From: Phycisphaerae bacterium
Lineage (GTDB): Bacteria; Planctomycetota; Phycisphaerae; UBA1845; UTPLA1
Reading direction: 5' to 3'
Assembly: GCA_035275405.1 (NCBI GenBank)
Contig: DATEMU010000003.1
Location: 62,001-126,000 of the forward strand
DNA: 64,000 bases
Part shown: piece by piece, positions 1 through 64,000 of the stretch
How positions within the stretch are numbered: position 1 is the first letter of the stretch
Layout of the letters: each line of letters opens with the position of its first letter
Translations under genes and position numbers: made by a program
The notes under the pieces: model-generated
Database searches by the model: none
Told to the model about the DNA's origin: nothing
Seen by the model: the letters and a program-made list of their open reading frames with translations, nothing else

Positions 1-2697
1 AGCCAGGACATTATCGAGAAATGCCGCGCCGAAGGCATCGAGATCAAGAACCACATGCACGTGGTCTCGGCCGGCCTCGAAGCCACGATTCGCGAGTGGT
101 TCAGTGAAGGTACGCACGCGACGACTTTGGAGGAATCCAAGCGCGTCGATCTGACCACTGTTCGAAAGCCTGCGCGCCGCAAGAAAAAAGCGGAGTCCGC
201 CCCCACGGACGAAGGCGGCATCGCCGTCATGGAACCGCCGCCGGAGGAAGCAAAGCCGGCGGAACCCACTGTCAAGAAGCCGTCGGTTCGCAAGGCCGCG
301 GAAGAAGAATCGCCGACGGTCCCGGCGGAACCGATGGTCCAGGTGCCGAGCGTCGTCGGAGAGCCGCCGGCGGCGCCCTCCCCGGAAGAGGCCCCTGCTC
401 AACCGCAAGAGCCCCTTGCCGCGCCTGCTCCCGAAGTTCTCAAACCCGCCGCCAAGGTCCAACCTCCGGCGCCGCCCGCAAAGCCGGCCACCGCCGGGCC
501 CCAGAACATACCGCGGCCCGCGAAGCTCTCCGGACCCAAGGTCGTCCGCATGGACAAACCTGAGACGATCGAGCCGCGGCGGAGTTTTCGCCCGCCGCCT
601 CGGCCGCCGGTCGGTCCTCCGCCGCGCGCGGAGACGGAAGAGGAGCGCCGGGTCCGGGCGCGCGGACCGCTCCCGGCAAAAGGTCGCACGGGCGATAAGG
701 ACGAAGGTCCCGCCGACACGCGCGTCCATCCGCGCCGCGGCATTCGCGATCAGCGCGAAGAAGTCAACGAGAAGCTCAAAGAATGGCGCGACCGCGACCT
801 CGTCGAGCGAAAGGACCGTCTGGCCCACGCCTCCGGCCGGGGCATCGGGGGACTTCGCGCCATCGAGGGGAAACAGTCCAGCCGCCGTCCCGGTCAGCGG
901 GCCGCCGCTCCCGTCACGGTCAAGAAAGACAAGGTCGAGTTGACCGAGCCGATTCTCATCAAGGATTTTTCCCGCGAGACGGGCATCGCCGCCGCGCAGG
1001 TCATCAAGAAGTTGATGGAGGAGCATGCCCAGCTCGCCGGCATCAACAGCGTCGTCCCTACGGAAGTGGCCCAGGCGATGGCTCTGGAAAACGGCATCGA
1101 GCTGACTGTCGCAAAGGCCAAGACCGCCCTGGATCTGCTCCAGGACGAATTCGCCGCCCTCGAGCGAAAACACGTGCGTACGCGTCCGCCCGTTGTCACG
1201 GTCCTCGGACACGTCGACCACGGAAAGACGAGCCTGCTCGATCGAATTCGGAATGCAAAAGTGGCGGCCGGCGAAGCGGGCGGAATCACCCAGCACATCG
1301 GCGCCTATCAGGCCCACGTCGGCGACAAGGCGGTCACGTTCCTGGATACGCCCGGCCATACGGCGTTCACCGCCATGCGCGCCCGTGGGACGCACCTGAC
1401 CGACGTGGTCGTGCTGGTCGTCGCGGCGGACGATGGGGTGATGCCCACGACCGTCGAAGCGATCAACCACGCCAAGGCGGCGGATACGACGATCGTCGTG
1501 GCGCTCAACAAGATCGACCTGCCGCACGATATCAACAAGATCTACGGCCAGCTCACCGAGCAGGGCCTGACGCCCAGCGGAGACTGGGGCGGCCATACCG
1601 ACGTCATCAAGACCTCGGCCATTAGCGGCGAGGGCATCGATGAATTGCTGACGCACCTGGCCACGCTCAGCGAGGTCATGGATCTCAAGGCCGATGCGAA
1701 GATTCCGGCGACGGGCACCGTGATTGAGGCCGAGCGCAGCGAAGGCCTCGGCAACGTCGCCCGCGTCCTGGTCCAGGAGGGTACGCTTCGCGCCGGTGAC
1801 CTTATCGTTTGCGGCCCCGGCTATGGCCGCGTGCGCAACATCAAGGACGACCACGGCCGCTCGCTCAAGGAAGCCGGCCCCTCGACGCCGGTCGAAATGA
1901 CGGGCCTCTCCGACGTGCCGGACGTGGGCGATCGCTTCTTCGTGGTGGACAGCGCGCAGCGCGCCAAGGAGATCGCCGAGGACACCGCCGCCCGCCGCCG
2001 TGAGGCCGCGCTCTATCGCGAAGCGAAACCGACGAACCTGGAGTCGGTGCTGGCGACGGCGGCCGAAGGACAGATCCCTGAGCTACGCGTCATCATCCGT
2101 GCGGACGTGCAAGGCTCCGTCGACGTGCTCAAGCAGGCCCTGTCGGAATTCCCAGAGGACCAGGTCCGTCTCGACGTGATCCATACCGGCGTCGGCACGG
2201 TGACCGAGTCCGACGTCGTATTGGCCCAGGCGAGCCAGGCGATCATCATCGCGTTTCACGTGGTGCCCGATTCGACGATACAGAAATTGGCGGACAACGT
2301 CGGCGTGGACGTGCGCACCTACCGGATTATCTACAACGTCATCGACGACATCCGCAAGGCCCTCGAAGGGCTGCTGACGCCGGACGAGAAGATCGAGTCG
2401 CGCGGCCGCGTCGAGGTTCGCGAGATTTTCAATATTTCCAAGATCGGCAAGATCGCCGGCTGCTACGTTCGCGAGGGCGCGATCCAGCGGAACAACATGG
2501 TGCGCGTCGTCCGCGACGGCGTCGTGGTCAAGGACAACGGTACGATCGATTCGCTGCGCCGCTTCAAGGACGACGCCAAGGAAGTGAAGGCGGGGTTCGA
2601 ATGCGGCGTGCGCGTGGCGAATTTCGACGACGTCAAGCCCGGCGACGTCATCGAGGCGTTTGAAGTCGTAAAGGTCGCGCGAAAGCTGGAATCGTAG
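1..2697 (+). CDS. infB: Translation initiation factor IF-2 (5' end outside window)
   Basis: GTPase that places initiator fMet-tRNA on the 30S subunit and promotes 50S joining. The reading frame is open from base 1, before the first ATG at 55, and the upstream codons read as an IF-2 N-terminal helix, so the true start lies outside the window. A long Pro/Ala/Lys-rich linker (about 190-1000 nt) precedes a second IF2_N helix (about 945-1060). The G domain follows, with G1 GHVDHGKT at 1207, DTPGH near 1348 and NKID near 1507, then domains II, III and the C-terminal tRNA-binding domain. It heads the operon infB-DUF503-rbfA, a common bacterial order. Identification is certain; only the N terminus is missing. 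Confidence 0.98.
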
Positions 2698-2757
2698 CCG
2701 GCGACGCGGCGCGGTCGCCGCGAAATGCGGCGGAAACAAGGAAGTCCGCCCGATCCG

Positions 2758-3039
2758 ATGGTCATTGGTGTGCTGCAAATGGAGTTGACGATTCCCGGGG
2801 CCCAGTCCCTCAAAGACAAACGCCGCGTGATCAAGAGCGTCAAGGACCGGCTCTCGGCGCGGCACAACGTCTCCGTCGCCGAAGTCGACGACCAGGACGA
2901 GCATCGCCGGTGCGTGCTGGCCGTTGCGATGGTTTCCAATGACCGGCGCTTCACGGACTCCTGTCTTTCCAAGATCGTCGATGAAATCCGCGTCGTTCGC
3001 GATCTTTCGCTGGTGGATTATGAACTGGAATTCCTCTAA
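2758..3039 (+). CDS. DUF503 family protein (YlxP-like)
   Basis: A 93-residue protein of the small DUF503 family, often found between infB and rbfA, as here; its biochemical role is not established. The conserved family start MVIGVLQ and the motif SLKDKRRVIKS are visible, and the length matches the family. An in-frame ATG at 2725 would add 11 residues with no family similarity. The ATG at 2758 is preceded by AAGGAAG about 13 nt upstream, so I use it. The gene lies 60 bp after infB and 51 bp before rbfA, consistent with cotranscription and a link to ribosome maturation or translation. Confidence 0.9.
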   Translation: MVIGVLQMELTIPGAQSLKDKRRVIKSVKDRLSARHNVSVAEVDDQDEHRRCVLAVAMVSNDRRFTDSCLSKIVDEIRVVRDLSLVDYELEFL

Positions 3040-3090
3040 CAAGTTTGCCGCCGGCCACGCGCCGGCGGGCTGAATCGTCGGGGCCGCGAG

Positions 3091-3522
3091 ATGTCCTATC
3101 GCCTGGAAAGAGTCGCCCACGTTATTCGCGAGGTCGTCAGCGACGCCATCGCCCATCACATCGCCGATCCGCGCGTGAGCCGGTTCACCAGCGTCACGCG
3201 CGTCGAGATGTCGCCCGACCTGCGCCACGCGCAGGTCTATGTCAGCGTCATGGGGGAAGATGCCGAAGGCGCCACCACGATGAAAGGCCTCGACAGCGCC
3301 CGCGGCATGATCCAGTCGCGACTGGCCAAGCGCCTGGACATGCGCCAGTGCCCGCTCCTTCGCTTTCACCTGGATCGCGGCCTGAAAGTCGCGGCCGAAA
3401 TCTCCCGACAGATCGACGAAGCCCTGGGACGAACGTCCCCGGCCAAGGAGTCCCCGAGCGCCGATGACCGGACGGACGACGCCGTATCCGATTCGACCGG
3501 CGCTCCCGGAGCAGATTCATGA
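3091..3522 (+). CDS. rbfA: Ribosome-binding factor A
   Basis: Binds the 30S subunit late in its assembly and helps 16S rRNA 5'-end maturation. The 143-residue protein shows the RbfA single-KH-like pattern: an N-terminal helix starting MSYRLERVAHVIRE, the strand around DPRVSRFTSVTRVEMSPDL, and LRFHLDRGLK near the end. A short acidic, Ser/Pro-rich tail follows from about residue 115. Its stop overlaps the start of the next gene (ATGA at 3519-3522), so translation of the two is probably coupled. Confidence 0.95.
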   Translation: MSYRLERVAHVIREVVSDAIAHHIADPRVSRFTSVTRVEMSPDLRHAQVYVSVMGEDAEGATTMKGLDSARGMIQSRLAKRLDMRQCPLLRFHLDRGLKVAAEISRQIDEALGRTSPAKESPSADDRTDDAVSDSTGAPGADS

Positions 3523-4367
3523 AGAATGTTGCCGAGCATTTGCAGCGCATACGCAAACTGTTTAACCAGGTCAAGAAGGAAGGCGGCTCGACCGCGTTGC
3601 CGCCGGTGGAGGAGCCCATGGACGCACTGCTGCGCGGCGTCCTCAGCGACTACGCCGCCGATGCCCGCGCGGGCGCCGCGCTCTCGCGCCTGCGCACCGC
3701 CGTCGTGGACCTCAACGAACTTCGCGTCACCCCGGTGTCGGAGATGGTCGAGATCATCGGCGCGGATTACCCGATGGTCCGCAAGGCGGCGACCGAAATG
3801 TCCACCGTCCTCAACGCCGTCTACAACAAGCTGCATCACCTGGATCTTGCGTTTATGAAAAAAGTCGCCCGACGCTCCGCCGAGACGTTTGTCAATTCGC
3901 TGGAGACTGTCAACGCGCACGCGCGGGCCTCCGTCGTTCTCCGCTGCCTCAAGGGCCACGCCGTGCCGGTGGATGCGGCCATGTATCAACTGCTGCGCCG
4001 CACCGGGTGCATCGAATCGGACGCGTCCGTCGATCAGGCCCAGAAGTTTCTCGCGGCGCACCTTCGTGAATCGGAAGCCGTGCCGTTCTATGTCCTGGTC
4101 AAGCGGTACGCCGCGGCCCACGCGCCGCGAAAGGCCGCGGAGCCCGAGCCCGCGTCCCCCGCGGAGGATGCCGATGAGGCCGTCCACGCCGAGCGGAACA
4201 ATGTTTCCACGCACACGGCGGCAAAGGAGAAAAAGGCGGCGCCGACCGTTGCCCCTCCCTCCCGGCAAAGCCCGAAACGCGAGCCGTCGCGAAAGCACGC
4301 TTCCGTCGCCTCAAAGCACCGCCGGCCTGCGCAGGCGCGCTCCAAAGCGGCGCGCCGACATCGATAA
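3519..4367 (+). CDS. HhH-GPD/endonuclease III-like helical protein, probably not an active glycosylase
   Basis: A 282-residue protein coupled to rbfA by a 4-bp overlap. Residues about 30-205 are almost wholly helical. They weakly resemble the HhH-GPD (endonuclease III) superfamily in the helix pattern around LLRGVLSDYAADARAG and in the late segment LLRRTGC. I see no helix-hairpin-helix LPGVG motif, no catalytic Lys and Asp pair and no Fe-S cysteines, so glycosylase activity looks unlikely. The tail (about 210-282) is disordered, Ala/Pro/Lys-rich and ends in basic residues, suggesting nucleic acid contact. The position after rbfA, where many genomes have truB, suggests an RNA or ribosome role. 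Function unknown. Confidence 0.55.
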   Translation: MKNVAEHLQRIRKLFNQVKKEGGSTALPPVEEPMDALLRGVLSDYAADARAGAALSRLRTAVVDLNELRVTPVSEMVEIIGADYPMVRKAATEMSTVLNAVYNKLHHLDLAFMKKVARRSAETFVNSLETVNAHARASVVLRCLKGHAVPVDAAMYQLLRRTGCIESDASVDQAQKFLAAHLRESEAVPFYVLVKRYAAAHAPRKAAEPEPASPAEDADEAVHAERNNVSTHTAAKEKKAAPTVAPPSRQSPKREPSRKHASVASKHRRPAQARSKAARRHR

Positions 4368-4402
4368 CGCGACGCTCGGTTCTCAGGGTATGCCGCCTCT
4401 GA

Positions 4403-7400
4403 CTATTGCCGCGGGCTGAGCGGCAGCGGCTTTTTGAAGGGTCTCGATGTCGTGAGCGGCGCATCCGCTCGTGGGCGCGGCAATCGATCGGCCGGTCGGC
4501 TCGACGCCTCCTTCTTGGCCAGCGGGGCGACCGGCGCTTCCCTCTCCTGATCGAGGGCCTTGAGCTTTTCTCTGATGCCGGCGAGGACGCGGCGATCCTC
4601 GGCGTTCGGCGGGGAGAGATCGTCCGGCTTGTGAACTTTGAGGGCCTTTTCCCAATTCTCCCTGGCTTCCGCGACATCGCCCTTGCGATACAGCGCGTCG
4701 GCGAGGTGATCGAACAAGACGGCATCCTCGCTATCCGACAGGCGAATCGCGCGGCGGAGATGAACGATGGCTTCGTCGAATTGGCCGCGCTTGTAAAGGA
4801 CCCAGCCGAGGCTGTCGACGTACGCCCCGGTCGTGGGCTTCTCGCCGACGGCGAAGCGGATCATTTTCTCCGCCTCGTCCATGCGCCGGCCCGCATCGGC
4901 CCACGTGTATCCGAGGTCGTTGTTGATGCCGACAAAGCGGTCGAAGAAGGGAGCGCCGGGTTGCCCGGAGTCCGGGGGCAATGTCTTGAGGATCTCCTCC
5001 AGTTGCTGTGCGGCCTGGTCTTCGCGGCCCATCAGTTGATAGATACGGACGAGTGAGCCGCGCACGGCCAACAGCGCCAGGATGTCAACGCCTCGCTCAT
5101 CCGGGCGGGGAGGGGGGGCTGGTGCCAGGCGGCTAAGGGCAAGGTCTTCCGCTTCGGTAAAGCGCTCGGCGTCAATCAAGACGTCAATGAGGGTGAGATC
5201 GCTGTCGAGGCGTCCGGCCTGCTCGCGATAGAACTCGATGGCTTTGTCAAAGCGGCGGGCGAGTCTTTGAGTATGGCCGAGCATCGCTTCGTAGGCTTCG
5301 CGCTGTTCGACCTCTTCGGCCGCCGACTGGGCCAGCTCGATGGCGCTGTCCCATTGCCGGCCCGCCCAGAAGAGACGTATCAGCAGACGAAGTAGGGGGG
5401 GATCGTCGGCGTCGGAGGCCATCCAGGCCAGCACGCGCTGTTGACCCTCAACATACCGCTTCGCCCCGATGAGCTGCCCGATGTACTGGGCGCGAAGATC
5501 GTCGTTGGTCGGGTCGTCGGCCAGCCATTTTCGGGCGGCTTCAACGGCCTCGTCTCGGCGCTCGGCCAGTTGCAGCGCCGCGAGGTAAAGGCCCCGACGA
5601 GCGCTGTCGGTCGGCGCCAGGTCCAGCCAGCCTTTCGCCACTTCGACGGCGTCGTCGCCGCGATGATCGAGGAACAGGACCTCCAGCAGTCGGCGGACAA
5701 ACAACTCCCGGCCTTCCTTGAGATCGTCCCGCGCCGCGAGCGCCTTCAGACGCTGGGCCGCGTCAACGAAATCCGCACGGGCGATCGCCAGTTCGGCCAT
5801 TCGCTGTAGCAACGCGGGATCGCGCGGTCGCAGCGTCATCAAGGCTGTCGTCGTAGCCGCGGCGCCCTCAAAATCCAGAAGCTTGATCTGGTAATCGGAT
5901 TTCCTTTTCATGGCCCGCGGATGCTCAGGTGCGATGGCCAGCGCCGCGTTCGCCTGCCGAAGCGCCGCCTCGTAGTCGCTAATGGCCTCGTAACTCATCG
6001 CCAGGTCGATGTACGTCTCCGGATCTCTCGGGTATTCCTTGACAATCTCCCCCAGTGCTTCCGAGTAACGCTTCAGGCGCGCCTCACCTGTCAATTCGCG
6101 GCTCGTTGCGAATTCCATCAGGGAACCGCAGCGCCGCGCCGCCGCCGTCCCAGCCTGACCCAGCCGCTCAAAGTCAGAAAAATATTCCTTGGCCTTTTGC
6201 AGCTTCCCTGAGTTGATATAGAGCCGCACGAGCTGTTCGCGGGCCCTTTCATGTTTGGGCTCCACGTCGTCCACGATGCGTCGGTAGATCTGCTCGCAGC
6301 GCAGAACCTCGCCGCGGCGCTCGGCGGATTCGGCCAGGCGAACGAGCGGTTCGGCGGACTTGCGATCGAGTCGAAACGACTCCAGGAGGGCCGTTTCCGC
6401 GTCCTGGAACTTGTCGAGCGCTTCGAGGGCCGTGCCCTTGACCAGATAAACGGATGCGTCGGCGAGGCCGTTGTCGATGGCGTCCTCCGCGTGCTGGGCG
6501 GCCTCTTCCCATCGCTTTTGCTCCGCGGCAATGGTCGCCAGAAGAACGTGCGCCGGGCCGAAGTCTTTGTCCAATCGTAGAGACTCCTGGAGCGACTGTT
6601 GGGAATTGGGGATGTCCTTGCTGGCCCAATAGATAAGGGCAACGAGGTAACGCAGGACGGGATTTTCTGGTTCCTGAACCGCGTTTTGTAACGCAGTCAA
6701 GAGCGCCTTTTCCCTGTCCCGCGCGATGAAAGATGATATTAAGGTCACGGCGTCCTGGTAGGTGCTGGGATGGCTGCGGAGTGCGCCGGCCATGATCGCC
6801 ACTGCTGAGTGAAATTCCTTTTGGTCAAGATGCAGCCCGGCCAGAAGGTAGGCGGCTTCCGACTCGTCCGGTGAATCTTCAATCACGCGGGTCAAAATCT
6901 CCGTGGCCTCGGCGGTCTTTTTGCGGTCGAGGAGCAACCTGGCGAGGCGCTTCCGCATCTCCGTCGATTGGGCCTGTCGGGCGAGTTCGACCAATTCGGC
7001 ATCGAAGCGCTCCGGCGCCTTGGAAAGCTCGCATACTTCCTTCAGAAGATCCAGGGCCGACGCATCATCCGGCTTCTCCGTTAGCGCCTTTCGGGCCTGT
7101 TCGACGGCCTCGGCCGTCCGACCGCCGCGGGCCAGCGCCAGCGCGAGGCGTTTGCGAAGATTCGGGTCCTCCGGGTTCTCGGCCGCGGCGCGTTCGTACG
7201 CCGCAATCGCGCGATCAAACGCGCCGAGTTTTTCATGAAGCTCTCCGATCATGACGGAGAGCTTGGCGCGGTACAGCAGCATCGCTTCGTTCAGTTCGTG
7301 ATACTCGCGCATTTCTTTGGTCGGCTGCGCCGTCAACGCTGCGAACGCCTCCAGTTCCTCGGCTGCCGCCGAAAAGTAACCCACCTCTTTTAGCGCCAAT

Positions 7401-7960
7401 GCCAGGGACAGGTGCGCGAGCGCCACCTCCGGATTGTTGGACGAGGACTGACCGGCCAGGATCGCGGTGCGGAACGCGGCAATCGCCTCGTCAAAGCGCC
7501 GGTCCTGAAGCGCGACCTCTCCCAGCAGGCGATGAATCGCCGGATCGCGCGGCCGGTCTTTGAGGGCCTCTTTAAGATGACTTTCAGCCAGCGACGCATT
7601 GCCGTACTGCATCGCCGCGCGGGCCAGAAGCACTCGTGCCTCGGCGAGGCGCGGATCAATTTCCAGGGCCTTCTCCAGCGCCGCCGTCGCATCCGCCCAG
7701 AGCCGTTCGTCAAACCGCTCCTGACCCGTCCGGAGATAGCGCTGCGCCTGCGGAACCGGCTCGGCGGGCCCCGTCGTTGTTTCCGGGGGCAATTGCGGCG
7801 CCGGCGTGATCTGTTCAAGCCGCAGGTGTGCCCTCGGCGGCGCCGGTTCGGGACGCTGCGTTTGGGCGGCGGCCGGTTGCTGACACGATGCGGCCGTCAG
7901 GGCCAGGAGACTAATCAGGGAAAGACTGAGAGGTCGTCGAATACGTCGAATCATGGCCAA
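4403..7960 (-). CDS. Giant TPR-repeat lipoprotein
   Basis: An 1185-residue protein starting with a lipoprotein signal peptide: basic residues, a hydrophobic stretch and lipobox TAASC, with acylation expected at Cys26. From about residue 70 to 1120 it is built almost entirely of tetratricopeptide repeats; recurrent patterns include AEARVLLARAAMQYGNASLAE and GWVLYKRGQFDEAIVHLRRA. The C terminus is a Lys/Arg/Pro-rich tail. It resembles TPR proteins that act as periplasmic or outer-membrane scaffolds; no catalytic domain is visible. It lies 101 nt downstream of fliM on the same strand and converges on the HhH-like gene with only 35 bp between stops. The specific partner is unknown. Confidence 0.85.
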   Translation of the reverse strand: MAMIRRIRRPLSLSLISLLALTAASCQQPAAAQTQRPEPAPPRAHLRLEQITPAPQLPPETTTGPAEPVPQAQRYLRTGQERFDERLWADATAALEKALEIDPRLAEARVLLARAAMQYGNASLAESHLKEALKDRPRDPAIHRLLGEVALQDRRFDEAIAAFRTAILAGQSSSNNPEVALAHLSLALALKEVGYFSAAAEELEAFAALTAQPTKEMREYHELNEAMLLYRAKLSVMIGELHEKLGAFDRAIAAYERAAAENPEDPNLRKRLALALARGGRTAEAVEQARKALTEKPDDASALDLLKEVCELSKAPERFDAELVELARQAQSTEMRKRLARLLLDRKKTAEATEILTRVIEDSPDESEAAYLLAGLHLDQKEFHSAVAIMAGALRSHPSTYQDAVTLISSFIARDREKALLTALQNAVQEPENPVLRYLVALIYWASKDIPNSQQSLQESLRLDKDFGPAHVLLATIAAEQKRWEEAAQHAEDAIDNGLADASVYLVKGTALEALDKFQDAETALLESFRLDRKSAEPLVRLAESAERRGEVLRCEQIYRRIVDDVEPKHERAREQLVRLYINSGKLQKAKEYFSDFERLGQAGTAAARRCGSLMEFATSRELTGEARLKRYSEALGEIVKEYPRDPETYIDLAMSYEAISDYEAALRQANAALAIAPEHPRAMKRKSDYQIKLLDFEGAAATTTALMTLRPRDPALLQRMAELAIARADFVDAAQRLKALAARDDLKEGRELFVRRLLEVLFLDHRGDDAVEVAKGWLDLAPTDSARRGLYLAALQLAERRDEAVEAARKWLADDPTNDDLRAQYIGQLIGAKRYVEGQQRVLAWMASDADDPPLLRLLIRLFWAGRQWDSAIELAQSAAEEVEQREAYEAMLGHTQRLARRFDKAIEFYREQAGRLDSDLTLIDVLIDAERFTEAEDLALSRLAPAPPPRPDERGVDILALLAVRGSLVRIYQLMGREDQAAQQLEEILKTLPPDSGQPGAPFFDRFVGINNDLGYTWADAGRRMDEAEKMIRFAVGEKPTTGAYVDSLGWVLYKRGQFDEAIVHLRRAIRLSDSEDAVLFDHLADALYRKGDVAEARENWEKALKVHKPDDLSPPNAEDRRVLAGIREKLKALDQEREAPVAPLAKKEASSRPADRLPRPRADAPLTTSRPFKKPLPLSPRQ

Positions 7961-8061
7961 AACGTCCTCCGAAACGCGTTGCCGGATTCTAGGACAAAAC
8001 TCCCGCCCGCGCCATGGCGGTGATCGAAGGCGCTGGAACTCGAGAACTCGGTTCGAAAGGG

Positions 8062-9063
8062 CTACAGCGATTCTTCCGGCAGCGCGCCGCGGGTGATCTG
8101 CAAAGCGCGGTTGCCCCGGAGCTTCCCGAGACGGCCGGCGAACTTGTTTCGCCCCTCGATGCGAACGACAAAATCCCGTTCGACCAGCTTCTCCAGCTTG
8201 ATGACATCGCCGGGGGCCAGCGAGAGAAGGTCCGCCACGGTCATCTGTGTTTCACCGAGATAGGCCCGCAGATCGACGTCGGCGCGGTGCAGGGTTTGCG
8301 TAACGCGGCGTACTTCGCCTTTCGCGCTGGCCACGCCGGGACGGACCTGCCAGCTTTGCGTCGCCAGCTTGCCCACGACCGGCTCGATGACGTTGAAGGG
8401 CAGGCAGAGGCTCATGGTGCCGGCGCGCGAGCCGACCTTGATCTCGAAGCCGATGACCACGACGACTTCGTTCGGGGCCACGATCTGCACCATGTGCGGG
8501 TTGCTCTCGGTCCCGGCAATCTCAAAGCGAACGTCGAGCAATTCCGACCACGCCTCGGAAAGGTTGATCATCGCACGCTCGAGGAGGCGATGGACCAGCC
8601 GCGACTCGATAAACGTGAGCGGCCGCTGCGGGATGAAGATATCCGCGTTGGACCCGCCCAGGAGCCGGTCCACAATGGGGAAGACGATGAGCGGGCTGAT
8701 CTCCAGGCAGATCTGACCGGAGAGTTGCGGGGCGGAGATGAGCGTGAAGCAGGTCGGGCTAGGAAGGGAGTGGATGAACTCGCTGTAGGTAAGCTGCTCG
8801 GTCGTCGCGACGCGGGTCTCGACGATCGTTCGCAGGAAAGCCGAGAGGCTGGCGCCGAAATTGCGGGCGAACCCCTCATGGATCGCCTGGAGCGAGCGCA
8901 TCTGGTCCTTGCTGACCCGTTCGGGACGTTTGAAGTCGTAAACGACGGCTTCTAGTGCCGGGTCTGGCGATCGTGGCGCGGTCCCGCCGGCCTCGCCCGT
9001 GGGCGTTGTGGAAACCGCCGCGAGAAGGGCGTCAACCTCGCTTTGATCAAGGATTTCCGTCAT
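8062..9063 (-). CDS. fliM: Flagellar motor switch protein FliM
   Basis: Component of the C-ring that binds phospho-CheY and sets the direction of flagellar rotation. The 333-residue length is typical. The N terminus carries the CheY-binding peptide ILDQSEVDALL (residues 4-14). A CheC-like middle domain follows, with TEQLTYSEFIHSLP near residue 95, and then a C-terminal SpoA/FliN-like domain (about 255-330) ending in GNRALQI. No other flagellar or chemotaxis gene lies within the window, which is unusual for fliM. The ATG at 9063 gives the family-consistent N terminus. Confidence 0.95.
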   Translation of the reverse strand: MTEILDQSEVDALLAAVSTTPTGEAGGTAPRSPDPALEAVVYDFKRPERVSKDQMRSLQAIHEGFARNFGASLSAFLRTIVETRVATTEQLTYSEFIHSLPSPTCFTLISAPQLSGQICLEISPLIVFPIVDRLLGGSNADIFIPQRPLTFIESRLVHRLLERAMINLSEAWSELLDVRFEIAGTESNPHMVQIVAPNEVVVVIGFEIKVGSRAGTMSLCLPFNVIEPVVGKLATQSWQVRPGVASAKGEVRRVTQTLHRADVDLRAYLGETQMTVADLLSLAPGDVIKLEKLVERDFVVRIEGRNKFAGRLGKLRGNRALQITRGALPEESL

Positions 9064-9272
9064 TAGGGCCTTTTAGGCTGTTCCTGTTATCGGATGGCCC
9101 CGGAGGCCCCCTTGAAGAGGTTGGCCGCAATCCGGCCTTGGGAACTGGACCCGCAAAATCGGCCGTGATCATTGGAATAAATCCGGGCGTCCCCTCAATA
9201 TTACCGGTGAGGATGACGCCTGTTTCGGGTCGTCGCTGCGGCGGCGCCCATCAGACCTGCAAGGAGACAGCC

Positions 9273-9932
9273 ATGTTCAAAGACACCGGAACCACGGTCG
9301 TACGAAAGCCCGTTTCGTTTCTATCCATCGCGGCGTTAGGGATCAGCAGCGTGCTCATTACCGCCATCGTATCGGTGGTGGGCCTTGCGGCTTATAGCGT
9401 CCACGTCTTTGACAAGAAGACGAGCGACCTGCCCACGCTCATTCAGGAGACCGTCGAAATTCTTCCCGAACTCCGCGCCTCGCTACCGCCGGCCCTGGCC
9501 GACACCCTCGACGATGTCCGGAGGCCGGAATATCGCGATTCGTTGAAGATCACGGTCAAACAAACCGCCAAGGCGGACCGCTGGGGCGGCAGGAAGGTTG
9601 GGGTCGTTGTAGAAAACCAGGGAGATGAGATGATCTCACTGCTGTCGATGCGCGTGGTCGGAACGGACGAGGAGGGGACGCCCGTCACCGAGAAGAACAT
9701 CTGTGCGGCCACCCCGCTCCAGATCGACAACGATTGGCGCGGCCCGCTGATGCCCAGGGAAACCCGCCGACTCGTGGTCTATTGCCATGATGCCGAGGAG
9801 GCCGCCGAGTTTACCTCGGAGATTACGGAAGTCCGTGTCTGGCAGAGAGATAAGACCGAGAAGGCGCAGTCGAAACCGGCGTCAGCCAAGGGAAAAACAG
9901 ACGATGATGCCCAAGTCGATGAGGATGCTTGA
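9273..9932 (+). CDS. Membrane-anchored hypothetical protein
   Basis: A 219-residue protein of unknown function. The start is set by AAGGAGA at 9261-9267; a longer in-frame extension upstream lacks a ribosome-binding site. Residues about 18-45 form one hydrophobic transmembrane segment. The rest is predicted to lie outside the membrane, with a beta-rich region about 85-190 resembling small FxLYD-like domains (VGVVVENQGDEMISLL), and a charged Lys/Asp-rich end. It is divergent from fliM, and a hairpin terminator follows at 9972-10011. Confidence 0.7.
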   Translation: MFKDTGTTVVRKPVSFLSIAALGISSVLITAIVSVVGLAAYSVHVFDKKTSDLPTLIQETVEILPELRASLPPALADTLDDVRRPEYRDSLKITVKQTAKADRWGGRKVGVVVENQGDEMISLLSMRVVGTDEEGTPVTEKNICAATPLQIDNDWRGPLMPRETRRLVVYCHDAEEAAEFTSEITEVRVWQRDKTEKAQSKPASAKGKTDDDAQVDEDA

Positions 9933-9971
9933 CGGGCGTACGCCCGGCCTATAACCTGTCATTGAAGTGTG

Positions 9972-10011
9972 CGGGCTCCAGACTCGTTAAGTGGGTCTCT
10001 GGAGCCCGTTT
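9972..10011 (+). terminator. Intrinsic terminator-like hairpin
   Basis: An 11-bp perfect stem (CGGGCTCCAGA at 9972-9982 pairing with 9998-10008) with a 15-nt loop, followed by a short T run. It lies 40 nt after the stop of the 9273-9932 gene and before the next start. Confidence 0.65.
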
Positions 10012-10069
10012 GATTTGAAACGACCCAACTCGCCGGGCCAGAGCGTAAGGAAATGCTATTCAACCTTTG

Positions 10070-10657
10070 ATGCGAAAAGCGGTTACGCGAATTGAGGTCT
10101 TGCTCGGCCTGTTGGTTCTGGCGGGCGCGACATGGCTGTTGCTGCCGAACATCGGCTCCAGCAACATTGACGCGAAACGCACCCAATGCCTTTCTAACTT
10201 GGACACCATCGGCAAGGCGCTAACATCCTACTTGGCGGATTCCGACCAGCGTTGGCCATATGTTGCCAAGCTTGCAACGGTGGAGCTGCATACGCCGCCC
10301 TGGCCAACCCTCCCGAATGTCCTGGATCGGTACGTTAGTGGCGGTCGGGCGGTTTTTCATTGTCCAGCCGACCAGCGCGAGCTGTCGCCCGAGAGTGCGT
10401 TAACCAAGAAGTTTCCCAAAGAGACGACGTGGTTCGAGACCGAAGGAACGAGCTACGAATGGCTCTGGGGCGAGGCATACGGCGGTAAGAAGGTCGGGGA
10501 GGAATCGCTGGCCCAGGCCAAGGGTTTCGGCATGGGCCGGGCGGACCAGCCGCTGCTCGCGGATTTCGCGCCGTTTCACGCGGGCGACGGCGGCGGATCA
10601 TTCAACACACTGAACGCCGACTTGAAACCGCGAACTGCCCGGAACGAAAAGAAATAA
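10070..10657 (+). CDS. Prepilin-like (pseudopilin) protein with H-X9-DG-type C terminus
   Basis: A 195-residue protein with a degenerate type IV prepilin N terminus: KAVTRIEVLLGLLVLAG, with Glu at the +5 position that prepilin peptidases require, and then a hydrophobic helix. The region after it, with small residues and Cys (QCLSNLDTIGKAL, VFHCPADQ), resembles the pseudopilin-like proteins that are abundant in Planctomycetota. These proteins are presumed exported and surface-associated, but their role is poorly known. An in-frame TTG lies one codon upstream; I chose the ATG. Confidence 0.75.
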   Translation: MRKAVTRIEVLLGLLVLAGATWLLLPNIGSSNIDAKRTQCLSNLDTIGKALTSYLADSDQRWPYVAKLATVELHTPPWPTLPNVLDRYVSGGRAVFHCPADQRELSPESALTKKFPKETTWFETEGTSYEWLWGEAYGGKKVGEESLAQAKGFGMGRADQPLLADFAPFHAGDGGGSFNTLNADLKPRTARNEKK

Positions 10658-10706
10658 TCGATCGGCGCGCGGCCGTCGCGGCCGTACCGAGATTGGAGAA
10701 CCTTGG

Positions 10707-11360
10707 ATGACGACCGGTGAAGTGAAAAGCACAATTAAGCGCCATCGCACCGCGGCGTACGCCGGGGGCGCGGTCGGCCTGGCGCTTCTGGTCGGGTGGA
10801 TCGCATACAACTCGGCGATGACACCGGCGCGGCCGATCATCCAGACCGCGACGGCGGGCGAGGTTGTCGAGTACATCAGCAACGAGCGGGGCCTGAACAG
10901 CCTGGCGCAAATCGAGCAAAAGCAATTCCTCGAACAGTGGAAGGCCCAAGTCATGCAGGAGGGCCCCCGGAAAGAACTCAAGGAGTACTTCGAGGGCATG
11001 GATGAGGATGCACGAAAGCGATTCGTCGCCGCCATCACGCGGCATTTCAAGCGGGCTGGGATGGAGGATGCCCGGCGATATGCGCAGCTCACAAATCCCG
11101 GCGATCGTAACGCGTTTATTTCCGAACGCCTGGATCAGTACATTAGCGAAGGGTTTCTATTCAAGGACCTGGGCCGGAGCTTCAAGAGCGACTTTGCCGG
11201 CGGTCCCGACGAAGTGCAGCGCTGGATCATGGAGAATACGACGCCGGAGGAGCGGGCCGTTTTTGAACCCTACGCCGACGCCCTCAAGCGTGTCCGCGAG
11301 CAGAAGCGCCAACAGGAACAGGCCCCCAAATCCCCCACGGCCTCTGCAACTCCGCGGTAG
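10707..11360 (+). CDS. Hypothetical protein with N-terminal membrane anchor
   Basis: A 217-residue protein not recognised. TTGGAGAAC lies just before the ATG. After a basic start there is one transmembrane helix at about residues 17-35 (AYAGGAVGLALLVGWIAY). The remainder is highly charged and helical (EQWKAQVMQEGPRKELKEYF) and ends in a Gln/Pro/Thr-rich tail. It lies 49 bp after the prepilin-like gene on the same strand and ends 10 bp from the convergent LNS2-like gene. Topology suggests a single-pass protein with a soluble helical domain. Confidence 0.65.
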   Translation: MTTGEVKSTIKRHRTAAYAGGAVGLALLVGWIAYNSAMTPARPIIQTATAGEVVEYISNERGLNSLAQIEQKQFLEQWKAQVMQEGPRKELKEYFEGMDEDARKRFVAAITRHFKRAGMEDARRYAQLTNPGDRNAFISERLDQYISEGFLFKDLGRSFKSDFAGGPDEVQRWIMENTTPEERAVFEPYADALKRVREQKRQQEQAPKSPTASATPR

Positions 11361-11369
11361 GGGGGGCCC

Positions 11370-12311
11370 TTACGTCGGCTGCCACTTGATGACCGGCCGC
11401 AGCAGAAACTCCTCGCCGGCGAGGGCCTGCCGCAATCGCGCCGGCGCCTCCAAGACCTCCTTGTTGGCCTCGAAGAATTTCTCGACCATGGCCCAATTCC
11501 GCACGACGACCGCGTGCGAACGGAAGCGATTGCTGTCGGCATCGTCGATGATGATGGGAAGAAGTCCGTTCGCCGCGTAGGCCTCGGAGTCCGTCCGCGC
11601 ATTTCCGATTCCGATCAGGAGTCCGTCGGAGAGGACCTGCAGATCGGCGATCGTTCCACCCTTGAACTTCTGCACGCGAATCGCCTCGGCGAGGCTCGGC
11701 GTGGTGATGACCGGCCCGGCGGGAAAGCCGTGGCGGGATAGCCAGCGACGCGTCTTCTCCAATAAAAACCGGGGCCGGGCGCTCACATAGAGGACGTTGA
11801 ACCTCTTGGCCAATCGCCCCACCGCCTCGGCCGCGCCAGCAAGCGGTTGCGATCCGATGTCCTCCTCCTTGCCGTCGATGAGCGTTCCGTAATTCGTCGC
11901 TGAGATCGTCTCATCGATGTCCACCACGATGGTCGTCCGCACCGGGTCCCAGACAAACACACGGCCCAGGCCCTTTAATGCACGGCCATCGATCTCGGCA
12001 CGGCCCTCAATCAGTTGGGCCCCCTGGGGGACACGACAACAATACCGCGCAAACCCGCGGGAGTCGGTGGTCGCCGTGCCGATCTCCTTGCCGTCGGCGA
12101 GGAACGTGACGTTGACGCCGAGCAGTTTGTCGACGTGACCAATAGGGGCGGTATGTTCCGCGTAGGCATCGAAGGTCGTCTGCAGGCCATTGACCGCGAT
12201 CACATCGTTGACGGTGAGCATCGGCCGGGCACAGCCGGAGGCCAACAGGAATGCGGCGATGGCCAGGGCGAGAAGCGTGAGGCGGGGTTCAGAGTCTTGT
12301 TGAGTGTTCAT
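11370..12311 (-). CDS. Lipoprotein with lipin/LNS2-like HAD phosphatase domain
   Basis: A 313-residue predicted lipoprotein (lipobox LASGC, Cys27) with an Ig-like or linker region to about residue 120 and then a haloacid-dehalogenase domain. Visible HAD motifs: motif I D131-I-D133-E-T135, motif II in YVSARPR, the lysine of motif III in KFKGGTIADL, and motif IV GIGNARTDSEAY. The order and the GxGNxxTD form match the LNS2 domain of lipin phosphatidate phosphatases. It may act on phosphatidate or a related phosphate outside the cytoplasm; this is inferred from family similarity. All catalytic residues appear intact. Confidence 0.75.
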   Translation of the reverse strand: MNTQQDSEPRLTLLALAIAAFLLASGCARPMLTVNDVIAVNGLQTTFDAYAEHTAPIGHVDKLLGVNVTFLADGKEIGTATTDSRGFARYCCRVPQGAQLIEGRAEIDGRALKGLGRVFVWDPVRTTIVVDIDETISATNYGTLIDGKEEDIGSQPLAGAAEAVGRLAKRFNVLYVSARPRFLLEKTRRWLSRHGFPAGPVITTPSLAEAIRVQKFKGGTIADLQVLSDGLLIGIGNARTDSEAYAANGLLPIIIDDADSNRFRSHAVVVRNWAMVEKFFEANKEVLEAPARLRQALAGEEFLLRPVIKWQPT

Positions 12312-12409
12312 GGCATCCGATTGGATGCCCGAGACACGAGGCGGTTACCGGCCAGGTGGACTTTTTTGCCGAACGGCCTCTTGCAGGGAAAAGCCGCCCC
12401 GCGGCCGAA

Positions 12410-12940
12410 TTACGGATTTCTGGCACCGATTTGTGAGGCCGGGTTGCCCGGCTGCGGCACCGCCCGATAGTGGCCCGGGATATAGCCGCTCGGCGTATGC
12501 TCCGGCCGAGTGTAGGTGCCGTCGCCGCGATAGTGGCCGGGGATATATTCCCGCGACGTATGCTCGCCCGGTGTAAAGTCGCCGGTTCGGCCGTAGCGGC
12601 CTTCGATGTAACCCGTCGAGGTGTGCTCCGGTCGCACGTAATAGGTCTGCGGATAAATCGGCTCGGCCGTAGTCCTGTCGATCGGCGGCGGACCCTTGCC
12701 GACCGGTCGGCTGTAGCGGAGCCGCACCGCCTCCGGCAACCCCTCGCCGCTGCGCCACCGCGAATCCCGGAGATCATCATCACCCGCCTGCTGCTCGGGC
12801 ACGAGCCCGCCATCCGCCGTGCGGACATAAATTACCGGCCGATCCGGAATCGACACCTCGCGCACCGGCGGATGAACCGGTTGAGAACACGACGCGCCAA
12901 CCACCAAGAGCATCAGCGATTTGTAGCTTTTACGAAACAT
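12410..12940 (-). CDS. Repeat-containing small lipoprotein
   Basis: A 176-residue protein. I start it at the ATG at 12940, which gives a compact lipoprotein signal (MFRKSYKSLMLLVVGASC) with Cys18 as the likely lipid site; an ATG 14 codons upstream gives a poor signal. The C-terminal half holds three tandem copies, about 20 residues each, of a Tyr/Gly/His-rich motif of the form PEHTxxGYIxGxYR. Function is unknown; such repeats often mediate cell-wall or self-association. It lies just upstream of the LNS2-like gene on the same strand, so the two may be cotranscribed. Confidence 0.65.
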   Translation of the reverse strand: MFRKSYKSLMLLVVGASCSQPVHPPVREVSIPDRPVIYVRTADGGLVPEQQAGDDDLRDSRWRSGEGLPEAVRLRYSRPVGKGPPPIDRTTAEPIYPQTYYVRPEHTSTGYIEGRYGRTGDFTPGEHTSREYIPGHYRGDGTYTRPEHTPSGYIPGHYRAVPQPGNPASQIGARNP

Positions 12941-13008
12941 GCGCCACCGGTTGATTCTAGCGCGTGTGATGCTGCCCGGCACGTTGGAGCGAAGAGAAGA
13001 TACGACCC

Positions 13009-13764
13009 TTAATTATCTCCCAACCGATTGATCGTCGACGCCAGATACCCCGCCCCGAACCCGTTATCGATATTCACGACGCCTACCCCCGTCGCGCAGG
13101 AGTTCAGCATCGTGAGCAGCGGCGCGAGGCCCTGAAAGCTCGCCCCGTAGCCGACGCTCGTCGGTACGGCGATGACCGGGGCCTCAACGAGACCACCGAC
13201 GACGCTGGCCAGGGCCCCTTCCATCCCCGCCGCGACGACGACGACGCGCGCCTCGCGCAGGGCCTTGGAGTGCGCCAGCAAGCGATGGATCCCCGCCACA
13301 CCGACGTCGTAAAACTGCGCCGTCTTTTGATCCATGATCTCGCACGTCACGCGGGCCTCCTCAATCACGGGAATGTCGCTCGTCCCGCCGGTCACCAGCG
13401 CAATCGTCCCCGTACAGGCGCGCGGCGGCAGTTGGCGCAGCGTAATCGAGCGCGCGGCCGGATGGTAATCCGCGGCGGGGAAGGCGAAGCGGACAGATTC
13501 GTATTGCTCAGGCGCAGCGCGCGTCGCCAGGACATTAACACCGCTCGCGGCCAAGCGGGTAAAGATGGTCACGATCTGTTCGGTGGTCTTGCCGGGGCAG
13601 AAAATGACCTCCGGAAAGCCGCAGCGCAGCGACCGATGGTGGTCCACGTTGGCGAATTCCAGCGGCTCAAAAGGCAGGTGCTCCAGGCGCTCCAAAGCCT
13701 CCGCGATGGTTGTCCTACCGTCTTTCACTGATTGAAGCAGGGTTTTCAGTATGTCAGGCTGCAT
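13009..13764 (-). CDS. larB: LarB-type nickel-pincer cofactor synthase
   Basis: Member of the AIR carboxylase-like LarB family, which carboxylates and hydrolyses nicotinic acid adenine dinucleotide in making the nickel-pincer cofactor of lactate racemase and related enzymes. The 251-residue length fits. The N-terminal helical part (DGRTTIAEALERLEHLPFE) and the PurE-like Rossmann part (GGTSDIPVIEEA, AAGMEGALASVVGGL, SVGYGASFQGLAPLL, and the Gly-rich end) are characteristic. LarC and LarE are not in the window. The gene is divergent from the HEAT/TPR gene. Confidence 0.9.
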   Translation of the reverse strand: MQPDILKTLLQSVKDGRTTIAEALERLEHLPFEPLEFANVDHHRSLRCGFPEVIFCPGKTTEQIVTIFTRLAASGVNVLATRAAPEQYESVRFAFPAADYHPAARSITLRQLPPRACTGTIALVTGGTSDIPVIEEARVTCEIMDQKTAQFYDVGVAGIHRLLAHSKALREARVVVVAAGMEGALASVVGGLVEAPVIAVPTSVGYGASFQGLAPLLTMLNSCATGVGVVNIDNGFGAGYLASTINRLGDN

Positions 13765-13854
13765 AATTTTGCTGAACCGAGAGGCCCGGCAATCATTGCC
13801 GTTAATTCACAGGTGATGCTAGTGCGGCGGCCAAAGAAATAACAGGGTCCGGGT

Positions 13855-13883
13855 TTGACTGAGCGGGTGCGAAAAGGTATACT
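13855..13883 (+). promoter_or_regulatory. Sigma70-type promoter for the HEAT/TPR gene
   Basis: TTGACT (13855-13860), a 17-nt spacer and TATACT (13878-13883), close to consensus. Transcription would begin near 13890, leaving a leader of about 135 nt before the ATG at 14025. Confidence 0.7.
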
Positions 13884-14024
13884 TGTTTTTGCAGTTCGAA
13901 AGTTGCGCGAGGCGAGCCGCCAATCTCGAAACCGCCGTCGCGCCGGACCGTCCGGGGGCCCCGGAGCAATGCGGGCTGGTCATTCGCCGCAGCCCGCTTA
14001 ACGGACATTCTCAGGGATTTTTTC

Positions 14025-14723
14025 ATGGATGAACAGCGGTACGCCGGTCAGCGGCTGGTTCAACTTGCCGCTCCCTACCTCGATCGGAAAGACCGGGTCG
14101 GCCTGGCTGCCGCCCTCGAAGGCGAGTGGTCTCCGGAATGCCTCGCCCTCCTGCTGGAAGATGACAATGAGGCGGTCGTCCGCGCGGCCGCTGTTAGCCT
14201 GGGAGTGGTTGGAAGCGGCAAGGCCGGTCCCTCCCTGATACATCTCTTGGGACACGAAAATCCCGACGTGGTCGAAGCGGCGGAAGACGCCCTGTGGTCG
14301 ATCTGGTTCCGCGCCAAGGGTTCCTTGCCGCAGGCCGTGCTGGGCAAGATCGCCCAGGCCATCCGCAACGGCGAAACGGAAAATGTCGTGCCGATGCTGA
14401 CCGAGTTAATCCGCACGCAGCCGACATACGCCGAGGCCTTTCACCAGCGAAGCCAGGCGCACTACCTTCGCGGGGAGTACGAAGAAGGGCTGCGCGACGC
14501 GCGGCGGGCGTACGAACTCAACCCGCTCCACTTCGGGGCCCTTGCCAACATCGCCCACTGCTACGCCGCGATCGGGCACTATGCCGAGGCGCTCAAGTCC
14601 TACCGCGACGCGCTCGCCCTCTATCCCCACCAGCCGCTCATCCGCAAAGCCATTCGCGAGCTCCGCGAACGCGTCGCCCGGACCCAGCTCACAGGCGAAT
14701 TGATGCTTGTCGAAGCGGAGTAG
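14025..14723 (+). CDS. HEAT-repeat plus TPR protein
   Basis: A 232-residue cytoplasmic protein with no signal peptide. Residues about 20-95 look like HEAT-type helical pairs (DDNEAVVRAAAVSLGVVGSG, PDVVEAAEDALWSIW). Residues about 140-220 are two to three TPRs (AEAFHQRSQAHYLRGEYEEG, ALANIAHCYAAIGHYAEAL). Both are protein-interaction scaffolds, and no enzyme motif is visible. It stands alone behind its own promoter and ends 10 bp before the convergent DUF971 gene. Confidence 0.8.
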   Translation: MDEQRYAGQRLVQLAAPYLDRKDRVGLAAALEGEWSPECLALLLEDDNEAVVRAAAVSLGVVGSGKAGPSLIHLLGHENPDVVEAAEDALWSIWFRAKGSLPQAVLGKIAQAIRNGETENVVPMLTELIRTQPTYAEAFHQRSQAHYLRGEYEEGLRDARRAYELNPLHFGALANIAHCYAAIGHYAEALKSYRDALALYPHQPLIRKAIRELRERVARTQLTGELMLVEAE

Positions 14724-14732
14724 CGGCTCTCC

Positions 14733-15152
14733 TCAGGGACTGATCGCCCGCAAATACCGAAAATCGTAAATCCCCGTCGAATGACCGTCCGCCCACGTGA
14801 TCTGAATTGCGTAACGGCCGACAAGATGCGCGTCCGCGAAGACCGTCGCGCGCTCGATCCCCGCGGGCAGGATCGTCAGCGACATCCCCGTAAGCGCCGG
14901 CGGTTGCTCGCGGGTCTCGCGGCAGGTCGCGCACGGGCAGCGCTTTCGCAAGTAGGCTAGAGGGAAAAGGCTCTCCGCGCCGTCGGCCCACTTGATCCGC
15001 AGCCCCTCCTTGCGATCGAGGTGCAGGTCCACCGGCCGAACCTCATCGTCCGTCAGCGGGCGTTCGAGCGCCAGGGCGATCCGCTTTTCTTCGGCGATCT
15101 TTGAAGTGTCTGAAGGGGTCATCGTTTCAATCGATTGAGAGTCCAAACTCAT
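14733..15152 (-). CDS. DUF971 (GBBH-like N-terminal) domain protein
   Basis: About 139 residues. The DUF971 core is seen as LHLDRKEGLRIKWADGAES, the cysteine-bearing motif KRCPCATCRE, and the closing pattern YAIQITWADGHSTGIYDFRYL. This domain also forms the N terminus of gamma-butyrobetaine hydroxylases, where the Cys/His motif binds zinc. Stand-alone versions often neighbour Fe-S assembly factors, but none is visible here. The start is uncertain: ATGs at 15218, 15152 and 15122 are in frame. I prefer 15152 because it does not run into the divergent GNAT gene. Confidence 0.8.
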   Translation of the reverse strand: MSLDSQSIETMTPSDTSKIAEEKRIALALERPLTDDEVRPVDLHLDRKEGLRIKWADGAESLFPLAYLRKRCPCATCRETREQPPALTGMSLTILPAGIERATVFADAHLVGRYAIQITWADGHSTGIYDFRYLRAISP

Positions 15153-15216
15153 CCTTGACGCAGGACGTATGATAGCAGGTGCGTCTGATGCGGCCATATT
15201 ACTTCGGAGCGACGTC

Positions 15217-15711
15217 ATGATCCTGCGACCGGTGAGGGCGGCGGATATCCCGGCAGTCAGCGCGATCTACAACCACTACGTCCTCAACGCGACATGCACG
15301 TTCGCAACGGAGCCGGAGGGCGAGGCATATTGGCGCGACTGGCTGGCGGCGCACGACGGTGCGCATCCGGCGATCGTCGCCGAAGACAGCGGGCAGGTCG
15401 TGGGCTGGGGCTCGCTCTCGCGCTGGAACAATCGCTGCGCCTATCGGTTCTCGGTCGAGGACTCCGTGTACATTCGCACGGACCAACATCGCCGCGGCAT
15501 CGGCCGGTTGCTCTTGACGGAACTGGTCGCCCTGGCGCGAACGCACGGCCATCGCAATATCGTCGCCCAGATCGCCGACCACCAGCCGGCTAGCGAGAAG
15601 CTCCACGAGGCGCTGGGATTTCGCCAGGTTGGCGTGCTGGAGGCGATCGGCTTTAAGTTCGACCGGTGGATCGATGTGGCGATCTGGCAACTTCGTCTGG
15701 ACGGCGATTGA
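15217..15711 (+). CDS. GNAT N-acetyltransferase, phosphinothricin/MnaT-like
   Basis: A 164-residue acetyltransferase. The start MILRPVRAADIPAVSAIYNHYV is typical of the phosphinothricin acetyltransferase/MnaT group, and ATG 15217 has CGGAG upstream. Acetyl-CoA binding motif A appears as RRGIGRLLL, preceded by the strand VYIRTDQH, and motif B as ASEKLHEALGFRQVG. It probably acetylates an amino acid or small amine such as methionine sulfone or an antimetabolite; the substrate cannot be assigned from sequence. Ten bp separate it from the next gene, whose ribosome-binding site begins at its stop codon. Confidence 0.88.
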   Translation: MILRPVRAADIPAVSAIYNHYVLNATCTFATEPEGEAYWRDWLAAHDGAHPAIVAEDSGQVVGWGSLSRWNNRCAYRFSVEDSVYIRTDQHRRGIGRLLLTELVALARTHGHRNIVAQIADHQPASEKLHEALGFRQVGVLEAIGFKFDRWIDVAIWQLRLDGD

Positions 15712-15721
15712 GGAGGTCGAC

Positions 15722-16540
15722 GTGGAAGGTCTCGAGTCGCCGCCAGTGCTCGATGTGCGCGATCCGGCGTCCTTCGAACGGCTGCATCGAACGGGGGCTG
15801 TGAATATTCCGCTGGAGGAGTTGGGGCGGCGGATGCACGAACTGCCCGCGCGAGACACACCGCTGGTGATCTTTGACGGACAAGAGGCCAGAGCGATGTC
15901 GGCGGCGGAGCGGCTGCACCGGGCCGGACGGAACATCGCCAAAGTCGCCTTCGGGGATGCGTGGCTGCACGAGGGTCCGACTCGGACGGGCCCTTCAACC
16001 AGCCAACTTTGGTCTCCGCACGGAATCGTCTGCGAGGCGATAGAACATGCGAAGCCACTTTGGGGCCACGTTGCAGGTCGACGGGCGCTGGACATCGCCT
16101 GCGGTACCGGCCGCGACGCCATCTATCTGGCGACGCAGGGCCTTCACGTCGACGCCTGGGACATTCTCCCCGACGCCTTGGAGCGTTGCGACGATCTGGC
16201 ATTGCGGAATGGCGTCTTGGTGCAAACGGCCTGCCGGGATGTCGAGGCCCAGGGCCAGATTATCGCGCCGGACGTGTTCGACATCATCGTCTGCGTCAAT
16301 TTTTTACACCGCCCCCTAATGCCGCAGATCGCCGCCGGGGTGCAGCCTGGCGGCCTGGTCGCCTATGAAACCTTCGTCGAACCCCAACGAGAACGCTTCG
16401 GAAAGCCTGCCCGCGAGGCCCACGTGCTCAAACCGGGCGAATTATCCACGTGGTTTGTCGGCTGGGAGATATTGACCCACCGCGAGGGGCCGGCTGGGCC
16501 AAGGCGAATCGTCGCCGGGCTAATCGCACGAAAACCTTGA
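15722..16540 (+). CDS. Rhodanese-like domain fused to a SAM-dependent methyltransferase
   Basis: A 272-residue fusion starting at GTG 15722, preceded by AGGAGGT at 15711-15717. Residues 1-95 form a rhodanese-like domain (LDVRDPASFERLHRTGAVNIP), but the position of the persulfide-forming cysteine reads LVIFDGQEARA, with no Cys. Residues about 105-272 form a class I methyltransferase with motif I LDIACGTGRDAIYLA and a downstream VCVNFLHRP, resembling tellurite-resistance-type methyltransferases. The rhodanese domain is probably a regulatory or sulfur-carrier-binding module. The substrate is unknown. It is likely cotranscribed with the GNAT gene. Confidence 0.8.
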   Translation: MEGLESPPVLDVRDPASFERLHRTGAVNIPLEELGRRMHELPARDTPLVIFDGQEARAMSAAERLHRAGRNIAKVAFGDAWLHEGPTRTGPSTSQLWSPHGIVCEAIEHAKPLWGHVAGRRALDIACGTGRDAIYLATQGLHVDAWDILPDALERCDDLALRNGVLVQTACRDVEAQGQIIAPDVFDIIVCVNFLHRPLMPQIAAGVQPGGLVAYETFVEPQRERFGKPAREAHVLKPGELSTWFVGWEILTHREGPAGPRRIVAGLIARKP

Positions 16541-16614
16541 GTTGTCCACTATCGCCTGGGCCCGGGACGGGTCTAAAATGAAATAGTCGTGGGCTTGGGG
16601 GCGGAGGTCCTGTC

Positions 16615-17658
16615 ATGACGCAGCGATCCTGGGTCGCCGGTCTGGCCGTCGTTCTTTCACTTACTTCGACTATTATCTCTGCACAACAGCCAACATTCGA
16701 TGGCGATCGCGCACCCGGTCGCATGGAGGCCGCGGGCGGCCCTCCGATGACGCCCAGCGGCGATCCCTATCAAATGAACCCGGGCCATTACGTCGTCCCC
16801 GGCCCCGACGCGCCGGACTACTGGAGCCCGCATCTTCGGCCCTTCCCCGATTACAGCTACGAGCGCAGTCCCTTTTCCGCACCGCTGAGCCGGTCGCACA
16901 CGCCGTTTCGCCATTACGGTAGACAACCCGCCAGCAACGGTGCATCCACATACGGATGCGGGCCGGTATTCGGTGGCGGACATGCCTATGGTTATGCCGC
17001 GCCGTTCTGCGGCGACACCGCCGACGCCTACAACCAGGGCCGCTACGACGCCGACCGGGAATACAACTGGTTTCTCGCCTCGCAGCGCGCCGGCCGCCTG
17101 CTGAACCAGCATTCCGCGATGTTCGATCAGGGCATGAGTGAATTCCGAAACGGCCATTACGATCAGGCCGTCGTCCATTGGCTCGGCGCCGCGGAATCCA
17201 ATCATGCGAATGCGGCGTGCCGCCTGCACGCCGGTCACGCGATGTTCGCCCTCGGGCGCTATCGCGAGGGCGTGCAGCACATCGCGCGGGCCCACGAGCT
17301 TTCGCCAAGCCTGGCCTACAAGACCTTCGACATTCGCGACGAATATGGCGACACGGCGGAATTCGACGAGCACCTGGCGGCGCTGCAGGCATTTGTTGCC
17401 CGCCACCCCGACGACCCGTCGGGAATGGCAATGTTGGGCTACGTCACGTTTCATACGCAAGGTCCCGCCGCGGCGCTGCCCGTCCTGGAGCGGGCCGGTC
17501 GTCTAGATCGGCAGAGCTTCTTTATTCCCAAGCTGCTTCAATTGGCACGGCAGGCAAGTCCGACGACGCGCGAATTTCGCTCCAACAAGTCTCAAATCGG
17601 ACACAACAAATCGACATTACGGAATTCCCCTAACCGCACATCGACGTTGCGTATGTAA
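16615..17658 (+). CDS. Secreted TPR-containing protein
   Basis: A 347-residue protein with a clear signal peptide (WVAGLAVVLSLTSTIISAQ) and GGAGGTCCTGTC before the ATG. Residues 25-140 are Pro/Gly/Tyr-rich and low complexity. From about residue 165 come TPR-like helices (GMSEFRNGHYDQAVVHWLGA, AGHAMFALGRYREGVQHI) and a long C-terminal repeat region. It probably sits in the periplasm or cell surface as an interaction scaffold. Function not recognised. Confidence 0.7.
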   Translation: MTQRSWVAGLAVVLSLTSTIISAQQPTFDGDRAPGRMEAAGGPPMTPSGDPYQMNPGHYVVPGPDAPDYWSPHLRPFPDYSYERSPFSAPLSRSHTPFRHYGRQPASNGASTYGCGPVFGGGHAYGYAAPFCGDTADAYNQGRYDADREYNWFLASQRAGRLLNQHSAMFDQGMSEFRNGHYDQAVVHWLGAAESNHANAACRLHAGHAMFALGRYREGVQHIARAHELSPSLAYKTFDIRDEYGDTAEFDEHLAALQAFVARHPDDPSGMAMLGYVTFHTQGPAAALPVLERAGRLDRQSFFIPKLLQLARQASPTTREFRSNKSQIGHNKSTLRNSPNRTSTLRM

Positions 17659-17716
17659 ACGCGCAGTCCTCATCACGAATTCAACATGCTGGCTCGAAGA
17701 GCCAAATTTCGCTTCG

Positions 17717-17722
17717 TATAAT
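17717..17722 (+). promoter_or_regulatory. Candidate -10 element for the SGNH-like gene
   Basis: A perfect TATAAT lies 26 nt before the start codon at 17748. The matching -35 position (17694-17699, TCGAAG, 17-nt spacing) is weak. Confidence 0.45.
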
Positions 17723-17747
17723 CGAATGAATTCGACGAGGAAAGTCT

Positions 17748-19007
17748 ATGATTGCGCAAAGCGCGGCGCGATGTATACAGCGGCGCCCTTCACGGCCAAA
17801 GTGGCTGTTTCGTGTAATGGCCATCGTCTGCTCGCTTGTCGTCTTGGAGGCATTGTCCTGGCTTGGGCTTCATCTGCTGAATCTTCGCTATCCGATGGAT
17901 CCCATGGGGGCGATCACGCCGGCAAGCGTGAATTCGTTTCTCGACGGCACGAATCGGTTGTGGCAATACGACGCGGACTTGGGATGGACGGGTCGACAGA
18001 ACTCGCGTGCCGGTCCGATCAACTCGCTGGGCGCCAGAAGTCGACATGAATACCACAACTTGAGGCACACCATCAGCGCCTACGGCGACTCCTATACGTT
18101 TTGTCACGGAGCCTCGGTCGACGATGCATGGCCGACGCTCCTGGAGTCGCGCCTCAACGTCGGCGTTCTCAATTTCGGCGGCACCGGCTACGGCACCGAT
18201 CAAGCCCTCCTGTGCCTGGAAAAGCAATACGATCGCGCGCCCTCATCAACGGTACTGCTGTGCATACAGCCTGAGAACATCAACCGAGTCGTCAGCATCT
18301 TCAAAGGCTTCTACGAGAGCGGTTTCGCGCCGCCCAAACCTCGGTTCATCTTGAAAGCCGGTGGGATGGAGCTCTTCAATCCCTGGAAGACGCCCGAGGC
18401 GGTGCGCGATATTCTCATCGATCATCCCGAAAAACTGCTCGAAATGGCGCGCCGGTATGACTATTGGTTCGGATATGGCGCTGCGTTGGGAGCGGGCGCG
18501 CCGTGGCAAATCCGCTTTCCCTATTCCTATCGATTGGCGGCGAGAGTGCCTTTTCTGTACAGCCGAGTACGAATCGCAGTCACGAATAGAGCGGCGCACA
18601 CTGCGCTTTACGATCCGAATTGCGAGGCCTTCGCCGTCATGAAAGCCATCATCCTGCGCTTTCGGGCATTCGCCTCCGCCAAGGGGAGCAACGGTCTGGT
18701 CGTGATCCTACCTCCTCCCCGCGACATTTACCGATTCGCCGAACACGGTGAACTCACCTACCAAAGCCTGCACGATTTTCTGAACGAGGAGAGAATTCCC
18801 TTCACGGACCTGATTGAAGAGTTGGCCGGCGAACCGGATATCCCGGCGAGCTTCGTCAATCGCAGTGATCACTACTCTCGCAAAGGCAGCGAAATCGCCG
18901 CCCGTGAAATTGCCGCTTTCCTTGCCCGTGAAAACGCGGTCCCTCGACCGACTTTGTCGTCGGGCACACCAGCCCGCACCACAACCACTTTGCCGGTTTC
19001 TCCATAG
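17748..19007 (+). CDS. Membrane-anchored SGNH-hydrolase-like protein
   Basis: A 419-residue protein. GAGGAAAGTCT precedes the ATG. Residues about 20-42 form an N-terminal transmembrane anchor. The SGNH/GDSL signature is present as SAYGDSYTFCHG with the likely nucleophile Ser115. The glycine block NFGGTGYGTDQ follows, and a late SDHYSRKGSEIAA supplies the catalytic Asp-x-His. Such extracytoplasmic SGNH proteins often remove or add acyl or acetyl groups on exported polysaccharides. Only that general role is supported, and no polysaccharide gene is adjacent. The last 40 residues are a low-complexity tail. Confidence 0.72.
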   Translation: MIAQSAARCIQRRPSRPKWLFRVMAIVCSLVVLEALSWLGLHLLNLRYPMDPMGAITPASVNSFLDGTNRLWQYDADLGWTGRQNSRAGPINSLGARSRHEYHNLRHTISAYGDSYTFCHGASVDDAWPTLLESRLNVGVLNFGGTGYGTDQALLCLEKQYDRAPSSTVLLCIQPENINRVVSIFKGFYESGFAPPKPRFILKAGGMELFNPWKTPEAVRDILIDHPEKLLEMARRYDYWFGYGAALGAGAPWQIRFPYSYRLAARVPFLYSRVRIAVTNRAAHTALYDPNCEAFAVMKAIILRFRAFASAKGSNGLVVILPPPRDIYRFAEHGELTYQSLHDFLNEERIPFTDLIEELAGEPDIPASFVNRSDHYSRKGSEIAAREIAAFLARENAVPRPTLSSGTPARTTTTLPVSP

Positions 19008-19045
19008 GCGATTCGCCGTCGCCTTCCCCTATCCTCTGGCCGATC

Positions 19046-20542
19046 GTGTACATCGCCGTGATACTGCTCGACGAGGTGCTCGTCGTGGTGCGACAAGGAA
19101 GGCCGGTCATTTTTGCAATCGCGGCGGGGCTTTATCTGGCCTGTGCCCTGTATCCCTGGCACGACCAGATCTCCATCCGCCGCGCGACCGGGATCGTGTT
19201 GGTCACGCTCGTCCTCTGGATCACGGAGGTCGCGCCGTTGGGTGTCGTGGCCATGGCCATCCCTATCGCGGCGACTTTTGCAGGGCTGCTTTCATGGAAG
19301 GACGCCGTCGCCGCGTGGGGAGATGAGATCATTTTTCTGTTTCTGGGGGCCTTCCTGCTGGCGCGCGCCCTTGAAAAACATGCCGTCTTCGACGGTCTCT
19401 TAGGAATGCGCATGCTGGGAGGCGGCGGACGAAGATCGGATGCCTGGCTCGTCCTGGTGGTGCTCGCCGTTTCGGGCGTGCTGTCTACCATGCAGAACAA
19501 CACGGCCGTGACGGCGATGATGCTCCCGCTGGTCATCACCATGTCGCGGCGGAGCCGCACTCCCGCGGCGCTGCTCATTGCGCTGGCCTGGGGAGCCACC
19601 TTCGGCGGCATGGCCACACCCGTCGGGACCGCGCCGAACTTCATCGGCTATGCGGCAATGAAAAAACTGGACGCGACCGTCAGCTTCGTCTCGTGGATGA
19701 AAGTCGGCGTGCCCGTCTGGCTGGGGACGACGCTCATCGGCTGGGGCGTCCTACGTCTGGCGACGGCCATGGGGCGTGGTTCGGCCGCAGCGCGCCGCAA
19801 CGCCCCTGGAATATTCGACGACCCGACGCTGACCGACGTCGGGCCGATGCTGGGAGATGATGCCGCTGACCGCCCGGCGGGGAGCTCGCGGCCGGCGCGA
19901 CGCTGGGTCATCGGGGCCTTCATCACGGCGATACTCTTGTGGCTGGTTCCCGGTATCGTGAAGAGCGTGACGTCGCCGGACGAACCCGCGGCGATTTGGA
20001 TCCGGACGTATCTGCCCGAATCGCTCGTCCCGATCGCGCTCGCCTGGGTGCTGTTTGTCGTTCGGCCCGGTCCCGACGCGCGGCCGATCCTCGATCGCCG
20101 CGACTTTCAGGCGTTGGACTGGGATACGCTCTTCCTGATCGCCGGCGGTCTGACACTGGGGCGGATGTTGGAGACCAGTGGCTTCGCGGGTGCGCTCGCG
20201 CAGGGACTGGCAGGAGTGAAACTGCCGCCGCTGGTACTTATGCTTGCGCTGGCTTTCGCGACGGTCCTGCTCTCAGAGCTGACGAGCAACACTGCGACCG
20301 CTTCGCTCATGGTCCCGATCGCCGGTTCACTGGCCGAGGCGCTGTCGATTTCTCCAGTACAGGCGATCTGGCTGGTGTCGTTGGCGGCGAGCCTGGGCTT
20401 CGCCCTGCCGATCTCCACGCCGCCGAACGCGATCGTCTATGGCACGCGGCGCGTGCCGCTGCGCTTCATGGCCGCGACGGGCATCGTCGTTGACATCCTC
20501 GCCACGGTCTGGCTCGTCTGCTGCGTGACGATGTTGGGGTAA
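19046..20542 (+). CDS. DASS (SLC13)-family anion:sodium symporter
   Basis: A 498-residue, multi-helix membrane protein of the divalent anion:Na+ symporter family, which takes up dicarboxylates, sulfate or similar anions. The paired family signatures are visible: MQNNTAVTAMMLPLVI in the first half and SNTATASLMVPIAG in the second, each in the re-entrant region that holds Na+ and substrate. About 12 hydrophobic segments can be traced. The start is uncertain: the open frame begins at GTG 19046, without a good ribosome-binding site. It lies 38 bp after the SGNH gene on the same strand. Confidence 0.88.
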   Translation: MYIAVILLDEVLVVVRQGRPVIFAIAAGLYLACALYPWHDQISIRRATGIVLVTLVLWITEVAPLGVVAMAIPIAATFAGLLSWKDAVAAWGDEIIFLFLGAFLLARALEKHAVFDGLLGMRMLGGGGRRSDAWLVLVVLAVSGVLSTMQNNTAVTAMMLPLVITMSRRSRTPAALLIALAWGATFGGMATPVGTAPNFIGYAAMKKLDATVSFVSWMKVGVPVWLGTTLIGWGVLRLATAMGRGSAAARRNAPGIFDDPTLTDVGPMLGDDAADRPAGSSRPARRWVIGAFITAILLWLVPGIVKSVTSPDEPAAIWIRTYLPESLVPIALAWVLFVVRPGPDARPILDRRDFQALDWDTLFLIAGGLTLGRMLETSGFAGALAQGLAGVKLPPLVLMLALAFATVLLSELTSNTATASLMVPIAGSLAEALSISPVQAIWLVSLAASLGFALPISTPPNAIVYGTRRVPLRFMAATGIVVDILATVWLVCCVTMLG

Positions 20543-20547
20543 CCGGA

Positions 20548-20579
20548 GGGATTAAGGGATTAAGGGATTGAGGGATTGA
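20548..20579. repeat. Four tandem 8-nt repeats
   Basis: Two copies of GGGATTAA followed by two of GGGATTGA, without interruption. The array includes the stop codon of ispH and encodes its last residues (PQSLNPLIP on the minus strand). Confidence 0.9.
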
Positions 20580-21556
20580 GGGGTGGGGCGCTCCGCAAGT
20601 GCTTTCTTCAACATCGGCGGAAGTTGAAACGTCGTGCTTTCTTCGGCCGTGGTACAGAGTTGAACATCGCCCGCCCCGAGTGACCGCAGGTGATCGAGGA
20701 CTGCCTGCACGACGGTCTCCGGCGTGCTGGCCCCGGCCGTGACGCCGATCGAGTTCGCGTCGCGAACCCACTCCGGGCGAATCTCATCCGCACTGTCAAT
20801 CAAATGACCTCGGACACCGCGAGCTAGGGCGACTTCCACCAGTCGGGCGGCATTGCTGGAGTTCCGCGAGCCGACGACAAGCAGCAGGTCCATGCCGCTG
20901 CCGCTCATCGCCTTCACGGCATCCTGGCGGTTCTGCGTCGCGTAACAGATATCATCCGTCGGCGGCAAATCTAGTGCGGGAAAGCGCTCCCGCAGGACGG
21001 CCAATACGCCCGCGGTGTCATCGACGCCGAGCGTCGTCTGCGTCAGGACCATGAGCTTCTTTTGTGGAGCAGCGGCCCCCGGCTGCTGTTCGTTCGGCGG
21101 CAGCGTAACAGTGCGGGCCTGCGCTTCGTTTTCGACGAGCGTGATATGACCGGGGGCCTGGCCCATCGTGCCGATCACTTCGTCGTGACCGGCGTGGCCG
21201 ATCAGGACAATGTGATAGCCCTGCTTGACGAAGCGGTGGACTTCGAGGTGGACCTTGGTGACCAGCGGGCAGGTCGCGTCGATCAGCCGCAGGCCGCGGG
21301 TCTCGGCCTCTTTGAAGACGGTCGGCGCAACGCCATGCGCGCTCAGGATCGCGACCGCCCCGGCAGGCACCTCGGACAATTCCTCTACAAAGACGGCTCC
21401 TTTTTCGCGGAGCCCGCGGACGACGTGGCTGTTGTGTACGATCTCCCGGCGAACATAGACCGGCGGCCCGAAGACTTCGAGGGCCAGATCAACGATCTTC
21501 ACGGCGCGGTCAACACCGGCACAAAAGCCGCGGGGATTGGCGAGGAGGATATTCAT
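20552..21556 (-). CDS. ispH: 4-hydroxy-3-methylbut-2-enyl diphosphate reductase
   Basis: Last enzyme of the MEP isoprenoid pathway; reduces HMBPP to IPP and DMAPP using a [4Fe-4S] cluster. The 334-residue protein shows the family start NILLANPRGFCAGVDRAV with the first cluster cysteine, the segment LIDATCPLVTKVH with the second, and the third in the C-terminal half. The motifs SAHG and TQTTL and the GSRNSSN phosphate loop are present. I use ATG 21556; a GTG four codons upstream is also open. The last nine or so residues come from an 8-nt tandem repeat and are not part of the conserved fold. Confidence 0.97.
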   Translation of the reverse strand: MNILLANPRGFCAGVDRAVKIVDLALEVFGPPVYVRREIVHNSHVVRGLREKGAVFVEELSEVPAGAVAILSAHGVAPTVFKEAETRGLRLIDATCPLVTKVHLEVHRFVKQGYHIVLIGHAGHDEVIGTMGQAPGHITLVENEAQARTVTLPPNEQQPGAAAPQKKLMVLTQTTLGVDDTAGVLAVLRERFPALDLPPTDDICYATQNRQDAVKAMSGSGMDLLLVVGSRNSSNAARLVEVALARGVRGHLIDSADEIRPEWVRDANSIGVTAGASTPETVVQAVLDHLRSLGAGDVQLCTTAEESTTFQLPPMLKKALAERPTPQSLNPLIP

Positions 21557-21639
21557 GGGGGGGAACACACATCGGAATTATACGGAGGAAAGTGGTAGAG
21601 GACTATCCTTTTAGAAATCCGACTCTAGGGGCGTCAAAA

Positions 21640-22353
21640 TCATCCCATTGCAACGACCGACGCCTCTACGGCTTCCGTGACTTGTTGCCAACCTTCGCGA
21701 TCATTCGGCATTTCACCGAACGACTTGGGCAGTCCGATCTTGAGGAAAATCCTGGCCGGCCGAGGCAGGCGACGGTTGGGAGGCAAGGCCTGGAACGTAC
21801 CGATTAAGCGGCATGGCACAACAGGCACCGATGTGCCGGCAACCATCATTCCCAGCCCTGCTTTAAACGGGGCCATTTGGCCCGTTCGAGTTCGAGTGCC
21901 TTCGGGAAACACGATGTAAATGCAGTCGTCCTCCGTCAGGCGCTGCCGAAGGTCCGCCAATGCGTGGCCGCATCGGCGTTGGCGCCACATCGGCAGGGCA
22001 TTGATCAGAAGCGCGGAAAGTAATCCAGTGATAGGGCTTGAGAAGAAGGTATCGCCTGCAGCGATCGGATATACTCGTGTACGCTGTTGCCGGGAGACCG
22101 CCGAAGCCAGCACAAGCGAGTCCAGGTGACTGGAATGATTGGCCGCCAATACATACGGCCCTGAGGTCGGCAGATGGTCCTGGCCTTCGATAGAGAGTCG
22201 ATGAACCGTCTTTAGGTAAAAGCCGATCACAACGCATGAGGCGTAGTTCGCCACGGCGCTGATCAACCCCCCTTCACGATGCGTGCTTCGAACTTGGTCG
22301 CCGAGCGACAACCCGTGATCGCGCGCCGGTCGTAATTCCCATTTCTGCATCAT
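21640..22353 (-). CDS. 1-acylglycerol-3-phosphate acyltransferase (PlsC-like)
   Basis: A 237-residue PlsC-family acyltransferase that adds an acyl chain to lysophosphatidate or a related lyso-lipid. The catalytic motif NHSSHLD (the HxxxxD box) and the phosphate-binding motif FPEGTRTRTG are intact, and a hydrophobic segment (about 32-55) marks membrane association. It starts 21 nt after the stop of the cytidylyltransferase gene. With the two upstream genes it forms a phospholipid head-group block. The ribosome-binding site is weak, so translation may depend on coupling. Confidence 0.88.
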   Translation of the reverse strand: MMQKWELRPARDHGLSLGDQVRSTHREGGLISAVANYASCVVIGFYLKTVHRLSIEGQDHLPTSGPYVLAANHSSHLDSLVLASAVSRQQRTRVYPIAAGDTFFSSPITGLLSALLINALPMWRQRRCGHALADLRQRLTEDDCIYIVFPEGTRTRTGQMAPFKAGLGMMVAGTSVPVVPCRLIGTFQALPPNRRLPRPARIFLKIGLPKSFGEMPNDREGWQQVTEAVEASVVAMG

Positions 22354-22374
22354 CAACCATCGCGAAGGCGATCG

Positions 22375-23379
22375 CTATAGAGATCCCGAGAAGACACGAA
22401 CCTGTTCGTTCCATCCCTCGTCGAGATAATATTTCAAATAATGAAAGATGGCGGGAGAGACCAATAAAAGACTGTTGAATCGATCCAAGACCCCCCCGTG
22501 ACCAGGAAACGCCGCGCCCATATCCTTAATTCCCACGTCGCGTTTGACGCTGGACAGTAGCAAATCGCCGATTTGGCCCATCAGGCTGATCGTGATTCCC
22601 ATGAATATGACGTGTCGCCATTCAGCCAGGACCGTGTCGTAAAAGACGATCCTCGCAAGGCCCGCCGCTAGGATCGTCGTCAGCGCCAAGGCGCCCGCGG
22701 CGCCGCCGATCGTCTTGTTCGGACTGGTGTGCGGGGCGAGCTTGCGTCGCCCAAAGGACTTTCCACAGATGTAGGCGAAGACATCGTTCATCTGAACGCA
22801 AAAGAGAAGCCAAATCATCATGGGTCGGAAGCGGAGGTGGTTGCCCAGGAAGCCGAAGTGGGCCAGGCACATGCCGAAGAGCATGAAGCCCAGGACGCTC
22901 AGCCCGACGCGTTGAATGTACCCCGACGGCCGATCGGCAAGAATGGCGACGGCCGCAATCAGCCCCACAATCAACGGCGCTAGCGACGTGAAGAGCCCAT
23001 ACCAATTGTCCAGCGACGAGAGCGCCACGCCGACAATTCCCAGGACGGCCATCGAACTCATCAGCCGTTCGCGGAACAGACCCGTGGCGCGCGCATATTC
23101 TCGATAACAAAGCAAACTGAGTACTCCAACCGCCATGATGGCGTAGGGCGCCCCCAGGAGAACCGGCCCGATCATCAACGGGGCCAGAATTAGCCACGAA
23201 AAGTACCGGGTCCACAATTCCTTCACGAGCGGAGGGCCGACGGAGCCGGACTTTCCAAGTGCGACAATGAAAAGGGGCGTCAATCCGAGCATAGCGCCGA
23301 TGGTGATAACAGAATACAGAACGAACGCATCGTCGATTACGCCGTGGACTTCGAAAAACCCTCGGCGAGACGGGATCAT
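22375..23379 (-). CDS. CdsA/YnbB-like phosphatidate cytidylyltransferase
   Basis: A 334-residue polytopic membrane protein of the CDP-diglyceride synthase family, which makes CDP-diacylglycerol from phosphatidate and CTP. The C-terminal signature is visible as SSVKRDVGIKDMGAAFPGHGGVLDRFNSLL. Its start at 23379 overlaps the stop of the upstream CDP-alcohol phosphatidyltransferase as ATGA, which excludes the 90-residue extension read in the open frame. It resembles E. coli YnbB more than the housekeeping CdsA because of its length and its pairing with a YnbA-like gene; this is inference from context. Confidence 0.88.
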   Translation of the reverse strand: MIPSRRGFFEVHGVIDDAFVLYSVITIGAMLGLTPLFIVALGKSGSVGPPLVKELWTRYFSWLILAPLMIGPVLLGAPYAIMAVGVLSLLCYREYARATGLFRERLMSSMAVLGIVGVALSSLDNWYGLFTSLAPLIVGLIAAVAILADRPSGYIQRVGLSVLGFMLFGMCLAHFGFLGNHLRFRPMMIWLLFCVQMNDVFAYICGKSFGRRKLAPHTSPNKTIGGAAGALALTTILAAGLARIVFYDTVLAEWRHVIFMGITISLMGQIGDLLLSSVKRDVGIKDMGAAFPGHGGVLDRFNSLLLVSPAIFHYLKYYLDEGWNEQVRVFSGSL

Positions 23380-24038
23380 CGGGGTCGGCTCCGCAGCGCC
23401 GATGCAATGTTCAACATGCGGCGTCCTATCGTAATCAAACAACCGACGCAAATCACTGCCAGACACCACAACACCGGGCTCAATTGTTGGAGGCCTGAAG
23501 GAGCAGCGGCATTCAAAAGGGCCACGACAGTAACGAAGAACATTCGATGCGGCTTGGCCATCGGGCCGCGGAAATCCGAGGGCACTCCCAATGATTTGCC
23601 CAGCACGCGAACGTAAGCAGTCAGGAGCGCCAGTAGCGCAGCCACCCAACCAAGGATCGGGTGACCCCCCAGCGCGTAACCCATGCCGATGAGGATAGCG
23701 ACATCCGAAATGCGATCGGGAGCATCATTAAAGAGTTCGCCAAGCGGTGAGGCTTTTCCGGTCGAAATGGCCACCATTCCGTCGAGCAGATTGGCCAACA
23801 AACGCAGTTGGATCAAGGCTGCTGCCGCCAACCAGGTAATCCTCAACGGGATGACATCCGCGGTCGCCGTCTGCCATAGACACACGCCGCCAAGGATTGC
23901 GCAGATCATTCCAGAAAGGGAGATGGCGTTTGCCGAAACTCCGGCACGGGCCAACGCCGCCGCCAATCGATTCATGACGGCCCATTGTCGTGCAGCGATC
24001 GGCCGACGATCGGTGGCGTGATACACATCGCTTCCCAT
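23376..24038 (-). CDS. YnbA-like CDP-alcohol phosphatidyltransferase
   Basis: A 220-residue membrane enzyme of the CDP-alcohol phosphatidyltransferase family, which swaps CMP of CDP-diacylglycerol for an alcohol head group. The family signature D-x2-DG-x2-AR-x8-G-x3-D-x3-D appears here as NLLDGMVA...PLGELFNDAPD, with Asn at the first and third Asp positions. The same substitutions are, as far as I recall, seen in the YnbA-like subfamily. Start and stop both overlap the neighbours (TAATG at 24038, ATGA at 23379), so the genes are translationally coupled. The acceptor alcohol is unknown. Confidence 0.82.
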   Translation of the reverse strand: MGSDVYHATDRRPIAARQWAVMNRLAAALARAGVSANAISLSGMICAILGGVCLWQTATADVIPLRITWLAAAALIQLRLLANLLDGMVAISTGKASPLGELFNDAPDRISDVAILIGMGYALGGHPILGWVAALLALLTAYVRVLGKSLGVPSDFRGPMAKPHRMFFVTVVALLNAAAPSGLQQLSPVLWCLAVICVGCLITIGRRMLNIASALRSRPR

Positions 24039-24385
24039 TATCGTCCCATCAAGTACATTCCCCCGACCAGCAGGATCATTCCTCCGATATTAGCCGGTTT
24101 GATGGGTGTCCCATAGGCGGCCCGGGCAATCACCGCGGCCCAAATAAATGTACTTGCGTATATTGGGTAGAGCGTCGCTAACGCGCCTCCCCGTTTGAAG
24201 GCCGCAACAAATAAGACCATCACCGCGACGTAACACAATACGCCGCCCGCCAATCGAAGATTAAAGAGGTACGACCCTATAGCGCCCGACGCTTGGTCGG
24301 CTCCGCTCTTGTAAAGATACTGTCCAAGGGCTCCGAGAATCGCAGCGATAGCAAAGTACAAAATCGAACTTGCGGGTGTCGCCAT
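24038..24385 (-). CDS. Small EamA/DMT-like four-helix membrane protein
   Basis: A 115-residue protein with four predicted transmembrane helices, resembling one half of a drug/metabolite transporter or an SMR-type protein (ILGALGQYLYKSGA, ATLYPIYASTFIWAA, GGMILLVGGMYLMG). ATG 24385 is chosen over 24406 because AAAGGAGG lies just upstream. It is the first gene of the coupled block leading to the YnbA-like, YnbB-like and PlsC-like genes, so it may move a lipid precursor or head group. That role is inference from position alone. Confidence 0.78.
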   Translation of the reverse strand: MATPASSILYFAIAAILGALGQYLYKSGADQASGAIGSYLFNLRLAGGVLCYVAVMVLFVAAFKRGGALATLYPIYASTFIWAAVIARAAYGTPIKPANIGGMILLVGGMYLMGR

Positions 24386-24487
24386 CACGGCCTCCTTTGG
24401 AGGCAACGATACCGTCGCTATAGCGGTTTCACCATGTCGCGCAGCATGGCACCGTCAGTCTACAACCGGCTTGAAGTGGGAGGAGTC

Positions 24488-24555
24488 CGGGCAGACTTTA
24501 TGCCTTTTGGGCCTACCGGCACTGACAGGCGAAACATGAGACGAACGTCTGCCCG
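24488..24555. repeat. Inverted repeat between selenoprotein gene and lipid operon
   Basis: CGGGCAGAC at 24488-24496 and its exact complement at 24547-24555 are separated by 50 nt. It may be a terminator-like or leader structure between the two minus-strand transcription units; there is no T run. Confidence 0.35.
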
Positions 24556-24567
24556 CTAGCGGGGCGG

Positions 24568-25479
24568 CTACGAGCCCTTGCCGTCCTTGGACGCGCCGGC
24601 CCTGTTCAAACTCGCCCGTTCCCTGGCCGCCAGGTCGGCGTACTGCGTCGTCGCGCAATCTTTGGCCACTTGGTCGTAATACTGCCTCGCCTGGCCCGGG
24701 TGCCCCGCGTTGGCCAGGGCGCGGGCCAGGTGCAGCAGCTTGTCGCAGCGCGCTTCTTGTTTGGCGTTGGCTTCGGCGCGGGCGATCATTTCCGCCAGCT
24801 TGGGATCCGACTTCAGCGACTCGATCTGGCTGGAGGCCTGTTTGGCCACCGGCGCGTCTCCGAAATCCGAAACGATCCGTTGGTATTCCCGCAGGGCCTC
24901 GACTTTTTTTCCTTCTTTAAGCAGCCGGTCGGCCTGGGCGATCCGTTCGTCCGCATGCCGCGTCGCGACCGATTTCGCGACTTTGGGCGGCTTTTCCACA
25001 AGCAGCTTGTCGATCGCCGCCTCGGCGGCCCTGGCGCTCGTCCCCCAGAACGCGACCTTGCCGTCAGGATCGATCACATAGACGGTGGGAAAACCACGGG
25101 CCCCGTACGCGCCACGCGTGCGCGAAGACTCCAGGCCCACGAGATAGTTGACCTTCATCGCGGTCATGAGGCGAGACACCGTCTGCAACCGCTCATCGGT
25201 CAGCGCGAGCAGTACAACGCCCTTGTCCTTATATTTGTCTTGCATCTGAACCAGATGCGGGATGCCAGAGCGGCAGGGCGCTCACCACGTCGCCCAGAAC
25301 TCGAGCATCACGATCTGGCCTTTGAGGTACTCCAGTGGGAGCGTCTTCATGCCGGGCGGCAGGTTGGACCACGCGCCGGCCGTAATGTCCGGCGCCGGGT
25401 CGCCGATCTTGACGCCCGCCAGGGCGGTTGAAGCGACGCTGCCGAGGAGGGCCAGCAGCAAGAGCGATCTTGAGACCAT
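24568..25479 (-). CDS. Exported thioredoxin-like selenoprotein (TGA-encoded Sec at UxxC), TlpA/ResA type with TPR-like tail
   Basis: A 303-residue protein read through one in-frame TGA (codon 66, plus-strand tca at 25282-25284). Residues 1-21 form a Sec signal peptide (SLLLLALLGSVASTALA). Residues 22-140 form a TlpA/AhpC-TSA thioredoxin fold: GDPAPDI, then EFWATW-U66-A-P-C69, where the TGA replaces the first cysteine of CxxC, and the cis-proline loop GFPTVYVID. The rest (about 155-303) is helical and TPR-like. Conserved thioredoxin sequence continues in the same frame on both sides of the TGA, and the ATG at 25245 is internal. GGAGA precedes ATG 25479 by 9 nt. Expected to reduce or oxidise periplasmic thiols. 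A Cys-to-stop mutation or sequencing error is the alternative; a SECIS-like hairpin argues against it. Confidence 0.75.
25242..25284 (-). promoter_or_regulatory. Bacterial SECIS-like element (TGA plus downstream hairpin)
   Basis: The TGA occupies 25284-25282. A perfect 7-bp stem (GCATCTG at 25258-25252 with CAGATGC at 25248-25242) closes a GUU loop at 25251-25249, 30 nt after the TGA. Described bacterial SECIS elements have an apical loop 16-37 nt after the UGA with a G in its first two positions, which this meets. SelB would bind the loop to deliver Sec-tRNA. Confidence 0.65.
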
Positions 25480-25493
25480 CGCACCAAATCTCC

Positions 25494-25549
25494 AAAAAAA
25501 CGCGGCTGCCGTCCTCTCAGCGCAACTCTGCGCGAGAGCCCCGCAGCCG
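25494..25549 (-). terminator. Intrinsic terminator in the leader of the selenoprotein gene
   Basis: On the minus strand a long hairpin (outer arms 25543-25549 with 25503-25509; inner GAGAG/CTCTC and GCGCA/TGCGC pairs; loop of four) is followed by seven T residues (25500-25494). The T run ends next to the GGAGA ribosome-binding site and 15 nt before the start codon. It either ends the upstream GNAT transcript or acts as an attenuator. Confidence 0.7.
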
Positions 25550-25642
25550 TAGCCGTATTGTAGCCGAAACGCACAAGGAAGTGACCCCCGAATTTGGCCC
25601 GTTTTGCCGGGTTTATGGCGCGCCACGAAGGGGCCCGCCCCT

Positions 25643-26095
25643 CTAGTCAAGATTGATGATGTAGCTGTAACCGTGCCTGACAAAGCCCAGGGATTCATAA
25701 AACCGATGGGCCTCGGCGCGTTTAACATTTGTCGACAGGGCGAGCTTGTAGCATCCCTTCTGACGGGCGAGTTGCATGGCGTGTTCCATCATCCGGCGAC
25801 CGATCCCCTGACTCCGGCATTCCGTCGCGACGATGACATCGTCCACAATCGCCGAGGGCGTTCCCAGATGATTGAGTTTTTCCATGACCAGCAAGGCGAA
25901 CGTGCCGACGATGCGGCGGGCCTGCCACGCCACGTAGATGTGGTAATCGGGATACCGTCGCAGCCCCTCGAAGCGATTCCGTGCCTCGTCCAGGCTCAGC
26001 GTGCGCCCGTCGTCAAACTCCGGAAGGGCATACAGACGCAGGATGTCCGGTAGATCGTCCGCCGTGGCCGAGCGAATATCGAGTGATGGCGTCAT
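25643..26095 (-). CDS. GNAT-family N-acetyltransferase
   Basis: A 150-residue acetyltransferase with the acetyl-CoA motif A RSQGIGRRMMEHAM, the preceding strand AIVDDVIVATECR, and motif B RAEAHRFYESLGFVRHGYSY. It is close in style to uncharacterised AAC(3)-I or RimI-type enzymes; the substrate is unknown. It lies on the same strand upstream of the selenoprotein gene, with 163 nt between that include a strong terminator. Confidence 0.88.
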   Translation of the reverse strand: MTPSLDIRSATADDLPDILRLYALPEFDDGRTLSLDEARNRFEGLRRYPDYHIYVAWQARRIVGTFALLVMEKLNHLGTPSAIVDDVIVATECRSQGIGRRMMEHAMQLARQKGCYKLALSTNVKRAEAHRFYESLGFVRHGYSYIINLD

Positions 26096-26193
26096 GCCGA
26101 GCCCTCGTTATAGACGGAAAGGTATTGTAACCCGGCGTGATCGTGGTCATCCTATACTCCGGGACCATTAGGCGAGCGATAGGGAGAATCAAT

Positions 26194-26691
26194 ATGTCAA
26201 GCCATTTGTTGGAAACCGGTCTGGCGGCGTTGGCCTTTTCGCGAAAAGTGTCATTGGGCCTGTTCGAGGACATTCCCGACAACAAGATCTGCCACCAGCC
26301 CTGCGCGGGCGCCAACCACCCGCTGTGGATCCTGGGGCACCTCGCCTGCACCGACGAGTTCTTCCTCAAGGGCGTCGGCGGTCGCCCGTACAACCGCTTT
26401 GAGAAGTGGGAGAAGCTCTTCTTCATGGGCTCCAAGCCGACCTCCGACCCGAAGGTCTACCCGCCCATCGCCGAGGTGAAGGAGGCCCTCGACAAGAACC
26501 GCCAGGAGATGATCGGCTGGTTCAAGTCGATGAGCGACGCGGAGCTGCTCAAACCCCTCGAGAGCGACCTCGCAGACTTCGCCGCCAATCGCGCCGTCCT
26601 CATGTCCATGATCGCCTGGCACGAAGGACTGCACGCCGGTCAGTTGTCCGTCGTCCGCAAGAGTCTGGGGCTAACGCCGAAGTTCGGTTGA
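26194..26691 (+). CDS. DinB-like four-helix metal-binding protein
   Basis: A 165-residue protein of the DinB/YfiT superfamily. The first metal-ligand histidine lies in the segment ANHPLWILGHLACTDE and the others in AWHEGLHAGQLSVVRKSLG, the usual C-terminal DinB pattern. Such proteins are often bacillithiol- or other thiol-dependent S-transferases or damage-inducible proteins of unknown role. ATG 26194 is preceded by AGGGAGA; an in-frame upstream ATG at 26137 overlaps the promoter region. Confidence 0.85.
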   Translation: MSSHLLETGLAALAFSRKVSLGLFEDIPDNKICHQPCAGANHPLWILGHLACTDEFFLKGVGGRPYNRFEKWEKLFFMGSKPTSDPKVYPPIAEVKEALDKNRQEMIGWFKSMSDAELLKPLESDLADFAANRAVLMSMIAWHEGLHAGQLSVVRKSLGLTPKFG

Positions 26692-26709
26692 TCGGCGGCG
26701 GACCGTCGC

Positions 26710-27531
26710 TCACCGCCGGCGCTTCTGGCAGCGGGGGCAGTAGTGTGTCGAGCGCCCCGCGGCGAGAATGCGACGAATCTTCGCGCCGCAGCGAGTGCAC
26801 GGGCCGCCTTCGCGATCGTAGACCCGCAGCCGATTTTGAAAATCGCCCTGTTGGCCGTCGGCTCCCCGGTAATCGCTGATGGTCGTACCACCGGATCGGA
26901 TGGAGGCACGAAGCACCTTCCGGATCGCGCAGGCCAGGTTCCGCACTTGCGATTCGGAAAGTGCGGCGGCGAGCGTGAGCGGGTGAATCCGCGCGGAGAA
27001 CAGGGCCTCGTCACAATAGATGTTGCCCAAACCGCTGATCGCCTGCTGGTCCATCAGAAGGGCCTTGATCTGCCGCCGGCGTTTGAGCAGGGTGCGAAGC
27101 ACGGGCACTCGAATCGAGAGGGCATCAGGGCCCAACGTATTCAGCCGCTGCGCTTGGCCATTCTCGCCGGCGCCAAAGAACCAGATCCCGCCGAATCGGC
27201 GTGGATCGCGAAAGCGCAGTTCATCCGTCCGACCGGTGAAGGCGAATCGGACGTGGGTGTGCGGCAGGACTGGTTCCGACGCGGGCAACAGTGTGAGCCA
27301 GCCCGTCATTCCGAGGTGGACGACGAGATCGCCGCCGTCCAGTCGAACAAAGAGCCGCTTGCCGTGCCGATCGACGGCCGCAACCCTCATGCCTGTCAAT
27401 CCGCTCGCCACGGTCTCGCCGCCGTGGTGAATAATGTCCGCGCGGTGGATATGGACCGACTCGATGACCGCCCCCGGCAGATGGGCGGCCAGTCGGCTGG
27501 CGATCGTCTCGACTTCAGGCAGTTCAGGCAC
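26710..27531 (-). CDS. mutM: Formamidopyrimidine-DNA glycosylase (MutM/Fpg)
   Basis: Base-excision repair enzyme that removes 8-oxoguanine and formamidopyrimidines and cleaves the abasic site. The start is GTG 27531, giving (M)PELPEVE with the catalytic N-terminal Pro and Glu; a 72-residue upstream extension in the open frame is not real. The beta-elimination Lys lies in DRHGKRLFVRL. The helix-two-turn-helix (GLGNIYCDEALF) and the C-terminal zinc finger (CTRCGAKI...CPRCQ) are intact. The length of 273 is typical. Confidence 0.96.
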   Translation of the reverse strand: MPELPEVETIASRLAAHLPGAVIESVHIHRADIIHHGGETVASGLTGMRVAAVDRHGKRLFVRLDGGDLVVHLGMTGWLTLLPASEPVLPHTHVRFAFTGRTDELRFRDPRRFGGIWFFGAGENGQAQRLNTLGPDALSIRVPVLRTLLKRRRQIKALLMDQQAISGLGNIYCDEALFSARIHPLTLAAALSESQVRNLACAIRKVLRASIRSGGTTISDYRGADGQQGDFQNRLRVYDREGGPCTRCGAKIRRILAAGRSTHYCPRCQKRRR

Positions 27532-27645
27532 GCCTAAAGAAAAGCGGCGATATATCGAAAAGTCAAAGCGTCGAGACGGATTGCTCGTGTGACATTGACG
27601 ATGAATAAGGGGGCGAATAGCGTTCGAGGCAGCGGGAGCGCGGTC

Positions 27646-28428
27646 ATGTGGTCGATCTTCAACGGCACGATAGTCAATGTGGCCACCGTCGCGGTCGGCT
27701 CCACGGTCGGCCTGCTGCTGGCCGCGAAGATCCCCCAGCGCTATCAACGGATCATTTTGGATTGCCTGGGCCTGGTGACCGTCACGCTGGCCATCGATGC
27801 GTCGGTCCTGGGCATGGGCCGCGCGGTAAGCAACTTTGGGGCCGGCGTGCCCACGTATGGTGCGCGACTCGGTATGGTCATGATCGGCTCACTGATCGTC
27901 GGTTCGATTCTGGGAACGGCTCTGCGACTGCACGAGCGGATTGAGGGCCTGGGTCGACTCATTCACCTCCGGATGGGCGGAGGATCAGGGGACACGGGCG
28001 GCGGGCGGTTCGCTGAAGGCTTCCTGACGGCCAGCGTAATCTTCTGCGTGGGGCCGCTCACCTTGTTGGGTTGTTTGCAAAATGGAGCTGACGCGAAGCC
28101 GAACCTGCTCTATATCAAGGCGTTCCTCGACGGCTTCTGTTCGATGGCCCTGGCGGCGTCATTGGGAATTGGCGTTCTTTTCAGCGTTTTAACGGTACTA
28201 CTCTTGCAGGGCGGCTTGGCATGGGCGGCATACGGTTTCGCTGAGAGGATTCCCGAACTCTCACTGGAGCTGATGAACGTCGTCGGTGGTGTCGTTCTGC
28301 TGGCGACGGCCCTGATGATCCTGGAGATCAAGAAGATCCCCGTGGCAAACATGCTGCCGGCCATCTTCCTGCCGCCGCTCGCTGTTTGGATCGTGGAGCG
28401 TATTTCTCCGGGAACGCTTTTGCCCTAG
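27646..28428 (+). CDS. DUF554 membrane protein
   Basis: A 260-residue polytopic membrane protein of the DUF554 family (E. coli YqgA, B. subtilis YdfK). The family start (GTIVNVATVAVGSTVGLLL) and the block ASVIFCVGPLTLLGCLQNG are clear, with about seven hydrophobic segments. Its transport substrate is not established. ATG 27646 follows GGGAG at a proper distance, while an upstream ATG at 27601 lacks one. It is divergent from mutM. Confidence 0.88.
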   Translation: MWSIFNGTIVNVATVAVGSTVGLLLAAKIPQRYQRIILDCLGLVTVTLAIDASVLGMGRAVSNFGAGVPTYGARLGMVMIGSLIVGSILGTALRLHERIEGLGRLIHLRMGGGSGDTGGGRFAEGFLTASVIFCVGPLTLLGCLQNGADAKPNLLYIKAFLDGFCSMALAASLGIGVLFSVLTVLLLQGGLAWAAYGFAERIPELSLELMNVVGGVVLLATALMILEIKKIPVANMLPAIFLPPLAVWIVERISPGTLLP

Positions 28429-28485
28429 ACCGATCGGTCATCGGCGGATTATCTTCTTCACTCAGCCAGGAGTCCTGACCCCGCG

Positions 28486-30315
28486 ATGAATTGGCAAGGT
28501 TGGTTTACCCTCGCTCTAGTCCTGGTGATGCTTCTCGGGCTGGCGCGCCGTGCGCATCTGGCCGACATCATTTTTCTGGGCGGCCTGACCCTGCTGGCGC
28601 TCCTCGGCATCATCTCGCCGGCCGAGGCCCTCTCCGGTTTTTCCAATCCGGGAATGTTGACCGTCGCAGCGCTCTTTGTGGTCGCGGCGGGCCTGCGGGA
28701 AAGCGGCGCCTTGGACGGTTTGGCCCGACGCATCCTGGGGCAACCGCAAAGCGAGCGGCGGGTATTGGGCCGGCTTCTTCTCCCGATCGCTGCAATGTCC
28801 GCGTTTCTCAACAACACCACGATTGTCGCGATGGGCATGCCGATCGTCGTCGACTGGTGCCGCAAGCATCGGCAATCGGCGTCGCGATACTTGATGCCCA
28901 TGAGCCATGCGACCGTGGCCGCGGGCCTGTGCACGCTCATCGGAACGAGCACCAACCTCGTCGTCCACGGGATGATGGTCGACAACCCCGAGACCCGCCA
29001 CACGGGAATGGGGTTCTTCGAGATCGGTTACGTCGGGCTCCCGGTCACCATCGTTGCGATCCTCTACCTTGTCTTCATCGCACCCAAACTCCTCCCCGCG
29101 CGGCAGGAACTCTTCGAGCAATTGGGAGAATCGCGCCGCGAATACATGATCGAGATGCTGGTTGAGCCGGCGTGCCCCTTCGTGGGCCAGTCCGTGCAGG
29201 CCGCCGGGCTGCGGCAACTGCCCGGCCTTTTTCTCGTGGAGATCGAGCGGGACGCGCAGGTGCTGTCGCCGGTCGGCCCCGACGAACTCCTCGAGGCCGG
29301 CGATCACCTCGTCTTTGTCGGCGTCGTCGGCACGATCGTCGATCTGCAAAAGACCAAGGGCCTCGTGCCGATTGAAGAGCAGGGACGGACCTCGCGCCTG
29401 GACCGCCTCGATCGCCGCCTGTGCGAGGCGGTCGTCAGCCCGGCGAGCCCGCTGGTGGGCCGCAGCATCCGCGGGGCGAACTTCCGTACGGTGTATGACG
29501 CTGCGGTCATCGCCGTGCATCGCAGTGGGGAGCGTTTGCAGGGCAAAATCGGTAATATCGTCCTGCGACCGGGGGACACGCTGCTGTTGCAAACGGCGAC
29601 GGGCTTTCTTCGAGCGCACCGCAACAACCCGGACTTTTATCTCGTCAGCGAAGTGGACGAGGCGGTGCCGGTGCGCCATGAAAAAGCGACGCTCGCGCTG
29701 GTGATCCTGGGCGCGATGGTCGTCATGATGGGGCTGCCCGACGTCCTGCAATGGACCGGCGCCGACCCTCAGTTGGCAAAGAGCCTGGACCGAAGCCGCG
29801 TGTTTTTCGCCTTCGCGGCGGCGGGGCTGATGGTGATCGCCCGCTGCGTGGCGCCATCCACCGCCAGGCGCAACATTCAATGGGACGTGTTGTACGTTAT
29901 CGCGGCGTCTTTCGGGATCGCGCGCGCGATGGAGAATACGGGGGCGGCCAAGTTCATCGTCGATTTGTTCCATCCGCTGATCACGCCCTTCGGCCCCGTT
30001 GCCGCGGTCGTTGTGATCTATCTCATCACCAATCTGCTCACCGAATTGCTGACGAACAACGCCGCGGCGGCCCTGGTGTTTCCGGTGGCCATATGGACGG
30101 CCAAGGAGTTACAGATCGATCCGCGGCCGCTGGTGATGACCGTGACGATCGCGGCGTCGGCCGCCTTCGCCACGCCGATCGGCTACCAGACAAACATGAT
30201 GATCTTTGGTCCCGGCGGCTATCGATTTTCCGACTTTGTGAAGGTCGGGCTGCCTTTGAATGTCCTTTGTTTTCTGATTAGCGTGCTCTTGATCCCGCGC
30301 ATCTGGAGTTTGTAA
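28486..30315 (+). CDS. SLC13/DASS transporter with two RCK_C domains
   Basis: A 609-residue transporter. The N-terminal half (about 1-190) and C-terminal half (about 390-609) are membrane regions with the paired motifs NNTTIVAMGMPIVV and NNAAAALVFPVAI. Between them lie two soluble TrkA-C/RCK_C domains (about 222-280 and 312-370, each with a PFVGQSV or PLVGRSI core) that usually bind a regulatory ligand. This architecture is common among bacterial sulfate or dicarboxylate permeases. A second DASS transporter without RCK_C domains lies at 19046. Confidence 0.9.
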   Translation: MNWQGWFTLALVLVMLLGLARRAHLADIIFLGGLTLLALLGIISPAEALSGFSNPGMLTVAALFVVAAGLRESGALDGLARRILGQPQSERRVLGRLLLPIAAMSAFLNNTTIVAMGMPIVVDWCRKHRQSASRYLMPMSHATVAAGLCTLIGTSTNLVVHGMMVDNPETRHTGMGFFEIGYVGLPVTIVAILYLVFIAPKLLPARQELFEQLGESRREYMIEMLVEPACPFVGQSVQAAGLRQLPGLFLVEIERDAQVLSPVGPDELLEAGDHLVFVGVVGTIVDLQKTKGLVPIEEQGRTSRLDRLDRRLCEAVVSPASPLVGRSIRGANFRTVYDAAVIAVHRSGERLQGKIGNIVLRPGDTLLLQTATGFLRAHRNNPDFYLVSEVDEAVPVRHEKATLALVILGAMVVMMGLPDVLQWTGADPQLAKSLDRSRVFFAFAAAGLMVIARCVAPSTARRNIQWDVLYVIAASFGIARAMENTGAAKFIVDLFHPLITPFGPVAAVVVIYLITNLLTELLTNNAAAALVFPVAIWTAKELQIDPRPLVMTVTIAASAAFATPIGYQTNMMIFGPGGYRFSDFVKVGLPLNVLCFLISVLLIPRIWSL

Positions 30316-30328
30316 GACGAAGCAGCGC

Positions 30329-31603
30329 ATGGACAGCGGCGGAATCGACGATCCACCTTCTCATCGAGCCGCCAAGGCGCTTGGGCTGGCGGTGCTCCTG
30401 GCGGCACTGCGGTGGGCCTACCTCGAACATCCCTGGCCCGTGCATGGCGATGAAATGAGTTTCGTCTCGGCCCTCGGATTCCCCGCGCAGTATCCTGTGC
30501 ACCACCCCGGTTATCCCTTGTGGGTGGCAATGGGGACGGCGCTCAACGCCCTTGGGTTTTCACCTTATGCGTCGTATCAGGCGTGGTCCGTTGCCGCATC
30601 CGTTCTCCTGCCGGTGCTGTGCTATCTTGCACTCCGTCGAAGCGTTCGCGATTCTCTGGCGTGGTGGACGGCGCTGGCGCTGGGCGTGTGTCCGTTGCTC
30701 TGGTTCGTGGGGACGACGGCATTGAACTACGCGGCGGGATGCACGCTTGGGTGGGTTATTATTGTATTGTGTCATCAGTCGATGGCGGAACATCGCGCGA
30801 GGCCGCTTCTGGCGGCGGCGCTGGTGATGGCGATCGGATTATGCCTGCGCGTCGACTTGTTGCTGACCGTCGGGCCGGTCATCGCTTTCGCCGTCTGGCG
30901 AGGCCGCGCCGTCGGGGGATTCAAGGCGCTGCTTATCCTGGCCGGCGGTGTCATTCTCCTGACCGTTGCGACGGCGGCTGTGTATGGCCGAGCCGATGTC
31001 CGCCTGCCGGCGCCGCATTTGAGGCATACGGTTGACGTTGTCTTAAATACGAGCGTCTTTCGGCTGGGCCCCGTCGACGGTCTGGCGCGAAACGCAGTCA
31101 AGCTGGGAATCAACATCGGGTGGCATATGGGAGCTGCGGCGTTGTTGCTCCCCTTGGCGGTGATGTATAACGGTCGGGGAGCGAAACGCGATACGCGGAT
31201 TCTCCTTCTCTTGTGGTGGATGCCGACGGCGGCGTTTCTGCTGCTGATTCACATGACCGAACCAGGACACATGCTGCCGCTCCTGCCGCCGGCTTATTGT
31301 TTGATCGCCCTATGGCTGAACGATCGATTTCGGCCCGAGGCGGCCGACCGGTGGATGCGGGCGATCGTATTCGTATCAGTGATCCAATTCGTTGCGTATC
31401 CCTGGTCGGCGTCGAGTACGGGATTCAAACGCATCCTGGACGCAAAAATCGGATACGTGAGCGGTGAGGGGCTGCGCCACATCGATCGCCGAGCGGAGAT
31501 CCATGCCCCCGGTGATTTCTGGCAGACGCCGCTGCACCGGAAGGAACCGCCGACAAACCAAGACAATGAAAAGTCAAAACAAGAGGAGGCCGACGGGCGG
31601 TGA
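30329..31603 (+). CDS. GT-C-like polytopic membrane protein (glycosyltransferase family 39/DUF2723 style)
   Basis: A 424-residue membrane protein with about 10 hydrophobic segments. The first external loop carries an acidic motif HGDEMSF followed by HHPGYPLW, a layout seen in lipid-linked-sugar GT-C glycosyltransferases of the PMT/ArnT type and in DUF2723. It probably transfers a sugar outside the membrane; donor and acceptor are unknown. The last 50 residues are hydrophilic. Its stop overlaps the next gene's GTG start (31600-31603), so the two are coupled. Confidence 0.65.
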   Translation: MDSGGIDDPPSHRAAKALGLAVLLAALRWAYLEHPWPVHGDEMSFVSALGFPAQYPVHHPGYPLWVAMGTALNALGFSPYASYQAWSVAASVLLPVLCYLALRRSVRDSLAWWTALALGVCPLLWFVGTTALNYAAGCTLGWVIIVLCHQSMAEHRARPLLAAALVMAIGLCLRVDLLLTVGPVIAFAVWRGRAVGGFKALLILAGGVILLTVATAAVYGRADVRLPAPHLRHTVDVVLNTSVFRLGPVDGLARNAVKLGINIGWHMGAAALLLPLAVMYNGRGAKRDTRILLLLWWMPTAAFLLLIHMTEPGHMLPLLPPAYCLIALWLNDRFRPEAADRWMRAIVFVSVIQFVAYPWSASSTGFKRILDAKIGYVSGEGLRHIDRRAEIHAPGDFWQTPLHRKEPPTNQDNEKSKQEEADGR

Positions 31604-32745
31604 ACGGCTTCTGGGCGGTCTTGTTGAAGGAATTCTCGCACATCCGGCGCGACCGGGGGACGATCTTCTTCGCGTTCGTCGTTCCGGCGCTGCAGCTTAC
31701 GATCTTCGGGTATGCGATCGAGGTCACGATCGAGAACATCCCGCTCGTCGTGATGGACCTGGACGGCCATCAGGAGAGCCGGCGCCTGGTGGAGGCGTTG
31801 ACAGCTTCGCGGACGTTTCGCGTGAAGGCCCGCGTCACGGACGCGGACGCGTTTCGGCGGGCCCTGACTTCCGGAGAGGCGAAGGCGGGCGTCCTGATCC
31901 CGTCGGATTACAGTGAGCGGCTGCTTCGGCAGGAGCAGGCGCACGTCCAGGTGCTCATCGACGGCAGTGATTCTCAGGTGGCCACGACGGCGCTCAACAC
32001 CGTCAACTTGCTCGCCTTGCAGCTTTCGATCGGCAAGGCGCGGGCGATGGTGGAGTCGCTGCAGATCGGCCCGGCGCGGGACGAGCGCGGCGAATTCGCC
32101 CCGCCCATCGAGGCCCGCTCGCGGCTCTTGTTCAATCCCAACCTGGAAAGCTCGCACTTCTTCGTGCCGGGACTCATCGCGATCATCATGCAGCTTGTGC
32201 TGGTTTTCCTGACGAGCTTTTCCATCGTAAAGGAACGCGAGCACGGGACATTGGAGCAGCTCTTCGTAACCCCCGTCGGCCGCGCCGGCCTGATGTTCGG
32301 AAAGCTCGTGCCCTACGCCTTGATGGCCTTTGGCGAGTTGCTGATCGTTCTGACGGTCATGACCGCGGTATTTGGAGTGCCCATCAACGGGAGCCTGACG
32401 CTTCTCCTGGCGTTGTCGTGGCTGTTCATCGTGACCGCGTTGGGCCTGGGGCTCCTACTGTCCACGCTCGCCAAGACGCAGCTCCAGGCGATGCAATTCT
32501 CGTTTCTGGTAATGCTGCCCTCGGTACTCCTGTCGGGCTTCATGTTTCCGCGGTCGGAGATGCCGACTGTGTTGTATCTGGTCGGGTTCATTTTGCCGGT
32601 CACCTATTTCATCGAAATTCTGCGAGGTGTCATCCTTCGCGCGGCGGATTTCGCGGATATGTTCACGCACATTTCCGGGCTGGTGATCGTCGGCGGGGCC
32701 ATCCTAACAGCGAGCGTCCTGCGGTTTCGCAAGCAGCTCGACTAG
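31600..32745 (+). CDS. ABC-2 type transporter permease
   Basis: A 381-residue permease of the ABC-2 (YhhJ/YbhR-like) family. A first transmembrane helix is followed by a large extracytoplasmic domain (about 45-180) and five further helices near the C terminus. The family motif FSIVKEREHGTLEQLFVTPV at about 205-225 is intact. Its start is a GTG overlapping the stop of the GT-C-like gene. No ATPase gene is adjacent, so the nucleotide-binding partner must lie elsewhere or be shared. Confidence 0.88.
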   Translation: MNGFWAVLLKEFSHIRRDRGTIFFAFVVPALQLTIFGYAIEVTIENIPLVVMDLDGHQESRRLVEALTASRTFRVKARVTDADAFRRALTSGEAKAGVLIPSDYSERLLRQEQAHVQVLIDGSDSQVATTALNTVNLLALQLSIGKARAMVESLQIGPARDERGEFAPPIEARSRLLFNPNLESSHFFVPGLIAIIMQLVLVFLTSFSIVKEREHGTLEQLFVTPVGRAGLMFGKLVPYALMAFGELLIVLTVMTAVFGVPINGSLTLLLALSWLFIVTALGLGLLLSTLAKTQLQAMQFSFLVMLPSVLLSGFMFPRSEMPTVLYLVGFILPVTYFIEILRGVILRAADFADMFTHISGLVIVGGAILTASVLRFRKQLD

Positions 32746-32789
32746 GCGCCGGATCGTGCGAGCCGAGCACATGGAACGTCCGCAGCCCA

Positions 32790-32820
32790 CAACCCCGGAA
32801 CCATCGTGGGTCCGGGGTTG
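32790..32820. terminator. Bidirectional hairpin between convergent genes
   Basis: A perfect 10-bp stem (CAACCCCGGA at 32790-32799 with 32811-32820) and an 11-nt loop between the permease stop (32745) and the fibronectin-III gene stop (32837). There is no U run. Confidence 0.6.
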
Positions 32821-32836
32821 GAAGCCGCGTGATGCG

Positions 32837-33796
32837 TCATGGGAGTTGAAGCGTCGTCGTGGCCGGGGCCGATGTGTTGCCCGCCTCGTCGGTGGCGGTC
32901 ACCTCGATGATGCTTTCACCATGCTCGCCGTATTCCGTGACGCGGGTGCGTCCGACGGTCCAATCCAACAAGACGCCGTTCATGTAGATGTCGTAGCGTA
33001 TGTACGGTTGCTCGGTGACGTTGTCAGTCGACGCCCCCCAGACCACCTCGAACTCCGTGTCGCCGTCAAAACCGATCGCATAGAGATTCGTCGGCGTTGT
33101 AGGAGGCGTCGTGTCATTGGGGTCCGGCGCCGGGGTCGTCACCGTGATCGCATTGCTGTGTGGCGAAAAGCGATTCTTCCCATCCCGGGACTGTACGGTA
33201 ATCGTGTGCGTGGTCTGCGGCTGGAGGTAGTAAAGTGTGTGGGACGTCGTCTGGCCCGCAGAAAAGAGCAGCTGGCCGTTCCAGTAGAACCAGTAGCGGA
33301 TGGGCGGACCGTTGTCGGACGCGGGCGTCCACGCGAGTGCGATATGGTTGGGCCCGACATGAGTCAGCGTGAGAGTGGGCGCGCTCGGCTGACTACCGGC
33401 AGGTAGCAGCGTCGCGGTCGCGATATTGCTGTTCTGTGACACATTACCGGCTTGATCGCGAGCATAGACGTAAAACGTATAAGTGGCCCCCGCGTTGTGT
33501 CCGGTTGTAAACGTGCAGGTGGGGTTCGTCATCCCTGCGTTTGCGATTTGCCCGGAGCTGGAGACGATGACATAAAAGAAGCTCCCGGAGTTGTCCGAGG
33601 AGCCGTCCCAGGCAAGGGAGACGTGGAAGTCGGAAACGCCCGTGACGTGCAGGTTGCTAGGCGTCGTGGGCGGCGTTCGGTCCCGGGGGGGACGGGGGGG
33701 GAAGGCCCCAGCCGTGGACGCGCAAAGAAGTGTGGCAAGAACGAGCGCTGTTTGCGCGATCTTAATGTTTGTTCCCAGAAAATGTCCGATTGTCAT
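32837..33796 (-). CDS. Secreted protein with three fibronectin type III-like domains
   Basis: A 319-residue exported protein: a signal peptide to about residue 31 (AQTALVLATLLCASTAGA), a short Pro/Arg-rich linker, and three Fn3-like domains at about 40-130, 136-222 and 230-319. Recurrent Fn3 features include HVSLAWDGSSDNSG, HIALAWTPASDNG and FEVVWGASTDN, and ends such as ARDQAGNVS and ATDEAGNTS. No catalytic module is present, so it is probably a cell-surface or matrix binding protein. GGGAGAAG precedes ATG 33796. Confidence 0.82.
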   Translation of the reverse strand: MTIGHFLGTNIKIAQTALVLATLLCASTAGAFPPRPPRDRTPPTTPSNLHVTGVSDFHVSLAWDGSSDNSGSFFYVIVSSSGQIANAGMTNPTCTFTTGHNAGATYTFYVYARDQAGNVSQNSNIATATLLPAGSQPSAPTLTLTHVGPNHIALAWTPASDNGPPIRYWFYWNGQLLFSAGQTTSHTLYYLQPQTTHTITVQSRDGKNRFSPHSNAITVTTPAPDPNDTTPPTTPTNLYAIGFDGDTEFEVVWGASTDNVTEQPYIRYDIYMNGVLLDWTVGRTRVTEYGEHGESIIEVTATDEAGNTSAPATTTLQLP

Positions 33797-33959
33797 AATC
33801 TTCTCCCAGGAGTAAGGGTTTGAACACGTACACCAAATCCAATGTCGGGGGAAGATGGGGATATTGCAGAAATGTCGAATCGCCTGGTGGTTAAGACGGC
33901 GTCGAAGCGTATTAATCTCTTGCCGTTAACGTCTTGCCTGGGCCGTATATCAATTCAAT

Positions 33960-34859
33960 TCAGACGACTTCCACTCCCTCGGTCTCGGTCAATTTTCGGT
34001 ACAATTCGCTCAGGCGCGCGGTCATCGGCCCCGCACGACCATCGCCAATCACTCGGCCATCCACTTTGATGACCGGCGCCAGCTCACCCATCGTGCCGCT
34101 GCAGAAACACTCCTCTCCGCGATAGAGTTCGGTCAACGACAGGTCCACCTCGGCACAGGGAATTCCATGCGACTGACACAGACCCAATACGGTCGCCCGG
34201 GTGATGCCCTCGGGACAGGCGATCGGCCGGCTGGTTCGCACCATCCCCCCTTCAACGATGAACACATTCGTCGCATTCGTCTCGGCGATGAAACCCCGCG
34301 TGTCGAGCATCAAGGCGTCGTCCACGCCCGCGACGTTGGCCTCGATCTTGGCGAGGATCGACTGGATCAGATTGCAATGATGGATCTTGGGATCCAGACA
34401 GTCCGGAGGAAAACGGCGGATGCTGCTGGTGATTAAGGTGACGCCCGACTTGTCGTAAACCGGCGGCTTGTGCTCGGCGACAATAATCAGGGTGGGCCCG
34501 GCGGTATTCAGCCGCGGATCCATCCCGCTGGTGTACTTCACGCCGCGGCTGAGGGTCAGCCGAACGTGCACACCGTCTGTCATGTGGTTGGCGGCGAGTG
34601 TGCGGCGAAGTTCGCCGACCATGTGTTCATCCGCGGGAATCTCGGCAAAGGCGAGGGCCTTGGCCGAGCTGCGCAGTCGCGCCAAATGCTCATAGAGCTT
34701 GAAGATGCGACCGCGGTAGAGTCGTAGCCCCTCCCACACCGCGTCGCCGCCCTGGACCGCCGAATCGAACGGGCTGATGCCCGCCTCGTCGCGGTGGATC
34801 AGCCGACCGTTGATATTGATGAGGAGGTCCTTGTTCAGCGGGTTGAAAGATTGGAGCAT
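33960..34859 (-). CDS. Class IV PLP aminotransferase (branched-chain or D-amino acid type)
   Basis: A 299-residue fold-type IV PLP enzyme related to IlvE, D-amino acid transaminase and 4-amino-4-deoxychorismate lyase. The likely PLP lysine is in LDPKIHHCNLIQSIL. The class signature ETNATNVFIV followed by CPEGITRATVLGL is intact. Substrate preference cannot be set from sequence. It lies 34 bp downstream of a sulfotransferase-like gene; the same two domains are fused in the plant branched-chain-aminotransferase-like proteins. Confidence 0.88.
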   Translation of the reverse strand: MLQSFNPLNKDLLININGRLIHRDEAGISPFDSAVQGGDAVWEGLRLYRGRIFKLYEHLARLRSSAKALAFAEIPADEHMVGELRRTLAANHMTDGVHVRLTLSRGVKYTSGMDPRLNTAGPTLIIVAEHKPPVYDKSGVTLITSSIRRFPPDCLDPKIHHCNLIQSILAKIEANVAGVDDALMLDTRGFIAETNATNVFIVEGGMVRTSRPIACPEGITRATVLGLCQSHGIPCAEVDLSLTELYRGEECFCSGTMGELAPVIKVDGRVIGDGRAGPMTARLSELYRKLTETEGVEVV

Positions 34860-34893
34860 GGTCTTCCAATGATGGCGCAGACGTCGCCTTCAA

Positions 34894-35628
34894 TCAACGG
34901 CCCAGGCGCTGGGCATAAAGCGCTTCATAACAGCCCAGGCATTCTTCGAGAAGGGGTCGCAGGTGCTCCGGCATCTCTTCGTGTTTGGGTCGATACGGCT
35001 CAAAGCCGGTGGATTTCTCGACCGCCGCATACCAGTGTTGGGCCCAGATCCCGTCGGTGGATCGTCGTCCGGCGGGCCAGGAGAGCATCGACTCTGAGAA
35101 TTCAACTCCCAGTGCGATGCAAAGCAGTTCGAGCATCCGGCGAGGGTTCTCCAGGACGTCTCGTGCATCAACGATGGGCGGCGCGCTATCCGTAGCGCCT
35201 TCGATGAACTGAAGAATCTCGAGTTGCTGGGGAAGGCCGGTGTCCGCCAATCGCGGGTGTGGAAGGACTTTGGTGAGCGATGTCAGCATTTCTGCGGGAT
35301 GGCGGATCAGCAGCCCATTCGTCAAATGCCGCAGGAAACCACGGTCGATCTCCGGCAACAAATGATGCGCCATGTGCTTTTGATAATAGATGCGCTTGCC
35401 CTCAGGGATGGGGCCCGTCAGAGAGGCCACGACCTTCCGCCAATCCGTCTCGTGATGAGCGACGACTTCGTCACGACCGGGATGATCCACATCGGTTTTC
35501 AACAGATAATGAGCGTAGAGTGGCTCGTCGCACACCGCTGTGTCGGGCCGATTGCCCCAAGCGCGCATCAACGCCGTAGAGATGTTGCGCGGGCCGGACC
35601 ACATGGCTATGCGCAAGGGGGATTTCAT
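34894..35628 (-). CDS. P-loop sulfotransferase-like protein
   Basis: A 244-residue protein beginning IAMWSGPRNISTALMRAWGN, a PAPS-binding-like P-loop (WSGPRNIST) typical of sulfotransferase-like proteins. A second segment, NGLLIRHPAEMLTSL, resembles the 3'-phosphate-binding region. A role as sulfotransferase or as a phosphate-transferring relative is possible; no substrate is indicated. It precedes the class IV aminotransferase on the same strand, a pairing also found fused in plants, which suggests a shared pathway. Confidence 0.75.
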   Translation of the reverse strand: MKSPLRIAMWSGPRNISTALMRAWGNRPDTAVCDEPLYAHYLLKTDVDHPGRDEVVAHHETDWRKVVASLTGPIPEGKRIYYQKHMAHHLLPEIDRGFLRHLTNGLLIRHPAEMLTSLTKVLPHPRLADTGLPQQLEILQFIEGATDSAPPIVDARDVLENPRRMLELLCIALGVEFSESMLSWPAGRRSTDGIWAQHWYAAVEKSTGFEPYRPKHEEMPEHLRPLLEECLGCYEALYAQRLGR

Positions 35629-35676
35629 ACTTGGGTTTTTGAGCCAATCGACCGCAAAAGAAAACGCGGAGAGTGC

Positions 35677-35708
35677 GCGAAAAAGCCCGTCCTTATTGGC
35701 TTTTTCGC
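35677..35708 (-). terminator. Hairpin downstream of tmRNA
   Basis: An 11-bp perfect stem (35698-35708 with 35677-35687) and a 10-nt loop begin 14 nt beyond the tmRNA 3' end. On the minus strand T-rich sequence follows about 15 nt later. Confidence 0.65.
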
Positions 35709-35721
35709 AACACTCCGCGAC

Positions 35722-36071
35722 TGGAGGCGGCGGGAATCGAACCCGCGTCCCGTAGCACTTCAGAAAAGGCCTCTACGTGCATAGTCGATGGTTTGTCGTC
35801 GACCCGGTGGGCGCCCATCGACAGGCTACCATCGGGTCCAGCTCCGCTGTTTTCTCACCGGCTCACGGCCGAGCAGCGCAAACCAGCCAGCCTGCTGGTT
35901 ACCGTCGCCCCGCCTAGCAGGCGTTGGCGGATTGACGGGCAGTCGTTTTAGGCTGCCATGCTTAACTGAGAGTTAGCATGTAAAATTTTGCCAGGTGTTT
36001 TACGAGGCCGCCTGACCACCTCGGCACGCCACCTTTCCGTCAACTTGCCCGGTCGAAGCCAGATCGCCCCC
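35722..36071 (-). ncRNA. ssrA: Transfer-messenger RNA (tmRNA)
   Basis: A 350-nt tmRNA that rescues stalled ribosomes by adding a degradation tag. The 5' end GGGGGCGATCTGGCTTCGAC and the 3' end with the T arm GGTTCGATTCC and CGCCTCCA form the acceptor stem (7 bp, with a G-U third pair as alanyl-tRNA synthetase requires). The tag reading frame (35948-35977) reads ANSQLSMAA before TAA, starting at GCT. The terminal CCA is not fully encoded: only the discriminator A follows CCTCC. Confidence 0.95.
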
Positions 36072-36130
36072 GACCTTCAAGGAATAACTCACTATCCCGA
36101 ATAGGCCGAGATAACGAGACGTTCATCCGG

Positions 36131-36159
36131 ATTATAGAGATGCGCGACCGATAGAGCAA
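36131..36159 (-). promoter_or_regulatory. tmRNA promoter
   Basis: On the minus strand, TTGCTC (36159-36154), a 17-nt spacer and TATAAT (36136-36131). Transcription would begin near 36124, giving a 5' leader of about 53 nt that RNase P would trim at 36071. Confidence 0.6.
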
Positions 36160-36548
36160 CGCCGGTATCCCTGCTAATGACCCTGTTCGCACAGCGCGTT
36201 GTGTGAGCATGCGCTGGTAACGTTTTCGTTAACGCCGGGGGGATCGAGTTTTCGAGTGTGAAACACGATTTTGGCCGGGAAGGCGATTTCGGCACGCAAA
36301 TTGCTAGAGATGACGGGCCGGCCCATCTGGGCGGTGCCGGGAATTTATCGAAGCAGGCGTTTTAAACTTGCGGTGAGGGCGTGATTCCACGTCCGCGCAG
36401 AGCGTGCGCATTCGTTCGATGCTGGGTTGGGGGAGAGGGAGTCATCGAAGGTCCATCGGACCGGCGCGGTACCACTACAAAACTGATTCTGACGAAATCC
36501 GTGCCCGCAGGTCCGCGGCCAGATGGTCATTAAAGAGAGGAAATTTCC
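36160..36548. other. Intergenic region upstream of the M36 protease
   Basis: About 390 nt without a convincing gene. It contains AAAGAGAGGAAAT just before the ATG at 36549, a plausible ribosome-binding site for the protease. The reading frame at 36092-36295 (minus) has no family similarity I can see. Confidence 0.6.
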
Positions 36549-39500
36549 ATGAGCCGAACCCATCTTTTCGCGTCGTACTTGATGAGCATTCTTTTTGCCG
36601 CGCCGGTCAGGGCCGGTGAAGCCCACCCTCCGTCGGCCCTGCCGGATTTTGACTTCGCCGGAGGTATTCGGATGGAAACCGGCGCGAGCGTCGCGCTGAA
36701 GCCGGCCCAGAAGGCGAAACTGGCCGAACTGGAGGCGGCAATCGGGGGCGACTTGCGCATCACAGTTAACACGCAGGGTCTTGCGCCAAGGAGCCTGGCG
36801 GGCTCGAGGCCGCTGACAGCTCCTTCGGGTCAACCTGCCGAGGCCATCGCGGAGGCGTTCCTGCGCGCCAACAAGGCTTTTTATGGATTCACAGACCAGG
36901 AGATCACCAACCTCCAGCTTGATGCGCAGTACACGGACGCGCACAACGGCGTGACGCACGTTTTTTATGGGCAACTGGCCGACGGGATTCCTGTTTTTCC
37001 GGCCAGCCTGGGTGTCCACATCAACGCGCGCGGGCAAGTGCTAAGCGTTCAGGGCGATGTATTCCCGGGGGTTCGCGTTCCGGCCGCGGCCGCGCTGACC
37101 CCCGAGCGGGCGGCGGAATTGGCCGCACAACACGTGGGTGTCAACTACCACGCGACTCGGACAGGAGCCAGAGGTGACAAAGTCGAATTAGCTCAAGGGG
37201 CGTTTTTGGCTCCGGTTAGCGTTACGCGAGTGGTTTACCCGCTCTTGGGCAATCCCCGGCTGGCGTATCGGATGTTGCTGGAGAAGAACGGCTTGGAATG
37301 GTATGACGTGGTCATCGACGCCAATTCCGGGCAGATCCTGAATCGCCGAAACCTCTACGCTTGTACGGGCCTGCTAACGCCCTCGTCGCCCCCCGAGGCT
37401 AACCCCGCCGGGCCCCGCGCCCTCGTTTATACGGATCATCCGCTGGCGACGGTGCGAGGAACCGGCGATCAGTCGCGAAAGTATCCCTACACGTGTGACC
37501 CGTCCGGGCATGCGCGCGGCTATGCCAATGCGCCGCTGAATGGAGCGGACAGCTATTCGGTGACGCCGCACGCAGGCGAATTCGTCATCGACCAGACGCT
37601 TTTGCCAATGCCCAATTCGACGAACCCGGTGCGATCCAACAGCCTGCCGCTGGTGTCGACTCCGCAGTCGCCGAGTGGATGGTTCACTCTGCAGGCCGGT
37701 CATTACACCACGATCGGCAACAATGTGGATGCCAAGGATGATCACGCGGCGGATAACGAGGCGACCATCGGCTTTCGGCCGGATGGGGGCCTAAATGGTG
37801 ACTTCAGCGGCCCCGCATATGTGTACCAGCATTATTACGCTCAGAACGGTCCCTACGCCGACACCGCGGCGCGGCTGGCCGGGGCGGCGCCCGATCTACC
37901 TGCGGTCGTCACGAATTTGTTCTATTACAGCAATTGGTATCACGATTTTCTCTATCACTTGGGGTTTACGGAGGCGGCGGGAAACTTTCAACAAGATAAT
38001 TTCGGGCGCGGCGGCGCCGGCGGTGACTATCTTTACGCCGACGCCCAAGACGGCTCGAGCACGGACAACGCCAACTTCGGCACGCCGCCGGACGGTTCCC
38101 ATCCACGCATGCAGATGTTTCTCTTCACATCGCTGCTCCGGGATGGAGATCTCGACGCCGATATCGTGTATCACGAGATTTCTCACGGATTGTCAAATCG
38201 ACTCGTCGGCGGGCCAAACAATACGTCTTGTCTCGGCGTCGGGTTGGTGGGCGAATCCGGTGGCATGGGCGAAGGATGGGGCGATTGGTACGCCGCAATG
38301 ATCGCCGACGAGCCGGTGATGGGAGAATATGCCACTGGCGATACGGCGGCCGGCATTCGCCGCTTCGCGATGAATGAAGGGCCCGACGACTTCACGTACG
38401 GCTTCATTTGTACGGGTCCTCCCAGCAACCCCAGCCTGGTAGCGTGTGAAGTTCACGACATCGGCGAGTTTTGGTCCATCGTTCTTTGGGAAGTGCGCGA
38501 GGCGATGATCAATCGCTTTCACAATCGGGCATTCCCCGGCGGACCGACCTTTCCCACCTTTACCTCGGCGGGCTCCCCTGCCGGCAACATCAAGAATGCC
38601 CAGGGTCGAACGACGGACGGCAGCAACAGCCCCGCGCAAATCGACAACGCGACGATCGAGAACGCGACGTTCGCCGTGTTGTTTGATGTGACCGACGGCA
38701 TGAAGCTCGCACCGTGTAACCCCACGATGGTGGACATGCGCGACGCGATCCTGGCGGCCGACCGGGCGATAGGCGGTTCGCTCGTCGACGTGATTTGGCG
38801 GGCATTTGCCAATCGCGGTGTCGGCAGCGCGGCGTTCTCGACCGGCGGACAGGATTCCGGAGCGGCCGCAATTGTCGAAGACTTCACGGTGCCCCAGAGT
38901 GTGGCGGATTGCGAAGCCGCAGGCGGGCCTCTCTCCGCGCCGGTATTTACGGCAGTCTCCAACTCTCCGAACACGGTCGATATTACGATCACGCCCAATG
39001 GGGCGGCGGAGTACATTATCTACCGCAGCACGACGGGCGCGGGAACGACAGTTCAGCCCACGCCGTATGTCGAGATCGCTCGCTCAGCTTCGACCGTGTT
39101 TACGGATACGGGCCGCGATGGCGGTTTGACGCATTACTACCGTGTCCGCGCGGCGCGCAACGATGATTGCGTCTCCGACAGCAATGTCGTCAGCGTGATT
39201 CCGCTCGGCGGGGCGCTGCCGTGTGCGACGGATCCGTTCTTTAATGGACTAACCCGGGTGATCATACCCGGCGACTGCGCGCGGGTCCTGTTGGATTGGC
39301 TGCCGGCGCTTTCAAACTGCGCGGGCGGGCCGGTCGTTACCTACAACATCTATCGCGATACGTCGGCAACCTTTACTCCGAGCGCCGGCAACCGAATTGC
39401 CACGGGTGTCGCGGGCAACAGCTATTCCGATACGCCTGGCGCCTTGAATACCTTGTATTATTACGTCGTGCGGGGCGAAGATTCGACGACAGGTAATGGC

Positions 39501-41756
39501 GGGCCGGCGAATGACGGAAACGAGGATACAAATACGCTGCGTCGCTCCGCGCTGGTTACCAGTGCGGCACTCGTGTCCCAGGGCTTCACTGACGATGTCG
39601 AGAGCGGGCCTGACAACCAGAGTAGCGCTCACTTCACTTCGATTGGGTTTACGAGCCCCGCACAAATGGAACGCGGTGGCTGGTTCCGGGACAGCAATTC
39701 GGACCTGGTGACCCCGCACTCACCGGCCACGATGTGGCATACCTTTAATCCCGACAATAAGTCCGTCGCCCCGTCGGGCGATACGATTTACACGCTGACC
39801 AGCGACGTCATCACGATCACTCCGACCAGCATTCTGAGCTTCTACCATTCGTACCTGACGGAGCCGGCATTCGACGGCGGCGTGGTCGAAGCGGCGCTCG
39901 TCGACGACACGACCGGCCTCGTCGGCACATTTGTCGATATCGGGCACTTAATCTACGAGAACCCCTACAATGGCGTGCTCGACGCGGAGGGAAGCGACAA
40001 TACGCTGGCAAACCGGCCGGCTTACACCGGCGGCAATCTGGGATCCATGATTCGCTCGCGGGCCTTCCTGGGCGCCTTGGTTCCGATGAGCGAGCCGGAT
40101 CAGGAAATTGTGGTCCGCTTCGTCTTCGGCAGCGATGTCGCCAACACGATCACCGTCCCGCCGGTCGTGGAGGGGAGTTATTACCCCGGCTGGTATATTG
40201 ATGATATCACGATTGACCAAAGCTGTTGTCCGCTCTCGTCTGCACCGGAAAACCTGATTGCAGCCGCGGCGGGAAACAATCAGATCGCGCTCAACTGGAC
40301 CGCGCCCGGAGGCGCCGTGAGTCAGTATCTGGTACTGCGCGAGCAGGTCGGCGCGGGCGTCCCCGTCGTCTTTGACGATCTGATCGGCTCGGTGCCGGGC
40401 ACGCAGACGACCTTCACCGACACCCAGGCCGAAGGTGGCATCACTTACGCCTATGTGGTGCGCGCAGTGCCGGATTCGGGATGTCCTTCAGGCGATAGCA
40501 ATGTCGCGACTGCCACGACGACCGGCGTGTGCCTGACGCTGCCGAGCTTCCTGGGAGTCCGTCGGGTGACCGAGCCTCCGCTGGCCACCTGCGGACTGGA
40601 TTTGATGTGGCAGGAGGGCATCGCGAATTGTGTCGGTGCGACGGTCAGCTATAACATCTATCGAAGTACTAGTTCAACGTTCACACCGGGCCCAGCGAAT
40701 CGGATCGCCGAAGGCGTCAGCGGGCTTACATTCCGCGACCAGAGCGGTTTGGTCAGCGGCGCGACCTATTACTACGTCGTTCGCGCAGAGGATTCCACAC
40801 CAGACGGAGGCGGTCCGGCCAATGGCGGTAACGAGGACCAGAACTTGGTTCGTCTGAGCGGCGTACCGCAGGGATTGCTCACGTCGGGTCCCGACTTCAG
40901 CGACGACATCGAGCCGGCGGCCAGTGCCGGGTATACGACGTTCAGCACTCGTGACGCGGGTGGGTGGCAAGTGCTGCCTGACGCGACGGCCCACAGCGCG
41001 ACGAACGCCTGGGTCGTGCTGGACGACCAGCCGGGTTCCCCGACGCTTACCTCCAAGGACGATCGCCTCACACTGCCGCCGGTCAACCTGACCTCGACCA
41101 GTGTGATGACGTTTTGGCACAATTACGATTTCGCCCGGTTCTCGGATACGCTCCCTCCGCCCGATTTCCATAGCGGCGGCATTTTGGAGATTTCCGCCGA
41201 CGGCCAGACGTGGTTTGACCTGAAAGACCACATCACATCTGGCGGATACACCGGCACCATCGACAGCGGGGCGACGAATCCGTTGGCCGGGCGGATGGCA
41301 TGGGTCGGCTCCAGCGACGGCACCCCCGGAAGCCCCATTCCTGGGCGCGCGGACGCCATGCACCAAGTGCAGGTGAACCTCGGCGGGGCGATCCAGGACG
41401 TGAATTTCTTCGGCGTGACAAGCCTGCCGGGCGCGCTCGTTCGCTTCCGACTCGGCGGGACGTTCCAAGCCCTGCTAGGCGGCGTCCAGGGCACGGGCTG
41501 GGGCGTGGATGACCTCACGATCACCAACGTGCTGCAGGCGCAGGCGTGCAGCTCCTGCGCGGCCTGCGTGGGCGACCTGAACGCCGACGGCTATATCAAC
41601 GGTGGCGATGTCCAGGTCTTTACGGATTGCGCCCTGGGCGGCGGATGCGCGGCCCCGGCGTGCGCCGACTTTAGCGGCGACGGCGTCATCGATCTGGACG
41701 ACCTCGCGCCGTTCGTCGATGAGTTGATGAGCGACGACGACAATATCTGCCCGTAG
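36549..41756 (+). CDS. Secreted M36 (fungalysin) metalloprotease with Fn3-like domains and dockerin-like tail
   Basis: A 1735-residue exported zinc protease. Signal peptide at about 1-23. An FTP/PepSY-type propeptide follows to about residue 270 (VTHVFYGQLADGIPVF). The M36 catalytic domain has the zinc motif H542-EISH with the third ligand E575 in GGMGEGWGDWYA. After about residue 800 come several beta-sandwich domains with Fn3-like units alternating with lectin/MAM-like sheets (YYVVRGEDST and YYVVRAEDST recur). The end (about 1675-1735) is a Ca-binding dockerin-like pair, GDLNADGYINGGD and DFSGDGVIDLDD. Probably digests extracellular proteins. Its catalytic residues are intact. Confidence 0.9.
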   Translation: MSRTHLFASYLMSILFAAPVRAGEAHPPSALPDFDFAGGIRMETGASVALKPAQKAKLAELEAAIGGDLRITVNTQGLAPRSLAGSRPLTAPSGQPAEAIAEAFLRANKAFYGFTDQEITNLQLDAQYTDAHNGVTHVFYGQLADGIPVFPASLGVHINARGQVLSVQGDVFPGVRVPAAAALTPERAAELAAQHVGVNYHATRTGARGDKVELAQGAFLAPVSVTRVVYPLLGNPRLAYRMLLEKNGLEWYDVVIDANSGQILNRRNLYACTGLLTPSSPPEANPAGPRALVYTDHPLATVRGTGDQSRKYPYTCDPSGHARGYANAPLNGADSYSVTPHAGEFVIDQTLLPMPNSTNPVRSNSLPLVSTPQSPSGWFTLQAGHYTTIGNNVDAKDDHAADNEATIGFRPDGGLNGDFSGPAYVYQHYYAQNGPYADTAARLAGAAPDLPAVVTNLFYYSNWYHDFLYHLGFTEAAGNFQQDNFGRGGAGGDYLYADAQDGSSTDNANFGTPPDGSHPRMQMFLFTSLLRDGDLDADIVYHEISHGLSNRLVGGPNNTSCLGVGLVGESGGMGEGWGDWYAAMIADEPVMGEYATGDTAAGIRRFAMNEGPDDFTYGFICTGPPSNPSLVACEVHDIGEFWSIVLWEVREAMINRFHNRAFPGGPTFPTFTSAGSPAGNIKNAQGRTTDGSNSPAQIDNATIENATFAVLFDVTDGMKLAPCNPTMVDMRDAILAADRAIGGSLVDVIWRAFANRGVGSAAFSTGGQDSGAAAIVEDFTVPQSVADCEAAGGPLSAPVFTAVSNSPNTVDITITPNGAAEYIIYRSTTGAGTTVQPTPYVEIARSASTVFTDTGRDGGLTHYYRVRAARNDDCVSDSNVVSVIPLGGALPCATDPFFNGLTRVIIPGDCARVLLDWLPALSNCAGGPVVTYNIYRDTSATFTPSAGNRIATGVAGNSYSDTPGALNTLYYYVVRGEDSTTGNGGPANDGNEDTNTLRRSALVTSAALVSQGFTDDVESGPDNQSSAHFTSIGFTSPAQMERGGWFRDSNSDLVTPHSPATMWHTFNPDNKSVAPSGDTIYTLTSDVITITPTSILSFYHSYLTEPAFDGGVVEAALVDDTTGLVGTFVDIGHLIYENPYNGVLDAEGSDNTLANRPAYTGGNLGSMIRSRAFLGALVPMSEPDQEIVVRFVFGSDVANTITVPPVVEGSYYPGWYIDDITIDQSCCPLSSAPENLIAAAAGNNQIALNWTAPGGAVSQYLVLREQVGAGVPVVFDDLIGSVPGTQTTFTDTQAEGGITYAYVVRAVPDSGCPSGDSNVATATTTGVCLTLPSFLGVRRVTEPPLATCGLDLMWQEGIANCVGATVSYNIYRSTSSTFTPGPANRIAEGVSGLTFRDQSGLVSGATYYYVVRAEDSTPDGGGPANGGNEDQNLVRLSGVPQGLLTSGPDFSDDIEPAASAGYTTFSTRDAGGWQVLPDATAHSATNAWVVLDDQPGSPTLTSKDDRLTLPPVNLTSTSVMTFWHNYDFARFSDTLPPPDFHSGGILEISADGQTWFDLKDHITSGGYTGTIDSGATNPLAGRMAWVGSSDGTPGSPIPGRADAMHQVQVNLGGAIQDVNFFGVTSLPGALVRFRLGGTFQALLGGVQGTGWGVDDLTITNVLQAQACSSCAACVGDLNADGYINGGDVQVFTDCALGGGCAAPACADFSGDGVIDLDDLAPFVDELMSDDDNICP

Positions 41757-41786
41757 CCAAAGGGCCGGGAGAAGAAGGTCGGCTTA

Positions 41787-41817
41787 CTCATGGCGCGGAC
41801 GGGCTCCGCGCCATGAG
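41787..41817. terminator. Bidirectional hairpin terminator between convergent genes
   Basis: A perfect 12-bp stem (CTCATGGCGCGG at 41787-41798 with 41806-41817) and a 7-nt loop lie 30 nt after the protease stop and before the end of the minus-strand gene at 41863. Confidence 0.75.
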
Positions 41818-41862
41818 ACATTTCTCAATGTTGCAGAGAGGAACTCGCTCCGGCCGCCGAGT

Positions 41863-43440
41863 CTAACACCGAAGCCGCTGTCCGAGCACCGGAGAAAGTT
41901 CGGCAAGGTGCTGATCGACCAGCCGCTTGGATCGGGCTTCCAGGACCAGGCGTAGCGCCGGCGGCGCTTCGGCGCGGCGAAGGTTGAACCACCAGTCGGC
42001 GTAGCGGACGGTCAGACCGTCAAGGTCGTCCACGTGTGCATCGGCATGGGCGGCGGCGATCTCGTTGAAGAGTCGGTCGGCGTCCTGATGCTCGAAGCCA
42101 ATTTCTCCGGTGCAGCGATAACGCACGATGGGCCGTACGAGATTGGAGAGGGAGCGACCGGTCTCGGCAAGAAGGCTGACGACGTGGGCGACGGCGAGGA
42201 AAGCGGATTCGCCGTAGAAGTTGTCACGGAAGTAATAGTGGCCGCTAATGTCGGCGCCGAAGATGGCCTGCCGTTCAAGCATCATCTTCTTGAGCAGTTG
42301 TGAGCCGATGCGGCTGGGGATGCAGACGCCGCCGGCCTCGTCGATTTCCTCCAGCGCGGCGCGCGTGCACCGCAGGTCGAGAACAATGGACGCCCCGCGC
42401 TCTCGCTCAATAAAGCGGCGGGCTAATAACGCGGCGATGATGTCCGGGGCGACCACCTTGCCCTTGTCGTCGACAAAGACGCAGCGGCTGGCATCCCCAT
42501 CGAAGGCGACGCCGAGATCGGCGCGGCGGTCCTTCACTGCGGCGCGCAGCTCGGCGGTGTTGGCCGGGTCGAGGGGGTCGGGAGTGCGCGCTAACCGGCC
42601 CTCCTTGTCGAAGTTGAGGCGTTTCACGTCCAGTTCCGGAACATCGTCGAAGATAAGGGGCCACCACTTGCTCGCGGCGCCGCGCGCGGCATCCACCACG
42701 ATTTTGACCGGTCGACCCAACGCGCCGCCGCCGATGAGGAAGCGCCGGATGAAATCGCGATATGGCTCCTTCAGGTCCTCCTCGCGACAGCCGGCGGTGG
42801 AGCCGGAATCGTGCCGCGGCACGCGAAGGGCAATATCGCGAATACTCATCAAGCCGGTCTCCGCGCCGATGGGGAAGCCCTTGGCGGCGGAGATGCGAAA
42901 GCCGCTGTAGCCGGCGGGATGGCGGCCGCCGGTCGTCTGGATTCCGCCGCACGCGCGAAAGTAGTTCACGGCGAAATAGAGCTGGGGCGTATCGATCGCG
43001 CCGATGTTGATGACATCGATACCGGTCGAGCGGATTCCGTCGATCAGGCCGATTTGAAGCTGCCGGCTGATGCTCCGCAGGTCGCGGCCGACGACGAGTG
43101 AACGAACCTGGGGATCGGCGCGCTCGAGGCCGCGCAGGCGCCCGTGAAGATATTGACCGGCGGCGTGACCGACACGCCAGGCCACGTCCGGGGAGAGCGG
43201 ATAGGGCGCCGGGCCAAGGATGTCATGGGCGCGAAAGAGGGCCTCGATGGTCGCGACATCGCGCGGTCGGCCCCCCGGGGCGATGGCATTGCCGGGCTTT
43301 TCGTCATCATTGAATTGACAACCCGGGCACCTGGGAAAGTTGGTTCGGCGTCGGCCGCGACAGATGGCGTTGGAGATCTTGATGTGCTCTTCGCCGGGGC
43401 AGAACTTGAAATAGTCAAGCGTCGGCGGGGTAGGGGCCAT
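41863..43440 (-). CDS. Phosphohexomutase-family protein with altered active site and N-terminal Cys cluster
   Basis: A 525-residue protein of the phosphomannomutase/phosphoglucomutase superfamily. The four-domain layout is visible: the phosphoserine region at IQTTGGRHPAGYSGF (169-183), the metal loop at FDGDASRC (313-320), the sugar-binding loop at GADISGHYYF, and the C-terminal phosphate-binding domain. The catalytic Ser of TASHNP is replaced by Gly, and the third metal Asp of DGDxD by Ser, so mutase activity is doubtful. A four-Cys segment (C14, C27, C38, C41) precedes domain 1 and may bind a metal. It may act as a sugar-phosphate binding protein. Confidence 0.78.
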   Translation of the reverse strand: MAPTPPTLDYFKFCPGEEHIKISNAICRGRRRTNFPRCPGCQFNDDEKPGNAIAPGGRPRDVATIEALFRAHDILGPAPYPLSPDVAWRVGHAAGQYLHGRLRGLERADPQVRSLVVGRDLRSISRQLQIGLIDGIRSTGIDVINIGAIDTPQLYFAVNYFRACGGIQTTGGRHPAGYSGFRISAAKGFPIGAETGLMSIRDIALRVPRHDSGSTAGCREEDLKEPYRDFIRRFLIGGGALGRPVKIVVDAARGAASKWWPLIFDDVPELDVKRLNFDKEGRLARTPDPLDPANTAELRAAVKDRRADLGVAFDGDASRCVFVDDKGKVVAPDIIAALLARRFIERERGASIVLDLRCTRAALEEIDEAGGVCIPSRIGSQLLKKMMLERQAIFGADISGHYYFRDNFYGESAFLAVAHVVSLLAETGRSLSNLVRPIVRYRCTGEIGFEHQDADRLFNEIAAAHADAHVDDLDGLTVRYADWWFNLRRAEAPPALRLVLEARSKRLVDQHLAELSPVLGQRLRC

Positions 43441-43563
43441 GATGGGGATGTTACCGACAACGCGGCTGAAATACCACGGCGTGCGAAATGAAGTTGCCGC
43501 ATCGCACGGACAAACAAATGTGCGTACGGCGCGCGTCCGGCGCGAGCTGCATCGGAACCGCCT

Positions 43564-43592
43564 TTGCCGGGCGCGCTGTTTTCCAGTAAAAT
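43564..43592 (+). promoter_or_regulatory. Promoter for acs
   Basis: TTGCCG (43564-43569), a 17-nt spacer and TAAAAT (43587-43592), placing the start of transcription about 50 nt before the acs start codon. Confidence 0.55.
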
Positions 43593-43646
43593 CGCGGTCG
43601 CTCGCCCGGTGAAATGGCCAATGAGCGTTTTCGGAGGTTAAACATC

Positions 43647-45617
43647 ATGACGGACACCCACATCGAATCGGTTATGACCGGGTCGGAAAAATACCCGCCG
43701 TCGGCGGCGTTCTCCGCGCAGGCCCACGTGAAATCCCTGGCGGAATACGAGCGTTTGCACCAGCGCTCGATCAAAGACCCCGAGGGCTTCTGGGGCGAAG
43801 TGGCGGGGAATTTTCACTTCTTCAAGAAATGGGACCGCGTTCTGAAATGGAACCTGCCGTTTTCGGAATGGTTCGTCGGCGGACAGACGAACATGAGCTA
43901 CAACTGTTTGGAACTCCAGATCGAGCGCGGTCGCGGCGATCAGACGGCGATCCTCTGGGAAGGCGAGCCGGTGGATGAACACGGGCGGCCGAGGGAGGTG
44001 CGAAAATATACTTATCGCGAGCTTCTTCGTGAAGTGTGCAAGTTCGCCAATGGCCTCAAGTCGATCGGCGTCAAGAAGGGCGACCGCGTCACGATCTACA
44101 TGCCGATGACGCCGGAGCTGCCGATCGCGATGCTGGCCTGTGCGCGGATCGGCGCTCCGCATTCCGTAATCTTCGGGGGGTTCTCAGCCCAGGCGATCGT
44201 CGACCGGGTCCAGGACGCCGAGTCGCACTACATCGTCACGTCGGATGGCGGTTATCGCCGGGGTTCTATCGTCCCGCTCAAGACGAACGTGGACGAGGCC
44301 TGCGCGATGACCGACCTGGTTAAGAAGGTCGTCGTGCATCGGCGTTGCGGCAACGATGTCACGATGAAAAGCGGGCGCGATGTGTGGTGGCATGATCTCG
44401 TGGCAAACGCGACGGACAACTGCCCCGCCGAGCCGCTCGACAGCGAGCACATGCTCTTTTTGCTGTATACCAGCGGCAGCACCGGCAAGCCGAAGGGCAT
44501 CCTGCACACAACCGCCGGCTACATGGTTTACACGGGCTATACGGCGAAACTCCTCTTTGACTTCAAGCCCAATGACATTTTCTGGTGTACGGCCGACATC
44601 GGTTGGGTCACCGGACATACCTACATCGCGTATGGTCCGCTGCTCAATGGCGTGACCGTAGTCATGTACGAGGGCGCGCCCAACCATCCCGACTGGGACC
44701 GCTTCTGGGCGATCTGCGCGCGGCACAAGGTAAACAAATTCTACACGGCGCCGACGGCGATCCGGGCGTTTATGAAGCAGGGTCCGCAGCATCCCGAGAA
44801 GCACGATCTGACCGGCCTGCAACTCCTGGGCACCGTGGGGGAGCCGATCAACCCGGCGGCCTGGACGTGGTATCACGAACACATCGGCGGCAAACGCTGT
44901 CCAATCGTCGACACGTGGTGGCAGACCGAGACCGGCGCCGCGATGATCGCGCCGTTGCCGGGGGCCATCCCCACCAAGCCGGGCTCGGCGACACGGCCGT
45001 TTTTCGGGATCGATGCGGCGATCATGAGCAAGGAGGGAGTCGTACAAAAGGCCAACAGCGGCGGGTTCCTGGTGATCCGCAAGCCGTGGCCCGGGATGCT
45101 CCGCGGGATCTACGGTGACGAAGCCCGTTTCCGCAAGCAATATTGGTCGGAGATCCCCGGCGTTTATTTCACGGGCGACGGGGCGCGCTGCGACGAGGAC
45201 GGCTACTTCTGGATCATGGGCCGCGTCGACGACGTCATCAAAGTCTCCGGTCATCGCCTGGGAACGGCGGAAGTGGAGTCGGCGCTCGTCTCGCATCCCA
45301 AGGTGGCGGAGGCCGCGGTCGTCGGGTTTCCCGATGAAATCACAGGCGAGGCCATTGCCGCGTTCGTTACGGTGAAGGGCGGCGCGAAGCCGGACGACGC
45401 ACTCAAAGATGAGCTGAAAAAGCACGTTACCGCGCAGGTAGGGGCGATCGCCCGGCCGAAGGACATCCGTTTCACCGAGGCGCTGCCCAAGACGCGAAGC
45501 GGAAAAATCATGCGCCGCCTGTTGCGGGAGATGGCCACGAAGGGACGCGTGGAGGGCGATACCACGACGCTGGAAGACTTTACGACGATTGCCAAACTTC
45601 GCGATGACGAAGGATAA
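43647..45617 (+). CDS. acs: Acetyl-CoA synthetase, AMP-forming
   Basis: Converts acetate, ATP and CoA into acetyl-CoA through acetyl-AMP. The 656-residue length matches the family. ATG 43647 follows CGGAGGT; an ATG at 43614 has no similar site. The adenylate-forming P-loop [10 protein letters not shown] is clear, as are [10 protein letters not shown] and the A8 motif region [16 protein letters not shown]. The C-terminal lysine in [14 protein letters not shown] is the usual acetylation target for regulation by a GNAT/sirtuin pair. Confidence 0.97.
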
Positions 45618-45641
45618 GCCCTATCGCGTTCGGCCCGGACC

Positions 45642-45650
45642 TGATATAAT
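45642..45650 (+). promoter_or_regulatory. Extended -10 promoter upstream of the DUF3052 gene
   Basis: TGATATAAT matches the extended -10 form (TGn plus TATAAT). The -35 region is poor. It lies 25 nt after the acs stop and would give a leader of about 265 nt. Confidence 0.5.
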
Positions 45651-45656
45651 CCGCTC

Positions 45657-45919
45657 CCGGTACGTTGGGCATTGAAGTACTCGCGGCGGGCAGCACGTGG
45701 AACGGCCGACCGGCCTGGACGATATAGCTCCCGTTTAGAGGGTCCCACGGACGCGGACCCTGAAGACGACGGACCGACCGAGGGTTGGAAGGCGCGGCGC
45801 GGTCGCCTCGGGCCTCGCACAAATGCGGCTCGCGATGGATCGGAGTTTTCCGCCGAGGGCGGGTTTCCGAACAGGCGGGCGGCGATGAGTCGCGAATTCT
45901 TGCAGAAAGGATTGTCTGC
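45657..45919 (+). other. Long 5' leader of the DUF3052 gene
   Basis: About 263 nt without a convincing gene. It can form at least one perfect 7-bp hairpin (AGGGTCC/GGACCCT near 45738-45763) and several GC-rich partial stems. It may be a structured regulatory leader; I recognise no known riboswitch class. Confidence 0.4.
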
Positions 45920-46609
45920 ATGGCAATGGAATCAGCGTGTAAGCTTCAAGTCGGCCGGGATCATTACGACGGGAAGGTGCGCATGGAGGCGGACCACATC
46001 GATTTTGCCGGCCAGACCAAATTCCGCTTTCGCATCCACGAAATGACGGCCCCGCGGCGGCAGGACCTGACGATTCAGTTCGGGTTCCACGGCCACGGCG
46101 TGATCATCGAACTGGCCAGCGAGCGGGCGGTGCAGAACTGGATCGACTATATCCTCCACCCGCGAACGCTGGCGGACAAGCTGGGCGTCAAAGAGGGGCA
46201 TACCATCCGGGTGATGAACCTCGACGACACGGAGCTTTTGGATTCTCTCCAGACCAAGAAGACCAAACTGGTCTCCCAGGCGTCGTCGCGTTGCGACCTG
46301 GTCATGCTCGGCGTCGAACGGTCCAGCGAACTGCGCCAATTGGAAGACCTCAGCGAGAACCTGCGTCCCAACGGCGCCATCTGGGTCGTCCTGCCCAAGA
46401 GCGGCCGGACGGTCACCAAGGCCAACGTCGTCGCGGCGGTCCGCGAAGCGGGCCTGAACCATGTCGAAGTCGTGGATTATTCCGAGACGCAGTCGGCGCA
46501 TAAGATCGTTCGCAATCACCTCCGCAAAAAATCGGGCAACGGCGCCTATTCGAGCGTGGTGGACCCGGATCCGCCCACTCCGCGCCGTGTGTCCGCGAAA
46601 GACAAGTAA
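45920..46609 (+). CDS. DUF3052 family protein
   Basis: A 229-residue protein. The core segment (LADKLGVKEGHTIRVMNLDD, then DLVMLGVERSSEL and NGAIWVVLPKSG) matches the DUF3052 family, whose role is unknown, with an N-terminal extension of about 90 residues. AGAAAGG lies 9 nt before ATG 45920. The longer frame from 45785 has no family support. It shares its strand with acs and with the HAD gene 31 bp downstream. Confidence 0.8.
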   Translation: MAMESACKLQVGRDHYDGKVRMEADHIDFAGQTKFRFRIHEMTAPRRQDLTIQFGFHGHGVIIELASERAVQNWIDYILHPRTLADKLGVKEGHTIRVMNLDDTELLDSLQTKKTKLVSQASSRCDLVMLGVERSSELRQLEDLSENLRPNGAIWVVLPKSGRTVTKANVVAAVREAGLNHVEVVDYSETQSAHKIVRNHLRKKSGNGAYSSVVDPDPPTPRRVSAKDK

Positions 46610-46640
46610 GCGCGACGGACTCGATCGACAATTTCGTACC

Positions 46641-47231
46641 ATGGATTGCACGCGCGGGGCCGTAATCTTTGACATGGACGGCACGCTCACGCGGCCAACC
46701 CTCGATTTTGACTTGATCCGCGCGGAGATCGGCATCGTCGCCTCCCCGATTCTCGAAGCGGTTGGAAGGATGACGCCGGGGGAGCGCGAGCGGGCCGAGT
46801 CGATCCTCCGCCGCCATGAGTCCGAGGCGGCAGCCAACAGTGAATTGCAGCCCGGCGCGGCCGAAGTCGTGGCGGCACTTCGAACGGCGGGCTGGCGGGT
46901 GGCCCTGATGACGCGAAACTCGCGGGCGTCCACCCGCGTCCTTCAGGAACGTCATGGGCTGATTCTCGATTTCGTGCGAACGCGCGAGGATGGGACATTC
47001 AAGCCGTCGCCGGAACCGATCTTCGACATCTGCCGGGCCCTGGAGCGGGACCCGGCCGCGTCCTATGCCATAGGAGACTATCACTACGATATTCTGTGCG
47101 GGAAAGCGGCGGGCGCAACGACCGTTCTGCTACTCGACGGCGGCGGGGATCGGCCGCCGTGGGCGGACGAGGCGGACCTGGTCATTTCGCAGTTGACAGA
47201 ACTGTTAACCCATATGGGTCTCCGGCCCTAG
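46641..47231 (+). CDS. HAD-superfamily phosphatase (phosphoglycolate phosphatase-like)
   Basis: A 196-residue hydrolase with motif I IFDMDGTLTRP, motif II VALMTRNSR, the motif III lysine in DGTFKPSPEP and motif IV GDYHYDILCGKAAG. It is a subfamily IA enzyme with an alpha-helical cap. The substrate is probably a small phosphorylated metabolite but cannot be assigned. ATG 46641 immediately precedes the conserved strand; the longer frame from 46461 overlaps DUF3052. Confidence 0.88.
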   Translation: MDCTRGAVIFDMDGTLTRPTLDFDLIRAEIGIVASPILEAVGRMTPGERERAESILRRHESEAAANSELQPGAAEVVAALRTAGWRVALMTRNSRASTRVLQERHGLILDFVRTREDGTFKPSPEPIFDICRALERDPAASYAIGDYHYDILCGKAAGATTVLLLDGGGDRPPWADEADLVISQLTELLTHMGLRP

Positions 47232-47251
47232 GCTCGCCAGGAGAACGCCTC

Positions 47252-48124
47252 GTGCCTAGAATCGTCAGCATGATCTCCAATTTCCAAAAGGATCGTCCCG
47301 CAGGATCGCCCTCGTGGCCCATCGTCCACGTGCTGGTTGCGACAATCGTTGCGACGGGTTGTCTGGCCGATGAGCCGCCGCCGAAGGAGTCCGCGCCGAC
47401 GAACGTCCAGCCCGCGACCGACCGACTGTCGTCGGGGGACGCGAAGCTTGACGCCATCCTCGATCGTCTCGAGACCAAAGGCAAGACGATGAAGGGACTC
47501 TCGTGCAAGTTGCTTTATCGATACGTCATGGTGGAGGTCGTACAAGACGAGCAGGTGAAAGAGGGCTCGCTCCTTTTCGCCCGGGGAGAGCCGAATTCCC
47601 GGTTCTTCATCCACTTTAATAAGTTGCTCGCCGACGGCGTCGTCAAGGATACCGGGGAGTATTGGGCCTTTGACGGCCGTTGGCTCGTCGAGCGCAATGA
47701 TTTGACGAAGAAGATTATCCGGCGGGAGATCGCCCGCGAAGGACAGCGCGAGGATCCTTTCAAGATCGGCGAAGGGCCGTTTCCTCTGCCCCTCGGGCAA
47801 AAGCGCGAGGACATCCTGGCGAACTTCAAGGTCAAGCGCGAGGATTTCACGCTGGGCGATCCGCGAAACACCGACCATCTGCACTGCGTGCCCCTGCCGA
47901 ACACCGCCCTGGCGGACAAATACAGCCGCGTCGAGATCTACGTCGATCGCGCCCTGGAGTTGCCGGTGCGGGTCGTCTCCGAGCGGGTGAAGGACGGCAA
48001 TCGCATTGAGGTCGATTTCAGGGACATCGACGTCCGGCAGGCGCCCGACGGTTCAAGATTTCGCATTGAAGAGCCGAAGGATTTTGAAGTGTCGATTGAA
48101 CCGCTCACGCCTGCAAATCCATGA
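47252..48124 (+). CDS. LolA-like periplasmic lipoprotein
   Basis: A 290-residue predicted lipoprotein starting at GTG 47252, with AGGAGA 7 nt upstream. The signal ends at VATGC (lipid Cys about residue 31). Residues about 55-285 form a LolA/LppX-like half-barrel (repeated strand pairs such as LLYRYVMVEVV, GEYWAFDGRWLVERN and VEIYVDRALELPVRVV). Such folds bind hydrophobic ligands or lipoproteins. Its stop overlaps the DUF192 gene as ATGA. Confidence 0.72.
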   Translation: MPRIVSMISNFQKDRPAGSPSWPIVHVLVATIVATGCLADEPPPKESAPTNVQPATDRLSSGDAKLDAILDRLETKGKTMKGLSCKLLYRYVMVEVVQDEQVKEGSLLFARGEPNSRFFIHFNKLLADGVVKDTGEYWAFDGRWLVERNDLTKKIIRREIAREGQREDPFKIGEGPFPLPLGQKREDILANFKVKREDFTLGDPRNTDHLHCVPLPNTALADKYSRVEIYVDRALELPVRVVSERVKDGNRIEVDFRDIDVRQAPDGSRFRIEEPKDFEVSIEPLTPANP

Positions 48125-48636
48125 ATACCCGCAATAACTGGATCGGAGTTTTTCGCACGGTCGTCGCGATGACGGCGCTGGCAGTTCTGTCGAGCTGCGC
48201 GGCCGATCCGCGCCCGACGACCCCCCGCCCGACGACGCCGCGAAACGACTTTTCGAAGATGCGGACGGCGACCATCGTCATCACCGGCCGAACCACGTAC
48301 ACGGCCTACGTCGCGGACACGGAGGTCACGCGGGAATTCGGGCTCATGAACGTCACCGAGGCGGAGTTGCCCGCCGATCAGGGAATGATCTTCGTCTTCG
48401 ACCAGGACCGGCTGCTCTCCTTCTGGATGCACAACACGATTATCCCCCTGGACATCGCCTACATCCGATCCGACGGAACGATCGTGAAGACCCACACCAT
48501 GCAGCCGCTCGACGAGCGCGGCTATCCGTCCATCGAGCCGGCCCGATTCGCCCTCGAGGTCCGGGCCGGCCAGTTCGCGCAGTGGGGTATCCGGGCCGGC
48601 GATCATGTCGAATTACCGGCGGAACTGCTCAACTAA
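48121..48636 (+). CDS. DUF192 lipoprotein
   Basis: A 171-residue protein with a lipoprotein signal (ALAVLSSC) and a DUF192 domain (about 55-168): REFGLMNVTEAELPADQGMI, the near-invariant FWMHNTIIPLDIAYI, and a DG-rich end. Function is unknown; the domain is compact, often secreted and widespread. Translation is coupled to the LolA-like lipoprotein by a 4-bp overlap, suggesting joint envelope work. Confidence 0.88.
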   Translation: MNTRNNWIGVFRTVVAMTALAVLSSCAADPRPTTPRPTTPRNDFSKMRTATIVITGRTTYTAYVADTEVTREFGLMNVTEAELPADQGMIFVFDQDRLLSFWMHNTIIPLDIAYIRSDGTIVKTHTMQPLDERGYPSIEPARFALEVRAGQFAQWGIRAGDHVELPAELLN

Positions 48637-48723
48637 CTGCCCTTTCCCATCGCTTCGCACTCAACCCTTCGACCGAGAGGACCGAAATAGCGAGACGGGC
48701 CCTTTTCGTGGGCTTCGAAAGGG

Positions 48724-49968
48724 ATGGAAGCGATGCCATCGATCTCGCGCGCAAAGACAACAGCTGGGTCCGTCGGGACGGTCCCGTCAATTTCGGGCCC
48801 TGGTCCGGTAATTGAAATTGCGCTCGTCGCCTGTGAATCCTCAATCCCTGAAATTGCGCGAGGCCTCCTGAAAGAGCGAGAGTGGTGTCGTGTAAAGCAA
48901 TTCAATGTCGGTGCGGCCCTGGAGGCGAATCTGGAGCGGTTTGACGTGGCGCTGATGGCGGATGCGTCAGGCCCGTCGCATGCCGGTCGCGCCGCCTGGG
49001 GCGAGGCCCTGGGCTGCCAGGGGATCGGTTACGTACGACTCGCGAAGGAAGCCCTTCCTCAGCACGAGGGCGTGGTGTGGCTGCCGCCGGATGTGCCGAT
49101 GGAGCGGCTTCGGGGCGCGCTGACGGCGCTGGCCCAGCAGCGATCAGTCCTGCGGGCACACGCCCGGCAACTTGCGGGAATGCATCGCCTGCAACACAGA
49201 CTCAACCATCATTTTGACGAACTGGACCACGAGCTACAGATGGCCTCGCGGCTGCAACGGGAGTTCCTGCCGCGCAGCGAGATGAACATCGGGCCGATCC
49301 GTATCAGCACGCTGTACCGGCCGTGCACGTGGGTCAGCGGCGACATCTTCGACATTTTCATGCTCGACGATCGGCACTTCGGGTTTTATCTGGCGGACGC
49401 CATTGGTCACGGAGTTTCTGCCGGACTTCTCACAATGTATATCAAGCACGCGATCCAGCCCCGGCGCGTCAGCTCTGCCGGCGTGGAGATCGCCCGACCG
49501 TCCGAGGTCATGGGGAAACTCAACGATCAACTCGCGGCGCAGGAACTTCCGGACTCGCAGTTCATCACGGGATGGTACGGGGTGATCGATACGCAAACGC
49601 TTCGACTGGAGTACGCCGTCGCGGGCCATCCGCCGCCGATGATCTTCGAGGGCGGCGAACTCGTGCAGGAACTGTACGGTGAGGGGCCGATGCTCGGCCT
49701 GGTCGGCGGTCAGAGCTACAGCGACGAGTCCATCGTGCTTGAGGCGGGACAGCGGCTTCTGCTTTTCAGCGACGGCCTGGAGCCAGCATTGATCGCTGAG
49801 CGAAGACCACGGTCGGAGCTTTCGATCCTCCAACCCGACGCCCGGAATTTCGTCGCGGCTCCGGCGGAGATACTGATCCGCGCCATCGTTTCGCAACTCG
49901 ATGCCCAGCCGGGGAGCATTGCCCACGCGGACGATGTGTCGATGCTGCTCTTCGACGTTGAGCGCTAA
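48724..49968 (+). CDS. SpoIIE/RsbU-type PP2C serine phosphatase
   Basis: A 414-residue protein. The N-terminal part (about 30-150) is receiver-like with the strand pattern IEIALVACESS but lacks the expected phosphoacceptor context. A helical linker (LNHHFDELDHELQMASRLQREFLP) precedes a SpoIIE PP2C domain (about 190-412). The metal residues are in WVSGDIFDIF, LADAIGHGVSAGLLTM and DGLEPA, and the late HADDVSMLLF is intact. It probably dephosphorylates an anti-sigma factor antagonist in a partner-switching pathway. Confidence 0.85.
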   Translation: MEAMPSISRAKTTAGSVGTVPSISGPGPVIEIALVACESSIPEIARGLLKEREWCRVKQFNVGAALEANLERFDVALMADASGPSHAGRAAWGEALGCQGIGYVRLAKEALPQHEGVVWLPPDVPMERLRGALTALAQQRSVLRAHARQLAGMHRLQHRLNHHFDELDHELQMASRLQREFLPRSEMNIGPIRISTLYRPCTWVSGDIFDIFMLDDRHFGFYLADAIGHGVSAGLLTMYIKHAIQPRRVSSAGVEIARPSEVMGKLNDQLAAQELPDSQFITGWYGVIDTQTLRLEYAVAGHPPPMIFEGGELVQELYGEGPMLGLVGGQSYSDESIVLEAGQRLLLFSDGLEPALIAERRPRSELSILQPDARNFVAAPAEILIRAIVSQLDAQPGSIAHADDVSMLLFDVER

Positions 49969-50024
49969 GCACGTCCACTCGAAGCGCCGGTTGAGTCCAT
50001 GAGGTCGGCTGGCAGTGGAATTCG

Positions 50025-50453
50025 CTACGCCGCCGGTTGCGCGAGATTGGCGTGCATCTTTTCCAATTCAGCCAGGTGACGCTGGTAGTCGGCGAGGAGG
50101 CGGGCGATAAGGGCGTCGGCCTGGGGACGGCCGGTCGAACCGGCGGATTCATAGGTCTTGACCAATTCCCGCACGCTGGTAATGACCTGCGGCATTAGGT
50201 ACGACAGTTTGAGATAGTGAACGCCGCCCATTGAGGAGGGATACCTCGGCGGAACCGCTGCGCCGCGGAGTGTCAGGATCATTTCGACCAGCTCGCGCCG
50301 ATGGCGGCCGACGTCGGCCACGATTCTCTCCACGACCGCGCGGTCGGCGGCGGCGGGCCACGTCACAAAGGGGTTCGATTCGCTGAGCCGATGCACCAGA
50401 CTGCTCGATTCGGCATCCAGCAATCGGTTCAAAGTATCGACGGCATGTTCCAT
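50025..50453 (-). CDS. Small helical hypothetical protein
   Basis: A 142-residue, highly helical protein with several His/Glu-rich helices (DVGRHRRELVEMI, LLADYQRHLAELEKMH), somewhat like ferritin-like or DinB-like four-helix bundles, but without a clear metal-site signature. It lies on the same strand upstream side of nothing else, 28 bp after the end of nuoN (50482 is the nuoN stop), so it may be the last gene of the complex I operon. Function unknown. Confidence 0.65.
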   Translation of the reverse strand: MEHAVDTLNRLLDAESSSLVHRLSESNPFVTWPAAADRAVVERIVADVGRHRRELVEMILTLRGAAVPPRYPSSMGGVHYLKLSYLMPQVITSVRELVKTYESAGSTGRPQADALIARLLADYQRHLAELEKMHANLAQPAA

Positions 50454-50481
50454 GTTTCATCCGTTGAAAGGAGGCGAATCG

Positions 50482-52077
50482 CTAGGGCTTCTCCGCAATG
50501 ACGTTGCGCGGCGTCTGCTGTTGGGCGTAGGCGTCACGCGATCGGGCGTCGGAGAAACTCTTGAGCCGGCCGGCGGCGAACGTGCCGGTCAGCAGGATGC
50601 CCACGGCGCAAATCGCGACGGACACTTGTCCGAGCGGCGCGGTGTGTAGGGTGGGCTGGCCGTCATCCGTGAAGTACATCGCGTAGGCGATCCGGGCGTA
50701 GTAGTAGAGGCTGATGAGCGTGTTGAAGACCGCGACGAAGACCAGCCAGATCAGCTTCGCGTCGAAAAGGGCAAGGAGCAGATACCACTTGGCGATGAAC
50801 CCGCCGAAAGGCGGCAGGCCGACGAGGGAGAAAAGGCACACGGCCATGACGACGGCCAGGAGCGGGGCGCGGCGGCCCAGGCCGTTGAAGGCGTCGAGCG
50901 TCTCCTTGCCGGTCGCCCAATAGACCAGGGCGACGCAGCCGAAGGCGCCGAGGTTCATCAGGAGATAGACGACCATGTAGGCAATGACGGCGCTGAACGC
51001 GGGATTGGCGGCGACGTCGGCATCAGGGCTCGCTGCCGGGACCCAGAGAATGGCGGCGGCCATGAGCATGTAGCCGGCATGGGCGATCGAGCTGAAGCCC
51101 AGCAGGCGCTTGAGGTTCGTCTGGCGGAAGGCGGAGAAGTTTCCGACCGTGCAGGTCAGCGCGGCCAGGATGGCAATGGCCAGCGAGATATTTCGCAAAG
51201 CTTCCGGCGAGTTCAGCGAGGCGGTCAGGACGGAGACGATGCGGAGCATCAGACCGATGCCGGCGGCCTTGCTGGCGACGCTCAGCCACGTCGTCACCTC
51301 AATCGTCGCGCCTTCGAAGACGTCGGGCGCCCAGAAGTGGAAGGGAACAGCGGAAACTTTGAAGCCGACGCCGACAAGGAAGGCGAAGATGGCGACGCCT
51401 TGGAGAAGCGAAACTCCCTCGAGGGCGATTCGTTCGCCGATCGTCGCCAAATCGAGCGTATGAAAGCTACCGTAGAGAAGCGACGCCCCGTAGATCATGA
51501 TCGCGCTGGTGACAGCCCCGAACAGGATGTACTTGAGCGAGGCTTCGGCCGCGGGACGATGCTTCTTGCGAAACCCGGCCAGACCGTAGGAAGGCAGCGA
51601 TGCGCTTTCCACGGCGAGGATGATCATCAGCAGGTTCGTCGTGCTGACCATGAGGGCCATGCCAAACGCGCTGCCGATGAAAAGGACGAAGAATTCGACG
51701 GCATCCTTGCGCTGCGTCCGCAGGCCGGTCAGATCGGAAGACTGACCGACGCACCACATGCCGGTGATCAGCACGAGGAAAAGGCTGATTAGAAAAATGA
51801 AGAAGTTGCTGAAGGGATCGACCACGAGCATCGGCCCTTCGGACTTGGGAGTAAGGCCTGCCCACGTCGTCGGATGGGCGAAGTTCCTGTAGCAGAGCCA
51901 CGCTGTCAGCAGGCCCCCGGTGACCGCCAGAATGCCGCAGAGCCGCCAGTTGCGACCGCCGATGAGCGCGCCGAGCAGGATGGCGACGATCGTGGCGGCG
52001 ATGCACCAGAGCGGGCCGAGCCGGGCCAGCTCTTCGGCGGATGGCATCCAGATGGTGGAGAGCACGGCGCTCGTCAT
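50482..52077 (-). CDS. nuoN: NADH-quinone oxidoreductase subunit N
   Basis: Antiporter-like membrane subunit of respiratory complex I. The 531-residue protein has about 14 transmembrane helices. It shows the proton-channel Lys regions: LPSYGLAGFRKKHRPAAEAS and the histidine-containing segment KRLLGFSSIAHAGYML. Its ATG lies one base from the NuoM stop codon, so the genes are coupled. Confidence 0.95.
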   Translation of the reverse strand: MTSAVLSTIWMPSAEELARLGPLWCIAATIVAILLGALIGGRNWRLCGILAVTGGLLTAWLCYRNFAHPTTWAGLTPKSEGPMLVVDPFSNFFIFLISLFLVLITGMWCVGQSSDLTGLRTQRKDAVEFFVLFIGSAFGMALMVSTTNLLMIILAVESASLPSYGLAGFRKKHRPAAEASLKYILFGAVTSAIMIYGASLLYGSFHTLDLATIGERIALEGVSLLQGVAIFAFLVGVGFKVSAVPFHFWAPDVFEGATIEVTTWLSVASKAAGIGLMLRIVSVLTASLNSPEALRNISLAIAILAALTCTVGNFSAFRQTNLKRLLGFSSIAHAGYMLMAAAILWVPAASPDADVAANPAFSAVIAYMVVYLLMNLGAFGCVALVYWATGKETLDAFNGLGRRAPLLAVVMAVCLFSLVGLPPFGGFIAKWYLLLALFDAKLIWLVFVAVFNTLISLYYYARIAYAMYFTDDGQPTLHTAPLGQVSVAICAVGILLTGTFAAGRLKSFSDARSRDAYAQQQTPRNVIAEKP

Positions 52078-52078
52078 A

Positions 52079-53644
52079 TCAGCTTGCTCCGCCCATCACA
52101 GCGATGATGTCTTTGAGAGTTCCGTTCATCAGATCAAATGTGTAGCCCGGGAGGATCCCCATAAAGATCGCCAAGGCGGCCATGGGGAAGAGGATGGCCG
52201 TCTCGCGGGCATCGGCGTCGGGGAAGTGCGCGTATTCTTCGCGCTTCTTGCCGAGATAGACCCGCTGGATCATCCACAAAATGTACGCGGCGGTCAGGAC
52301 GACACCGAAGGCGGCAATGACCGCGAAGGTCTTGGCCCAGGGGAACGGGGCGTTAAACGTCCCGATCAGCACCCAGAACTCGCCGATGAAGCCGCACAAG
52401 GCGGGCAGACCCAGCGAGGCAAAGAAGCCGAGTGTCGCCAATGACCCGTAGCGCGGCATGGCCAGCCACAATCCGCCGAAGCGATTGAGGTCGCGATGGT
52501 GCGCGCGGTCATAGATGACGCCGACGAGGAAGAAGCACATCGGGCTGGAGATGCCGTGGGCCAGTATCTGGAACATCGCCCCCTGAAAACCGACGGTCGT
52601 CATGATCGCGATGCCGAGGACCACGTAACCCATGTGGCTGATAGAGCTGTAGGCGACGAGGCGCTTGAAGTCGGTCTGCGCGAGGCAGCAAAAAGCCCCG
52701 TAGATGATGTTGATCAGGCCGAGCGTGGCGACACCGTACGCCAGCGCGGAGGCTGCCTCCGGGAAGATCGGATAGCACACCCGCAAAAATCCGTAGGCTC
52801 CGAGCTTTAAGAGGATTCCCGCCAGGATCATGGAGATCGGCGTGGGGGCTTCCACGTGCGCGTCGGGCAACCACGTATGGAACGGGAAGAGCGGCACTTT
52901 GATCATGAAGCCGATGAAGAGCATCACGAACATGGCCTGGCCAAAATTCCAACTGAGGAACTTCGTCGCCTCGCTGTTGAACATCTCGCGAATGGCGGGA
53001 TTCGTCGCGTATTCGATGAGATTGAACGTCCCGCCGGGCGTGCCCATCGCCGTGGCGCTGGTGTAGTACATGGCCAGCAGCGCGACGAGCATCAGCACGG
53101 AGCCGGCCAGCGTATAGATGAAGAACTTGATCGCGGCGTATTCCTTCCGCGGCCCGCCCCAGACGCCGATGAGAAAGTACATCGGCAGCAGCATCACTTC
53201 CCAGAAGATGTAGAAGAGGAAAAAGTCGATCGCGGCGAACGTGCCGAGCACGCCAGTCTCTAGGATCAGAAAGAGTGCAAAAAAGCCCTTGGCCCCGCGA
53301 TTGACGTTCCAGTGATCAAAGTTCCAACTGGCCCATGCGGAGAGCCATGTAATCAGCGTGGTAAGAATAATGAGCGGAAAAGAGAGCCCGTCGATGCCGA
53401 CGTGGTAGTTGATATTGAAGTTGCCAACGTGGATCCACTCGACCTTGGTTTCGTATTGGAGGTTGGTGCCGTACTCGCCGCCGAAGGCCCCGCCGATGAA
53501 CGGGCCGAAGAGGCTGCAGGAGATCAGAAAGACGGCGAAGGTAAATCCCCAGGTGATCGTCCGCGCCAGCCGCGCGGGGGCGGCGAGCACAATGATCGCG
53601 CCGATTGTCGGTAGAAAAATGAGCCAGTCAAGTATGCGTGCCAC
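52079..53644 (-). CDS. nuoM: NADH-quinone oxidoreductase subunit M
   Basis: Second antiporter-like subunit of complex I, 521 residues, about 14 helices. Characteristic motifs are EVMLLPMYFLIGVWGG, FHTWLPDAHVEAPTPISMIL and KRLVAYSSISHMGYVV. Its start is GTG 53644, 17 nt after the NuoL stop. Confidence 0.95.
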   Translation of the reverse strand: MARILDWLIFLPTIGAIIVLAAPARLARTITWGFTFAVFLISCSLFGPFIGGAFGGEYGTNLQYETKVEWIHVGNFNINYHVGIDGLSFPLIILTTLITWLSAWASWNFDHWNVNRGAKGFFALFLILETGVLGTFAAIDFFLFYIFWEVMLLPMYFLIGVWGGPRKEYAAIKFFIYTLAGSVLMLVALLAMYYTSATAMGTPGGTFNLIEYATNPAIREMFNSEATKFLSWNFGQAMFVMLFIGFMIKVPLFPFHTWLPDAHVEAPTPISMILAGILLKLGAYGFLRVCYPIFPEAASALAYGVATLGLINIIYGAFCCLAQTDFKRLVAYSSISHMGYVVLGIAIMTTVGFQGAMFQILAHGISSPMCFFLVGVIYDRAHHRDLNRFGGLWLAMPRYGSLATLGFFASLGLPALCGFIGEFWVLIGTFNAPFPWAKTFAVIAAFGVVLTAAYILWMIQRVYLGKKREEYAHFPDADARETAILFPMAALAIFMGILPGYTFDLMNGTLKDIIAVMGGAS

Positions 53645-53661
53645 GGATCAAACTCCACAAT

Positions 53662-56082
53662 TCATTTCTGTGCGACCGTCGTCGTCTTACTCGTAATCCA
53701 CTGAAATCCCTCCGCCAGGCGCTCGTGAAACAGCACCGCCATGAGGGCAATCGCCGCCGCTCCGGCGACGCAGAGGACGTAGTTGCGTATTCGACCGTTC
53801 TGCGGGCGACGAATCTCCGTGCCGATGTCCAGCATCGCCCCGGCCAGACCGTTGGCGACGGCATCGACCAAACCGATGTCGCCGCGCTGCACGGGCATGT
53901 CCAGTTGCCGGCCCGTGAAGACGCCGAAGACGCGCGTGATCGCCGCGACGGCGTTGACGAGGCCGTCGATCACAAGCTTGTCGAAAAGACCGGCGATGCG
54001 CCCGAACAGGACCGTTCCGGCGACGAGCACGCCGTCATAGACGTGATCGAAGTAAAGCTTGTTCTCAAGGGCGGTGTGTACGGGTCCAAACGACCGCTTG
54101 AGTTTTTCGGCGACTTCCAATCCGCCGCGGTAGATCATGACGGCCAGGCCCATGCCGATGATCCACGCGAAACCGACGCCGTACTTCAGCCAATCGTGGG
54201 GGTTCTTACCGGCCGCGTGCGTCAGCGTCAGCATCGTGCCTTTTCCTGCCTCCGCGACGCTCTGCGCCTCGCCGTCGATGGCCACGATCGCCGGGGCATT
54301 CGTCGCCACTTTCGACGCGTCGTGAATCAGCGGACGAAACGTTGCATAGCTGCAATAGATCGTGCCGACGGCGAGAACGGCGAGCGGCAGGTACATCTTC
54401 CAATTCTCATGGGCGTGATCATAGACGTGGTGATCGCGCGGTTGGCCACAGAAGGTCAGCCACCAGACGCGCATCATGTAGAAGGGCGTGATATAGGCGA
54501 TGAGGATCGGCAGCCAGAACATCCATTTGGGGAGTGTGCGAAGATTCGCGGCGATAGAGAGTTTTTCAGGTGTTCCGGTGCCGTGTTCTCCGCCGTGCTG
54601 GGCGGCTGCCCCGCCGTGCGGTGGGTCGCTCATGGCCAGGAGCAAGCGATTGTCGTTTGTTGCGGAGGCGATTTGAATTGGGCCTCCGGTTGCCTTCGCA
54701 TGTTCCCCGGCATCGTCCGCTGCTGCGTCCGTCTTTTTCAGTGCCGGTAGGTTGAACGCCCGTTCGTAGGCGACGGCCAGAATCTCATCCTTGCTGAAAA
54801 AGCCGCCAAGACCGATGTGGGTAGCGGGAATACCGAACCCCGCGATAGCCAGCACGCCGATGAAAAAGGTCCAACACGTGACCGGCATCTTCTTTCGAAG
54901 TCCGCCCATCTTGCGGATGTCCTGCTCGTGGTGACAGCCTTCGATGACCTGACCGGAGCCGAGGAAGAGCATCGCCTTGAAGAAGGCGTGGGTCATCAGG
55001 TGAAAGAGCGCGGCGACCCACGCGCCGACGCCCAGGCCGAAGATCATGTAGCCAAGCTGGCTGAGCGTGGAGTACGCGAGCACCTTTTTGATGTCGGTCT
55101 GCACGATGGCGATGAGGGCCGTGATCGTCAGCGTAATACACCCGATGACGGCAACGAACATCTGCGCGTCGGGCGTCAGCAGCCGGAAGATCCGTGCGAC
55201 GAGATAGACGCCGGCGGCGACCATCGTGGCGGCGTGGATCAGCGCGGAGACGGGCGTCGGGCCGGCCATCGCGTCCGGCAACCAGACGTGCAGCGGAAAC
55301 TGCGCGGACTTGCCCATCGCCCCGCAAAAGAGGCCGATGCCCATGAGTGTGGCGAGCGAAAACCCGAACAGCGATATCTTCGAGGCGAAAATGCCCGTGC
55401 CGCCGCTGAATTGATCGGCGAAGTTCTTCGCGGCCAGGTCGAGATCAAACGTCCCCAGATAAAGGACGACCAGGGCCAGCCCGAGGATAAAGCCGAAGTC
55501 GCCGACGCGGTTGGTAATAAAGGCCTTCATCGCCGCGTCGCTGGCGAACTTCTTGTCGAAGTAGTAGCCGATCAGCAGATATGAACAGAGACCGACCAGT
55601 TCCCAAAAGATGAACAGGAACAGGAGGCTGTTGGCGACAACGAGCCCCAGCATGCTGAAGCAGAAAAGGCACAAATAGGCGAAAAAGCGATGGTACTTGC
55701 TGACGCCATCCACCTCGTCGCTGTGGCCCTCCATGTACCCGATGGAGAAAAAGAAGATCCAGAACGAAATAAACGTGACCATGAAGTACATGATCACGGT
55801 CAGCGAATCGAGCTTGACACCGACGTTGATGGGGATGTCGCCAAAGGTCGCCCAGTGCACCTGAGCCTTGACGGCGTGGGCGGTCAGCGCGTTGCGTTCG
55901 TTGCCCGATTTGTTAAGCCAGCCGAGGAGAACCCAGGCGGAGAGCAGGCAGCTCAAACCGATCGCTGCCAGCGCGACGTAGGAAGCCCGGGGCTTGCCAA
56001 GGCGCGGACCCCAAAAGGCGAGGATGGCAAATCCCGCCAGGGGTATGACGACGCCGAGTGCTAAAGCGGTGTGGTATTGCAT
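53662..56082 (-). CDS. nuoL: NADH-quinone oxidoreductase subunit L, enlarged
   Basis: Distal antiporter-like subunit of complex I with the long amphipathic piston helix. At 806 residues it is far longer than the usual 610-650. Core motifs are FFIFWELVGLCSYLLIGYY-like, LPLHVWLPDAMAGPTPVSAL-like and KKVLAYSTLSQLGYMIFG. Most of the extra length is a hydrophilic His/Ala/Gly-rich insertion (about residues 440-510) after GGFFSKDEIL, plus loops near residues 590-640. The fold otherwise looks complete. Confidence 0.94.
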   Translation of the reverse strand: MQYHTALALGVVIPLAGFAILAFWGPRLGKPRASYVALAAIGLSCLLSAWVLLGWLNKSGNERNALTAHAVKAQVHWATFGDIPINVGVKLDSLTVIMYFMVTFISFWIFFFSIGYMEGHSDEVDGVSKYHRFFAYLCLFCFSMLGLVVANSLLFLFIFWELVGLCSYLLIGYYFDKKFASDAAMKAFITNRVGDFGFILGLALVVLYLGTFDLDLAAKNFADQFSGGTGIFASKISLFGFSLATLMGIGLFCGAMGKSAQFPLHVWLPDAMAGPTPVSALIHAATMVAAGVYLVARIFRLLTPDAQMFVAVIGCITLTITALIAIVQTDIKKVLAYSTLSQLGYMIFGLGVGAWVAALFHLMTHAFFKAMLFLGSGQVIEGCHHEQDIRKMGGLRKKMPVTCWTFFIGVLAIAGFGIPATHIGLGGFFSKDEILAVAYERAFNLPALKKTDAAADDAGEHAKATGGPIQIASATNDNRLLLAMSDPPHGGAAAQHGGEHGTGTPEKLSIAANLRTLPKWMFWLPILIAYITPFYMMRVWWLTFCGQPRDHHVYDHAHENWKMYLPLAVLAVGTIYCSYATFRPLIHDASKVATNAPAIVAIDGEAQSVAEAGKGTMLTLTHAAGKNPHDWLKYGVGFAWIIGMGLAVMIYRGGLEVAEKLKRSFGPVHTALENKLYFDHVYDGVLVAGTVLFGRIAGLFDKLVIDGLVNAVAAITRVFGVFTGRQLDMPVQRGDIGLVDAVANGLAGAMLDIGTEIRRPQNGRIRNYVLCVAGAAAIALMAVLFHERLAEGFQWITSKTTTVAQK

Positions 56083-56091
56083 TACAGTGCG

Positions 56092-56403
56092 TCAATGCCT
56101 CAGTTGGTCGCCCTGATCGACGTCGATGGTTTGCAGCGTGTTATAGAAGTTCATGAATATGGCAATGCCGATCGCGGCCTCGGCGGCGGCCAGCAGGATG
56201 ACGAAGACGGCAAAGATATGGCCGTCGCCCGTTCCCGTCTGATAGCGGCTGAAGGCCACGAGGTTGATGTTCGCGGCATTGAGCACCAGTTCGACGCCGA
56301 TAAGGATGCCGATGGCGTTCCGCTTCGTGACCATGCAGAGGATGCCGAGCGAGAAGACGGCCGCGGCGAGGAGCAGATAGTGATGAAGGCCTATGGTCAG
56401 CAT
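56092..56403 (-). CDS. nuoK: NADH-quinone oxidoreductase subunit K
   Basis: A 103-residue, three-helix membrane subunit of complex I. ATG 56403 gives the family start LTIGLHHYLLLAAAVFSLG; a longer frame to 56565 overlaps nuoJ. The conserved Glu residues lie in GILIGVELVLNAANIN and LAAAEAAIGIAI. Confidence 0.95.
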   Translation of the reverse strand: MLTIGLHHYLLLAAAVFSLGILCMVTKRNAIGILIGVELVLNAANINLVAFSRYQTGTGDGHIFAVFVILLAAAEAAIGIAIFMNFYNTLQTIDVDQGDQLRH

Positions 56404-56408
56404 CGCGG

Positions 56409-56903
56409 CTATTTCTCCGGTCGCGCCAGGTAGGCGGCGCCGATCATGACGACAAGCAGTAGCACGCTCGCGGCCTCGAATGGCACGAGATAGTCGGTCA
56501 AGAGCGATGTCCCGACGGCCTTGACCTGGGGTGAGGCCGCGAGTTGCCCGGCCGAGTGCGACCAATCGGCTTGCAGAAGGAGCGTAAAGAGCCCGCCGGC
56601 GAGCAGGAGCGTTACCAGAACGGAGGCGATGATCTGACCGCGCGTGGGCGAGAAGATGACAAACGGCGATTTGCTGGTGAGCATGACGCCGAAGACGATC
56701 AGGACGAGCGTTCCGCCGGCATAAACGATGAGTTGAATGACGGCCAACAGGTTGGCGTGCAGGACAAAATAGAGGGCCGCCACGCCGCCGAGCGTACCCA
56801 GGAGGCAGGTCGCCGCGCGGACGATGTTGCGCGAAAGGACGATGCCCAGCGCGCTGGCCAGCACGACGGCGGCGAATACATAAAATGCAAGGGCTTCAAT
56901 CAT
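56409..56903 (-). CDS. nuoJ: NADH-quinone oxidoreductase subunit J
   Basis: A 164-residue membrane subunit of complex I with five helices. The conserved block QLIVYAGGTLVLIVFGVMLT, which contains the pi-bulge helix, is visible. It lies 21 bp downstream of nuoH, with no nuoI in between. Confidence 0.94.
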   Translation of the reverse strand: MIEALAFYVFAAVVLASALGIVLSRNIVRAATCLLGTLGGVAALYFVLHANLLAVIQLIVYAGGTLVLIVFGVMLTSKSPFVIFSPTRGQIIASVLVTLLLAGGLFTLLLQADWSHSAGQLAASPQVKAVGTSLLTDYLVPFEAASVLLLVVMIGAAYLARPEK

Positions 56904-56924
56904 CCGTTAATCAACATCAGCCTC

Positions 56925-58652
56925 TTACGATCCCGGCAAATGGTCAATGACCAACGTGCCGACGAGCCGCTTGCGATGCACATACCCGTACGTGGCGATG
57001 GCCAACATGCCGATCACCGCCGCGTAACCGATTAGCACCAACAACCAGTGAATCCCGCGGTCCAGGGCGATCATCCAATTCAATTGCAAGTGCGTCGTAC
57101 CGAGGATCCAGAGCGTGTTGCCCAGGAGCATTACCATCGTGAGCGGTAGCAACACCTGAACACAGGCGTAGAGCACCTGGTCAATGCGAATCCGCGGCAG
57201 CGTCCAGCGAATCCACAGTTGAACGTAATAGAGGAACGCAGCCTTGAGGACAAAAAGGATGGGGCCTTCAAAAAACAGCCCTCGAATCAATCGCGGCATG
57301 AAGCCGTCGCCACCTGGCGCCCAAGCGGCCGGCATCGGCGACTTCCAGCCACCAAGGAAGAGAATCACGGCAAGGCCGGACACGACAAACATCGCAACAT
57401 ATTCGCCGAAGAAAAAGAGCGACCAGCGGAACCCGCTGTATTCGGTGTGAAAGCCGGCGACCAGTTCCGACTCCGACTCCGGCAGGTCAAACGGCGCCCG
57501 TTTGCACGAGGCCAGCGAAGCGATGTAGTAGCTGAAGAACGCCGCGAAGCACCACGGGTTTTTGAAGATGAACCAGCTCGCGAAGCCGTCCCCCTGCTGA
57601 TCGGCAATGGCCGTCAATTGCAGCGTCCCGGCCGTCATCACGGGGATCAGCAGGCTCATGCCCATCGGGATTTCGTACGAGACCATCTGACACGCCTCGC
57701 GCATCGCCCCATAGACCGACCATTTGTTGTTGCTGGCCCAGCCGGCGAGGATGACGCCGACGACCTCGATGCCGAGCATGGCCAGAATGAAGAGCAGGGC
57801 CACGTCCAAGTCGCGAAAGACCCAGGCGCCGGCGAACGGCAGGGCGATAAACGCACAGACCGGCGGCACAAACGTCAGATAGGGCGCGAGCCGAAACAGA
57901 AGTTGGTCGCCCTCGGGAGGGATGAAATCCTCCTTGAAGATCAGCTTGACGCCATCGGCAGGCGATTGCAGCCAGCCATGCCAGCCGCCGACGCGCATCG
58001 GTCCCAGGCGGGATTGAATGCGACCGGCCACCTTTCGCTCCCACCAGATGCCAAAGACCGGCACGATGCTGAGGAAGCCGATGATCGCGGCCACGGCGAC
58101 CAGATCGCGGATGAGATCAAATTGGAGCGGCCAGAGGACGTAGGCCACGAGCGGCACGGCCAGCAGGGGACGTACTTGTTGTACGCTCTCGTGGATTTCG
58201 CGCGTGGTAAGCGGCGCCCTGATACCCGTTCCGGGAATGGTCGTGACCACTGAGTTTTTGCCGGAGGTCGCCAAGGTGGACCGCGTGAATGCGAACAGCG
58301 CCGCATGGAGCCAAACGATGAGGCAAACGCCTATGACCCCGCCGAAGAAAAGCGTGAAGGCGACGTAGGGTGCCCGGAGAAATGCGCCGATCTGGCGATA
58401 CCCCGCCACCGCCAGACCGCCGAGCACAAAGACCACGCCTCCGACGAACGGTCCCACGACGAGGGCCAGCGCGGGAAGGATCTTCCAATCCGCAATGCGC
58501 CGAGGATCGCCGAGTGCACAGAGCCAATAAGCGACCAAGGCGATCGATAATTGAGCCACACCCAGCCCGATCAGCAGTCGAATCGCCTTGGTTCGGTAGG
58601 TTTGAAGGACCTCGCGATCCTTGTATGTCCAGGGGATTGTGATCTGGCTCAA
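56925..58652 (-). CDS. nuoH: NADH-quinone oxidoreductase subunit H with N-terminal extension
   Basis: Quinone-site membrane subunit of complex I. The usual NuoH core (about 350-400 residues) begins near KVAGRIQSRLGPMRVGG and contains the quinone-channel motifs ASNNKWSVYGAMREACQMVSYE and APFDLPESESELVAGF. Here about 190 extra residues with three to four transmembrane helices precede it. The start is uncertain: TTG 58652 (GGAG at the right distance) is preferred over TTG 58733. Confidence 0.93.
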   Translation of the reverse strand: MSQITIPWTYKDREVLQTYRTKAIRLLIGLGVAQLSIALVAYWLCALGDPRRIADWKILPALALVVGPFVGGVVFVLGGLAVAGYRQIGAFLRAPYVAFTLFFGGVIGVCLIVWLHAALFAFTRSTLATSGKNSVVTTIPGTGIRAPLTTREIHESVQQVRPLLAVPLVAYVLWPLQFDLIRDLVAVAAIIGFLSIVPVFGIWWERKVAGRIQSRLGPMRVGGWHGWLQSPADGVKLIFKEDFIPPEGDQLLFRLAPYLTFVPPVCAFIALPFAGAWVFRDLDVALLFILAMLGIEVVGVILAGWASNNKWSVYGAMREACQMVSYEIPMGMSLLIPVMTAGTLQLTAIADQQGDGFASWFIFKNPWCFAAFFSYYIASLASCKRAPFDLPESESELVAGFHTEYSGFRWSLFFFGEYVAMFVVSGLAVILFLGGWKSPMPAAWAPGGDGFMPRLIRGLFFEGPILFVLKAAFLYYVQLWIRWTLPRIRIDQVLYACVQVLLPLTMVMLLGNTLWILGTTHLQLNWMIALDRGIHWLLVLIGYAAVIGMLAIATYGYVHRKRLVGTLVIDHLPGS

Positions 58653-59089
58653 AAACGGGCGCTCCGGGGTTGTCCAAACTCCCACCCCATTACAGGGGCC
58701 CCGCGTTATAGCAATTCGGCCCGGGGTTTGCAAAGCCGCCCCTTCGGCGTGAAACCGGATCGGGATTCACCCCTATTCGCATGAGACTTGTGATAACAGG
58801 GGGTGAAAAGTTATACTGGATTTCTCGGGGTAGGAAGTCCCCATTCTGGGCGGGCCGGGGCAGTATGCCCGGAGCCGAAGGAACTATAAGCCCCTCCGGA
58901 TTTCATGGAGGGCCGCCTCGCAATACACCGCGACGTCCACACGCGAACATTTCCCGCAGGCACGAGCGAGGAATGACGCGAACGGAGCATCCGCCGCGCA
59001 AGCGCGATGCCCCCGGACTTCGCAGGGCTCAAATTCTTTGCGCGAGGGCGTATGCACTTTCCTGCATTGCCCCGAAGGAGGGACATTCC
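58653..59089. other. Divergent promoter region and structured leader
   Basis: 437 nt between nuoH and the repeat protein. A plus-strand promoter is present (separate entry). After it lie at least three short hairpins (GGGG/CCCC near 58828-58843, CCGGGG/TGCCCGG near 58856-58876, CCCTCC/GGAGGG near 58893-58913). GAAGGAGGGAC precedes ATG 59090. No known riboswitch was recognised. Confidence 0.5.
58788..58816 (+). promoter_or_regulatory. Promoter for the repeat surface protein
   Basis: TTGTGA (58788-58793), a 17-nt spacer and TTATAC (58811-58816). Leader length to the ATG at 59090 is about 265 nt. Confidence 0.55.
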
Positions 59090-62000
59090 ATGTCTTGGAT
59101 GACTCGTCGATTCCGTACCGTTTCCCTGACCTTAGTCTGCATCACGTTTGCCGTTTCCTTACTGCAGTGCACGCCCCAGCAGCAGGAGCAGCTAACCGGC
59201 CTTCCGTCGGGAAGCACGAACCCCGCTGTGGTGAACCAATTCGCCGTTCTGGCCCCGCCCAAGGCGGACCTCAACCAGGTCCGCAACGGCTCGGGCACTT
59301 CGATGACGACGCCTGCGTGGAGTTGGGAAAACGGCAACGTCAACGCCAGTCAGGCGCACATGATCGAGGGCTATTCCATTCCCTATCGCTGCGTCCTTGA
59401 GAACATGCCCACCGGGGTGGAGATCCGGTTAGTACTGGGATACGACGTCAAGCACAGCGATAAGCACGCGATCGACTACCTGACGCACTACCAGCGCCTG
59501 GAGCCGCACAATCCGCCCTTTGCGCACAGCGCAGAGGTGATCAACCCCCTGGTGGGCGTGTCGGGCGTGGACGCTCTCACCACAACATGGCCGTTGCCGG
59601 CACCGCGAGTCAACGAAATCGTGAGCTGCCTGCCCGGTAACTTCTCGCAGCCGGAAACAAGCTTCAATGGCCTCCCCGCGAACGAAAGAGTCATGACGCT
59701 CTTCGGCGGAACGCTTACCAACGTCTTGTTTGACACGGACGGCGGATTCACGGGCCCGGACTTTGCTGACGAGCAATCGGAAGAGCGAATCGCCATAAGC
59801 TTCATACTGGACAGTCCCACGGCCGTCCTCGCCTGGGGGGGGCACATCGGCAGCCGGGAGGATTGGGGCTGTCCCAACGACCCGCAATCGGCCGGTGGAA
59901 TCAGCGGCTCGCCTTATCACATGCGGCGGCACGGCTGGAGCGGCGACGACAGCCTGCCGAACCTTGGCAGCACGGATCGATCACTTTCCGCCGGGGCGAT
60001 TTTCGTCGTAGATTGCGGAACCTGTGAGGTCGACGGTCCCTCTACGGTCTGTCAGGGAACCACCAACGAATACACGTCGACGATTACGGGCGATTGCGAC
60101 ACCCCCGTTCATAGCTGGTCTGTGACGGCCGGCGATTGTTCGATCGACGGAGCCGACGACGAGGCGTCCGTAATGATCGTGGCCGGTACGACGGCCTCTT
60201 GCACGATTCAGGATGCGCTGAGCTGTTCGGAATGCCAGGGTACTCCGCTACCTTGTGAGCTGACCATCACGGTAAACCCCACATCCACGGCATCGGCCGG
60301 AGACAATCAGTCAATCTGCCAATCCGAAAGCGGCGAAAGCTGCTTCGATCCGCTGGACGGCAATGCGTCGGGCGGAACCCCTTCGTGGTCGGTAATCAGC
60401 GAACCCTCGATGGGCTGCGTGGATATCACCAATGGTAGCACCGCCACGCCGACAGTCTGCTTCGCAGAAGGCTGCACGGGACAAGCGACGCTGCGGATCA
60501 CCGTACCCGGTGCTGCGCCGTGTCCCGACGACACCGACGATGTGATATTGACCGTGAGGGCGCGCCCTGTGGCGGATGCGGGCGATGATCAAACCATCTG
60601 CCAGGCCGAAAGCGGCGAGACGTGTTTTGCCCCGCTCGCCGGCGACGCTGACAACGGCACGCCGTCGTGGTCCGTCATCAGCGAACCCTCCATGGGCTGC
60701 GTCGACATTACGAACGGCAACACCGCCACCCCGACGGTCTGTTTCGCGGCGGGTTGTACCGGCCAGGCCACGCTCCGGTTGACAGTGACCGGGACATCGC
60801 CGTGCACGACCGACGCGGACGACGTGATCTTGACGGTGACGGCGCGACCTGCGGCGGACGCCGGCGACGACCAATCGACCTGCCAGGCGATGAGCGGTGC
60901 GACCTGCTTCACTCCATTAGCCGGCGACGGCGATAATGGCACACCCTTGTGGTCGGTCATCGATGAACCTTCGCCGAATTGCGTCGACATCACCAACGGT
61001 GATACCGCTACGCCGACGGTTTGCTTCGCAGAGGGTTGCACGGGCGAGGCCACGCTTCGCATGACCGTGACCGGGACGGCCCCCTGTACCACCGACACAG
61101 ATGACGTGACGCTGACCGTCACGGCAGAATCCAGCGCGAGTGCGGGTGACGATCAGAGCATTTGCCAGGCGACGAGCGGCGAGACGTGCTTCGCCCCGCT
61201 GGCCGGCAGCGGCATGGGCGGAACGCCGTCCTGGTCCGTGGACAGCGAGCCCTCGGCCAATTGCGTCGACATCACCAATGGGAACTCCTACACGCCGACG
61301 GTCTGCTTCGCGGAGGGCTGCACCGGACAAGCGACGCTGAAATTAACAGTCATGGGCGATGAGCCCTGTCCGGATGCGGAGGACACCGTAACCTTGACGG
61401 TGAGAGCGCGGTCGACGGCCTCGGCGGGACCGAATGACACCAAGTGCCAGGCGGTTAGCGGGGAAACCTGTTTCGGCCCACTGGCGGGCAGCGCCTCCGG
61501 CGGAACGCCGACGTGGTCGGTGCAGAGCGAACCATCGGTGGGCTGCGTGGATATTACGAACGGCAATACCGCAACTCCCACAGTCTGCTTCGAAGCGGGC
61601 TGCACGGGCTCGGCGACACTGCGGATCACGGTGCCGGGAACATCACCCTGTCCGAACGCGACGGACGAAGTAACGCTGACGGTCGTCGAACGACCTACAG
61701 CGTCGGCGGGGGACAATGACACCGCGTGCCAGGCGACGACCGGCGAGACGTGCTTCGGCCCGCTGGATGCCAGCGCATCGGGCGGAACACCGTCATGGTC
61801 GGTTGAGAGCGAGCCAGAGCCCAATTGCGTGGACATTACAAATGGCGATACAGCGACACCCACCGTCTGCTTTGCGGAGGGTTGCACCGGCACCGCCACA
61901 GTGCGGCTGACCGTGACGGGCACTTCGCCCTGTCCCAACGCCACGGACGACATCGATCTGACGGTCGTCGCGCGGCCGACCGCGGCGGCGGGCGACGACG

Positions 62001-63568
62001 ACGGTCAATGTCAGGCGGAAAGTGGCGAGACCTGTTTCGGCCCCTTGGCCGGCAGCGGATCCAACGGAACGCCGTCGTGGTCAGTGGTAAGCGAACCTTC
62101 GCCGAATTGCGTGGATATTACGGACGGGGATACATACACCCCCACGATCTGTTTTGCGGCGAATTGCTCAGGATCGGCCACGCTGCGATTGACCGTTACG
62201 GGCACGTCGCCGTGTCCAAACGCCACGGACGATGTCGTTTTCACCGTAACGGGCCGGCCGACTTGCACTCTTTCGGCACCTGACCCTCTCCCGTCCTGCC
62301 GCACTACGGGCAATCAATTGACCGCTGATATCTCGGGCGGTTCAGGCGATCTCACGCTGACGTGGATGTTGACTGGTGACGGCTGGGAGATCACCGACGG
62401 GCAGGGAACGGACACGATTACGTACAGCACGGGACTTGGAGGGGCCGGCACGTTCACGCTCGAAATCGTCGACAACGTGACGGATTGCGAGGGATCTTGT
62501 GAGGTGACGTTCGAGTGTAACCCGAACGAGTCAGATTGCTTCGTAACACCCATTACGGGATTCTCCTGTGACGACGGTTCGGCGATGTTTTGTGCGCAGG
62601 CCGTAACGGGCATCGCACCGTTCCAAATCACCTGGTACGACGACATGGACAACGTCCTCGAGACCTGTTCTGACCGCGGCTTGAATGAGACTTGTTGTTT
62701 TACGGTCACGGATCCAGCCGAGGGTACGTATTTCTATCACGTCGTGATCATGGATTCGGGCACTCCACCGTCGATGGATACTTGCAACGCCACACTTCTG
62801 GTGGGTACTTGCGAGGAGTTTTGCAGCCTCACCCAGGGCGCCTACGGCAATGCCGGCGGGACGTTCAACGGGCTGGGAACGCTGGACTTGATCGAAAGCC
62901 TGTTAGCGAGTGACCTTACGGTCGGAAAGCCGGGCCGATCCGTCACGATCCAAATGGCCGCGGCACAATGTATTATCGATCGCATGCCGACCGGCGGTAC
63001 GGCAATGACGTTGCCCAACAACCTGGGCGCTCCGATCCTCAACGCGATGACGTGCCAGACATCGCCGGTCGGCCTGCCGCTGTTCGCCAACAACGGCCGC
63101 TGGAAAAACATCCTGCTGGGGCAGACGGTCACCCTGGCGCTGAACATGCGCCTGGACCCGATGCTGGCCAATTTCATGCTGCCCAGCGAGGCCTTCTGCA
63201 CGCAGGCGACGCTTCCGGGCGAGGATGGGCTGCATGGCGGGTTCGACAACGATGACGAACTCGATCCGGGGCCCGACGGCACCTTCGGCTGCAATGCCGA
63301 GGGGATCAACGACGATCCCATTATCGAACTGGTCATTCCGCCGTCCGTCCTGGCGGCTCTCACGACCCTCGGATTGGATCATGATGTCACGGGGCTCCTG
63401 GAGCTGTGCAATCGCGCGTTGGCGGGACAAGACGTGGGCGGCGCCAACCTGGGCGCTATCACCGAAGCGGCCGACGTGATCAACCGCGGATTCGACGAAT
63501 GTCGCATCATCGTGCCGTGTCCGGAGCCGTGTCCGCCGCCGCCGGAGCCCACCACGATGCCTTCGTAA
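59090..63568 (+). CDS. Secreted Cys-rich repeat surface protein
   Basis: A 1492-residue exported protein. The N terminus has a signal peptide (LTLVCITFAVSLLQC). The lipobox-like end is imperfect (Gln before Cys), so lipidation is uncertain. Residues about 90-300 form a unique domain. Residues 399-1056 are seven tandem 94-residue repeats, each with four or more Cys (ICQSESGESCF, CVDITNG, VCFAEGCTG, PCP). The C-terminal domain (about 1240-1470) begins LTQGAYGNAGG and resembles the TQGFWKNH-type domains of secreted proteins. No catalytic module; probable adhesin or surface-layer protein. ATG 59090 follows GAAGGAGGG. Confidence 0.85.
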   Translation: MSWMTRRFRTVSLTLVCITFAVSLLQCTPQQQEQLTGLPSGSTNPAVVNQFAVLAPPKADLNQVRNGSGTSMTTPAWSWENGNVNASQAHMIEGYSIPYRCVLENMPTGVEIRLVLGYDVKHSDKHAIDYLTHYQRLEPHNPPFAHSAEVINPLVGVSGVDALTTTWPLPAPRVNEIVSCLPGNFSQPETSFNGLPANERVMTLFGGTLTNVLFDTDGGFTGPDFADEQSEERIAISFILDSPTAVLAWGGHIGSREDWGCPNDPQSAGGISGSPYHMRRHGWSGDDSLPNLGSTDRSLSAGAIFVVDCGTCEVDGPSTVCQGTTNEYTSTITGDCDTPVHSWSVTAGDCSIDGADDEASVMIVAGTTASCTIQDALSCSECQGTPLPCELTITVNPTSTASAGDNQSICQSESGESCFDPLDGNASGGTPSWSVISEPSMGCVDITNGSTATPTVCFAEGCTGQATLRITVPGAAPCPDDTDDVILTVRARPVADAGDDQTICQAESGETCFAPLAGDADNGTPSWSVISEPSMGCVDITNGNTATPTVCFAAGCTGQATLRLTVTGTSPCTTDADDVILTVTARPAADAGDDQSTCQAMSGATCFTPLAGDGDNGTPLWSVIDEPSPNCVDITNGDTATPTVCFAEGCTGEATLRMTVTGTAPCTTDTDDVTLTVTAESSASAGDDQSICQATSGETCFAPLAGSGMGGTPSWSVDSEPSANCVDITNGNSYTPTVCFAEGCTGQATLKLTVMGDEPCPDAEDTVTLTVRARSTASAGPNDTKCQAVSGETCFGPLAGSASGGTPTWSVQSEPSVGCVDITNGNTATPTVCFEAGCTGSATLRITVPGTSPCPNATDEVTLTVVERPTASAGDNDTACQATTGETCFGPLDASASGGTPSWSVESEPEPNCVDITNGDTATPTVCFAEGCTGTATVRLTVTGTSPCPNATDDIDLTVVARPTAAAGDDDGQCQAESGETCFGPLAGSGSNGTPSWSVVSEPSPNCVDITDGDTYTPTICFAANCSGSATLRLTVTGTSPCPNATDDVVFTVTGRPTCTLSAPDPLPSCRTTGNQLTADISGGSGDLTLTWMLTGDGWEITDGQGTDTITYSTGLGGAGTFTLEIVDNVTDCEGSCEVTFECNPNESDCFVTPITGFSCDDGSAMFCAQAVTGIAPFQITWYDDMDNVLETCSDRGLNETCCFTVTDPAEGTYFYHVVIMDSGTPPSMDTCNATLLVGTCEEFCSLTQGAYGNAGGTFNGLGTLDLIESLLASDLTVGKPGRSVTIQMAAAQCIIDRMPTGGTAMTLPNNLGAPILNAMTCQTSPVGLPLFANNGRWKNILLGQTVTLALNMRLDPMLANFMLPSEAFCTQATLPGEDGLHGGFDNDDELDPGPDGTFGCNAEGINDDPIIELVIPPSVLAALTTLGLDHDVTGLLELCNRALAGQDVGGANLGAITEAADVINRGFDECRIIVPCPEPCPPPPEPTTMPS
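60284..62257 (+). repeat. Seven tandem 282-bp coding repeats
   Basis: Seven units of exactly 282 bp (94 residues each) without any indel, beginning at 60284, 60566, 60848, 61130, 61412, 61694 and 61976. Each unit carries the core CVDITNG and ends in a DD/DE-x-x-LTV strand. Units differ by scattered substitutions, many of them synonymous. Confidence 0.92.
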
Positions 63569-63628
63569 CCGAACGGGAATCCGCCACGGCTCGATCGTGC
63601 CTGTCGGCCTGTTTTGACTGTCCGTCGG

Positions 63629-64000
63629 CTAGTTCTTGTACACCGTCACGACGGCGGACGCGCCCATGTTGCCGGCGGCGTCGTAGGCCCGGCATTGCAG
63701 GTAGTGCGCGCCGCGAGCCCAGCGGCGGGGGTTGAGTGAGAAGGAATAAGGAGCCGCCGTTAGGGCATCGCTCAGCACGCCGTCGACATAGAGTTCGACA
63801 CGGCTGACGCCGACATTGTCCGTGGCCGTTGCCGCGACGGTGAGCCTTCTCCCCAGCGTCGAGCCGTCGGCGGGCGAGACGATGGCCGCTGCGGGAGGAA
63901 CGGAATCCAAGGTATTCGTCACGACGACTTCAAGTGCCACGCTGCTTTCGTTCCCCGAGGCGTCCCGCGCGGAGGCCTGAAGCGTATGGCCGCCATTTGA
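63629..64000 (-). CDS. Ig-like repeat protein, C-terminal end (start outside window)
   Basis: The frame is open to base 64000, so the N terminus lies beyond the window. The visible 123 residues end with one complete bacterial Ig-like domain (PPAAAIVSPADGSTLGRR, DNVGVSRVELYVDGVL, YDAAGNMGASAVVTVY). They are preceded by the end of another (LQASARDASGNESSVALEV), so tandem Ig-like domains are likely. Such domains are typical of exported glycosidases and adhesins. Confidence 0.8.
   Translation of the reverse strand, partial: SNGGHTLQASARDASGNESSVALEVVVTNTLDSVPPAAAIVSPADGSTLGRRLTVAATATDNVGVSRVELYVDGVLSDALTAAPYSFSLNPRRWARGAHYLQCRAYDAAGNMGASAVVTVYKN

Follow-up and report, generated by a model that had tools for sequence, protein, structure and literature searches.

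Within the stretch of DNA analysed here (the window, 64,000 nucleotides), one gene on the minus strand is predicted to encode an exported selenoprotein (Table 1). Direct reading of the sequence reveals a frame that runs from ATG to TAG with a single internal TGA at codon 66, in the context EFWATW-TGA-APCRSGIPHL...GFPTVYVIDPDG. This gene holds the only copy of the 15-base core TGG-TGA-GSN-CCN-TGY in the 5.3-Mb genome. TGA is the stop codon of 11 of the 32 non-overlapping open reading frames (ORFs) of at least 250 amino acids in the window and is therefore an ordinary stop elsewhere. One of these 11 is an antisense ORF of 253 amino acids on the plus strand (24670-25431), which overlaps the selenoprotein gene and is most likely spurious in GC-rich sequence. 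Genomes compared with the window's own assembly (G000; 5.29 Mb, 96% complete) are designated by G numbers. Synteny of the neighbouring genes is partial, with GNAT and DinB genes found in G111 and DinB in G112 and G105, and none of the neighbours indicates a redox partner or a substrate.

Table 1. Positions in the window of the predicted selenoprotein gene and its features.
Feature	Position	Strand	Description or basis
Whole selenoprotein gene	24568..25479	minus	303 codons plus TAG stop; codon 66 TGA, predicted Sec
TGA codon 66, predicted selenocysteine, first residue of UxxC	25282..25284	minus	Sequence; TGA in the same column of 7 homologous genes
GGAG, likely ribosome binding site	25490..25493	minus	Sequence, with the ATG 10 nt downstream; role inferred
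Signal peptide, residues 1-21 (MVSRSLLLLALLGSVASTALA), export signal	25417..25479	minus	Sequence; N-termini of homologues similarly hydrophobic; cleavage site predicted
Thioredoxin/TlpA-ResA-like domain, residues ~23-165	24985..25413	minus	Pfam; ResA and DsbE structures; AlphaFold model
Cys69, resolving cysteine of U-A-P-C	25273..25275	minus	Invariant in 12 aligned homologues
Pro131, cis-proline of GFPTVY loop	25087..25089	minus	Invariant in alignment
All-helical TPR-like C-terminal tail, residues ~171-300	24580..24969	minus	AlphaFold model; Pfam TPR_2/TPR_6/TPR_14 in 10-11 of 12 homologues
bSECIS-like hairpin GCAUCUG-GUU-CAGAUGC, TGA+26 to +42	25242..25258 (loop 25249-25251)	minus	Conservation; constraints of PMC13188914

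If codon 66 is read through, it is spanned by single Pfam domains (AhpC-TSA, residues 25-143; Redoxin, residues 25-147). An AlphaFold model (34 sequences; TGA entered as Cys) has a mean pLDDT of 90 and exhibits one confident thioredoxin fold across residue 66, which immediately precedes helix 67-86; from residue 171 on, the tail is all-helical. ResA and DsbE are the top solved-structure matches of the model, with TMt up to 0.85. The thioredoxin fold, a C/U-x-x-C motif behind W-A-x-W and the cis-proline are all present in the window protein. Its tail matches TPR_14 above the gathering score (24.4 vs 23.5), TPR_2 is found in 11 of 12 homologues, and by Pfam a TPR-like tail is common to the relatives in its family. 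These results bear out the sequence-only reading, which had described two same-frame segments joined by one TGA at 25284-25282, a single thioredoxin fold across it, a TPR-like tail, and the use of TGA as a normal stop elsewhere in the window.

Homologues were searched for in 114 genomes of the same order. Seven further TGA genes are found in six other genomes of the same family (G101, G105 with two genes, G106, G109, G111 and G112), giving a total of eight genes in seven genomes with TGA in the identical alignment column, a recurrence well outside what chance would produce. Four near relatives (G102, G103a, G107 and G108) carry Cys in this column and none carries Trp, so that the TGA indeed takes the place of the first cysteine of CxxC, as had been proposed. 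One relative, G103b, is devoid of both active-site cysteines (WGTSSRASVRS) and may be a binding protein instead of a redox enzyme; this gene (L053:4053-4886) is a paralogue of the Cys form, arranged in tandem with it in the same genome. The TGA and Cys genes show only 31-43% identity to the window protein, and the TGA is therefore common to diverged genes. For the pair G111/G112, dN is 0.27 and dS 1.32 past the TGA (dN/dS ~0.2), indicating that purifying selection persists beyond this codon.

In the family tree the Cys forms of G102, G107 and G108 together with G103b form a supported clade with one Sec gene of G105 (G105b), and this clade adjoins the Sec genes of G111 and G112 (supports 97/98 and 95/94). 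A minimum of three changes between Sec and non-Sec forms is required inside the family group. Because the deeper branches are weak, the direction of the Sec/Cys change is not proven. We lean slightly towards a lineage-limited subfamily of TPR-tailed exported UxxC proteins which has undergone several Sec/Cys exchanges, including changes from Sec to Cys where the Sec machinery was kept. Such changes with retained machinery are considered rare outside FdhA and SelD (PMC13188914). By sequence, the nearest relatives with Cys that bear a name are metagenome-assembled genomes of Planctomycetota, which is thus the probable phylum of the window; they were retrieved with the pattern FWATWC, which requires Cys and covers Cys relatives only.

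Concerning the decoding machinery, selB directly precedes selA (522.9 bits) in G000, and selD (370.8 bits) and a tRNA-Sec (71 bits; anticodon TCA, UCA in the RNA, by ARAGORN) are present as well. The earlier suggestion that the organism reads this TGA as Sec, which a genome without sel genes would have contradicted, thus agrees with the gene content. The selD gene has an in-frame TGA of its own, reading SCAG-TGA-AGKLP, followed 3' by the hairpin GGCGCAG-GUC-CUGCGCC with an apex of the same type as in the window gene; this TGA lies at L062:1655-1653 (contig C8 of G000, minus strand), and SelD is itself a predicted selenoprotein. Formate dehydrogenase alpha is the usual reason for bacteria to retain Sec; in G000 neither a match to it above cut-off nor one bearing an in-frame TGA was found. 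Across the order selA is detected in 95 of 114 genomes, and any correlation of the Sec form with selA has to be read in view of its presence in nearly the whole order. The genomes bearing Cys forms retain selA. It was not found in the G106 assembly (75% complete, 650 contigs), which has a TGA homologue. SelA is split into two same-frame matches (~259 and 267 of the model) in G005, G010, G011, G012, G014, G018, G020, G021, G022, G026 and G030; recurrence in many genomes of one related family points to a putative insertion inside SelA. A further selA match with one in-frame TGA (G074:C353:463-1812) could be due to error or recoding.

The hairpin downstream of codon 66 consists of a 7-bp stem and a 3-nt GUU loop; the stem starts 23 nt and the loop 30 nt past the TGA, and the folding energy is -16.1 kcal/mol over 51 nt. 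Its register is kept in seven of the eight TGA genes. Six of the eight have a stem of seven pairs with a GU loop, and one more has six pairs. Compensatory changes are seen in two of the seven pairs (UA to CG, GC to CG), and 98% of the cells in the seven in-register genes are paired as compared to 14-45% with slid partners. The equivalent position was scored as a control at 118 distinct Cys sites, drawn from all loci retrieved: seven pairs occur at none of them, and the ten that reach six pairs are all without a GU loop. The contrast of 7/8 TGA genes with 0/118 Cys sites gives a Fisher p of ~1e-10, computed on rows that are not independent. The eighth TGA gene, from G106, has a shifted hairpin of similar type, UGGUGC-AGUU-GCACCA, whose loop lies 34 nt past the TGA. 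Between G000 and G111 synonymous change is zero in the hairpin codons vs 0.65 across the whole downstream part. Published limits for bSECIS elements are a loop of 3-9 nt, G in the first two loop positions, a spacing of 16-37 nt and an energy below -7.5 (PMC13188914); the hairpins of the window gene, the in-register TGA genes, G106 and selD all fall within them. An Rfam scan of the region gave no match. Folding energy alone is unremarkable against shuffled sequences (z ~ -0.5 to -1.2), and the argument for the hairpin therefore rests on covariation, conservation and the Cys control.

Several other explanations for the internal TGA were considered. Only a single base separates TGA from TGC or TGT, so a sequencing or assembly error could have produced it; an identical TGA is, however, present in seven other genes from six separate assemblies, and the TGA genes carry a hairpin that the Cys genes are without, which makes such an error vanishingly improbable. 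A pseudogene created by nonsense mutation would fit with one in-frame stop that, without read-through, leaves a piece of 65 residues. We hold this to be extremely unlikely in view of the purifying selection past the TGA in G111/G112, the sharing of the TGA by genes of only ~40% identity and a window gene free of other frame damage. The frame would likewise be open if general suppression or an altered genetic code made UGA specify some other residue, for instance Trp or Cys. Here the chance is again minute: TGA closes a third of the large ORFs in the window (11/32), relatives have Cys and never Trp at the codon, and a complete Sec pathway exists together with the bSECIS-like hairpin. In effect, a sequencing error, a pseudogene and a global reassignment of the codon can all be dismissed.

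It has also to be asked whether the locus makes two products, a short exported peptide and a protein without a redox centre, since an ORF of 225 amino acids starts from an ATG at 25245, downstream of the TGA. This arrangement would cut the thioredoxin domain through its active site, and all homologues conserve, at the protein level, the UxxC stretch that lies between the TGA and this ATG; we give the two-product reading hardly any credence. Of another kind is the possibility of a selenoprotein whose Sec is there chiefly for sensing or for binding a metal and not for thiol-disulfide exchange. In its favour, binding of metals or of groups derived from them is predicted for many selenoproteins (PMC13188914). 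The UxxC motif, the cis-proline and the overall fold nevertheless agree with the catalytic proteins ResA, DsbE and TlpA, and a sensor or metal-binding role appears unlikely. With high confidence we favour the view that UGA66 is decoded as selenocysteine and that the product is an exported thiol-disulfide oxidoreductase of the TlpA/ResA-like type.

The window gene shares its fold class, Sec as the first residue of UxxC and widespread Cys homologues with the UxxC selenoprotein filed under cd02966, which we take to be the TlpA-like family. It differs from that entry in its TPR-like tail and in belonging to a lineage-limited subfamily, a distinction made at the level of description. With the Cys-type proteins ResA, TlpA and DsbE/CcmG it has in common the fold, the position of CxxC, the cis-proline and the export signal; these proteins have Cys where the window protein has Sec, and their solved domains are without a TPR tail. 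The curated ResA, TlpA and DsbE models score below cut-off (75.6/170, 41.2/230 and 34.6/123 bits), and we therefore regard the protein as a member of the superfamily, not as one of these orthologues. A ResA-like domain with Sec behind W-A-x-x is also shared with the ResA-like selenoprotein WAxxUGC_long (NF041054) and with the UGC-containing TlpA selenoproteins. The match to NF041054 extends into the tail (residues 45-270) and is weak, its 36.5 bits lying far under the cut-off of 300 bits, and the motif is U-A-P-C instead of U-G-C; the protein does not belong to this family. No curated NCBIfam model is matched at cut-off by the window protein.

A thiol-disulfide isomerase-like UxxC selenoprotein was catalogued in a study of the Sargasso Sea in 2005 (PMC1088965), and a review of 2026 lists a thiol-disulfide isomerase-like selenoprotein under cd02966 in its Table 1, besides UGC-type TlpA and redoxin UxxC selenoprotein families (PMC13188914). 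Replacement of the first CxxC cysteine by Sec is thus a known theme, as the sequence-only reading had stated. Selenoproteins and sel genes of Planctomycetes are already known, too (PMC4807772); our literature search found nothing specific on Sec-containing TlpA in Planctomycetota.

The DNA pattern F-W-[AG]-T-W-TGA-[GA]-P-C was matched in 38 of 392 sampled genomes of the phylum, that is in 37 besides the window genome, and a reversed control pattern yielded none among the matches listed. At the 29 sites that were read, the frame is open before and after the TGA and the context is thioredoxin-like. Sec-containing TlpA-like proteins are therefore spread over the phylum. The genes from the 37 other genomes (F-W-x-T-W-TGA-G-P-C) resemble the window gene in their open frames at the sites read, but they are distant from it on the tree and differ in tails and domain make-up. 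Many W-[AG]-T-W-TGA-G-P-C TlpA-like genes, from several families of the phylum, are found at L174-L203, where ordinary annotation would truncate them, and some genomes have two. The proposal of a new family hence holds in part. The class of Sec TlpA-like UxxC proteins is not new, being catalogued and widespread in the phylum; new are the TPR-tailed subfamily, which curated models leave unnamed at cut-off, and the repeated Sec/Cys exchange within one family.

Comparison of sequences establishes the gene structure, the pairing of TGA with Cys, the sel genes, the conservation of the hairpin and, as judged from substitution rates, the selection past the TGA; they speak for the original proposal of Sec at this codon, and the catalytic residue is almost certainly selenocysteine. 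From here we infer how the protein is made and works. The hairpin, which begins 23 nt past the UGA and has its G-U loop 30 nt past it, would be the binding site of SelB loaded with Sec-tRNA-Sec, and Sec would be inserted at UGA66 in place of termination. The signal peptide would then take the product out of the cytoplasm. There, the protein could alternate between two states, one with U-A-P-C reduced and one with Sec66 and Cys69 joined in a selenenylsulfide, and so exchange electrons with disulfides or with further oxidised substrates. Docking of a partner or client is the probable role of the TPR-like tail, a guess drawn from TPR proteins in general.

Standard annotation ends the gene at residue 65 and thereby hides what is presumably an exported redox enzyme. 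The finding points to extracytoplasmic use of Sec in a lineage that commonly carries selA, and in a genome, G000, that has no formate dehydrogenase alpha match above cut-off. Since the family comprises closely related Sec forms, Cys forms and a form without a redox centre, it could serve to address the question why Sec is kept or lost.
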